Source: Bryobacterales bacterium
GTDB lineage: Bacteria > Acidobacteriota > Terriglobia > Bryobacterales > UBA6623
Assembly (NCBI GenBank): GCA_028819575.1
Contig: JAPPLB010000137.1
Coordinates: 1 to 32,845, forward strand
Direction of reading: 5' to 3'
Length of the DNA stretch: 32,845 nucleotides
The notes below the pieces were generated by a model. That model was not told the DNA's origin, searched no databases, and worked only from the letters and a program-made list of their open reading frames with translations. Of the stretch, positions 1 through 32,845 are shown piece after piece; the stretch's first letter is position 1; each line of letters starts with the position of its first letter. The translations under genes and the position numbers were made by a program.

Positions 1-25
1 TCCTGTCTGAATGATCCGCACCGCG
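1..25 (+). repeat. Possible right end of a repeat family 2 copy, cut by the window edge
   Basis: The bases TGAATGATCCGCAC at 8-21 match the right flank of the family 2 copy at 23153-23238 and, with two differences, the copy at 8944-9026. The part that would hold the paired stems lies outside the window, so this is only a candidate third copy. It ends about 20 bp before repeat family 1 copy A. Confidence 0.35.
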
Positions 26-44
26 TAGCGGGGCGGGGGCGGGA

Positions 45-253
45 CTAGCCTGCATGTCTCACCACGTGGCGAGGCGAAGTGGGTGAGAGGGCTGTCAGGA
101 CTAGGCGCAAGCCGGGCGGAGGAAAAAGGCGCGAGCCGCTTGGCGCTCGCAGGCGTACTTGAACAGTACGTTGAGCACGGCAAGCAAACGCAACGAAGTC
201 CTGGCGGTCGTATGGCGTGCTTCGACCGTCGGGTGGTGAGAAATGCAGGCTAG
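45..253 (+). repeat. Repeat family 1, copy A (full length, 'GTACTTGAACAGTAC' module)
   Basis: A 209-bp element bounded by CTAG on both sides. The terminal inverted repeats match at 20 of 21 positions around the core CCTGCATTTCTCACCAC. The interior holds further paired segments: CCGTCAGGAC-type bases near the left pair with GTCCTGGCGG near the right (one wobble in the equivalent copy H), and GTACT/AGTAC form a small hairpin with a 5-base loop. There is no internal gene, transposase or direct target duplication beyond the self-complementary CTAG. Its interior matches copy H at the window end and differs from copies C, D, F and G in the middle. It lies upstream of the DinB-like gene. The open frame running out of it into that gene is probably fortuitous. 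Confidence 0.85.
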
Positions 254-354
254 GGTTGTCCGGTCGCAAAGTATCCATCGTAACGCGGAATGGAGGCGTC
301 AAAGCCCGTAGTGGCCTCGTTTTCGACGTCCGTGAGGTTTCTGAGGTCAGGCCG

Positions 355-360
355 GATAAT
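355..360 (+). promoter_or_regulatory. Possible -10 box of a leaderless promoter for the DinB-like gene
   Basis: GATAAT lies 6 bases before the ATG at 367, so a transcript starting at the usual distance would begin at or next to the start codon. No Shine-Dalgarno sequence precedes this ATG. The expected -35 position reads GTGAGG, which is poor. Two other genes here show the same arrangement (2755-2760 and 28715-28720). Confidence 0.25.
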
Positions 361-366
361 GGGGCT

Positions 367-900
367 ATGACCCACCACGAGACCTGTGTTCATGACTTCA
401 TTTGCATCAGCCGTCACCAGCTTCGCGAGCGGCTGCGGCGGATTGAGCTTTGCATCGACAAGCTCAGCGACGATCAACTCTGGTCGCGGAATCACGAAAA
501 AGAGAACGCCGTCGGCAACTTGATTCTCCATCTGGCAGGCAATGTCCGGCAGTGGATCGTTAGTGGCGTCGGCGGCGAGACGGATGCTCGTGATCGTGAC
601 TCGGAATTTTCTCGCCGCGAACCGCTCGACCGCGGGGAGTTGATTCTCCGATTGCGCCAGGCGATCGACGAGGCGGACCGCGTGCTCGCCTCCGTCACGA
701 CCGCACAGCTAGCCCGGAAGAGGAAGGTTCAAGTGTACGAAGTGACCGGGCTGCACGCGGTCTATCATGCCGTCGAGCACTTTGCTGAGCACACGGGCCA
801 GATCATCTGGGTCACAAAGCGGCTCACTGGTGAGGATCTGAAGATCTACGGCTATCTTGACAAGCAAGGCGGAAAAGATCGACGCGAGCTGATGCCCTGA
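367..900 (+). CDS. DinB/DUF1572-like four-helix protein
   Basis: A 177-residue protein resembling the DinB/YfiT-like metal-binding superfamily, close to DUF1572. Visible family signs are an N-terminal helix with LRERLRRIELCIDKLSDDQLW, the central NLILHLAGNVRQWI helix carrying one histidine, and HAVEHFAEHTGQI near residues 141-153 carrying the other probable metal-binding histidines. Members are putative metal-dependent enzymes, often linked to thiol transfer or stress, but the substrate here cannot be told. The open frame extends upstream into repeat copy A at 217. I chose the ATG at 367 because family similarity starts there and the upstream part reads through the repeat. It is monocistronic and is followed by the short repeat copy B. 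Confidence 0.8.
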   Translation: MTHHETCVHDFICISRHQLRERLRRIELCIDKLSDDQLWSRNHEKENAVGNLILHLAGNVRQWIVSGVGGETDARDRDSEFSRREPLDRGELILRLRQAIDEADRVLASVTTAQLARKRKVQVYEVTGLHAVYHAVEHFAEHTGQIIWVTKRLTGEDLKIYGYLDKQGGKDRRELMP

Positions 901-965
901 TGTGAAAACCCATGATCCTCGCCTCGGATAGGTCGAAACGAGGCCGGTGTGACGGTACGGAAGAG

Positions 966-1007
966 TTAGCCTGCATTTCTCACCACGTCGTTACGCATGA
1001 AGGCTAA
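966..1007 (+). repeat. Repeat family 1, copy B (42-bp remnant)
   Basis: A short copy with the left core CCTGCATTTCTCACCACGT intact but almost no interior and no matching right-end core. It is still bounded by a perfect 7-bp inverted repeat, TTAGCCT at 966-972 and AGGCTAA at 1001-1007, extended inward by CAT/ATG after one mismatch. The right end overlaps the stop codon (TAG, minus strand, 1006-1004) of the LiaF-like gene. The outer bases differ from copy A (TTAG instead of CTAG), but the two ends remain complementary. Confidence 0.75.
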
Positions 1008-1495
1008 TCCGAGGCTTGCCGCGAGCGCAACGCCTTGTGGAGCAACCCCAGCCCGGCGGTGATCAGTAACAAAGGCCAGAGCCGATGGATCGAGGCGTTG
1101 AACCAGCCCATCTCTTGAAACTGGAAAATCACGCCGAGCAACAATACGATCGTTCCCGGCGTCCAGTCAAACTCTTGCCGGACTTTCTTGCTCGCCAACA
1201 GGTTGATTCCAACGGCGATCAGGATCAATGGCCAGAACGCCAATAGGTCATGGAATCGCAAAGCGTCCAGATTTACGGCCTGAAATCCGATCCCCACGCA
1301 GATGGCGGCGATGCCAAACGCTCGGGATCTTGGGTCCAGAGCCCAATGCACGCCGGCCGCGATCAAGATTAACGGCCAATAGAGCCACAGGTCCCAGAGC
1401 CGCAGGACATCGAAATTGTGAAGCAGGAACAACACTCCCAGAGCCAGGACGACAAGGCCCGGGATGAAGCCTTTCGCTGAAGGGAATGACTGCAT
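1004..1495 (-). CDS. LiaF transmembrane domain-like (DUF5668) integral membrane protein
   Basis: A 163-residue hydrophobic protein with about six membrane-spanning stretches arranged as internal repeats of a helix pair. The repeated signature is a Trp-Pro-Leu turn: LYWPLILIAAG, LAFWPLILIAVG and LWPLLLITAG. This pattern is typical of the LiaF-like N-terminal transmembrane domain (DUF5668), often tied to cell-envelope stress sensing. The soluble C-terminal domain of true LiaF is absent, so the exact role is unknown. It is the last gene of a minus-strand run, 14 bases after the dipeptidase stop, with a GGAACGGA-like ribosome site before its ATG. Its stop codon falls in the right arm of repeat copy B, so its extreme C-terminus may have been altered by that repeat. 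Confidence 0.75.
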   Translation of the reverse strand: MQSFPSAKGFIPGLVVLALGVLFLLHNFDVLRLWDLWLYWPLILIAAGVHWALDPRSRAFGIAAICVGIGFQAVNLDALRFHDLLAFWPLILIAVGINLLASKKVRQEFDWTPGTIVLLLGVIFQFQEMGWFNASIHRLWPLLLITAGLGLLHKALRSRQASD

Positions 1496-1509
1496 GGTCC
1501 GTTCCGCGA

Positions 1510-2745
1510 TCAGGCGGTCGCTGCCTGCTCTGCCGCCTTCATGACGCGCAGCGTATTTCCGCCCAGTATCTTCGCAATGTCGTGATCCGAGAAGCCCCTG
1601 CCTCGCAGCCCCTCGACGAGATTCGGGACCTTCGAGATGTCCTCCATCCCTTCGGGGGTTTGCGCGCTGACGCCGTCGAAGTCCGATCCGAGCCCGACGT
1701 GGTTGACGCCGGCCACGGTAACGGCGTGCTCGAAATGGTCGAGAAGCCGCTCGAACGGCACGCGGCCGGTGCGCTTCAAGCGCTCGAGATCGATCTTGCG
1801 AAGCTCGATCGACCGCTGCTTGCGATCATCGGCAAAGGTCTTGCGAACCGCGGCCGCCTTCTTGCTGAGATCGCTGTATTCGGGCGCATAGACGCGATGC
1901 CGGTCGTCGAGGAACTCATTGTAGAAGTTGATGTGCGCCACACCGCCGTTCTTGGCCAGCGCCCGGAGCATGTCGTCGGTCATGTTGCGCGGGTGGTTCG
2001 ACAGGGCGCGGCAGGATGAATGGGATGCGATCAGCGGGGCCTTGGCAACCTCGATCGCGTCGAAGAACGTCGGGTCGGAAACATGTGAGATGTCGACCAT
2101 CATGCCGAGACGGTTCATCGTCCGGACAACTTCGCGTCCGAATTCAGTGAGTCCCTTCGTGCGGTCCTCCTCGCCGGACGAGCCCGCCCAAGGGGTGTTC
2201 GCGCTGTGAGTCAACGTCATGTAACGGACGCCTTTCTCGAAGTGATTGCGAAGAACGTCGAGGTCCGAATCGATCGTGTGGCCGCCTTCCACGCCCATGA
2301 AGATGGCGATCTTGCCTTCGTCTTTGGCGCGGACGGCGTCGTCCGATCGAGTAGCGAGAATCAGGTCGTCGGGGTGCCTTCCGACCTCTCGGACGACGGC
2401 TTCGATGATCTCGAACGAGCGCTGCTTTGCCGACGCGGGCGATTGGGATACGGTCGTGTAGATCGAGAAGAAAACGCCCGTGACACCGCCTTCGCGCAGT
2501 CGGGGAATGTCGACCTCTGCGTAGTCGTGGCGCTGCCCGAGGTCGTAGCCTTCGTCAGCGATCAGCATCGGCGTGTCGCAATGCAGATCGATGACGATCG
2601 AACTTGCCAGCAGGTTCGAGGAAGGCGTTTGCGGCTCCTCGGCGCCGGATGTTTCGGGCTCCAGGGATGATGAGCAGCCGGTTTGCTGCAGAAGCGACGC
2701 CGCGACGCCGAGCGCGGCCGCGCCGAAACGTCGGCGGGTCAGCAT
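1510..2745 (-). CDS. Membrane dipeptidase (peptidase M19), Tat-type lipoprotein
   Basis: A 411-residue zinc dipeptidase of the renal dipeptidase family, which hydrolyses dipeptides, often with a D-residue, and some beta-lactam-like substrates. Metal-binding and catalytic residues are visible: H55 and D57 in LHCDTP, E153 in GVEGGH, H221 in DISHVSD, H242 in ASHSSCR and D355 in GLGSDFDG. The N-terminus MLTRRRFGAAALG is a Tat-like signal followed by QTGC, so it is probably exported folded and lipid-anchored at C24. A longer in-frame extension to 2934 is unlike any family N-terminus. The start at 2745 puts the signal first and lies 9 bases after a TATAAT. It sits between GDPD and the LiaF-like gene on the same strand. 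Confidence 0.9.
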   Translation of the reverse strand: MLTRRRFGAAALGVAASLLQQTGCSSSLEPETSGAEEPQTPSSNLLASSIVIDLHCDTPMLIADEGYDLGQRHDYAEVDIPRLREGGVTGVFFSIYTTVSQSPASAKQRSFEIIEAVVREVGRHPDDLILATRSDDAVRAKDEGKIAIFMGVEGGHTIDSDLDVLRNHFEKGVRYMTLTHSANTPWAGSSGEEDRTKGLTEFGREVVRTMNRLGMMVDISHVSDPTFFDAIEVAKAPLIASHSSCRALSNHPRNMTDDMLRALAKNGGVAHINFYNEFLDDRHRVYAPEYSDLSKKAAAVRKTFADDRKQRSIELRKIDLERLKRTGRVPFERLLDHFEHAVTVAGVNHVGLGSDFDGVSAQTPEGMEDISKVPNLVEGLRGRGFSDHDIAKILGGNTLRVMKAAEQAATA

Positions 2746-2754
2746 GGTCGCCTG

Positions 2755-2760
2755 ATTATA
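2755..2760 (-). promoter_or_regulatory. Candidate -10 box (TATAAT) close to the dipeptidase start
   Basis: On the minus strand a perfect TATAAT ends 9 bases before the ATG at 2745, with no ribosome-binding site between. Transcription from it would give a leader of about 2-3 bases. No good -35 is visible at the expected distance. The spacing matches the box before the gene at 28730. Confidence 0.4.
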
Positions 2761-2822
2761 ACGGGCGGAATGTTTTCGAAAACCGCTCCGGTCGGCGGGA
2801 GGCTCCAACCCGCGGTCAACCC

Positions 2823-3488
2823 TCAGCCTGTGGAGTTGAGAACGTTGGCGAGGACGGCGGGATAGTCGGTGATGAAGCCGTCGACACCGAGCCTCAGCAG
2901 TCGCTTCATGGCCGGCTCGTCGTTGACCGTCCACGCGATCACCTTGAGTTCCTCTTCGTGAACATCGGAGATCAGCTCTCGCGAAGCGAGCTTGAATTGC
3001 GGGATCACGTAGTCGATCGGCGCATTGTGGCGCAATTCCTCGTCCTGCGTGCGGTTGTAGATGTAGCCGAGTTGCAGCTCCGGTGACAGCTCGTGGACTT
3101 TGTTCAACGTGCCGGTGTCGAACGCCGAGATCATGGTGTTCGCCGGATCGCCGTGCTCGATGATGAGAGCGACAGCTTCTTCCTCGAAGCCCGGCGTCTT
3201 GAATTCGATATCGAGAAAAGTCTTCTTGCCGAATTCGATCAAGACGTCTTGGAGCAAGGGAATCTCGAACCCGTCGGGCAGCCTTCGGATGTCATCGTAG
3301 GAACTCGACTGAACCGAGTGGTGCCCGACGACAGAGGGGTGAATGACGACCAGTTGGCCGTCGGCCGTCTTGCGCACGTCCAGTTCAAAACCGTCCGCAC
3401 CCTGTTCGAGAGCTTTCCGGAAGCTCGGAACCGTGTTTTCCAACAACTCGGCGGCGCCGCGATGTCCGAAATTGAGTACCTTGGTCAC
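2823..3488 (-). CDS. Glycerophosphodiester phosphodiesterase family protein
   Basis: A 221-residue GDPD-family TIM barrel, expected to release glycerol 3-phosphate from glycerophosphodiesters. It starts with a GTG and goes straight into the catalytic GHRG (H9, R10), ENT (E17), FELDV (E35, D37) and VIH (H50). The C-terminal WTVNDEPAMKRLLRLGVDG and FITDYP are classic family motifs. One oddity is that the usual HD after the second strand is H50-P51, and the RTT turn is missing, so substrate handling may differ. There is no signal peptide, suggesting a cytoplasmic UgpQ-like enzyme. It precedes the dipeptidase by 77 bases on the same strand. Confidence 0.88.
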   Translation of the reverse strand: MTKVLNFGHRGAAELLENTVPSFRKALEQGADGFELDVRKTADGQLVVIHPSVVGHHSVQSSSYDDIRRLPDGFEIPLLQDVLIEFGKKTFLDIEFKTPGFEEEAVALIIEHGDPANTMISAFDTGTLNKVHELSPELQLGYIYNRTQDEELRHNAPIDYVIPQFKLASRELISDVHEEELKVIAWTVNDEPAMKRLLRLGVDGFITDYPAVLANVLNSTG

Positions 3489-3899
3489 AATCGTTTACCG
3501 ACACCGTGCCCCTTCGGAGGCCCGGACAGTTGCAGCGAACGCTTGGATCACGTTCGCTGCAGATTCAAAATCGCCCGTTTCTCCGTTCGAAGCAGGTACC
3601 AGTCTCCGGCATTTTGATTAAGGAATGTTCTGCTGCCGAGAAGACGCGTGCGTCTCAGGCTAGAGCTTTCAGTGCACCCGGAATCGGTCCAAGAAAATAG
3701 CTAATGTAGCACATTCCGAAAACCGCAAGTGCATTGAACCGCGATGCGTTTGTAAACGGCTGCGGGCCGGCGGCGCGGGCATCGCGCTGCGCCGGAGAAC
3801 GTTCCGCGAGACGAGACCTCGCTCGACGTCAACACCCCCGCTGGTGCAGGCCTGCATCGTGCCCGTCACAGCGCGGCATCGACAACGACTTCTGAGAGA
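3489..3899 (+). other. Intergenic stretch between divergent GDPD and cupin genes
   Basis: This 411-bp divergent region holds no credible gene. The open frames crossing it lack family similarity and ribosome sites. Its one distinct element is the perfect 11-bp inverted repeat described at 3531-3561. I found no member of repeat family 1 or 2 in it. Confidence 0.5.
3531..3561 (+). promoter_or_regulatory. Perfect 11-bp inverted repeat, possible operator or hairpin
   Basis: TGCAGCGAACG and CGTTCGCTGCA are separated by 9 bases. The hairpin lies 43 bp upstream of the GDPD start codon and has no run of T after it on either strand, so a regulator site or a structured leader is more likely than a terminator. 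Confidence 0.45.
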
Positions 3900-4232
3900 A
3901 TGTCGGACATGATCGTGACGAATGCGGCGGCGCGGGCGGTTTTCCGTGCCGGGAAAATGGGTAAGGCGGACTTGGCTTCAAGCGAGCATCTATTCGCGGG
4001 ATTGAACTCCTTCGAACCAGGCCAGGAGCATCAGCTTCACACGCACCCGGGTCAGGACAAGATCTATTTCGTCCTCGAAGGGCAGGGAGATGTGACCGTA
4101 GGGTCAGACAGCAGTCGCATCGAGGCCGGGGACCTGGTGCTCGCCCGCTCGGGCGAAGAGCATGCGCTGAGGAATCCCGGGCCGGAGCGGCTGATCGTTA
4201 TGGTCGTGATGGCGCCTCCGCCGCGCAAATGA
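3900..4232 (+). CDS. Single-domain cupin protein
   Basis: A 110-residue small cupin. Cupin motif 1 is seen as HQLHTHPGQDKIYFVLEGQG (two metal-binding histidines in HTHPGQ, a glutamate-like position and the closing glycine). Motif 2 is seen as AGDLVLARSGEEHALRNPG, supplying the last histidine. Such proteins bind a metal and act as small isomerases, dioxygenases or binding proteins; the substrate is not predictable. There is no signal peptide. A second in-frame ATG at 3909 is an alternative start. It converges on the gluconolactonase-like gene, with 19 bases between the two stops. Confidence 0.8.
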   Translation: MSDMIVTNAAARAVFRAGKMGKADLASSEHLFAGLNSFEPGQEHQLHTHPGQDKIYFVLEGQGDVTVGSDSSRIEAGDLVLARSGEEHALRNPGPERLIVMVVMAPPPRK

Positions 4233-4251
4233 CATTGCCGCGTGATCGGCT

Positions 4252-5256
4252 TTACAGGGGCGGATACGCAAGACTGCCGGCGTTCATGGTGCGGATTTCA
4301 TACAGGTTCTTGCCGGCCGTGATGTAGAGTGTACGCAACCCCTCTCCTCCGAAGGTGCAGTTCGTGACCGCGTCCTCGGGAATGGAGATCCTCCCTGCCA
4401 ACTCTCCCTCGGGAGTGATGACGTAGATCCCGGCGTGGTTCTCGGGAGGATGGTTGTTGTTTCCGGCGGCTCCATAGATGTTGCCCTTGCTGTCGATCGC
4501 CATGCCGTCAATGCCGCGGCCGCCGCCGAAGCTGTAGTGCACGCGCCCGTTGGACGGCGTGCCGTCCTCGGCGAGATCGAAAGCCATCACGCGCGCTTCC
4601 CGTGGTTCCGCGATCGTATCTGCGACGTACAGCGTTTTGCCGTCCGGGGAGATCCCGATACCGTTGGGCTTGTTGATATCCGGTCTTGTCAGGACGCGCC
4701 TGAGGCGGCCGTCGAGGTCAATCAGGTAGACGTCCTCGGTGTCCAGCTCCCTGCCGGCCTGATCACCGTAACGCGGATCGGTAAAGTAGATTCGCCCCTG
4801 GCGGTCGATCACCAGATCGTTCGGACTGTTGAGCCTCTTGCCCTCATACTGATCCGCGAGCACTTCGACTTCGCCGGACGTCAGGTCGGTGCGAGTGACC
4901 TGCCGTCCGCCGCCCGGGGCGGCTCCTTCGCACGCAATCAGGCGGCCTTCCTGATCGAAAGCCAGACCGTTGGCGCGTCGGCTGGGGTTCCGGAACTCGG
5001 TCCACCCTCCGCCGGGGCTGTGCTTGAGAATGCGATTGCCGCGGATTTCGCTGAAATAGACGTTCCCTTCGGCATCCGCGGCGGGACCTTCGGTGAATAC
5101 GACCGACACCGCCGTCCCCAGCTCCGCCCCCGCCTCCAGCACTCCGATCGGAGCCGGTGTTGGAGGCTGCTGTTCCGTTGGCGCCTGAGGTGTGCAGGCC
5201 GTCACGAGTAAGGCAGAGAAGAGCAGAGCAAGGCCGTCGCTGGGTCTGAGTGTCAT
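4252..5256 (-). CDS. SMP-30/gluconolactonase/LRE family lipoprotein
   Basis: A 334-residue six-bladed beta-propeller of the SMP-30/gluconolactonase group, which opens sugar lactones in a calcium-dependent way. Features are FTEGPAADAEGNVYFSEI (blade 1 with the metal-binding glutamate), LNSPNDLVIDRQGRIYFTDP (the NDL and TDP motifs) and NKPNGIGISPDGKTLYVAD. The N-terminus has a hydrophobic stretch ending LLVTAC, a good lipobox, so it should be an exported lipoprotein. Repeat family 1 copy C begins 26 bases upstream of its ATG, so its promoter probably lies within or beyond the repeat. The rest of the 355-bp gap to the DHH gene holds nothing else I recognise. Confidence 0.88.
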   Translation of the reverse strand: MTLRPSDGLALLFSALLVTACTPQAPTEQQPPTPAPIGVLEAGAELGTAVSVVFTEGPAADAEGNVYFSEIRGNRILKHSPGGGWTEFRNPSRRANGLAFDQEGRLIACEGAAPGGGRQVTRTDLTSGEVEVLADQYEGKRLNSPNDLVIDRQGRIYFTDPRYGDQAGRELDTEDVYLIDLDGRLRRVLTRPDINKPNGIGISPDGKTLYVADTIAEPREARVMAFDLAEDGTPSNGRVHYSFGGGRGIDGMAIDSKGNIYGAAGNNNHPPENHAGIYVITPEGELAGRISIPEDAVTNCTFGGEGLRTLYITAGKNLYEIRTMNAGSLAYPPL

Positions 5257-5281
5257 TGCAGTGGACCTGAGGAAACGTGAG

Positions 5282-5476
5282 CTGACCTGTGTTTCTCACC
5301 ACGTGGCGAGGCGAAGTGCGTGAGAGGGCCGTCAGGACGAGGCGCGGGCCGGGCGGAGGAAAAAGGCGCACGCAGCATGGCCTTTAAGGTTTTTCACGAA
5401 TCACGAGGCACGAAACACGAATCACGGCCTTTTTATCGCGTGCTTCGACCGTCGGGTAGTGAGAAATGCAGGTCAG
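5282..5476 (+). repeat. Repeat family 1, copy C (full, with five 7-bp units)
   Basis: A 195-bp copy with termini CTGACCTG and CAGGTCAG, perfectly complementary over their outer 8 bases but different from copy A. The inner terminal repeats match with three mismatches. The interior contains a tandem of a 7-bp unit (CACGAAT, CACGAGG, CACGAAA, CACGAAT, CACGGCC) at 5395-5429. It lies between the divergently arranged gluconolactonase-like and DHH genes, directly upstream of the former. Confidence 0.85.
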
Positions 5477-5611
5477 AGCGGCTGCGATGATAACGTGCCG
5501 GGCCAACTGGGTCAAGCGCCGCGGACATTTCCAAATGGAGTTGACTCGCCTTGCGGTCCGATTTTGTTGATCTTTCCCCGAGAATGAGAGATTCTATGTA
5601 GTTTTCCTTTG

Positions 5612-6568
5612 ATGCGGGTCCGCCTGTTCTATCACGACCGTTGTTTTGACGGCGCTTGTTCGGCGGCTTTGTTCGCGGAGTTCTTTCGCCGCCGTTTCGA
5701 TCCCGGCGCTGACTTCATCCTGACGGGTCTGTTCCATCGGGCCGATCAACTTTTCGATGAAGAGCTTTTCGACGGTGATGAAAACGTCATCGTCGATTTC
5801 AAGTACTCACCTTCTACGAAGCTCACTTGGTGGTTCGATCATCACCAGAGCGCGTTCCTGTCTCCGGAGGACGGAGAGCACTTCGAGCGGGATACCAGCG
5901 GAAAGAAGTTCTATGACCCGTCGTTCAAGTCGTGCACGAGGTTCATCGCAACCATTGGCCAGCAGAAGTTCTCATTCGATCCCACGGGGCTTGAGGAACT
6001 GATTCGCTGGGCGGACGTCATCGACGGCGCCCAGTACAGAGACGCGCGGGAGGCGGTCGAGATGGAGGCGGCGGCGATGAAGCTGACTCTCGTTCTGGAG
6101 GCGGCAAAGGAGAATCGCAGCAAGCAGATCATTCCTCTTCTCACCGAACATTCGCTGGACGAGATCGTTGCCCTGCCTTGGGTCAGTGAGTGCTTCGAGA
6201 CGCTCTTTCAGCGTCACATGGAGTCGATCGAGCTCATCCGGGCGCGCGGCAAGCGGAGTGGCAATACAGTCTTCTTCGACCTGTCGGATACCGACCACGG
6301 CGGATACAACAAATTCATTCCCTACTATCTGTTCCCCGAGAGCGTCTACACCGTCGCCGTTTCCGACGCTGGTTTCCGCACGAAGGTTTCGGTGGGCTCG
6401 AACCCCTGGGCTGCCGTGGAGCCTCGCCACAACCTCGCGACGATCTGTGAAAGCTACGGCGGTGGAGGCCACTCGCGTGTCGGTGCGATCAGCTATGGAC
6501 CGCAAGAGCTGAACCGGGCGCGCCGCACAGCCCGCGAGATCGTCGACAAGCTCTCAGCCACAGGTTAG
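5612..6568 (+). CDS. DHH superfamily phosphoesterase
   Basis: A 318-residue protein of the DHH phosphoesterase superfamily (RecJ, NrnA and cyclic-dinucleotide phosphodiesterase relatives), which cleave phosphoester bonds using two metal ions. Motif I reads FYHDRCFDG (H8, D9, D13), motif II VDF (D62) and motif III DHH at residues 76-78, which names the family. The C-terminal DHHA1-like substrate-binding part carries YGGGGHSRVGA. The substrate (nanoRNA, pAp, c-di-AMP) is undetermined. There is no CBS or membrane domain, so it is not GdpP-like. I chose the ATG at 5612; a TTG lies directly before it at 5609. No Shine-Dalgarno sequence is visible. It stands alone. Confidence 0.85.
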   Translation: MRVRLFYHDRCFDGACSAALFAEFFRRRFDPGADFILTGLFHRADQLFDEELFDGDENVIVDFKYSPSTKLTWWFDHHQSAFLSPEDGEHFERDTSGKKFYDPSFKSCTRFIATIGQQKFSFDPTGLEELIRWADVIDGAQYRDAREAVEMEAAAMKLTLVLEAAKENRSKQIIPLLTEHSLDEIVALPWVSECFETLFQRHMESIELIRARGKRSGNTVFFDLSDTDHGGYNKFIPYYLFPESVYTVAVSDAGFRTKVSVGSNPWAAVEPRHNLATICESYGGGGHSRVGAISYGPQELNRARRTAREIVDKLSATG

Positions 6569-6704
6569 AACCCTGGATCGCCCGGAACACGAACTACCGA
6601 TTCTGGAGCATCGAAGCACTCTATCCGCGCAGAGAAACCAATCGGGATCAACTGACCGATCGACGAACAGGCGCCGGCAGTCTGTCGGGTGTTCCGGGTC
6701 GGCC

Positions 6705-7115
6705 TCACGTCCAACTTCGTATTCGTAACCCCTTGAATCCCTGAAAGTCGCCCCTGTTCGACGTAACCAGGGTCAGCTCGCTGACGAAAGCGATCGCGGC
6801 AATCTGCCCGTCGACAAACGGCGGGGTCCTGCCTGCCGCACTCAGCCGCGCTCGCTCGATCGCATGCCAGTCGGCGGCTCGTTGGTCATACTCCAACACG
6901 GGAAAGCTTGCCAGCACCACATCCTCGATATAGCGCTCGATGGCTTCTCGTTGTCGTGACGGCGCCAGCCGCGCACAGCCGAACCGCAACTCGTGCCAGA
7001 CAGGCGCCGGAATCGCAATGTCGTCCTCGTGTTGATGCAGCAGCCGCATGACGCCGGGGGACGGCTTCGGCCTGAGAGGCTCCGAAATGATGTTGGTATC
7101 GAGCAGGTATTTCAC
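6705..7115 (-). CDS. vapC: VapC-family PIN-domain ribonuclease toxin
   Basis: A 136-residue PIN-domain RNase. The four acidic residues that hold the metal ions are in place: D6 in LLDTN, E42 in WHELRFG, D102 in FVDGQIAAIA and D123 in SNRGDF. VapC toxins cut tRNA or rRNA and are held inactive by their antitoxin. It starts with GTG only 3 bases after the antitoxin stop (TGA, then ATC, then GTG), so the two genes are translationally linked. It looks intact and probably active. Confidence 0.88.
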   Translation of the reverse strand: MKYLLDTNIISEPLRPKPSPGVMRLLHQHEDDIAIPAPVWHELRFGCARLAPSRQREAIERYIEDVVLASFPVLEYDQRAADWHAIERARLSAAGRTPPFVDGQIAAIAFVSELTLVTSNRGDFQGFKGLRIRSWT

Positions 7116-7118
7116 GAT

Positions 7119-7400
7119 TCACAACCGGACGTCGCGCCCCGCTGTTTCCGCGCGTGTCCCCGCGAACAGTTCGTCGGGGTCGAGTGCAAGCTCTGTGAGG
7201 TCTCTCTCATTGGTGAAGTCCCGGTACGCCGTGACGAAGCTGCGGCGGTTTGAAGCGAGACGCTCGAATCGCCGCAAGCCGATCAACACCGCGACGGGTT
7301 CGCCGCGCCGCGTCAACTCCACGGTCATTCCTTTCTCGGCTTCGCGAACGAGCTTCGGCAGATTGCGGCGTGCCTCGGCGATCGAATGCTTGTCAGTCAT
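7119..7400 (-). CDS. Phd/YefM-family antitoxin
   Basis: A 93-residue antitoxin. The N-terminal DNA-binding half shows the Phd/YefM pattern SIAEARRNLPKLVREAEKG, followed by VELTRRGEPVAVLIGL; the C-terminal part (from about residue 55) would wrap the toxin. It is the first gene of the pair. The ATG is preceded by GGATGGAAG, a reasonable ribosome site, and by a strong operator-like palindrome overlapping the -10 box, as expected for autoregulation by the toxin-antitoxin complex. Confidence 0.85.
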   Translation of the reverse strand: MTDKHSIAEARRNLPKLVREAEKGMTVELTRRGEPVAVLIGLRRFERLASNRRSFVTAYRDFTNERDLTELALDPDELFAGTRAETAGRDVRL

Positions 7401-7412
7401 CTTCCATCCGTG

Positions 7413-7436
7413 ATGTACATGAATATGTACATTATA
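7413..7436 (-). promoter_or_regulatory. Toxin-antitoxin promoter (-10 TATAAT) with overlapping operator
   Basis: Two copies of the self-complementary octamer ATGTACAT (7413-7420 and 7425-7432) are separated by four bases. On the minus strand a perfect TATAAT occupies 7436-7431 and overlaps the upstream octamer by two bases. Phd/YefM repressors bind such paired palindromes, so binding here would block RNA polymerase. No convincing -35 was found. Confidence 0.65.
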
Positions 7437-7623
7437 CCCAAGACCCTTGTGGCAGTCGCACCCGGAGCCGTCCCGGTTCCGCCGTGCGTGCGGCGCAGAA
7501 CAGCGGGCTGTTTCCGAGTCCTGCGGTCTCTACTAAGGTGTTGAAGCGTTGCGCTGAACCAACTTCCTGCCGTAGACGAAGCCGCCGGAAGTTCGATTGC
7601 CGGCCTGAGGCGTGAGGCGGTCT

Positions 7624-8880
7624 TCAGACCTCGATCCGTTCGATTCTTCGAATCAGCGCGAATAGCGCCGCGAGTCCCAAAGTAGGCATCAGTCCGGCGG
7701 CCAGGAATACCGGCAAGTAGGAAAAGCGGTCTACCACGTACCCGGTGGCGAGCATGAGGATCATGTTCATGATTCCTTCGCCGAGGCCGGTCAGTCCCGC
7801 CAGGCGGGCCAGTACTCGAGCAGCGAACAGGTCGCCGAGAGTTGCGATATGCGTCGGGACGCTGATGGCGATGCCGAAGGTCGCGAGGCAGATCAGGGCC
7901 ATGGCCGTGACGGCGCTGGGCGCGATGGGAACCGCCATGCTGCACGCGCAGAGGGCGGCGCTTGTCAGGAAGGCCGCCTTGCGGGCACGGTCGGTCGGCC
8001 AGCCTTTGGCGATCAAGTGGCCGGAGAACCAGCCGCCGGCCAGGTTGCCGAGGCCTGCGAAGAGAAAGGGAATTCCGGCGGTCCAGCCGATCTCCTCCAT
8101 GCTGAAGCCCCGCTCACGGCGCAGGTATTCGGGCAGCCAATACCAGTAGAAGTGGACGACGGGGCCGCCCAGCGCCCGAATCAGGATCGCGCCCCAGACG
8201 TGCCGGATTCGCAGCAGGGGCAGCAACGAGGTCCGCTGTTGCGCCTCGGCTGGGGCTGGCTGGCTGGTACGGTCGCGGTAGAAGGCGAGCCAGGGGATTA
8301 TCCACAACAGGCCCAGGGCGCTCGGGATGATGAATGTCATCCGCCAGCCGAAGTGCGATCCGAGCGGGACGATCAACAGGGGAGCGAGAAAAGCCCCGGC
8401 CACCGTACCGCTGTTGAAAATGCCGCCCGCCAGGGCTCGCTCTTTGATCGGGAACCACTGTGAGATGACTTTGATGCCTCCCGAGTAATTTCCGCACTCA
8501 CCCGCTCCCAGGAAGAAGCGAAAGATCCTCAGGTGCCACATGTTTCGCGCAATGGCGTGGAGGCCGTTGGCCACCGACCAGACGAACATGATGAGCGGAA
8601 GGCCGAATCGGGCCCCCTTGCGGTCGATCATCCAGCCTGCCGGGTATTGAAACAGTGTCAGCCCAAGCAGGAAGGCGAAGAGGATCTGGGAGTAGTCCGC
8701 GTTCGTCAGGCCCAACTCGTCGCGAATCACGGGCGCCATTACGGAAAGAACCTGCCGGTCGATCAGGTTGATCATGATCGAGAGGAAAAGCAGGAAGAGG
8801 ATGCTCCAGCGCTTGGGCGAGAGCTGGTCGTCGACGGTTGAGGGTCCCCCCGGCTCGTTCGTCGGGGACGGTGCGGTCAT
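7624..8880 (-). CDS. MFS transporter, ExuT-like (anion:cation symporter group)
   Basis: A 418-residue major facilitator with twelve predicted membrane helices. Sequence signs of the hexuronate/galactonate/phthalate-type ACS group are YINLIDR-like MINLIDRQVLSVMAP in helix 1, YPAGWMIDRKGARFGLP (the MFS loop 2-3 motif), RFFLGAGECGNYSGGIKVISQWFP (helix 4) and ERALAGGIFNSG. These carriers import sugar acids or other organic acids with protons. It is divergent from the NagB-like cluster, with repeat family 2 in the shared 206-bp gap, so it is the likely importer for that cluster. Confidence 0.85.
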   Translation of the reverse strand: MTAPSPTNEPGGPSTVDDQLSPKRWSILFLLFLSIMINLIDRQVLSVMAPVIRDELGLTNADYSQILFAFLLGLTLFQYPAGWMIDRKGARFGLPLIMFVWSVANGLHAIARNMWHLRIFRFFLGAGECGNYSGGIKVISQWFPIKERALAGGIFNSGTVAGAFLAPLLIVPLGSHFGWRMTFIIPSALGLLWIIPWLAFYRDRTSQPAPAEAQQRTSLLPLLRIRHVWGAILIRALGGPVVHFYWYWLPEYLRRERGFSMEEIGWTAGIPFLFAGLGNLAGGWFSGHLIAKGWPTDRARKAAFLTSAALCACSMAVPIAPSAVTAMALICLATFGIAISVPTHIATLGDLFAARVLARLAGLTGLGEGIMNMILMLATGYVVDRFSYLPVFLAAGLMPTLGLAALFALIRRIERIEV

Positions 8881-8943
8881 GAGGAGATAGCTGACAGCTT
8901 AGCCGAAACCGGCGGCGGCGCGTCTGCTTCGGATTCGCCTCCC

Positions 8944-9026
8944 CTGACCTGAAACATCCTCCTGATCAAGCGGCGTTGACAACGGTTCGGATGTTTCTCG
9001 CTTGAACGATCCTCACACGAGCGGCG
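8944..9026 (+). repeat. Repeat family 2, copy 1 (interleaved inverted repeats)
   Basis: It shares the first 29 bases with the copy at 23153, then differs, then matches again. Two pairings are conserved: GAAACATCC (8951-8959) with GGATGTTTC (8989-8997), and TCAAGCG (8966-8972) with CGCTTGA (8999-9005). The arms are interleaved, as in an H-type pseudoknot, and the loop between them is not conserved. It ends with a shared ACACGAGCGG tail. It lies between the divergent MFS and NagB-like genes. Confidence 0.75.
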
Positions 9027-9086
9027 AAAACCAAAAGCTAAAAACTGATGAGAAAGGCGGTTCGGCTACGATAGACGTTCCGAGCC

Positions 9087-9941
9087 ATGAGTGGGCAGCA
9101 GGAGTTGATGCGGGTTTCGGTGGAAGAGTTGCGCGCCCGGGCGCGGACGCCTTTCCGGCTATTGCCGGACACGAAGACTCTGCTCCACCACTTCGCGCGC
9201 TCGATCGCGGACGGGATTCAATCCCGGAACGAGCGCGGCGAGCCGAGCCGATTGATTCTTCCGGTGGGGCCGACGAAGCACTACCCGCTGCTCGCTGAGA
9301 TCACGAATCGCGAGCGGATTAGTTGGCGCGGCGTCCATGTATTCCAGATGGACGAGTTTCTGGACTGGCAGGGTCGGCTCGTCCCGGAGAGCCATCCGCT
9401 GAGCTTTGTGGGTTTCATGCGCCGCGAGTTGTTCGGCCGGATCGATCCCGCTATGCGGATGCCGGAGCGGCAATACTGTTTTCCGCATCCGTTCCGGCCG
9501 GATGAGATTTCCGAACGCATCGCAAAAGTCGGCGGGATCGACTGCTGTTACGGCGGGATCGGCTACCACGGCCACGTGGCCTTCAACGAGCCTCCGGTCT
9601 CCCGCTGGGGCTGCATCAGCGTGGATGCGCTCAGGAATTCGCTCACGCGTGTCGTGCCGCTGGCGCCGGATTCGATCATCGTGCAGAGCATTCACTGTTC
9701 CGGTGGAGATTCCTCGGCGATTCCACCGCTGGCGGTGACGCTGGGGATGAAGGATATTCTGAGATCCCGCCGGATTCGGCTCTACTTGGCAGCCGGCGAA
9801 CGCCACCGCGCCGTCTTCCGGACCGCGGTGGCGGGTGACGTGATGACGGACTATCCGGCGACGCTGGTGCAAGGCCACCCTGACGCGGAGATCCTGACGG
9901 ACGAGGCGACCGCCCGGCCGATCGAGTTGGGACTGGCATGA
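9087..9941 (+). CDS. NagB-like glucosamine-6-phosphate isomerase/deaminase homologue with altered active site
   Basis: A 284-residue member of the NagB/6-phosphogluconolactonase fold. LPVGPTKHYPLL matches the phosphate-binding loop, QMDEF carries the general base (D89), and GIGYHGHVAFNEPP matches the GxGxDGHIAFNEP motif. In that motif the conserved Asp (D141 of E. coli NagB) is replaced by H161, while H163 and E168 remain. The A-V-T-L-G-M motif is also present. It probably acts on an amino-sugar phosphate or a related sugar phosphate, but the substitution makes the exact reaction uncertain. An alternative ATG at 9108 has AGGAG just before it and may be the true start. It heads the sugar cluster. 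Confidence 0.75.
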   Translation: MSGQQELMRVSVEELRARARTPFRLLPDTKTLLHHFARSIADGIQSRNERGEPSRLILPVGPTKHYPLLAEITNRERISWRGVHVFQMDEFLDWQGRLVPESHPLSFVGFMRRELFGRIDPAMRMPERQYCFPHPFRPDEISERIAKVGGIDCCYGGIGYHGHVAFNEPPVSRWGCISVDALRNSLTRVVPLAPDSIIVQSIHCSGGDSSAIPPLAVTLGMKDILRSRRIRLYLAAGERHRAVFRTAVAGDVMTDYPATLVQGHPDAEILTDEATARPIELGLA

Positions 9942-9996
9942 TCCGAGCCGGCAGCCCGTGACTTGATATCATGCGAGCGATCTCGGAGGGTTCCTC

Positions 9997-10851
9997 ATGG
10001 ACCGACGGAGTTTGATTGCCGGCATGGCCATCGCGGCGGCTGAGCGGCTGTCGGCGTCGTCGCCCGCGTCAGGCGCGGGTGTGCAGAAGTCGATTCTCAT
10101 CTCGATGCTGCCCGGGGAACTGTCTTATCTCGATCGTTTCAAGCTGGCCGTCGATGTGGGTTTCAACCTGATGGAGGTCCGGTCGCTGCAAGACAACGTC
10201 GAGGCCGCCAGGATCAAGGATGCCGCCGATAAGGCCGGACTGCGGATTCACTCGGTGATGAACGGGATCCATTGGCGTTACCCGCTGTCGAGCCCGATTG
10301 CATCGGAGGTCGAGGCGAGCATGGCCGGGATGCGCCGTTCGTTGCGGCAAGCGAAACTCTACGGCGCGGGGGTGGTGCTCCTCGTGCCCGCCGTAGTGCG
10401 CAGCGACACGACCTACGAGCAGGCCTGGGAGCGTTCCAGCAAGCAGATCCGCATCCTCGTCCCGGAGGCCGAGAAACTGGGTATCACGATCGCGGTCGAA
10501 GAGGTGTGGAACAAGTTTCTTCTCACGGCGCGGGACTTCAACCAGTTCATCGACCAATTCGAAAGCCCCGTGGTGCGAGCCTACTTCGACGTCGGCAACA
10601 TCGTTCACTACGGCGTGCCGCAGCATTGGATTCGCCAACTGGGCAAACGGATCGTGCGGGTTCACCTCAAGGATTACGTACGGCAGACGCGGCAGTTCGT
10701 GAATCTCGGTGAGGGCGATGTCAACTGGCCGGCGGTCCGCGGTGCTCTCTCCGACATCGGTTATACCGGGCCGGCAACGCTGGAGATCAAGGGTGGCGAC
10801 CGTTCGTACCTTCAGGATGTGAGCGCTCGCGTCGACCGCTTGCTTGGTTGA
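9997..10851 (+). CDS. Sugar phosphate isomerase/epimerase, TIM barrel (AP endonuclease 2 superfamily), exported
   Basis: A 284-residue xylose-isomerase-like TIM barrel. Metal-binding residues of this fold are visible in IAVEEVWNKF (Glu), AYFDVGNIVHYG (Asp and His), VRVHLKD (His) and ATLEIKGG (C-terminal Glu). The N-terminus MDRRSLIAGMAIAAAERLSAS resembles a Tat signal with twin arginine, so it may be exported. GGAGG lies 8 bases before the ATG, a strong ribosome site. It is 55 bases after the NagB-like gene, and its stop abuts the PSD1 gene, suggesting one transcript. Such enzymes isomerise or epimerise sugars, including 3-keto-sugars; the substrate here is unknown. Confidence 0.82.
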   Translation: MDRRSLIAGMAIAAAERLSASSPASGAGVQKSILISMLPGELSYLDRFKLAVDVGFNLMEVRSLQDNVEAARIKDAADKAGLRIHSVMNGIHWRYPLSSPIASEVEASMAGMRRSLRQAKLYGAGVVLLVPAVVRSDTTYEQAWERSSKQIRILVPEAEKLGITIAVEEVWNKFLLTARDFNQFIDQFESPVVRAYFDVGNIVHYGVPQHWIRQLGKRIVRVHLKDYVRQTRQFVNLGEGDVNWPAVRGALSDIGYTGPATLEIKGGDRSYLQDVSARVDRLLG

Positions 10852-10855
10852 ACCC

Positions 10856-13800
10856 GTGGGACGGAAGCATCTGATGTTCGTGCTCCTCGCTGTGTTCTCC
10901 CTGCTGTTGACCGGGCTCGCAACGGCTCAGGGACCGCAGGGCGAGGAGTTCTTTGAGAAGAAGATCCGCCCCGTCCTGGCGTCCCGCTGCTACCTGTGCC
11001 ACGGAGCGGATGCGCCTCAGGTTCAGGGTGGGCTGCTGCTCGACTCCCGGCAGGGTGTGCTGACAGGCGGGAACTCCGGACCGGCGGTCAAGCCCGGCGA
11101 TCCGGACCGCAGCTTGCTGCTGCAGGCGCTGCGCTACAGCGGCCGGTTGAAGATGCCGCCGGACGGTCCGCTCGGTCCCGATGTAGTGCGGGACTTCGAA
11201 GCGTGGATTCGGATGGGTGCTCCCGACCCGCGGACCGGTGCCGCTGTCGAAACCGGCCTGCTGCCCGACGGCTCGCGCGAGCATTGGTCGTTCCAGCCCC
11301 CGGAGATGCCGCAGCTTCCGTCCGCCGTCGAGCAGGATTGGGTACACAACCCGATCGATCGTTTCATTCTCGCCAAGCTGCGGGGAAAGGGCATTGAGCC
11401 GTCGCCGGAAGCGGATAGACGGACGTTGATTCGACGGCTCAGCTATGACCTGACGGGGCTGCCCCCGGCTTGGGAAGAGGTGGAGTCGTTTCTTGCCGAT
11501 GAATCGCACGATGCTTACGAAAAGGTGGTCGAGCGTCTGCTCGGATCGCAGAGCTACGGTGAGCGCTGGGCGCGTCATTGGATGGATGTGTCGCGCTACT
11601 CGGACTCGTACGACGGCTCGCGGCGCTTCGCCTTTGCGTACACCTATCGTGACTGGCTGATTCGCGCTTTCAACGAAGACATGCCCTACGACGAGTTCGT
11701 GCGTAAGCAGATTGCCGCGGACCTGCTTCCTGGAGGCGACCGTCGGGATCTCGCGGCTCTTGGTTTCGTGACGCTCGGGCGCAGCGTGCCGAAGGGCGAG
11801 CACGACATGATCGACGACCGGATCGACGCAATTACGCGCGGCTTTCTGGGGCTGACGGTCACTTGCGCTCGTTGCCACGACCACAAGTTCGACCCCATCC
11901 TCACTCGCGAGTATTACGCGCTCTACGGGGTGATCAAGAACTCCCCCGAGCCGACCGAGTACCCGCTCGTCGCCAAAGAGGACCCGCACGATCCGCTCAC
12001 TCGGCAGTACCGCCGGGGGATGGAGCGAAGGCTCAAGGCGATCGATGATTTCATCACGAAGCGCCACGCCGAGTTGGTTGCGGAGTTCCGTGCGGCCGAC
12101 TGGTTGGCGCGCTATCTGCTGGCCGCCGACAAGGCGTCGAAGTTCAGCAACACGCAGATCGAACGGCTGTCTCGTGAGCGCGACTACAACTTGTTCGTGC
12201 TGAGACGCTGGCGGGACTACCTGAACCGTCTTCGCGAGACGAATGATCCGGTCTTCGCGACATGGCGGGCATACGCCAAGCTTGACGCCGAACTGTTCGC
12301 GGAATCGGCCGCCAGGGTTGAGCCCGTCGGGAATGAGCACGTCCGTGCAAGCTTTGAGGCGAGGCCCCCGGCTTCGATGGTCGAAGTGGCCGCGCGCTAC
12401 GGCAAGCTGCTGGCAGAAAGGGATCGGTCCGAGCCTTATACCGACCCCGGGAATGAAGCGCTGCGTCTCGTGTTGCGGGCCGAGGACGCGCCGACGAACG
12501 TCAAGCAAGAGGACTTCGTTGAGATTCGAGGTCCGGGCGGGGACGCCAACATCATCCGGGCTTTGACCCGAGCCGTGCGTGCATGGCAGGCGGAGTGCGC
12601 CTACCGGGGACTCGCGCCGCGAGCGATGGCGATCGAAGACGACGCTCGGCCCGAGCCGGCTTACGTTTTCGTGCGAGGGAATCACAACAATCCGGGCGCC
12701 GCGGCGCCGCGGCGCTTTTTGGCCGTGCTCTCCGAAGACCCGAAACCGTTTGACGCCGGCAGCGGACGGCTGGCGGTGGCCGAGGCGATCTCTGCTCCAT
12801 CGAATCCGCTGACCGCGCGAGTCATCGTCAATCGAGTTTGGGCTTGGCGCTTCGGGAGGGGCCTGGTCGAGACAACGAGCGACTTCGGGACGCGCGGCGC
12901 GCCGCCAACGCATCCCGAATTGCTCGACGATCTGGCTCGCCGCTTCATGAACGAGGGCTGGTCGCTTAAGCAACTGCACCGCTGGATGGTGCTGTCAAGC
13001 ACCTACCGGCAATCGAGCGGCGACCGCCCGGCCGCGCGTGCGAAGGACCCCGAAAACAGGTTGCTCTGGCGAATGCATCGGCGGCGATTGGACTTCGAAG
13101 CGTTGCGCGATTCGCTGCTGGCGGTGACGGGGCGCCTTGATCCGGAAGTAGGCGGATTGCCCTTCTCGCTCGAGGCGCAGCCGGCCGTTCCACGGCGGAC
13201 CATCTACGCCTATCTCGAGCGCGGGCAGTTGCCGGGCGAGATGTACACCTTCGATTTCGCGAAGCCCGAGGCGCACCAGCCGGAGCGCGTCCGGACGATC
13301 GTGCCGCAACAGGCGCTTTACCTGATGAACAGCCCCTTCGTGGCTGAGCAGGCCGTGCACTTGGCCGGACGGCCCGAGATTGACTCGCAGCCGACCGCGG
13401 AAGGGCGAGTCCGGTCACTGTATCGAATCGTCTATCAGCGCGAGCCCGGCGATTCGGAACTGAGATTGGGGCTTGAGCTGGCGCGCGCTTCTGTCTCGGA
13501 CTCGGCTAAGCGTGCTGCCCCCGGACCGTGGAGTTACGGTTCCGGGTCTTTTGATGCCGCGAGCGAGCGGGTGAAGGGATTCGAGCCGTTCCGGTATTTC
13601 GAAGGGGGCCGTTGGCAACCCGCTTCGCTTCGGCCGCAGCCGCTATTCGCGGGACTGTCGTTGTCGGCCCGGGGAGGATCTCCGGGCGGCCGTTCCGGGC
13701 TCTTGGCGGTGCGCCGCTGGGAGGCGCCGCGATCGGGGACCGCGAGCGTCGCCGGCGCTTTCAAGCATTCCATGAACGAGGAAAGAGAATGGAGTGACGG

Positions 13801-14104
13801 AGTACGGGTCTGGATTGTGCATAGCCGCCTTGGAGTTCTCGCCGAGGGCTTGGCTCGCAACGAGGAGTTCGAGCTCCGTGCGGAGAATATCGAAACCGGA
13901 AAAGGCGACATGATCGACTTTGTCGTCGGCCCCGGGGACGACATTGAAAGCGACGAATTTGCCTGGGAGCCCGAGATTCGAATCGGTTCCGATACCTGGA
14001 ACGCGGCGGCGGACTTCCGAGGCCCCGAGCCGAAGGAACTGGGCCGCTGGGCTCGTCTCGCTCAAGTGCTGCTGGCGGCGCACGAGTTCGCTTTTGTAGA
14101 TTAG
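10856..14104 (+). CDS. PSD1 and planctomycete-type cytochrome c domain protein (DUF1549/DUF1553)
   Basis: A 1082-residue exported protein. After a signal peptide (MGRKHLMFVLLAVFSLLLTG) comes a planctomycete-type cytochrome c domain with haem motif CYLCH (C45, C48, H49). DUF1549 follows (PIDRFILAKL to the second haem-like motif CARCHDHKFDP near residue 336), then DUF1553 (ARVIVNRVWAWRFGRGLVET, HPELLDDLARRF). A C-terminal beta-rich extension of about 200 residues may bind carbohydrate. It presumably carries electrons in an extracytoplasmic oxidation with its DUF1501 partner. I chose the GTG at 10856 because it gives a charged signal-peptide start; a TTG at 10844 overlapping the previous stop and an ATG at 10874 are alternatives. 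Confidence 0.9.
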   Translation: MGRKHLMFVLLAVFSLLLTGLATAQGPQGEEFFEKKIRPVLASRCYLCHGADAPQVQGGLLLDSRQGVLTGGNSGPAVKPGDPDRSLLLQALRYSGRLKMPPDGPLGPDVVRDFEAWIRMGAPDPRTGAAVETGLLPDGSREHWSFQPPEMPQLPSAVEQDWVHNPIDRFILAKLRGKGIEPSPEADRRTLIRRLSYDLTGLPPAWEEVESFLADESHDAYEKVVERLLGSQSYGERWARHWMDVSRYSDSYDGSRRFAFAYTYRDWLIRAFNEDMPYDEFVRKQIAADLLPGGDRRDLAALGFVTLGRSVPKGEHDMIDDRIDAITRGFLGLTVTCARCHDHKFDPILTREYYALYGVIKNSPEPTEYPLVAKEDPHDPLTRQYRRGMERRLKAIDDFITKRHAELVAEFRAADWLARYLLAADKASKFSNTQIERLSRERDYNLFVLRRWRDYLNRLRETNDPVFATWRAYAKLDAELFAESAARVEPVGNEHVRASFEARPPASMVEVAARYGKLLAERDRSEPYTDPGNEALRLVLRAEDAPTNVKQEDFVEIRGPGGDANIIRALTRAVRAWQAECAYRGLAPRAMAIEDDARPEPAYVFVRGNHNNPGAAAPRRFLAVLSEDPKPFDAGSGRLAVAEAISAPSNPLTARVIVNRVWAWRFGRGLVETTSDFGTRGAPPTHPELLDDLARRFMNEGWSLKQLHRWMVLSSTYRQSSGDRPAARAKDPENRLLWRMHRRRLDFEALRDSLLAVTGRLDPEVGGLPFSLEAQPAVPRRTIYAYLERGQLPGEMYTFDFAKPEAHQPERVRTIVPQQALYLMNSPFVAEQAVHLAGRPEIDSQPTAEGRVRSLYRIVYQREPGDSELRLGLELARASVSDSAKRAAPGPWSYGSGSFDAASERVKGFEPFRYFEGGRWQPASLRPQPLFAGLSLSARGGSPGGRSGLLAVRRWEAPRSGTASVAGAFKHSMNEEREWSDGVRVWIVHSRLGVLAEGLARNEEFELRAENIETGKGDMIDFVVGPGDDIESDEFAWEPEIRIGSDTWNAAADFRGPEPKELGRWARLAQVLLAAHEFAFVD

Positions 14105-14112
14105 AAGCCGAA

Positions 14113-15507
14113 ATGTTCGATTCGAGCCGCCGACGGTTCCTCAAGCATTGCGGGATGGGCCTTCCCGCGCTGGCCGCGGGCTCGCTGCTGAGCGAGCAGG
14201 CGCAGGCGGGGCCGCTCGAGCCGAAACGGCCGCATTTCCCCCCCAGGGCGAAGCGGGTGATCCATTTGTTCATGAACGGCGGGCCGTCGCAGGTCGATAC
14301 GTTCGACCCCAAGCCGGCGCTCGCCAGGTATGCCGGCAGGGAACTGCCCTTCAAGTTCAAGACCGAGCGCCGGACAGGCGCCGCGTTTCCTTCGCCTTTC
14401 ACGTTCAAGCGGCACGGCGAGAGCGGACTTCCGGTCAGTGAGATCTATCCCGCGTTGAGCCGGCATGTCGACAAGATGTGCGTCATCCGGTCAATGCACA
14501 GCCCGCTGCCGAACCACGAGCCGTCTCTGATGTTGATGAACTGCGGCGACATCAGGCAAGTGCGGCCTAGTTTCGGCTCGTGGGTCACCTACGGCCTCGG
14601 CTCGGAGAACCGGAACTTGCCGGGCTTCGTCGTGTTGTGTCCGGGCGGATTTCCGGTGCAAGGTGCGCACAACTGGCGTTCCGCGTTCCTTCCCGGAGCC
14701 TTCCAGGGTACGCACATCGACACTAAAAAGACGGATATCGACGAGTTGATCGCTCATATCCGCAATCCTTCCATCCCTCTCGAAGAGCAGCGCCGGCAGC
14801 TCGATCTGCTGGCGAAGCTGAACCGGCGCTATATGGAGGATCGCGTCGCCGATGCACGCCTCGAATCACGCCTGGAGAGTTTCGAGCTTGCCTATCGTAT
14901 GCAGATGGAGGCTGCGGACGTTTTCGATGTGAGCAAAGAGCCTCGGCACATCCTGGAGGCTTACGGGGACACGCTGCATGGACGGCAGATTCTCATGGGC
15001 CGCCGTCTGCTGGAGCGCGGTGTGCGCTTTGTTCAGATTTGGCATGGCGCGGGCCAACCGTGGGATTCCCACAACGACATCGAGAAGAATCACCGTAAGC
15101 TTGCGCATGAGAACGATAAGCCCATTGCTGCCCTTCTCACCGATCTGCAGCAACGCGGCATGCTCGAAGAGACTCTTGTGCTCTGGGGAGGCGAGTTCGG
15201 ACGCACCCCGACCGTGGAGTTGGCGGAGAAGGGAGCCAACAGCGGGATGGTGAATGGTCGAGATCACAATCCTCATGGATTCACGGTTTGGGTCGCTGGA
15301 GGCGGCGTCAAGGGCGGCATGGCCTACGGCGCGACAGACGAGTTTGGTTTCGCCGCCGAGCAGAACAAGGTCCATGTGCACGACTTGCACGCGACCCTGC
15401 TCCATCTGCTAGGCTTCGATCACGAGAAGTTCACGTATCGCTATGCCGGTCGTGACTTCCGGCTTACCGACGTGCACGGCCGCGTCGTGCGCGGCATTCT
15501 TGCTTAG
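14113..15507 (+). CDS. DUF1501 domain protein, Tat-exported
   Basis: A 464-residue protein with a clear Tat signal (SRRRFLKHCGMGLPALAAGS), exported in folded form. The body is DUF1501, an alkaline-phosphatase/sulfatase-like fold: LFMNGGPSQVDTFDPKP near residue 52 and LWGGEFGRTPTVE and NGRDHNPHGFTVWVAGGGVKGG in the C-terminal half. DUF1501 genes almost always accompany PSD1 genes, as here, where the start is 8 bases after the PSD1 stop. The biochemical role is not established; a secreted hydrolase or partner in polysaccharide or sugar oxidation is a reasonable inference. Confidence 0.9.
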   Translation: MFDSSRRRFLKHCGMGLPALAAGSLLSEQAQAGPLEPKRPHFPPRAKRVIHLFMNGGPSQVDTFDPKPALARYAGRELPFKFKTERRTGAAFPSPFTFKRHGESGLPVSEIYPALSRHVDKMCVIRSMHSPLPNHEPSLMLMNCGDIRQVRPSFGSWVTYGLGSENRNLPGFVVLCPGGFPVQGAHNWRSAFLPGAFQGTHIDTKKTDIDELIAHIRNPSIPLEEQRRQLDLLAKLNRRYMEDRVADARLESRLESFELAYRMQMEAADVFDVSKEPRHILEAYGDTLHGRQILMGRRLLERGVRFVQIWHGAGQPWDSHNDIEKNHRKLAHENDKPIAALLTDLQQRGMLEETLVLWGGEFGRTPTVELAEKGANSGMVNGRDHNPHGFTVWVAGGGVKGGMAYGATDEFGFAAEQNKVHVHDLHATLLHLLGFDHEKFTYRYAGRDFRLTDVHGRVVRGILA

Positions 15508-15543
15508 TGAGACCGCAAGGGTTCACGGAAGGAGGCAGTCTGT

Positions 15544-15939
15544 ATGAAGGCGATAACGGAGAGAGGAATTCAAGCCTTCACGCTAAATGCGTTGCGCATC
15601 GTCACGGGGTTCCTGATTGCGCCTCATGGGGCTCAGAAGCTATTCGGGGTCCTCGGGAAAGATCCTGTTGACTCGATCTTCTCGCTATCGGGTGTGGCGG
15701 GGGTGCTCGAGTTCTTCGGAGGCGTGGCGCTAATCTTCGGCATCTTTACGCGCCAGGTCGCTTTCGTTCTGTCGGGATTGATGGCGGCCGCCTATTGGAT
15801 GGCGCACGGCACGGAGGCATTCTGGCCGATCGTGAACCAGGGGGAACTGGCCGCACTCTACTGTTTCGTGTTCCTGTTCCTGTCCGCCCAGGGCGGGGGC
15901 GGGTTTTCCCTCGAGGGTTGGATTCAGCACCGGCGATAG
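15544..15939 (+). CDS. DoxX-family membrane protein
   Basis: A 131-residue protein with four membrane helices and the DoxX pattern: LRIVTGFLIAPHGAQKLFG in helix 1, GVLEFFGGVALIFGIFTR in helix 2, and later AAYWMAHGTEAFWPIVNQGELAALYCFVFLFL. DoxX proteins are small quinone-linked or redox-associated membrane proteins. GGAGG precedes the ATG by 7-8 bases. It follows DUF1501 by 36 bases and may provide a membrane electron route for the PSD1 cytochrome; that link is an inference. Confidence 0.85.
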   Translation: MKAITERGIQAFTLNALRIVTGFLIAPHGAQKLFGVLGKDPVDSIFSLSGVAGVLEFFGGVALIFGIFTRQVAFVLSGLMAAAYWMAHGTEAFWPIVNQGELAALYCFVFLFLSAQGGGGFSLEGWIQHRR

Positions 15940-16036
15940 GCCGGACCGATCGCGGGCGGTCAAAGAGCCTGCCTCCCCACGCCATCCATCGACTCGACGT
16001 TGAAGATCAGCGTCGCGTTGACCGATGCTGTTGACG

Positions 16037-16256
16037 AGCCTGCCTTTTCACCACGCGGCAAGGCGAAGTGCGTGAGAGGGCCGTCAGGACGAGGCGCGAG
16101 CCGCTTGACGCACGCAGGTGTAGCGGCCGTATCGCCTCCTTCGGCCCTCGGGTTGCGAGACACGCAACACGGCCTTTAGGTTTTTCACGAGTCACGAAAC
16201 ACGAATCACGGCCTTTTTTCGCGTGCTTCGGCCGTCGGGTGGTGAGAAATGCAGGT
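16037..16256 (+). repeat. Repeat family 1, copy D (full, with four 7-bp units)
   Basis: A copy of about 220 bp starting AGCCTGCCTTTTCACCAC and ending GTGGTGAGAAATGCAGG. The outer bases are less well paired than in copies A, B and C. The interior has the same module as copies C and G, with four 7-bp units (CACGAGT, CACGAAA, CACGAAT, CACGGCC) at 16186-16213. The right end abuts a SUKH-like gene fragment, so insertion or recombination here probably removed that gene's N-terminal part. A weak match to the left core (AGCCTGCCTCCCCACGC) at 15967 may be a still older remnant. Confidence 0.8.
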
Positions 16257-16381
16257 TGAACCCCGTGATCTTGGTTGGCGCTCCTGAGCCGAGAGGGGTA
16301 GCTCAGTCGTTCAGTGACTTTGTCGATCTTTACCTCAATGATTCTCCTGACCGGTACGTGAAGGCAGACCAGGAATTCTAG
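16256..16381 (+). pseudogene. C-terminal remnant of a SUKH (SMI1/KNR4)-like protein
   Basis: Reading from the right edge of repeat copy D, an open frame encodes about 38 residues, including VAQSFSDFVDLYLNDSPDRY, and ends at TAG (16379-16381). This resembles the end of SMI1/KNR4-type proteins, which often serve as immunity proteins against contact-dependent toxins. No start, ribosome site or N-terminal part is left. The assignment rests on a short pattern only. Confidence 0.45.
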
Positions 16382-16435
16382 CTGTAGAACCATGGAAGCC
16401 GCGTTGCCGCTGCCGGCTGATCTGCCGGATCCGGT

Positions 16436-16690
16436 TCACTGACCGCTCAATCCGCTGGCGATTTCGCTGTAGTCCGCCCTTGCCCTCTCCGGGTGAATTT
16501 CATAGATGATGTATTCGCTGTTGTGCTCTCGTGCCAGGTCCTTGTAGAAGCCCCTCGACTTCTTCACTTGATGACGGCAAGGACAGCATTCAGCTCATTC
16601 CGTTCGGCAAGCCGGCATTCCGTTCGTACTTGCCGGGCACCTCATCTCCAGCAAAAACGACTTTGAGATCTACGTGGTAGCCTGACTTGG
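16436..16690 (-). pseudogene. Frameshifted remnant of an unknown protein
   Basis: On the minus strand, coding-like text runs through different frames: GYHVDLKVVFAGDEVPGKYERN, then NELNAVLAVIK in a second frame, then KKSRGFYKDLAREH and SEYIIYEIHPERARADYS in a third, ending at TGA (16438-16436). The charged and hydrophobic pattern looks like real protein, and the frames join with small shifts, as in a decaying gene. I do not recognise the family. The 5' part is overlapped by the UspA gene that starts at 16696. Confidence 0.35.
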
Positions 16691-16695
16691 TCAGC

Positions 16696-17598
16696 ATGCC
16701 GAGCAGCCAATCGGAAACAAACCTGATCGGGCACGTTCTGGCGCCCGTTGATTTCTCGAAACGATGCGCCGCCACTGCTCCCTATGCGATTTCGCTGGCC
16801 GACCGCTTCAAGGCCAGACTCACCTTCGCCCACGTCATTCCTGGGCTCCCCTATCAGGGGACCGAGAAAGAGGCATTCTACGGTCCAAGAGGCGAGATCG
16901 TCTCGGGACGTGAACTAGACCGGTATTACCGCAGTCGCCTGGACGATTTTGTGCAGGAAGCCACCGGCAATGCGGATGTGGGCAGGATTCTGCTCAAGGG
17001 AGATGTCTCGCAGCGGATCGAGGAATACGCTCGCAATAGCGGCGTTGATCTAGTGGTGATTCCTACTCATGGATACGGGCCCTTCCGCCACATGCTGCTC
17101 GGATCGGTGGCCTCACGCATCTTGCACGACCTAACATGTGCGATCTTCAGCGGCGTCCATACCGCCGAGCCGCCCGAGATTCCGCCCCGTTTCAAGAGAG
17201 TGGCGTGCGCGTTGGACCTGGGGCCTCACAGCGAGAGGGTGCTGCGTTGGGCCTGTGAGTTTGTCAGGGTCTGGGAGGCAAGTCTCCTGTTGATTCACGT
17301 CACACCCCGACTCGAGTTCGAGGTCTATCAACCGCATTTCGTCAAGGACGACTGGCACGATAAGATGGCCGGCGCAGGGCGAGAGGCTGTCGAGCAACTG
17401 ATGGAGCGCGTCGGCTGCGAAGCGCATGTGAATGTGCAGGCAGGGCATCCAGTGCATTCCGTTGTGGCTGCGGCCGCAGACGAGCGCGCGGATGTGCTGA
17501 TCATCGGCCGAGGCCGGGCTTCAGAAATTCCGAGCAGGTTGACGACGCACGCTTACGGGATCATTCGAGAGGCCCGGTGTCCGGTAATCAGCGTTTGA
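16696..17598 (+). CDS. Tandem universal stress protein (two UspA domains)
   Basis: About 300 residues containing two UspA folds in a row. Domain 1 begins IGHVLAPVDFSKRCAATAPYA and has the nucleotide-binding loop IPTHGYGPFRHMLLGSVAS near residues 123-140, matching the GxxG-9x-G(S/T) pattern of ATP-binding USPs. Domain 2 begins FKRVACALDLGPHSERVLRWA and ends VLIIGRGRASEIPS, where the loop is degenerate. The protein is probably cytoplasmic and linked to stress or redox survival. A TTG nine bases upstream is an alternative start. It precedes a second tandem USP gene by about 110 bases. Confidence 0.82.
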   Translation: MPSSQSETNLIGHVLAPVDFSKRCAATAPYAISLADRFKARLTFAHVIPGLPYQGTEKEAFYGPRGEIVSGRELDRYYRSRLDDFVQEATGNADVGRILLKGDVSQRIEEYARNSGVDLVVIPTHGYGPFRHMLLGSVASRILHDLTCAIFSGVHTAEPPEIPPRFKRVACALDLGPHSERVLRWACEFVRVWEASLLLIHVTPRLEFEVYQPHFVKDDWHDKMAGAGREAVEQLMERVGCEAHVNVQAGHPVHSVVAAAADERADVLIIGRGRASEIPSRLTTHAYGIIREARCPVISV

Positions 17599-17706
17599 AC
17601 CCGCATCTCCGGCTTGGTCTCAAGTTAGATCTAGCAGCAGGAAGCAAGTGGCATGCCGGTGGGTCCGTCTACTGCCGGACGCCCCGAGACGAAAGAGGGA
17701 AAAACG

Positions 17707-18660
17707 ATGACAAGGTTCAAGAAGGTTCTCGTCTACGTCAACACCGACAATGAGAAGCACGCGGCCCTCGATCGCGCGGTCCGTCTGACGGAAACGACGG
17801 GCGCCCGGCTCACGGCCGTGGACGTCGTGCCGGACTTGCCTGAACTCTTTCCCGAACTCGATTCGCCGCCCTGGGTGGTGCCGAGTGAGATCGCCACGTA
17901 CAAGCGTGACGAATTGTTGAGGCTGGTAGCCCCGTTCCGCCGCCGGGGAGTAGAGGCGGAGGTCGACATTCTTTACGGCAATCCTGCTGTCGAGTTGATC
18001 CGGGAGGTCCAGAGAAACGGGCACGACCTGCTGTTGAAAACAGCCGAAAGGGGCGGACTGACGAAGCTGTTCGGCACCACGGCGATGCGGTTGCTGAGGA
18101 AATGCCCGTGCCCGGTCATGCTCGTCAAGCCCGGCCGAGCGAAACGATTTGCGCGTATTCTCGCCGCGGTGGACATTGCCCCGCACGACCGGGAAAATGC
18201 GGCGGTCAGCAAGAAGGTGCTCGATTTGGCTCTGTCCGTGGCCAAGTTCGAAGGAAGCGAGCTTCACGTACTTCACGCCTGGAGAGTGCTCGGCAAAGCC
18301 GCGCTCAGGCGGGCTGAAGTTCCAGACGGCGAACTGCGAGAATACACAGAGTCCATGCGAAGGATTGTCCAGGCGTCCTTCGATGAGTTTCTGGCCGGGT
18401 TCGATCTGCCCCAGAAGCGTGGCCGCGTTCACCTGCTGGAAGGCGATGCCGGGGTCGTGATCCCTGACTTCGTGAAGAAGAGACGAGTCGCCCTGTTGGT
18501 GATGGGGAGCGTGGCGCGTACAGGAATCTCGGGCCTGTTGATCGGCAACACCGCCGAGCGAGTGGTGGGGAATATCGGCTGCTCGCTGCTAGCCGTCAAG
18601 CCGGACGACTTTGTTTCACCGATCCAGCTCGAGGAGAATGGCACAGTCCACGTTGACTGA
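17707..18660 (+). CDS. UspE-like tandem universal stress protein
   Basis: A 317-residue two-domain USP. Domain 1 starts FKKVLVYVNTDNEKHAALDRA. Domain 2 ends with VALLVMGSVARTGISGLLIG and NTAERVVGNIGCSLLAVKPD, close to the UspE signature. UspE-type proteins act in stress tolerance and cell aggregation in enteric bacteria. GAGGGA lies about 7 bases before the ATG at 17707; the open frame extends to 17653, but the extension is not family-like. Together with the gene at 16696 this forms a USP pair, probably a small stress operon. Confidence 0.85.
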   Translation: MTRFKKVLVYVNTDNEKHAALDRAVRLTETTGARLTAVDVVPDLPELFPELDSPPWVVPSEIATYKRDELLRLVAPFRRRGVEAEVDILYGNPAVELIREVQRNGHDLLLKTAERGGLTKLFGTTAMRLLRKCPCPVMLVKPGRAKRFARILAAVDIAPHDRENAAVSKKVLDLALSVAKFEGSELHVLHAWRVLGKAALRRAEVPDGELREYTESMRRIVQASFDEFLAGFDLPQKRGRVHLLEGDAGVVIPDFVKKRRVALLVMGSVARTGISGLLIGNTAERVVGNIGCSLLAVKPDDFVSPIQLEENGTVHVD

Positions 18661-18810
18661 CCGGTATGGCGCTAGGCCTGCGCAGTGATTCCACAATCTG
18701 CGGCGAGAAGAGGTCTGTAATCTGGTGCGCGGGAGTTCCGTAATCCAACCCTGAGCGAGGGGGGAACATCGACCCATGTCGCTTGGCCGACGCCATGCCG
18801 ATCGTCGACG

Positions 18811-18869
18811 CTGGCCTGCATGTCTCACCACGCACTTCGCCTCGCCGCGTGGTGAGAAATGCAGGCTAG
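18811..18869 (-). repeat. Repeat family 1, copy E (59-bp snap-back hairpin form)
   Basis: Two 23-base arms match as inverted repeats with two differences, around a 13-base loop. The loop and right arm equal the first 39 bases of a full copy in reverse orientation, so the whole interior has been lost. The outermost bases are CTGG and CTAG, giving a G-T wobble in place of one base pair. The 150 bp between the UspE-like gene and this copy hold nothing I recognise. Confidence 0.8.
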
Positions 18870-18928
18870 TGGCAATCGGCGAAGGTGAAGCTTCTCATCG
18901 ACCAGAATCTTCTTTCCCACGAGGTGGC

Positions 18929-19264
18929 ATGGTTGGGGCAGTTCCCGGCCCCGCCGCCGATCCCATGAGCGAAGACGAACGCCTCGAGATGCTCCGCACA
19001 GCGACCGAGGCCCACGCGGACCTCAAGGAGCTCACCCTCAGGTTGCGCCGCCGGCTGACCTCGAAAGCCCCGGCGACCAAGGCCGCCTTCAAGGCCGAGC
19101 AGGAGTTGTTTCGGCTCCGCCGCGAGGCGAGCTGCAGCGACTCCCGATCGAGGGTCCGGAACCGTCGCGACGGCGCGAGGAGTTGGGTGAGGTGCGACGC
19201 GGAGGCAAGGGCGTCGATATCGAGCGCCTGCGGCGCGGGAAGGATCGCGGCGGCGAGCGCTGAA
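18929..19264 (+). pseudogene. Frameshifted small charged helical protein
   Basis: The frame from ATG 18929 (or 18965) encodes MSEDERLEMLRTATEAHADL and a highly charged helix ending ELFRLRR near 19125. The coding pattern then continues in another frame as ELQRLPIEGPEPSRRREELG and VRRGGKGVDIERLRRGKDRG to a TGA at 19262-19264. GAGGTG precedes the ATG at 18929. It is either a recent one-base frameshift or two unrelated short frames. I do not recognise the family. It converges on the broken higA. Confidence 0.4.
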
Positions 19265-19383
19265 AAGTCCCCTCGAAACCACTACCGAGACCCGAACACC
19301 CAGGTCCTTTATTGGTCCAGCTCCTCGCTGAAAACGCCTCTACGGGCTTCTCCGAGGGAGTTTTTTCTCCGAGGGCAGGGGTT

Positions 19384-19653
19384 TTACAGTAGAGCACCAG
19401 CTTGTCGAGTCTCTGTGACGATCGCCTCGGCACGTTTGCGCGCTCTCATTCTCGCGTTCGCCAAATCGTAACTGGCCTGGTACCGCATCCAGAAATCGGC
19501 GTTCGACCAGCCGAGATTCTCAAAGCGCATGGCCATATCGGCCGAGATTCCGCCCCGGCCGTTGAGAACCCGGTCCAGGGTTGTGCGGGCCACGCCCAAC
19601 TTTTCGGTGGCGGTGGTCACCGTCAACCCTTCGGCCCTCCGGTTGCGAGACAC
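19384..19653 (-). pseudogene. higA: HigA-family antitoxin with N-terminus replaced by repeat copy F
   Basis: The helix-turn-helix core and C-terminus of a HigA/XRE antitoxin remain: LTVTTATEKLGVARTTLDRV, LNGRGGISADMAMRFENLGW, then NADFWMRYQASYDLANARMR. HigA proteins usually start about 20 residues earlier with a HPGEVL-type motif; that part is missing and the frame runs into repeat copy F. A GTG at 19653 or a TTG at 19626 inside the repeat, the latter with GGAGG nine bases ahead, could still start translation. No HigB toxin gene is present on either side, so this is an orphan and probably a remnant. Confidence 0.7.
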
Positions 19654-19711
19654 GCAATACGGCCTTTTTTCGCGTGCTTCGACCGTCGAGTGGTGAGAAA
19701 TGCTGGTTGAC
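19622..19711 (+). repeat. Repeat family 1, copy F (90 bp, left-deleted)
   Basis: The right two-fifths of a full copy, ending GTGGTGAGAAATGC, without the left core and without the 7-bp units. It is bounded by a perfect 7-bp inverted repeat, GTCAACC (19622-19628) and GGTTGAC (19705-19711). The left GTCAACC is also the codon sequence of the LTV part of HigA, so one outer arm appears to equal host sequence and the other its inverted copy. Confidence 0.75.
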
Positions 19712-19778
19712 TCCACCCGAGCTGCGGCCGTTTCTCTTGTTCGGGAATAATACAATGTGGGAAGAATCTTCCCGCGAG

Positions 19779-19989
19779 CAAGCCTGCCTTTCTCACCACG
19801 TGGCGAGGCGGAGTGGGTGAGAGGCCCTCAGGACGAGGCGTGTCGCGCGCAGGTGTAGCGGCCGTATCGCTTCCTTCGGCCCTCGGGTTACGAGACACGC
19901 AACACGTCCTTTAAAGTTTTTTACGAATTACGAATCACGGCCTTTTTACCGCGTGCTCCGGCCGTCATGTGGTGAGAAATGCAGGCTAG
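19779..19989 (+). repeat. Repeat family 1, copy G (full, with three 7-bp units)
   Basis: A 211-bp copy with ends CAAGCCTGC and GCAGGCTAG and terminal repeats matching with two differences. The interior module is that of copies C and D, with three 7-bp units (TACGAAT, TACGAAT, CACGGCC) at 19922-19942. It is 67 bp from copy F. Its right end, GTGGTGAGAAATGCAGG, contains the ATG (19979) that opens the following esterase gene. Confidence 0.85.
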
Positions 19990-22090
19990 CCCCTCCGACT
20001 CCCATCTCATCGCGCCGAATCCGATCACACGAGGAGAATTCCTCGTTGCGCTCGCAGCGGGCGGTGCTGCGCTGGCGAGCCCCGCCGTCGCCCATGACGG
20101 TGGCCGCATGATGTGGGACTTCATGACCGGCTACATCCGCCTGCTCGACCAAAAACGCCGCGAGCGTTTCGACGCCATCGAAACTGCGGAGGATCTCGAC
20201 GTGCTGCGGCGCAAGGTTCGCTCCAGGCTCACCGAGATGTGGGGTCCTTTCCCCAAGGAAAAGACGCCGCTCAACCCGCAGAGGCTCGGCGTGATCGAGC
20301 GACAGGGTTACCGCATCGAGAAGATCATCTACGAATCGCGGCCGCGGTTGTTCGTGCCCGTGAACCTGTACCGTCCCACCGGCGCCGACGGACCCTTTCC
20401 GGCCACCATCTTTCCTCCCGGTCATGCCGCGGCGGGGAAGGCCTTTCCCGACTATCAGAAGTTCTGCATTCGGATGGCTCAGTCGGGATTCGTCGTTCTC
20501 ATCTGGGATCCGATCAGTCAAGGCGAGCGCATCCAGCTTTGGAACACGAAAGACGACAGCCCGTTGGCTGGAACAGGCACCGGGGAGCACAGCGTGCTGG
20601 GGCGGCAGTGCTACCTGCTGGGTCTCAACTTGATGCAGTACCGGGTTTGGGAGTCGATTCGGGCGATCGACTACCTGGAATCGCGCTCCGATGTGGACGC
20701 CGGCCGAATCGCCATGGCCGGCAACTCGGGCGGCGGCATGGAGACGCTCCAATTCGCTGGCTTCGAGGACCGGCTGCGCGCCGCCGTATCCACCTGCGCC
20801 GTTGCGACGTTCCGCGCAAAGACCGAGGCCTTGTTGATTGCCGACCCGGAGCAGATCCTTCACGGCACGCTGCGGCACGGTATCGATCATCCCGAATTGC
20901 TGGCCAGCTTCGGACCCAGGCCCTTGATGATCGGCGCGGCCATCCGGGACTACGTTCCCATCGCGGCCACCCGCAGCACGTACCAGGAAGTCGCCAAGGC
21001 CTATCGTCTGCTGAACGCCTCCGGGAAGCTTGTCCTGCGGGAAACGGACGACACGCACGGCCTCAACAGGGAATTGCGGGATGCCGCCGTTCGCTGGCTG
21101 AGTCGCTGGTTGAATCCTGATGCCCCGAAGAGCGAAGAGCCGTTGGCTGTTCTGCCGGAGGAGGATCTTCGTTGCACCTCGACGGGCCAGGTCGCGACCT
21201 CCTTCGATCCGAGCAGCGTCTTGACGCTGAACCAGGCGTACGCCGAGCAGACGGCCCCGCAGCGTTCCGTCCCCAAAACAGCGGATGAATACACCGTCTT
21301 TCGCTCTGAAATCCGCCGTCGGGTCCAGAACATTACCCGGGTCGGACCGTTGAAACGCGAGCCAGGCGTTCTCGTGCCGGACCGTGTCTTCGATACGGCG
21401 GATTTCCCCAAAGGCGACGCGATCGTCGTCTCCGATTCGGGCAAGGACGATCCGCTCATTCGCCGCAGTGTCATCGACCCGCTCATTGCCGCGGGCTACC
21501 GGGTCGTCGGCATCGACCTTCGTGGATGGGGCGCCACGAAGCCCGCCCTCGAGGGCTACCAGGTAAGGTTCGACTGGGACGACTTCTTTGCCTACCGTTC
21601 CCTGGAGATCGGCCGGCCGCTGTTGGGCCAGCGCATGAGAGATCTGCTCGGGGCGGCCCCGAGCCGGACCACGCACCGCACCTGGCTTGTAGTCGGCGTC
21701 GGTGCGGCGGCGCTCGTTGCGCTGCACGCGGCCGTGATCGATCCGAGGATCGATCGGCTGGTCACGGTAGGCGGATTGCTGTCGTACCGATCGCTCATTG
21801 ACGATCCGCTCGCAACAGAACCCTTCAGCAGCTATCTGCCCGGAGTGGTTCGCGCCTATGACATCCGTGATCTCTATGCGGCGTTGGCGCCGCGCCAGGT
21901 TCTGGTCGTGAATCCCATGAGCTCGCGCCGCCAGCCGCTCGGAAGGGTGCAAGCCTGGGAGCAGCTTGACTGGGCGTCCCGGGTCTACGAGCTGAACGGC
22001 GCGGCTGATTCATTCCGGCTGGAGACGAAAATCAGCTCCTTGCAGATGCGGGAAACGCTCGAAGCATGGGCCGGTGCGGTAACCTGCTAA
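19979..22090 (+). CDS. Exported alpha/beta hydrolase, acetyl xylan esterase-like, with second hydrolase-like domain
   Basis: A 703-residue protein. The first half is an acetyl xylan esterase-type alpha/beta hydrolase: FPATIFPPGHAAAGKAFPDY, nucleophile motif GNSGGG (Ser near residue 250) and DDTHGLN with the likely catalytic His near 360. The second half (from about residue 420) resembles another alpha/beta fold (YRVVGIDLRGWGATKP, VVGVGAAALVALHA) but lacks a clear nucleophile. Such proteins deacetylate or split esters of plant polysaccharides. The N-terminus has a Tat-like TRGEFLVALAAGGAALASPA segment with one arginine. The only in-frame start is the ATG inside repeat copy G, preceded by GGTGAG. 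The BNR gene follows after 10 bases. Confidence 0.8.
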   Translation: MQASPSDSHLIAPNPITRGEFLVALAAGGAALASPAVAHDGGRMMWDFMTGYIRLLDQKRRERFDAIETAEDLDVLRRKVRSRLTEMWGPFPKEKTPLNPQRLGVIERQGYRIEKIIYESRPRLFVPVNLYRPTGADGPFPATIFPPGHAAAGKAFPDYQKFCIRMAQSGFVVLIWDPISQGERIQLWNTKDDSPLAGTGTGEHSVLGRQCYLLGLNLMQYRVWESIRAIDYLESRSDVDAGRIAMAGNSGGGMETLQFAGFEDRLRAAVSTCAVATFRAKTEALLIADPEQILHGTLRHGIDHPELLASFGPRPLMIGAAIRDYVPIAATRSTYQEVAKAYRLLNASGKLVLRETDDTHGLNRELRDAAVRWLSRWLNPDAPKSEEPLAVLPEEDLRCTSTGQVATSFDPSSVLTLNQAYAEQTAPQRSVPKTADEYTVFRSEIRRRVQNITRVGPLKREPGVLVPDRVFDTADFPKGDAIVVSDSGKDDPLIRRSVIDPLIAAGYRVVGIDLRGWGATKPALEGYQVRFDWDDFFAYRSLEIGRPLLGQRMRDLLGAAPSRTTHRTWLVVGVGAAALVALHAAVIDPRIDRLVTVGGLLSYRSLIDDPLATEPFSSYLPGVVRAYDIRDLYAALAPRQVLVVNPMSSRRQPLGRVQAWEQLDWASRVYELNGAADSFRLETKISSLQMRETLEAWAGAVTC

Positions 22091-22100
22091 GCTTCCCTTC

Positions 22101-23156
22101 ATGCACCGAATAGGCTTATCCGCGGTTGTGATACTGCTGGTCGCGTTAGCCGCCGGCCTCACTGCTTCCGAGCGCTATGTCGCTGTGGACAACGTCTGCG
22201 CCTGGCCGAACCTGACGGTCTTGCCGAATGGGGACTTGACGGCCGCGATCTTCAACCACCCAAGTCACGGGCTCGCCGAGGGCGACGTGGAGGTATGGGC
22301 GAGTTCGGATGGAGGCAAGCTCTGGGAGCTTCGCGGAGCCGCCACCACGCACGACCCGGGAACGAACCGCATGAACGTCGCGGCCGGCCTGGCTCACAAC
22401 GGGGATCTGGTCGTGCTCGCATCGGGCTGGGGCGGGGCTGGTTTCCGCAGGAAGATCCTGCCGGTGATGGTGAATCGTTCTTCCGACGGCGGCCGGACCT
22501 GGCAGCGCTCGTTCGGCGTCGAGCTCCCCGGCGGGCTTTCTTACCTCATTCCCTTCGGTGACATCGTCCTGATGGAGAGCGGCATGTTGGCGGCCCCCTT
22601 CTATCAGGAGGACCGCGACGTGTCGTCCGGCAAGCGACCGCAGGTAAGCAAGGGCAGCGCCTACCTCCTTTTCAGCAAGGACGACGGGCGGACCTGGGGA
22701 GACGGCGTTGTCCTCGCACGCGGCGATTACAACGAGACGTCCGTCCTGAGGATTCGCCCCGATCGCTGGTTGGCGGCGGTGCGGACCTATCGAGACGGGC
22801 ACCTCGAGCTTTTTGAATCGAGCAATGAAGGGAAGACCTGGAAGAATGCCGGGCCCCTCACGCTGCCCAGCCATCATCCGGCCCACCTGCTTCAACTCGA
22901 TGACGGCCGCATCCTGCTGACCTACGGCATCCGCGAGAAAGGGCACCAGGGCGTGGGGATGCGCATCAGCGAGGACGAAGGGAAGACCTGGAAAGCTCCG
23001 ACGCGAGTCGTCAACCTTGAAGGCACCACCGACGGCGGCTATCCGTCCACGGTCCAGCTTCCGGACGGCAGCCTTCTTACGGCGTACTACAGCAACGGCA
23101 TTCCCCAACACCGCCGCTACCACATGGGAGTGGTCCGCTGGACGTTGTCTGACTGA
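22101..23156 (+). CDS. Exported sialidase/BNR-repeat family protein
   Basis: A 351-residue secreted beta-propeller of the sialidase superfamily. Asp-box type repeats are visible as SSDGGKLWE, SSDGGRTWQ, SKDDGRTWGDG, SSNEGKTWKNAG and SEDEGKTWKAP. The N-terminus has a signal peptide (LSAVVILLVALAAGLTAS). Many such proteins cleave or bind sialic acid or related glycans; the full set of sialidase arginines was not confirmed, so the substrate is open. It probably shares a transcript with the esterase. The stop codon TGA (23154-23156) is formed by the first bases of repeat family 2 copy 2. Confidence 0.82.
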   Translation: MHRIGLSAVVILLVALAAGLTASERYVAVDNVCAWPNLTVLPNGDLTAAIFNHPSHGLAEGDVEVWASSDGGKLWELRGAATTHDPGTNRMNVAAGLAHNGDLVVLASGWGGAGFRRKILPVMVNRSSDGGRTWQRSFGVELPGGLSYLIPFGDIVLMESGMLAAPFYQEDRDVSSGKRPQVSKGSAYLLFSKDDGRTWGDGVVLARGDYNETSVLRIRPDRWLAAVRTYRDGHLELFESSNEGKTWKNAGPLTLPSHHPAHLLQLDDGRILLTYGIREKGHQGVGMRISEDEGKTWKAPTRVVNLEGTTDGGYPSTVQLPDGSLLTAYYSNGIPQHRRYHMGVVRWTLSD

Positions 23157-23238
23157 CCTGAAACATCCTCCTGATCAAGCGAGAGCGGACACCCATCCGG
23201 ATGTTTCCGGCTTGAATGATCCGCACACGAGCGGAGGA
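23153..23238 (+). repeat. Repeat family 2, copy 2 (interleaved inverted repeats)
   Basis: The same two pairings as copy 1: GAAACATCC (23160-23168) with GGATGTTTC (23199-23207), and TCAAGC (23175-23180) with GCTTGA (23210-23215). The intervening loop differs from copy 1, while the stems and the ACACGAGCGG tail are kept. It occupies the gap between the convergent BNR and aldo/keto reductase genes and may act there as a bidirectional end signal. Confidence 0.75.
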
Positions 23239-23246
23239 AAAGCTGG

Positions 23247-24212
23247 CTAGCTGCCTTGATACTCGTGTCGGCGCCGGCCTTCGAGCGCCGTGCGCGCATC
23301 GCGCTTCCAGTCTTCCAGGTCGGGGCCGGCAAGCTCGGCGGCTCTCTCGCGCAACTCGGCCATCTCATCCCTGTTGTACTGCGAGAACTGCTGCGCGATG
23401 CGGACATCGTCTTCGATCTGACCGATCGTCGTGCATCCGACCGCGAGACAATGGATCGGAAGGCTCAGCACGTAGTTGATGCATTGCCCGACTCCGAATG
23501 ACTGGAGCAGCTTCGAGTTGGCCGTGCTCTTCATGCCCTGGATGCCCAGGTTCTGCTTTTGGGCTTCCGGCAGCACCTTCTGTTCGAAGCTCAGATACGA
23601 CGGATCGGCTGGATTGAGCGGCATCAGGATCGTGTCGAAGTCTTTGTAAAGCCGCAGCATCTCGAGATGGGCTTCCGGATCGTGATGCCCGGTAAAGCCG
23701 ATGTAACGGCATTTCCCCGCTTTCTTTGCCGCCTCGAAAGCCTCGATCGCACCGCCGGGAGCGAAGATGGCTTTGAGGTCCTCATCGGACTTGACGGAGT
23801 GAATCTGCCACAGATCGAGGTAGTCGGTCTTGAGTCGCTTCAGCGACTTGTGCAGTTCTTCCTCGGCTTCCTTGCGGGTTCGCTTTACGCTTTTCGTGGT
23901 CAGGAAGACCTCCTTGCGGACATCCTCGAGCGCTTCGCCGTAGACCACCTCGGAGCGGCCGTTCCAGTAGCTGTGCGCATTGTCGAAGTAGTTGAGCCCG
24001 AGTTCATAGGAGCGGCGCGTGATGGCCTTGGCCTGATCGAACGTGCAAAGCGGAAAACGCCCACCGGCTTGTCCGACGAGCGTGAGTTTCTCGCCGGTCT
24101 TGCCGAACGTCCTTTTCGGCACGTCACCGGCTTTCAGGCGGCTCGCCCGGGCACTGCCCGCCGCGATGCTCAACCCCGCAACAGCACTGCCGAAGAAGCT
24201 GCGTCGTTTCAT
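23247..24212 (-). CDS. Tat-exported aldo/keto reductase
   Basis: A 321-residue aldo/keto reductase, an NAD(P)H-dependent oxidoreductase of carbonyls and sugars. The catalytic tetrad is visible: Asp and Tyr in YFDNAHSYW, Lys in LTTKSV and His in WQIHSV. An N-terminal MKRRSFFGSAVAGLSIAAGS twin-arginine signal points to export. GGGAGGAAACC directly before the ATG is a strong ribosome site, and TATGAT upstream may be a -10 box. It converges on the BNR gene. It is distinct from the second exported AKR at 30503; the two share only family features. Confidence 0.88.
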   Translation of the reverse strand: MKRRSFFGSAVAGLSIAAGSARASRLKAGDVPKRTFGKTGEKLTLVGQAGGRFPLCTFDQAKAITRRSYELGLNYFDNAHSYWNGRSEVVYGEALEDVRKEVFLTTKSVKRTRKEAEEELHKSLKRLKTDYLDLWQIHSVKSDEDLKAIFAPGGAIEAFEAAKKAGKCRYIGFTGHHDPEAHLEMLRLYKDFDTILMPLNPADPSYLSFEQKVLPEAQKQNLGIQGMKSTANSKLLQSFGVGQCINYVLSLPIHCLAVGCTTIGQIEDDVRIAQQFSQYNRDEMAELRERAAELAGPDLEDWKRDARTALEGRRRHEYQGS

Positions 24213-24455
24213 GGTTTCCTCCCGGAGTCAACAAATAGCCGCCCCAATCATAACACCAGTCCCGGTCGTGTTGTGCCGTCAAGCACCGTGTTTCGATCAG
24301 GAACGAAATCACCGGGACCAAGCCCTGCCCAACTGGCGCCGTGGTCCTGTTCGTAGCGGGCGTACTGCGGCTGGAAGCAGTGAAGCCCTTCCACGGGATG
24401 CCGGCCGTACGCTGAACGTTTGCGACGTCGTCGTTGTAGAGAACAGCGGCAGAGC

Positions 24456-24779
24456 ATGAAGCTGGAAGAGCTGCCGGCCAACGCCGCGGTGCGCGGCATC
24501 CTGTCCGACGGCCTTTTCACGGTGCTCAGCGTGTGCAGCGGTTCGGCTCCGAAGCGCTTGAACGGACCTGACTGGAAGGTCGCCAAAGAGCTTCTGTGCC
24601 GTACATTACGAACCCCGGCTCGAGATGGTCGAGGTGACCATGGAGCATCGACGGAGACGGCGTTGTTCCTCTTGGTCTCCGAGGCGCAGCGGGTTCGCCT
24701 TGCACATCTGTTCGACCCGATGATCGCCGTGCACACCTCGGTCGTCGAGCCGTTGCCCCATCGGATCACCGCGGTTATA
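24456..24779 (+). pseudogene. N-terminal remnant of a SNF2-type helicase (defence-island type, DrmD-like)
   Basis: The conserved N-terminus of a large SNF2-type helicase can be read across three frames: MKLEELPANAAVRGILSDGL and KELLCR (frame of 24456), YEPRLEMVE (from 24607), WSIDGDG (from 24641), then LFLLVSEAQRVRLAHLFDP and VEPLPHRITAV back in the first frame. In intact relatives the next part is the Walker A segment (LLADDPGAGKT), which is absent. Relatives are usually found beside DUF1156 methylases or in DISARM-like islands; that placement is from memory of the family. The gene is dead: several frameshifts, and truncated before its ATPase core. Confidence 0.65.
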
Positions 24780-24781
24780 CT
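24753..24781 (+). promoter_or_regulatory. Candidate promoter for the copper monooxygenase-like gene
   Basis: TTGCCC at 24753-24758 and TATACT at 24776-24781 are separated by 17 bases, matching the sigma-70 consensus at 4 and 5 of 6 positions. It lies inside the end of the helicase remnant, about 40 bases before the chosen GTG start at 24821. Confidence 0.4.
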
Positions 24782-24820
24782 TCAATCCACTGGGACCGAT
24801 TGCTCCGGGGAAGTGCTGTC

Positions 24821-26917
24821 GTGAAGTGGATCAAGAAGGAGCGTCTCATCACTTGCCCGGCTGCTTTTGTCGTGTCATTCGTCTGTGCGGTCGCGCCCGC
24901 GCTACGCGCCCACGAAGGCGCCATCACCGTCGTCTCGGGCGCCAGCTTCACCGCTGAGCAACCGGTGGCTCCGAACTCGATCGCCGCCGTGTTCGGGGGC
25001 GAGTTCGCGGAGCAAACGACGGTTTCTGGCGAGAGCGAATTGCCGGAAGAACTCGACTCGGTCTCGGTTGTGATCGAGGACAGCGCCCAAGCAGAACACC
25101 GCGCGAAAGTCTTCGCCGTCGCCAAGGCCCGGATCGACATCCTGATTCCCGACCTGCCCGATGGCACTGCGCACATGCAGGTGATGCGCGGCGGCGCGTC
25201 CGTAGCCGACGGGGAATTCGAGATCCGGTCCGTGAGTCCGGGATTGTTTTCCGCCGCGAGTACCGGTTCGGGCCTCGCGGCTGCGATTGCCGTGCGCGTG
25301 AATGCCGATGGGACCCAAAGTTTCGAGCCCGTAGCGGTCTTCAATACCGAGCGGGACATGTGGGAACCGATCCCGCTCAACACCGCTGCCGGCTCAATCT
25401 ACCTGAGCTTGTTCGGCACGGGTATCCGCAACGGCTCGGATCTCACGGCTGTGATCGACGGAATTCCGATCGAAGTACGGTTTTACGGCGTACATCCGGC
25501 GTTTCCGGGCCTCGACCAAGTCAATATCGGCCCCCTGCCGCCCGAATTGAGCGGTCGGTCGGTCGTCGATCTCGTGCTGACCGTGGACGGGATCGAGGCT
25601 AACAGAGTGCAGTTCGGGTTCTCAGGCGGCGCCGGCGAGGCGGTCACCTTCAACAATCAGATCATCCGCCTGTTCCAGGCGCACTGTCAGGTCTGCCATC
25701 ACCCGGGCGAGGTCGCTCCGTTCTCGCTGATGGACTACGAATCCGCCAAGCCCCGGGCGCGAGGGATCATGTGGGCGACGGCCGCCCGCTTTATGCCGCC
25801 TTGGAAACCGGTCCCGGGATACGGTGAATTCATCGGAGAACGCCTCCTGGACGAAGCCGAGATCGACTTGATCGCACGCTGGGTGGATGCGGGTGTCCCG
25901 GAGGGCGATCCGGCCGACCTGCCGGAGCCGCTGGTGTTCAATGAGGAATGGACTCTTGGCGATCCGGATCTGGTCCTGGAGCTTCCTGAGTACACGCCCG
26001 ATCCGAACGTGGAAGACGACTACCGCTGCTTCAGCGTTCCCGTTCCGACGGAAACGGTCAAAAGCATCACGAAAGTCGAGGTGCGGCCCGGCAACCGCGG
26101 CATCGTCCATCATCTCATCTTGTTCGGGGATCCGACCGGCCAGTCGGCGGCTCTCGACGCCGCGTCCGGCGGCGCGGCGCCGGGATACCAGTGCTTCGGC
26201 GATCCGGGGTTCGAATTCGATGGGATCGAGGGGGTGGAATCGTATATACAGGGCGGCTGGGTGCCCGGTTACCGCCCCCAGGTCCTGCCCGAGGGTTCTG
26301 GGTACTATCTGCGGCCGGGCGCGCGCATCGCGATCCAGATCCACTACCACGCCGACGGGAAGCAGGAAAGCGACCGCACCCGCATCGGCCTGCACTTCTC
26401 GGAAGAGCCGACCGAGGAGAATGTCCTGGTACTGCCGGTTTTGAACCGCGAGTTCGAAATCCCGCCCGGGGCGGAAAACTACGAGGTGACCGCCGAGTTG
26501 GCCCTTGAGAACCCGCGGTACCTGGCTCTCGATACGGTTCTGCGCAGCTTGGGCAAGCGCCTCTTTCCCGTGGAAGTCATCTCCGTGCTGCCTCACATGC
26601 ACCTGCTCGGACGAGAGATCCGCATGGACAAGATATCCGCCGACGGCGGGGAGACGCCGATGATCTATATCGACGACTGGGACTTCCACTGGCAGGACTG
26701 GTACACCTATGTCGAGCCCGTCCTTCTCGAATCCACCGACGTTCTCAAAGTGCGGGCCTGGTATGACAACTCCGCGTCCAACCCGCGGAATCCTCATGAT
26801 CCGCCGCGGGCAGTCGGATGGGGCAACGGGACCAAAGACGAAATGTGCATCGTTTTCTTCCTTGTGAAAATTCCCGATCTTTGCGGTTTGCCGCTGGGTC
26901 TTTGCGGAGGGATATGA
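24821..26917 (+). CDS. Exported cytochrome c/copper monooxygenase fusion with TIGR03437-like N-terminal domain
   Basis: A 698-residue exported protein in three parts. After a signal peptide comes an N-terminal region of about 250 residues resembling the beta domain TIGR03437 of Solibacter-like proteins (GASFTAEQPVAPNSIAAVFG, SVSPGLFSAAS). Next is a haem-binding CQVCHH (C289, C292, H293). The C-terminal half resembles type II copper ascorbate-dependent monooxygenases (PHM/DBH-like): GIVHHLILF (two His near 430), IQIHYHADG (His-x-His near 509) and LPHMHLLG (near 592). Eukaryotic relatives hydroxylate carbon next to an amide or in dopamine. The bacterial substrate is unknown. The start is GTG 24821; TTG 24800 is an alternative. 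Confidence 0.82.
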   Translation: MKWIKKERLITCPAAFVVSFVCAVAPALRAHEGAITVVSGASFTAEQPVAPNSIAAVFGGEFAEQTTVSGESELPEELDSVSVVIEDSAQAEHRAKVFAVAKARIDILIPDLPDGTAHMQVMRGGASVADGEFEIRSVSPGLFSAASTGSGLAAAIAVRVNADGTQSFEPVAVFNTERDMWEPIPLNTAAGSIYLSLFGTGIRNGSDLTAVIDGIPIEVRFYGVHPAFPGLDQVNIGPLPPELSGRSVVDLVLTVDGIEANRVQFGFSGGAGEAVTFNNQIIRLFQAHCQVCHHPGEVAPFSLMDYESAKPRARGIMWATAARFMPPWKPVPGYGEFIGERLLDEAEIDLIARWVDAGVPEGDPADLPEPLVFNEEWTLGDPDLVLELPEYTPDPNVEDDYRCFSVPVPTETVKSITKVEVRPGNRGIVHHLILFGDPTGQSAALDAASGGAAPGYQCFGDPGFEFDGIEGVESYIQGGWVPGYRPQVLPEGSGYYLRPGARIAIQIHYHADGKQESDRTRIGLHFSEEPTEENVLVLPVLNREFEIPPGAENYEVTAELALENPRYLALDTVLRSLGKRLFPVEVISVLPHMHLLGREIRMDKISADGGETPMIYIDDWDFHWQDWYTYVEPVLLESTDVLKVRAWYDNSASNPRNPHDPPRAVGWGNGTKDEMCIVFFLVKIPDLCGLPLGLCGGI

Positions 26918-27010
26918 TCGGCTCGTTCCGATGCCGCTGCTCCCGCGCGGATTTCCGAAAGCGGCGCCGTCAGGTTAAGGCTTGGTAAAAAAGAGGGCAT
27001 TGACTCCGAT

Positions 27011-28708
27011 ATGCATGTGAACGCTGTTTTCGAGACCCCCTGTTGTTTGCGAAAATCGGCCGGTCCAGCCGGCAGCATCGCCGCTTTCGCCTGCCTGCTG
27101 GCATTGCTGGGCTGTAGCGGAAAAGAGGCTGTTTCATCGGCGGGCGCCGGCCTGATCCGCGCCGGCAGCATCGCCGCCCACACCCGGTTTCTGTCGAGTG
27201 ACGCCCTCGAAGGACGCGGCATCGGAGGACGCGCCGAGGCGCTCGCCACCGAGTACATCGCGGCGCAGTTTGCCTTGGCCGGGGCCGCTCCGGCGGGAGA
27301 CGACGGGACGTACTTCCAGGCGGTTCCGCTTGTCGGTGTCCAGACACAGCCCGATGCCATGCTGAGCTGGTCCGCGGGAGCGGGCGCCAGGCGCTTGCGC
27401 TACCTCGACGATTTCGTCGCTGTGAACCACCGCCAGCAACCGCTCGCCGAGGTGGACGCTGACGCCGTCTATGTCGGTCACGGCATCGTCGCCCCCGAGT
27501 TCGAGTGGGATGACTACAAGGGGGTCGACGTCAAGGGCAAGATCGTCGTCCTCTTCACGAACGAGCCGGCATCCGACGATCCGGCTTTCTTCGGCGGACC
27601 GGCGCTCACCTACTACGGCCGCTGGACCTTCAAGTACGAAGAGGCGCTGCGCCAGGGCGCCGCCGGGTGCCTGATCATCCACACGACGCCCACCGCCGGC
27701 TACCCCTGGCAGGTCGTCCGCAACTCTTGGAGCGGCCGCGAACCTTTCGTGGAGCTCGGCCCGGACGAAGAGGCCCTGAGCGTGGCCGGGTGGATCCATA
27801 CCGAGGCGGCCGCTTCGATGCTCGCCGCAACCGGTAAGAGCCTCGACGAGTTGCTGGCCATGTCGGAATCGCGCGCCTTCCAGCCGCTGCCGCTGTCGGT
27901 CCGCATCCGCACCCGGATTCCCAGTTCCGTCACTCCCATCCGCACGCGCAACGTCGTCGCGATGATCCAAGGCGGCAACGCTCAAAAACGGGACGAAGCC
28001 GTTCTCTATACGGCCCACTGGGACCACCTCGGCGTCGGCATCCCGGTAGACGGCGACAACATCTACAACGGCGCGGTCGACAACGCAACGGGCGTCTCGC
28101 TGCTCCTCGAACTGGCGCGTGCTTTCGGCGAGTCCGACGCTCGGCCGCAGCGCTCGATCCTTTTCGCGGCCGTCGGCGCCGAGGAGGGCGGCCTGCGCGG
28201 CTCCCAATACTACTCGCAGCATCCTTTCATCCCGGCCGGCCGGACAGCGGTGAACATCAACTTCGATGGCTTGGCCCCGCTGGGCCGCACGCGCGATATT
28301 ACCCTTCCCGGTTTCGAGCGGACGACCCTGCGGCCGGCCGTCGAAGCCCTCGCCGAGGAATCGCGACTGTCGATCCGTCCCGAAGCTCACCCCGAACAGG
28401 GCTATTACTATCGTTCTGATCACTTCAGCCTGGCGAAGGTTGGCGTACCGGCTTTTTCGGTGAAGCTGGGCGTCGACTACGTCGATCGACCGGAAGGATG
28501 GGGCGTCGAGGCGCAGGAGGATTACACTGCGAACCGCTACCATCAGCCCTCCGATGAGTTCGATCCGGCATGGGATTTCTCGGGACTCGAACAACTCGCC
28601 CGGTTCGGCTTCGAGCTCGGCCTGCGCGCCGCCAACGCCCCGGACTTGCCCACCTGGAATGAAGGGGACGAGTTCCTGCCGGCGCGGCTCCAGTCATGGG
28701 AACGCTGA
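27011..28708 (+). CDS. Peptidase M28 family lipoprotein with PA insert
   Basis: A 565-residue zinc aminopeptidase-like protein. The N-terminus carries a signal ending LLALLGC (lipobox). Residues about 130-250 look like a protease-associated (PA) insert (VYVGHGIVAPEFEWDDYKGV). The M28 core has YTAHWDHLGVG (first His, and Asp), NGAVDNATGVSLLLELARA (bridging Asp), GAEEGGLRGSQYY (catalytic and metal-binding Glu) and YYRSDHFSLAKVGVPAFSV (last His). It should be a membrane-anchored periplasmic or surface exopeptidase. It is about 90 bases after the monooxygenase-like gene on the same strand. Confidence 0.88.
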   Translation: MHVNAVFETPCCLRKSAGPAGSIAAFACLLALLGCSGKEAVSSAGAGLIRAGSIAAHTRFLSSDALEGRGIGGRAEALATEYIAAQFALAGAAPAGDDGTYFQAVPLVGVQTQPDAMLSWSAGAGARRLRYLDDFVAVNHRQQPLAEVDADAVYVGHGIVAPEFEWDDYKGVDVKGKIVVLFTNEPASDDPAFFGGPALTYYGRWTFKYEEALRQGAAGCLIIHTTPTAGYPWQVVRNSWSGREPFVELGPDEEALSVAGWIHTEAAASMLAATGKSLDELLAMSESRAFQPLPLSVRIRTRIPSSVTPIRTRNVVAMIQGGNAQKRDEAVLYTAHWDHLGVGIPVDGDNIYNGAVDNATGVSLLLELARAFGESDARPQRSILFAAVGAEEGGLRGSQYYSQHPFIPAGRTAVNINFDGLAPLGRTRDITLPGFERTTLRPAVEALAEESRLSIRPEAHPEQGYYYRSDHFSLAKVGVPAFSVKLGVDYVDRPEGWGVEAQEDYTANRYHQPSDEFDPAWDFSGLEQLARFGFELGLRAANAPDLPTWNEGDEFLPARLQSWER

Positions 28709-28714
28709 GAAGTC

Positions 28715-28720
28715 TATAAT
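28715..28720 (+). promoter_or_regulatory. Candidate -10 box (TATAAT) close to the gene at 28730
   Basis: A perfect TATAAT ends 9 bases before the TTG start at 28730, the same spacing as before the dipeptidase at 2745. A transcript from it would be almost leaderless. No good -35 is visible. Confidence 0.35.
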
Positions 28721-28729
28721 TGAGACGCC

Positions 28730-29212
28730 TTGTCATACATCGAGTGGCTTGAGAACTCACTGACGGACAAGCTCCAAGAGCAGCCGGTCGGAGAGCCTGT
28801 CGCCCTTCGCGCCTACCTGGAGCTGAGCGACGATCACGGACACCTGGTTCCGACCGCCGGGGCGATGGCGTCTGTCGCAGGCGCCTGGTTCGGTGCGGGA
28901 TTGCCCAAGGTCTATGCTCTCGGCGGAGCCGACCAGGGATACGTTTCGGTCACCGCGACGTATCCTGGCGGACAGACCGCTCTGATCGTCGCCGAGTCCC
29001 TGAGCGCAGCCGCCGGTGAGCGGCCCTCCGTGCGTCTCTTGCTGATCGGCAACCGTGGCACGATGGAGTTCGCTGATTCGCCGGGCGCGGATTTCCGCAC
29101 GGTCGATCGAACGCCGCCCGCCGGCGCGAGCAGCGAGGCTCTGAGCCGGGCGATAGCTGAGTCGCTCCGGTCAGGCGTCCCCGTGGAAGGGAGGGCGCAC
29201 AACCGTGGCTAG
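28730..29212 (+). CDS. Stand-alone protein resembling the C-terminal domain of Gfo/Idh/MocA oxidoreductases
   Basis: A 160-residue protein starting at TTG. The middle region VYALGGADQGYVSVTATYPG and ALIVAESL, followed by LLIGNRGTMEFADSPGADF, follows the order seen in the C-terminal domain of Gfo/Idh/MocA enzymes, where a variable loop precedes a 'GTEGTLEF'-type strand. There is no Rossmann nucleotide domain. The next gene, a complete Gfo/Idh/MocA protein, overlaps it by 8 bases, so the two are almost certainly co-translated and probably interact. The family assignment is an inference from pattern only. Confidence 0.55.
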   Translation: MSYIEWLENSLTDKLQEQPVGEPVALRAYLELSDDHGHLVPTAGAMASVAGAWFGAGLPKVYALGGADQGYVSVTATYPGGQTALIVAESLSAAAGERPSVRLLLIGNRGTMEFADSPGADFRTVDRTPPAGASSEALSRAIAESLRSGVPVEGRAHNRG

Positions 29213-30356
29213 CCGGCCGTTCGGCGTTCTGCTCGTAACGGGCGGGATGACCCACCAGGAGAACTACGGAGCGGGATTCCTCGCCGACCCGCGCGCAAGA
29301 GTCGTCGGCCTTACCGATGAACCCGATGTCGACGAACGCCGCGACCGCCTGAACCGCGGGTTGGCCGATCAGTTCGGCATACCCTTCCTGCCGGATATCC
29401 GCGAGGCGCTCGCGCGGTCCGACGTGCACCTCGTCTCCGTCTGCTCGGAGTTCGAGCGGCGCACCCGCGTCTCTCAAATCTGTGCGGAAGCCGGCAAGCA
29501 TCTCTACGTCGACAAGCCCATGGTGACGAAAATGGCGGAGGCCGACAAACTCGTGGCGACAGCCAGGCGTCGTGGCTTGCGCGGTCAGATGTTCACCCAG
29601 GTCGGCGCGCCGTACGCGAGGCGGCTGAAAGGAATCGTCGATTCCGGTGCTTTGGGCGAGATCAAGTCGATCCAGTGTGACCTCATGTTCGCGAAGGGTT
29701 TCACCGGCGGCGCTCCGCTTGGCGCGCCTCGTCGCGAGCACGATCCGCCCAGGCGGTTCACGTTCCCGGACGCCAAGCGTGAAATCTGGACGACCGCGGT
29801 CTATTCGCTCACCTTGATCCGCTGGCTCCTCGGCGGACCCCGCTTTCGCAGCGTCTACGCCACGAGCGCCAACTACTTTTTCGAGGAGCACTACAAACGC
29901 GATGTCGAGGACTTCGGCACGCTTGCTCTCACGCTCGACAACGGCGTCACGGCGTCACTGATCGCCGGCCGCATCGGTTGGCACAGTCACCGTAGTTCCG
30001 GCCCGAACTTCACGCGCATCATCGGTAGCAAGCGCAGCTTCCTTCTTGACGCGCACAGCCCGCGCTTCGAAATCTCGTCCGACAGAAAGTGGGCGCCGCC
30101 GGCGAAGGACCCCATTGATCCCATGGGCTTCTGGTCGAGCACCATGGAGCGTGGGAACGCTCAACCCAAGCCCTTTTGGCACGAGCCGCCGATCGCGCCC
30201 GGACGATCGGATCAGGCTCTCTTCCTCGATTGCCTCGAACAGGACAAAGAGCCGGAAGTCACGCTGGACGATGCCGCGCAGGCATCCGAGGCGATGCTGG
30301 CCGCCTACCGGTCCGCCGCAACAGGGCAGGTGGTGGCGCTGCCTCTGCCGCGCTAG
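29205..30356 (+). CDS. Gfo/Idh/MocA family oxidoreductase
   Basis: A 383-residue NAD(P)-dependent oxidoreductase. The N-terminal Rossmann part runs to CSEFERRTRVSQICAEAGKH and the cofactor/catalytic motif YVDKP, here DKP in place of the usual EKP. The C-terminal domain includes GALGEIKSIQCDL and YKRDVEDFGTLALTLDNGVT. It starts with GTG inside the end of the preceding gene (8-base overlap). Members oxidise inositols, sugars or sugar acids. There is no signal peptide, so it acts in the cytoplasm. The small partner gene before it may provide an extra or regulatory domain. Confidence 0.85.
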   Translation: MASRPFGVLLVTGGMTHQENYGAGFLADPRARVVGLTDEPDVDERRDRLNRGLADQFGIPFLPDIREALARSDVHLVSVCSEFERRTRVSQICAEAGKHLYVDKPMVTKMAEADKLVATARRRGLRGQMFTQVGAPYARRLKGIVDSGALGEIKSIQCDLMFAKGFTGGAPLGAPRREHDPPRRFTFPDAKREIWTTAVYSLTLIRWLLGGPRFRSVYATSANYFFEEHYKRDVEDFGTLALTLDNGVTASLIAGRIGWHSHRSSGPNFTRIIGSKRSFLLDAHSPRFEISSDRKWAPPAKDPIDPMGFWSSTMERGNAQPKPFWHEPPIAPGRSDQALFLDCLEQDKEPEVTLDDAAQASEAMLAAYRSAATGQVVALPLPR

Positions 30357-30502
30357 CCGCTGCCGGAACCGCTCCCTGCCATCCCGCCAAGAGCGCCGGG
30401 CGATTGCTTGACCTATGTGAGCCCTGAGCCGCTATCGAAGATCAGAGCGGTGTGATAACCTGACAGCAACTCGACCCGCATACCCATTTGGGAGGAACGA
30501 AC

Positions 30503-31390
30503 ATGTCCATCGAGAGACGCCATTTTTTCCGCCACGGACTCGCCGTCGGCGCGGCGCTTGCGACCGGCTTGGACCGAAACCGCGCGCACGCCGCCGCACT
30601 CCCTCGCAGGTACGCCAACGACGTGGTCGAGTTGGGGCCCGACAAGGTCAAGCTCTCCCGTCTGGCGATGGGCACCGGCACCAGCGGTTTCGGCGGGTCT
30701 TCGAATCAGACGCGCCAGCTCGGCGTCAAGGGCATGGTCGATTTGGTTTGGTACGGCTACGACAACGGCGTTACGTTTTGGGATTCGGCGGATCAGTACG
30801 GAAGCCATCCGCACCTGAAGGGCGCGCTCAAGCACATCCCGCGCGAAAAGGTCGCGATCATGACCAAGACCCACGCCAAGACCTACGAAGAGATGCGGCG
30901 CGACCTCGACCGCTACAAGAAGGAACTCGGTACGGACTACATCGACATCGTCCTGTTGCACGCCATGCGCGAAGTCGATTGGCCCACGCAACGCAAGGGC
31001 GCCATGGAGTACCTTTCCGAGATGCGCGAGAAGGGTGTGGTCAAGACGCACGGGGTCTCCTGCCACTCGCTGCCGGCCTTGAAGACCGCCGCGAAGACAC
31101 CATGGGTGCACGTTGACCTCGCGCGCATCAACCCGATGGGCGTCGCGATGGATGCCGACCCTGCCACCGTCAAAGACGTCCTGCGCGATATGAAGAGTAA
31201 AGGCAAGGGCATCATCGGCATGAAGATTCTGGGCGCCGGCAAGATGCGCCGTCGGGTCGACGAGATGCTCTCCCACGCGCTCGCGATGGACTTCATCGAC
31301 ACCTTTACGATCGGCGCCGAGAGCGTCCAGGAGCTTGGCGATCTGGTTCGCCGCATCCCGCAAGCGTCGCAGCGCGGCTGGCCGAGCTAA
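30503..31390 (+). CDS. Tat-exported aldo/keto reductase-like protein
   Basis: A 295-residue AKR-fold protein with a Tat signal (ERRHFFRHGLAVGAALATG). Catalytic positions are partly visible: VTFWDSADQYGSHPHLKGAL (Asp, Tyr), IMTKTHAKTYEEM (Lys) and IVLLHAMREVDW (His). GGGAGG lies about 8 bases before the ATG. The open frame extends 15 bases upstream, but the ribosome site fixes the start at 30503. It is the second exported AKR of the window and probably works on sugar or aldehyde substrates in the periplasm. It follows the Gfo/Idh/MocA gene by 146 bases. Confidence 0.82.
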   Translation: MSIERRHFFRHGLAVGAALATGLDRNRAHAAALPRRYANDVVELGPDKVKLSRLAMGTGTSGFGGSSNQTRQLGVKGMVDLVWYGYDNGVTFWDSADQYGSHPHLKGALKHIPREKVAIMTKTHAKTYEEMRRDLDRYKKELGTDYIDIVLLHAMREVDWPTQRKGAMEYLSEMREKGVVKTHGVSCHSLPALKTAAKTPWVHVDLARINPMGVAMDADPATVKDVLRDMKSKGKGIIGMKILGAGKMRRRVDEMLSHALAMDFIDTFTIGAESVQELGDLVRRIPQASQRGWPS

Positions 31391-31442
31391 GGCTCGGGTG
31401 CGACAGGTCACGTTGGTCTCCGGCGCAGCGTCCGCCGCTTAG

Positions 31443-32171
31443 ATGTCGTCACTTCCCAGTCTGCTCTCCTCGAAGGACATTGCTCCGTCCGAGCGGCTGA
31501 TTTTCGCCCTGGACGTCCCGACGACCGACGAGGCCCGCCGGCTCGTCGGGCGCCTCGGCGATGCTGTCCGCTTCTACAAGCTGGGCCTGGAACTCTCCAT
31601 GGCCGGCGGTTACTTCGAGTTGGTCGATGACCTGATCGCTCAAGACAAGATGGTCTTCGTTGACCTCAAGTTCTTTGACGTTCCCCAGACGGTTCAACGA
31701 GCCGTCGCGCGCCTCGACGGACGCGGGATTTCCTTCACGACCGTGCACGGCAACGAGAACATCCTGGAAGCGGCATGTTCCGCGAAAGGAGACGTGAAGA
31801 TCCTCGCCGTGACCGTGCTGACGAGTCTCGACGAGGGAGACTTGCGCGACCTGGGATTCCAGTGCAGTCCGAAGGAACTCGTTCTATCGCGCGCCAGACG
31901 CGCCCTCGCTGTCGGCTGCGACGGCGTTGTCTCGTCGGGACTCGAAGCGCCGGAGCTGCGGCGCGGGCTGGGCGAGAACTTCCTGGTCGTTACTCCCGGC
32001 ATCCGCCCGGTGGCCAACGTCGACGATCAGAAGCGGACGGTCAACGTCGAGCAGGCTTTTCACAACGGCGCCGACTACATCGTCGTCGGACGGCCGATCA
32101 AAGAAGCTCCTGATCCCCGCGCAGCGGCGGAGGCGATCCAGCAAACGATCGCGGGCGTTTTCAGCGGATAA
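31443..32171 (+). CDS. pyrF: Orotidine 5'-phosphate decarboxylase
   Basis: A 242-residue decarboxylase that makes UMP in de novo pyrimidine synthesis. The active-site array is intact: D24 in FALDVP, K46 in FYKLGLEL, and D74, K76 and D79 in FVDLKFFDVPQT. The phosphate-binding end reads VVTPGIRP and DYIVVGRPI. Length and motifs fit a normal class I PyrF. It ends 11 bases inside the convergent thpR gene, so the two 3' ends overlap. Confidence 0.95.
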   Translation: MSSLPSLLSSKDIAPSERLIFALDVPTTDEARRLVGRLGDAVRFYKLGLELSMAGGYFELVDDLIAQDKMVFVDLKFFDVPQTVQRAVARLDGRGISFTTVHGNENILEAACSAKGDVKILAVTVLTSLDEGDLRDLGFQCSPKELVLSRARRALAVGCDGVVSSGLEAPELRRGLGENFLVVTPGIRPVANVDDQKRTVNVEQAFHNGADYIVVGRPIKEAPDPRAAAEAIQQTIAGVFSG

Positions 32172-32739
32172 GGCGGCCTCGGTCCGGCAGGTCACCGCCG
32201 GTGAGAGGGAACTCCTCGATCTTGCGGTACACCGCCCCGCTCGGCCGCAACTCACTCGCGAAGAGCACGAAGCGATCCACGATCTGCAAGCCGAACTCGC
32301 GGCCGTGCTCGTCGATGGCCCGCTGCAACTCCGCGGGCCGGGTTCTTCCTTTCACCCGGCCCAGCGTCACGTGGGGCCGGTAAGCCCGCCGCTCCTGTTC
32401 GATCCCCAACGGCGCCAACGCCTCGTTGACCTTCGCGGCGAGTCGCGGCAAGTCCTCATCGTGCCGCAGGCCGGCCAGGAAGACCCGAGGGGAGCGCAGA
32501 TTCGGTAAGACGCCCAATCCGGTGACGGTGAAGCGAATCGGACCGGAACTCACCCGGCGAAGCGCCTCGACCACTTCATCGCAACGCCTCTCGGGCCACT
32601 CGCCGATGAACTTCAGAGTCAGGTGCTGGTTCTCCTGCCTCACCCATCGCATGGGCAGTCCGGGCGGCATGGCATCGATGGCCTCCCGCAGAGCTTGCCC
32701 ACAGCCTTCGTCCAGTTCGATCGCCGCAAACAAGCGCAT
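32161..32739 (-). CDS. thpR: RNA 2',3'-cyclic phosphodiesterase (2'-5' RNA ligase family)
   Basis: A 192-residue 2H phosphoesterase. The two catalytic HxTx motifs are H39-L-T41 and H123-V-T125, and the start MRLFAAIEL is typical. It hydrolyses 2',3'-cyclic phosphates on RNA and can ligate 2'-5' ends in vitro. It converges on pyrF with an 11-base overlap of the 3' ends. Repeat family 1 copy H begins at the base directly before its ATG, so the 5' leader and promoter of this gene lie inside or beyond the repeat. Confidence 0.92.
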   Translation of the reverse strand: MRLFAAIELDEGCGQALREAIDAMPPGLPMRWVRQENQHLTLKFIGEWPERRCDEVVEALRRVSSGPIRFTVTGLGVLPNLRSPRVFLAGLRHDEDLPRLAAKVNEALAPLGIEQERRAYRPHVTLGRVKGRTRPAELQRAIDEHGREFGLQIVDRFVLFASELRPSGAVYRKIEEFPLTGGDLPDRGRLIR

Positions 32740-32845
32740 CTAGCCTGCATTGCTCACCACGCGGCGAGTCGAAGTGCGTGAGAGGGCCGTCAGGACGAGA
32801 CGCGAGCCGCTTGGCGCGCGCAGGCGTACTTGAACAGTACGTTGA
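32740..32845 (+). repeat. Repeat family 1, copy H (left half; runs off the window)
   Basis: It starts CTAGCCTGCATTGCTCACCAC-like at 32740 and follows copy A closely to the window end, including the GTACTTGAACAGTAC hairpin at 32826-32840. The right end is not visible. It is directly upstream of thpR. Confidence 0.85.

Follow-up and report, generated by a model that had tools for sequence, protein, structure and literature searches.

Non-autonomous elements derived from IS200/IS605 transposons have a one-sided target and a fixed orientation, and they carry subterminal hairpins and an end that resembles the target. REP/REPIN repeats, paired with the single-strand Y1 (HUH) transposase RAYT, measure 20-40 bp, are built on a GTAG-tagged palindrome and occur as inverted pairs; cleavage by TnpA-REP enzymes falls at C|T, adjacent to the REP (PMC8266576). 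Prokaryotic MITEs (Coxiella QMITE, Correia, ERIC, RUP) are non-autonomous and intergenic and can affect the 3' ends or stops of genes, as when a QMITE2 insertion extends enhC (PMC5896051).

Here we describe a repeat, family 2, found twice in the window, by which we mean the whole 32,845-nucleotide stretch of a Bryobacterales contig (JAPPLB010000137.1) that was analyzed. Family 2 matches the IS200/IS605-derived elements in its one-sided short target, fixed orientation, subterminal hairpins and target-like end (CAGGTCAG versus GGCTAG on the reverse strand), but differs in that the enzyme is missing. It shares with REP/REPIN sequences the short, intergenic, high-copy, hairpin-forming and lineage-specific character and the CT at its junctions, whereas its unit is 89 bp long, no GTAG-tagged palindrome was noticed in it, its multiple copies form head-to-tail tandems, and no Y1 gene was found in either genome that carries it. 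Like the prokaryotic MITEs, it is non-autonomous, intergenic and able to affect gene ends, although its main 89-bp form has neither a pair of terminal inverted repeats nor a target duplication longer than CT. Family 1, an IS1380-family MITE of the same genomes, has a YTRR target and a 5'-CCTG start in common with family 2 and often lies adjacent to it or at the same site, but is longer, has terminal inverted repeats and has a likely autonomous partner. Taken together, family 2 is a new lineage-specific family of an ordinary kind of mobile repeat, and we consider it probable that it is a non-autonomous, REP/MITE-like mobile DNA element that inserts 5' of CTNRCC with CT junctions, rebuilds stop codons and encodes no conserved RNA. 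This reading rests on the high copy number, the confinement to two sister species, sites found both empty and filled, the structure of the junctions, the regenerated stops and the tandem copies. The features in the window are as follows.

8944..9030, + strand: family-2 repeat, copy 1, by the family model; in a divergent gap; the site in the sister genome is occupied, by a copy about 80% identical
8951..8959, + strand: copy 1 stem 1, 5' arm GAAACATCC
8966..8972, + strand: copy 1 stem 2, 5' arm TCAAGCG
8989..8997, + strand: copy 1 stem 1, 3' arm GGATGTTTC
8999..9005, + strand: copy 1 stem 2, 3' arm CGCTTGA
23153..23241, + strand: family-2 repeat, copy 2, by the family model; in a convergent gap; the sister genome has an empty site
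23153..23156, + strand: copy 2 left end CTGA, whose TGA is the stop of ORF 22101-23156
23160..23168, + strand: copy 2 stem 1, 5' arm GAAACATCC
23175..23180, + strand: copy 2 stem 2, 5' arm TCAAGC
23199..23207, + strand: copy 2 stem 1, 3' arm GGATGTTTC
23210..23215, + strand: copy 2 stem 2, 3' arm GCTTGA
23243..23246, + strand: right-hand junction motif CTGG of copy 2, taken as the pre-existing target side

A preliminary description of the window had reported both copies as carrying two interleaved stems in the order arm1-arm2-arm1'-arm2', one copy in a divergent and the other in a convergent gap. The arms, their order and the gene contexts all hold: copy 1 is flanked by divergent genes (7624-8880, - strand; 9087-9941, + strand) and copy 2 by convergent ones (22101-23156, + strand; 23247-24212, - strand). 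Stem 2 has 7-base arms in copy 1 and only 6 bp in copy 2, and according to the family model the repeat unit is longer than the originally delimited 8944-9026 and 23153-23238. The two copies constitute a repeat far beyond chance (two matches in none of 100 shuffles). When a single copy is shuffled with its dinucleotides preserved, interleaved perfect stems of 9+6 bp turn up just 2-3 times in 2,000. The complementarity therefore goes back to how the element arose, which is a different matter from its maintenance.

An initial search of the window's genome (G000) returned 43 matches. We then built a family model, based on sequence only, from 64 diverse copies and scored 150 candidates per genome, which makes the resulting counts lower bounds: at least 131 copies in G000 and at least 148 in its sister species (G002), the two genomes being about 95% identical. 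The same model found no copy in the third genome of the genus (G001) or in 15 further genomes of the family and order, and a consensus search of 60 relatives recovered family 2 in this genus only. Matches to a 17-base pattern outside the JAPOOG01 genome were at about the level expected by chance for 257 Gb of contigs (around 30 by our own estimate), and viral contigs gave two single matches to the pattern. The 89-bp unit has the consensus CTGACCTGAAACATCCTCCTGATCAAGCGGCGTTGACACCGGTCCGGATGTTTCCCGCTTGAATGATCCGCACACGGGCGGAGGAAAAA. Among the 121 distinct copies examined, 11 lie inside called ORFs and the rest outside, with genes called by our own GC-frame script rather than a trained gene finder.

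Comparison of the two carriers revealed how the element sits in its target. Window copy 2 corresponds to the empty site GTTGACTGACTAGCAGGCAGGCTAACTG in the sister genome, with flanks 95-96% identical, and joining the flanks of other G000 copies recovered further empty sites there (L003, L007, L013, L027, L041); at L028 and L006, a family-1 element occupies the site instead. In every clean case, a CTGA-, CTAG- or TTAG-like motif that is already present in the empty site directly follows the 3' end of the unit CTGACCTG...GGAGGAAAAA. Family 2 keeps a single orientation and abuts a CTNRCC motif on its 3' side: left flanks carry at most 0.18 bits, while right junctions read CTNRCC. On the left, 77 of 108 copies have the 4-mer CTGA; on the right, the 4-mer takes several forms (CTAG, CTGA, CCAG, CTGG, CTCG, CTAA). 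These differing distributions speak against a plain 4-bp target duplication, as does the mismatch between left and right in most copies, young ones included. CT is found at both junctions, CTGA on the left and CTNN on the right are not the same, and no target duplication longer than CT was seen. All this is most simply explained by a junction at CT whose left side comes from the element and whose right side comes from the target. The L028 pair is anomalous in that its right junction reads CGAG, unlike the site in the other genome. Terminal inverted repeats are absent from the 89-bp form, since inverting CCTGAAAC does not give its right end, GGAGGAAAAA.

The left end of the element frequently supplies the stop codon of the neighboring gene. 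The upstream gene points at the element in 79 copies, and in 40 of these its stop lies within the element's CTGA. Relative to the approximately 110 copies outside ORFs, these 40 exceed the expectation of 16% (p = 3e-7), which was derived from the other non-coding CTGA/CTAG sites in the sequence examined (75 of 459 are stops). The position of the stop is the same with and without the element in all four filled/empty pairs, namely TGA in both states three times and, for window copy 2, TGA when filled and TAG when empty (CTAG in the sister genome, same codon); one of the four is L028, where the sister site holds a family-1 element rather than being empty. Selection against coding insertion, combined with the target motif, can produce such an enrichment, and we claim no active targeting of stop codons. 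Family 2 provides a clean case of mobile DNA that is able to sit on stop codons while leaving the protein unchanged.

In the mechanism that we propose, the 89-bp unit would insert in a fixed orientation directly 5' of CTNRCC, bringing its own CTGA on the left and leaving the target's CTNN on the right. Where the target CTAG or CTGA represents the C-plus-stop of a gene, the left end of the element would rebuild an in-frame TGA, so that the length of the protein is kept. We infer that CT is cleaved, most likely on single strands, by a trans-acting enzyme, and that the inverted arms might act as recognition hairpins, a putative role, or be relics of terminal repeats. HUH single-strand transposition fits best, owing to the one-sided target, fixed polarity, CT junctions and target-like end of the element; that the enzyme is indeed of the HUH type, as in IS200/IS605 or RAYT, we rate at somewhat below an even chance.

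The mobilizing enzyme was not found in the draft assemblies of the two carriers. A search for Y1_Tnp (PF01797) gave no match in either of these incomplete assemblies, with the control matching in five named genomes, and a RAYT/Y1 transposase was set aside as the driver for this reason. The third genome of the genus shows the reverse, with nine Y1_Tnp matches and no family 2. As both carriers are draft assemblies, the missing gene carries little weight. The search for Y2_Tnp (Y2/IS91) was uninformative because its control matched nowhere. No autonomous family-2 element, sought as inverted left ends 1-3 kb apart, was detected, the sole such pair being two full copies. The filled and empty pairs in the two sister species would permit a direct search for the enzyme.

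Of the alternatives, we weighed two that invoke other enzymes. Under the first, a DDE transposase, either that of IS1380 or a relative of it, would mobilize family 2 as a classical MITE, with the left CCTG following YTRR and a right end that has degenerated. Elements of the IS1380 family are present in the genome (L254, L256; the L256 transposase scores 385 bits against NF033539), with terminal inverted repeats CCTGCATTTCTCACCA, a CTAG/YTAR target (CTAG on both sides in L256) and ends like those of family 1, itself a MITE of about 176 bp that is flanked by YTAR and ends in 17-bp terminal inverted repeats (CCTGCATTTCTCACCAC). This IS is likely the autonomous partner of family 1. The YTRR target and CCTG start recur in family 2, and its target is sometimes the very one used by family 1 (L006, L028). 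However, the right end GGAGGAAAAA has no terminal inverted repeat, the differing left and right 4-mers of most copies, young ones included, argue against the 4-bp duplication, and the termini do not match those of the IS, with which CCTG alone is in common. We rejected IS1380 as the driver of family 2 while accepting it as the explanation for family 1, and movement of family 2 by a DDE enzyme appears unlikely.

The second alternative is cassette-like site-specific recombination by a tyrosine or IS110-type recombinase with a CT core, in which a putative circle with the junction AAAAA-CTGACC would cross over at CT. It would account for CT at both junctions, with an element-derived left and a target-derived right side, for the head-to-tail tandems, and for the frequent swapping of the copy at a common site. 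Against it stand the very short, one-sided target and the state of IS110: each genome has a single IS110 gene, with ends unrelated to family 2 and no family-2 sequence nearby, and in the sister species it is interrupted by a stop. IS110 was rejected as the driver for being single-copy with unrelated ends, no autonomous IS110 copy with family-2 ends was found, and we regard this recombination as doubtful. Improbable, too, is an undescribed kind of element, cassette-like and stop-regenerating, whose putative enzyme would recognize a single strand in folded form (with the arms perhaps making a DNA pseudoknot), insert at CT before CTNRCC, and repeatedly exchange the copy.

The preliminary description had proposed that the interleaved arms form a conserved structured RNA, a pseudoknot, or a DNA-hairpin element. 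In the 64 diverse copies we observed no covariation: 87.1% of cells are paired in the interleaved structure versus 87.2% with shuffled partners, and five pairs show changes on both sides against 4.7 expected (5-9 in slid controls). RNAalifold, applied to the 64-copy alignment, predicted no consensus structure and not a single pair. The minimum-energy fold differs from the interleaved structure, being a nested three-way junction closed by TCCTCC/GGAGGA and containing TCAAGCGG/CCGCTTGA, and it lacks covariation as well (six both-side changes versus 8.9 expected). In an earlier set of 106 copies, stem 1 had 64 broken cells and one compensatory cell. There are individual exceptions, such as L230 with GAAACAACC/GGTTGTTGC. 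In stem 2, as many as half of a pair's cells are broken. Subfamilies whose second arm carries TCTCG or GCTCG lack it wholly or partly, yet still spread; copies that retain the sequence without the pairing, or only stem 1, are common, the outcome that the preliminary description had named as its refutation. Conservation is no higher in stem 2 than in the remainder (0.869 versus 0.856), and the unpaired stretch ATGATCCGC is conserved like stem 1 (0.942 versus 0.944). Fold z-scores were -2.2 and -1.9 for the two strands as single-stranded DNA; the RNA folds scored only -1.8 and -0.6. The window has no Rfam match at gathering scores and copy 1 no terminator or promoter match; the latter led us to reject a sigma-70 promoter reading of its loop TTGACA.

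These pair counts already largely refute the structured-RNA reading, although the power of the covariation test is limited, as the family is young and strongly conserved. It is very improbable that selection acts on a pseudoknot RNA dispersed as a small RNA or regulatory 3'-UTR: the arms are hard to explain by chance in one sequence and many copies follow stop codons and would sit in 3'-UTRs, but no sign of maintained pairing was found, RNA folding is weak, no Rfam, terminator or promoter match supports it, insertion contexts are varied and copies are polymorphic between the sister species. The DNA-hairpin wording fared better, being close to a mobile DNA repeat able to fold as single-stranded DNA. 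Most copies are probably decaying, so the missing compensation leaves room for hairpins to play a part in a source copy that is still active. The case shows that a pair of conserved copies with complementary arms may represent a repeat family instead of an RNA, a question settled by collecting copies.

Copies of family 2 also appear to turn over at shared loci. Head-to-tail tandems occur on C17, C124 and C125, and tandem number differs between genomes at L004/L049 and L035/L068, with two copies versus one. Of 19 shared loci, at least 8 carry copies closer to paralogues elsewhere than to the orthologue in the other genome; at window copy 1 (8884-9065 versus C38 of the sister genome) the flanks are 96% identical and the element only about 80%. 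Any of three processes could cause this pattern: alternate loss from tandems, conversion, or a new insertion into the same position. Terminal inverted repeats are confined to rare short palindromic variants (L067:1378; L229:639, - strand; L106:4712, - strand), two of which end in GGATGTTCCAGGTCAG or GGGTGTTTCACATCAG, as in CTGACCTGAAACATCC...GGATGTTCCAGGTCAG, so that stem 1 runs into the inverted left terminus. These variants are possibly ancestral or derived terminal-repeat forms.

Family 1 itself occurs in the window at 49-249, 5286-5472, 18815-18865 and 19783-19985, and also at 16038-16259 and 32744-32845. In place of a segment of about 3.9 kb lying between family-1 repeats (approximately 15983-19858), the syntenic position on C38 of the sister genome has about 64 bp, and part of the segment matches C39 of that genome at 87%; recombination between repeats is a possible origin of the replacement. 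In the sister species (L223:637-2266, on C13), the IS110-family element with the stop-interrupted gene sits within a family-1 repeat, in the central palindrome CGTACTTGAACAGTACG, a situation comparable to that of IS1111 in Coxiella QMITE2 (PMC5896051). Mosaic repeats at L244:540-774, L245:571-790 and L246:208-442 consist of a family-2 left end, GGTCCCCTTGGGAGCGCGCGGG..., a second family-2 copy and then family 1. Lastly, a 24-bp module, GGGCGGAGGAAAAAGGCGCRAGCC, has the family-2 right end in common; it is found inside family 1 in about 20 contexts, the window included, as tandem units, and in L029 as the reverse complement, after the family-2 copy of that locus.

Follow-up and report, generated by a model that had tools for sequence, protein, structure and literature searches.

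Genes apparently re-started from the ends of a MITE-like mobile repeat in a Bryobacterales bacterium

Results

The esterase frame opens inside a repeat end

The window (the whole stretch of 32,845 nucleotides that was analysed) contains a copy of a mobile repeat, copy G, which runs into the first codons of a hydrolase gene. The features of the locus are as follows.

15982..19858, no strand: segment missing at the syntenic place of genome G002 (G002 comparison)
19779..19782: CAAG, left-hand target tetranucleotide of copy G
19783..19985, + strand: repeat copy G, MITE-like, 203 bp from terminus to terminus, inverted termini at both ends
19783..19799, - strand: left terminal inverted repeat, differing from the right end at a single base, the one facing the T of ATG
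19969..19985, + strand: right terminal inverted repeat GTGGTGAGAAATGCAGG, exact consensus (motif match)
19971..19976, + strand: GGTGAG, Shine-Dalgarno (SD)-like, containing an in-frame TGA (duplex with the 16S 3' end)
19979..19981, + strand: putative esterase start codon, from the element; sole ATG/GTG/TTG before codon 44, the same in G002
19979..22090, + strand: 703-aa alpha/beta hydrolase ("esterase"), Abhydrolase_7, dN/dS 0.33 against G002
19986..19989, + strand: CTAG, right-hand 4-bp target tetranucleotide (4-bp target from empty sites of other copies)
20012..20014, + strand: codon 12, GCG here and GTG in G002, candidate ancestral start (sequence comparison)
20024..20095, + strand: signal-like stretch ITRGEFLVALAAGGAALASPAVAH, one arginine versus RR in orthologues (sequence comparison)
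20108..20110, + strand: codon 44, next in-frame ATG, a rival start lacking the signal-like stretch

The right terminus of copy G matched GTGGTGAGAAATGCAGG without any mismatch, and its ATG opens the 703-codon frame, which stops at 22090. The frame is shut just upstream, two codons before the ATG, by TGA at 19973-19975 inside GGTGAG. The first-pass annotation had proposed GGTGAG as a possible ribosome site, and the motif indeed forms a duplex of -7.4 kcal/mol with the 16S 3' end. It had also called the ATG of the terminus the only one in frame. This ATG does lie inside the terminus, but further in-frame ATGs were found at codons 44, 45 and 49, all past the signal-like stretch. An in-frame scan between codons 1 and 44 found no ATG, GTG or TTG. 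The element's ATG is the only canonical esterase start that would retain the signal-like stretch. No sigma-70 promoter was detected by a scan of 19600-20120.

The repeat is a MITE-like mobile element

With at most 1 mismatch, the terminus occurred 974 times in the 5.37-Mb genome G000, to which the window belongs, while the reversed-pattern control gave 0; the repeat probably breaks the assembly, so such copy numbers may be underestimates. The short G000 contigs C2, C4, C5 and C10 carry the repeat near both ends. With at most 3 mismatches, 12 termini were found in the window versus 0.02 expected. Among genomes of the same genus, G002 had 467 termini and G001 had 9; in the other 58 relatives searched, 4 had 1 to 5 matches and 54 had none.

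Samples of 1.44 Mb from G000 (27%) and 0.82 Mb from G002 were used to define the element. Termini formed 176 pairs less than 400 bp apart, and 70 of them were 176 or 177 bp long, the commonest length. The inverted ends are 17-21 bp. The consensus folds end to end, with -120.8 kcal/mol on one strand and -91.6 kcal/mol on the other; this difference of about 29 kcal/mol implies G-U pairs on one strand only. Strand-biased folding perhaps results from mutation bias or selection acting through the RNA. Both ends read outward as GGTGAGAAATGCAGG, with an SD-like stretch, an in-frame stop and the ATG, which ends four bases short of the element edge.

The boundary was determined from empty sites. The joined flanks of 11 copies matched the other genome; 2 of these were paralogous repeats, which left 9 orthologous empty sites. 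At most of these, the element and 4 bp are missing together. For copies other than copy G, such sites in the sister genome placed the element edge after GCAGG. The ATG lies within this boundary and is thus part of the element. Among the flanking tetranucleotides, CTAG, TTAA and CTAA are preferred, and also TCAG and CCAG. The two flanking 4-bp copies were often imperfect and often not identical to the empty site, as if they had been changed on or after insertion. The copy at 5286-5472 of the window and other polymorphic copies have CTAG/TCAG-like flanks though the empty site differs (e.g. CGCG).

The repeat is short and of high copy number; it has inverted ends and a 4-bp target site, and it carries no transposase gene. 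These features identify it as a non-autonomous MITE-like mobile element, often 176-177 bp long, with targets resembling YTAR. Insertion sequences of the IS5 group have the 4-bp target YTAR; the target preference found here resembles it in CTAG, TTAA and CTAA, but also includes TCAG and CCAG. Three longer intervals between termini (470, 1567 and 2493 bp) were searched and no transposase was found in them. As candidate autonomous parents, the 1567-bp interval (L164) was rejected since it contains a PQQ/BamB-like gene, and the 2493-bp interval (L141) since it contains a VWA gene and a gene without Pfam match. G000 has five DDE_Tnp_1 (PF01609) matches; outside these five loci, no transposase sharing the element's termini was found. 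Rfam gave no match for the repeat within the window. Minimal palindromes of 34 bp, with two termini back to back and no internal part, were observed at L061 20306-20339 and similar places. They suggested a REP/RAYT-like single-strand insertion, and the 4-bp target duplications speak against it.

Five further genes apparently start at the element ATG

The samples were searched for gene frames running to a terminus, so the cases below are not an unbiased count. The first-pass annotation had proposed a genome-wide look for genes that begin with MQA or MQV from the same terminus, and such genes were found. Besides the esterase, five genes have the element ATG as apparent start, encoding PDH E1, an MFS protein, a radical SAM protein, a sulfatase and an ankyrin protein, and three of them have an empty allele in the sister species.

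The PDH E1 gene (L072) can be read on both sides of the element, with ATGGCCATCGTTAA closing the left flank and TTAAGAAAACCCAG where the right one resumes. The filled G000 allele reads MQVKKTQPGKDT, versus the uninterrupted MANVTKTQPGKDT of G002. For radical SAM the roles are reversed, with G002 filled (MQASDRHRL) and G000 and G001 empty (MATDRHRL and MAPDRHRL). The MFS gene reads MQARPQGTFYGWY in G000 versus MESATQRGPTRPQGTFYGWY in G002; in G000 the contig ends at the copy, and its left flank is out of view. Since the sister species has these three genes element-free with their own start, the insertion appears to have replaced the start, in frame.

For the sulfatase and ankyrin genes, the element end is present in both species. 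The sulfatase gene has no ATG, GTG or TTG in codons 2-83 of either species; the next is at codon 84, and the Pfam Sulfatase domain begins ahead of it, at residue 24. In the G002 sulfatase gene, the sequence before the ATG has drifted to GGGAGGTTAAAAA, and its anti-SD pairing is still strong (-11.4). The next start of the PDH, MFS, radical SAM and sulfatase genes would cut into a domain or transmembrane region. The dN/dS was 0.16-0.23 for the five genes, and all six genes, with the esterase (0.16-0.33), are under purifying selection.

Several other loci were rejected as start users. Frame-0 genes with a natural start a short way downstream, L164 4420, L102 7636, L097 18786, L165 (both) and L124 among them, were dropped; at L107 6063-6236 the element ATG is mutated and another ATG follows.

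The esterase N-terminus differs from that of repeat-free orthologues

The G002 esterase has the same terminus and the same ATG start (MQVSPPDSHLLVPNPITRGEFL). The first-pass annotation had asked for a comparison with orthologues without the repeat. All 15 family orthologues (43-54% identity) lack the repeat and the N-terminal residues of the esterase, and start differently; their genomes have no terminus, barring one stray match in G013. A gene with the same N-terminus and no repeat upstream was looked for among them and none was found, the sole sharer being the repeat-bearing G002 gene. Most of the 15 have a candidate start 2-9 residues ahead of the twin arginine, and three (L040, L042 and L043) also have an ATG further upstream.

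The single arginine of the Tat-like signal, pointed out earlier, is real. All 15 orthologues have RR (TRR or SRR), and both repeat-bearing genes have RG; they read TRGEFL in place of a twin arginine before the hydrophobic stretch (TRG at 20030-20035 of the window), which makes the export route of the esterase uncertain. The missing arginine is a substitution about 16 codons beyond the element's end. It is thus a separate change and not a direct result of the insertion, and the view of it as a trace of an N-terminus lost to the repeat is not supported.

Between G000 and G002 the dN/dS of the whole esterase gene was 0.33. Codons 2-15 had 4 nonsynonymous and 0 synonymous differences, as if unconstrained as protein. 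Such a pattern would fit a former leader newly read as protein, or equally an untranslated stretch. Codon 12 (GTG in G002, GCG in G000) is possibly the ancestral start. Two direct repeat copies enclose some 3.9 kb (15982-19858) that G002 lacks at the syntenic place, and the element upstream of the G002 esterase differs from copy G in composition, so the ancestral left flank is not readable with confidence. The 3.9-kb difference may be a deletion or a gain via recombination between repeat copies. A search for an empty allele of the esterase itself found none, and the insertion appears to be older than the split of the two species.

Frame statistics of genes leaving the element

In the first samples, open frames that leave the termini and span 100 codons or more showed no excess for the ATG frame (9/21/9 in G000, 14/22/11 in G002). 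In larger samples, the predicted genes open to the terminus were 35/19/11 in frames 0/1/2. Frame 2 is often closed by the target TAR, so 35 versus 19 is the fairer test, and this excess is modest (p 0.04). For genes open to the terminus and without a start in their first 15 codons, the numbers were 8/2/1; requiring a coding score for the first 25 codons as well left 4/0/0. The radical SAM gene stays outside this startless set owing to a TTG.

Most of the 158 full elements lie outside genes; 4 were candidate 5'-end insertions and 1 was a candidate internal insertion, which we take for a gene that begins at the junction. Three of the 4 candidate 5' insertions (PDH, radical SAM and L107, whose ATG is mutated) were in the phase joining the element ATG to the gene (the rescuing phase), and one, a weak case, was in another phase. 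L093 11582 is a possible out-of-phase 5' insertion, but the sequence ahead of its junction has a non-coding score. As the cases were found by looking at frames, these counts are not selection-free, and the filled/empty pairs are the main evidence.

Ribosome pairing, hairpin and overlapping frames

Pairing energies were calculated with what we take to be the 16S 3' end (anti-SD) sequence. The consensus terminus reached -11.8 kcal/mol, which was equalled by 2% of 408 predicted host genes away from elements; the value of copy G (-7.4 kcal/mol) was equalled by 22% of the 408. The displaced native starts had -2.9 (PDH), +0.6 (radical SAM) and +0.5 (MFS). Many host genes look SD-poor. Hexamers resembling a -10 box, starting 13-18 nt ahead of host starts, were found 32 times versus about 12 expected, an excess compatible with some leaderless mRNAs.

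In a full transcript, the hairpin of the element would mask the start region. There, PDH, radical SAM and the G000 esterase had a mean unpaired probability of 0.06-0.13; the G002 esterase, sulfatase and ankyrin copies, with diverged or missing arms, had 0.23-0.44. At PDH and radical SAM, the frame of the old start crosses the whole element and closes with TAA/TAG, whose last base is 11 nt beyond the A of the element's ATG; overlaps of this kind are typical of translational coupling. The ankyrin copy has no such arrangement. Both strands of the 177-bp consensus are open in the rescuing phase. Of 120 oriented copies, 64 and 57 (two strands) were open in it, versus 41 for the best other phase. 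Judged from this geometry, translational coupling is a plausible way of handing ribosomes over to the new ATG. Of the termini, 290 of 398 and 155 of 226 had an intact ATG; the T of this codon, conserved at 0.81-0.82, ranked below most of the terminus and among its least conserved bases.

Discussion

It is quite probable, judging from the sequences compared, that genes in these genomes have been re-started from a mobile repeat, and that the element end serving as a portable start is a recurring outcome. A copy would land within, or just before, the first codons of a gene. One phase only, ATG CAG GYT ARN, would continue the frame of the gene; the insertion would separate the gene from its old start, and the product would now begin at the element with MQA... 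or MQV.... We infer that ribosomes start at the element's ATG. The idea of a portable translation start, raised in the first-pass annotation, is supported as such an outcome; an evolved function is not supported, and an incidental property fits better. The ribosome site is likely incidental to the element ends and has been kept by genes that depend on it.

In recent copies of full length, the former start codon might further drive an upstream frame through all 59 element codons. Its translation would melt the long hairpin. The frame would close at the right-hand target copy, on TAR, 11 nt beyond the A of the element's ATG, and ribosomes could be handed over to this ATG. In older copies, decayed hairpin arms would leave the start freer. 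A phase-locked, self-healing insertion of this kind, made of a 59-codon element, an open phase, a YTAR-derived TAR and a restart at the overlapping SD-ATG, is a tentative proposal that we consider possible but rather doubtful. If it were true, a hit at a gene start would yield an overlapping two-frame operon and the gene would not be killed.

The same observations can be read in other ways. The outward SD-ATG could be an adaptation of the element, if selection had favoured ends that repair the genes they hit. Its presence on both ends, the consensus pairing in the top 2% of host genes and the matching open phase on both strands of the 177-bp consensus agree with this reading. Against it, most of the terminus is better conserved than the start codon, and most copies are outside genes (4 candidate hits at 5' ends and 1 internal among 158 full elements); we regard an adaptation as unlikely. 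The in-frame cases could also be chance, given that some of about a thousand outward ATGs must meet genes. The ATG frame is not generally enriched among long open frames, and the cases were chosen for being in frame. Chance may account for the landing, but it does not account for the continued purifying selection on these genes. Three of them have empty alleles whose own start was lost on insertion, and a convincing out-of-phase equivalent was not found in our samples; we regard chance as a very unlikely explanation.

Two further readings concern the esterase itself. Translation might begin at codon 44 (ATG ATG TGG...), giving a signal-free, now cytoplasmic enzyme and leaving the repeat ATG idle. 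GGTGG ahead of codon 44 has a duplex of -6.6, near the -7.4 of the repeat, codons 2-15 look unconstrained and the second arginine of the Tat-like motif is gone. However, the hydrophobic stretch and the AVA-type cleavage region are intact in both species, the methionine of codon 44 is an ordinary conserved residue in orthologues, and the PDH, MFS, radical SAM and sulfatase genes would be left unexplained, so that a start at codon 44 seems quite improbable to us. Alternatively, an older start near codon 12, or a non-canonical codon, could be in use with the repeat merely upstream; the GTG CCG AAT CCG ATC ACA CGA kept in G002 resembles the GTG-led start region of orthologues such as L038. In G000, however, this place is GCG with no ATG, GTG or TTG nearby; the GTG of G002 has no SD-like pairing (+0.1), and it lacks the TAGAAT box that several orthologues have immediately before their GTG. 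Such a start is highly improbable. For the esterase as for the other five genes, we favour the start supplied by the element.

That mobile repeats can carry promoters and add peptides to proteins is established. The nearest precedent is MITEAba12 of Acinetobacter, whose terminal inverted repeat is described as supplying the first four residues (MQQS) of three neighbouring CDS (PMC6382973). There, as in the Bryobacterales element, the terminal inverted repeat of a MITE reads outward into a start codon, and in our data the start codon of the neighbouring CDS lies within the terminal inverted repeat for six genes. MITEAba12 differs in its length of 113 bp, its 9-bp target duplications, its weak folding and the 90 copies examined over many genomes (PMC6382973); section 11 of that report gives neither empty alleles of those genes nor a ribosome-site analysis. 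Rickettsia palindromic elements of about 150 bp are described as tolerated in protein genes via reading-frame compatibility (PMC10969869, PMC2229807). Unlike the repeat studied here, they lie within coding sequences and become part of the translated protein, and the passages compared do not describe a new start. ERIC/RU-1, RU-2 and RU-3 are small palindromic mobile repeats whose open frames are fused to genes, one RU-2 copy making up about half of a peptide on its N-terminal side (PMC2759123, PMC2229807). Those fusions contribute many residues, and an SD-ATG at the element edge is not described in the passages compared. The empty alleles, the selection on the genes, the embedded strong ribosome site and the possible coupled frame are added by the present cases; the comparison covered open-licence texts, and earlier reports may exist.

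Before/after pairs of genes that are still under selection point to a simple route for changing N-termini and ribosome sites, and start calls beside such repeats need checking. The survival of a bacterium under a heavy repeat load also becomes testable. The window carries a second repeat as well, beginning CTGACCTGAAACATCCTCCTGATCAAGCG, at 23153-23241, where the copy is missing from G002, and at 8944-8972.
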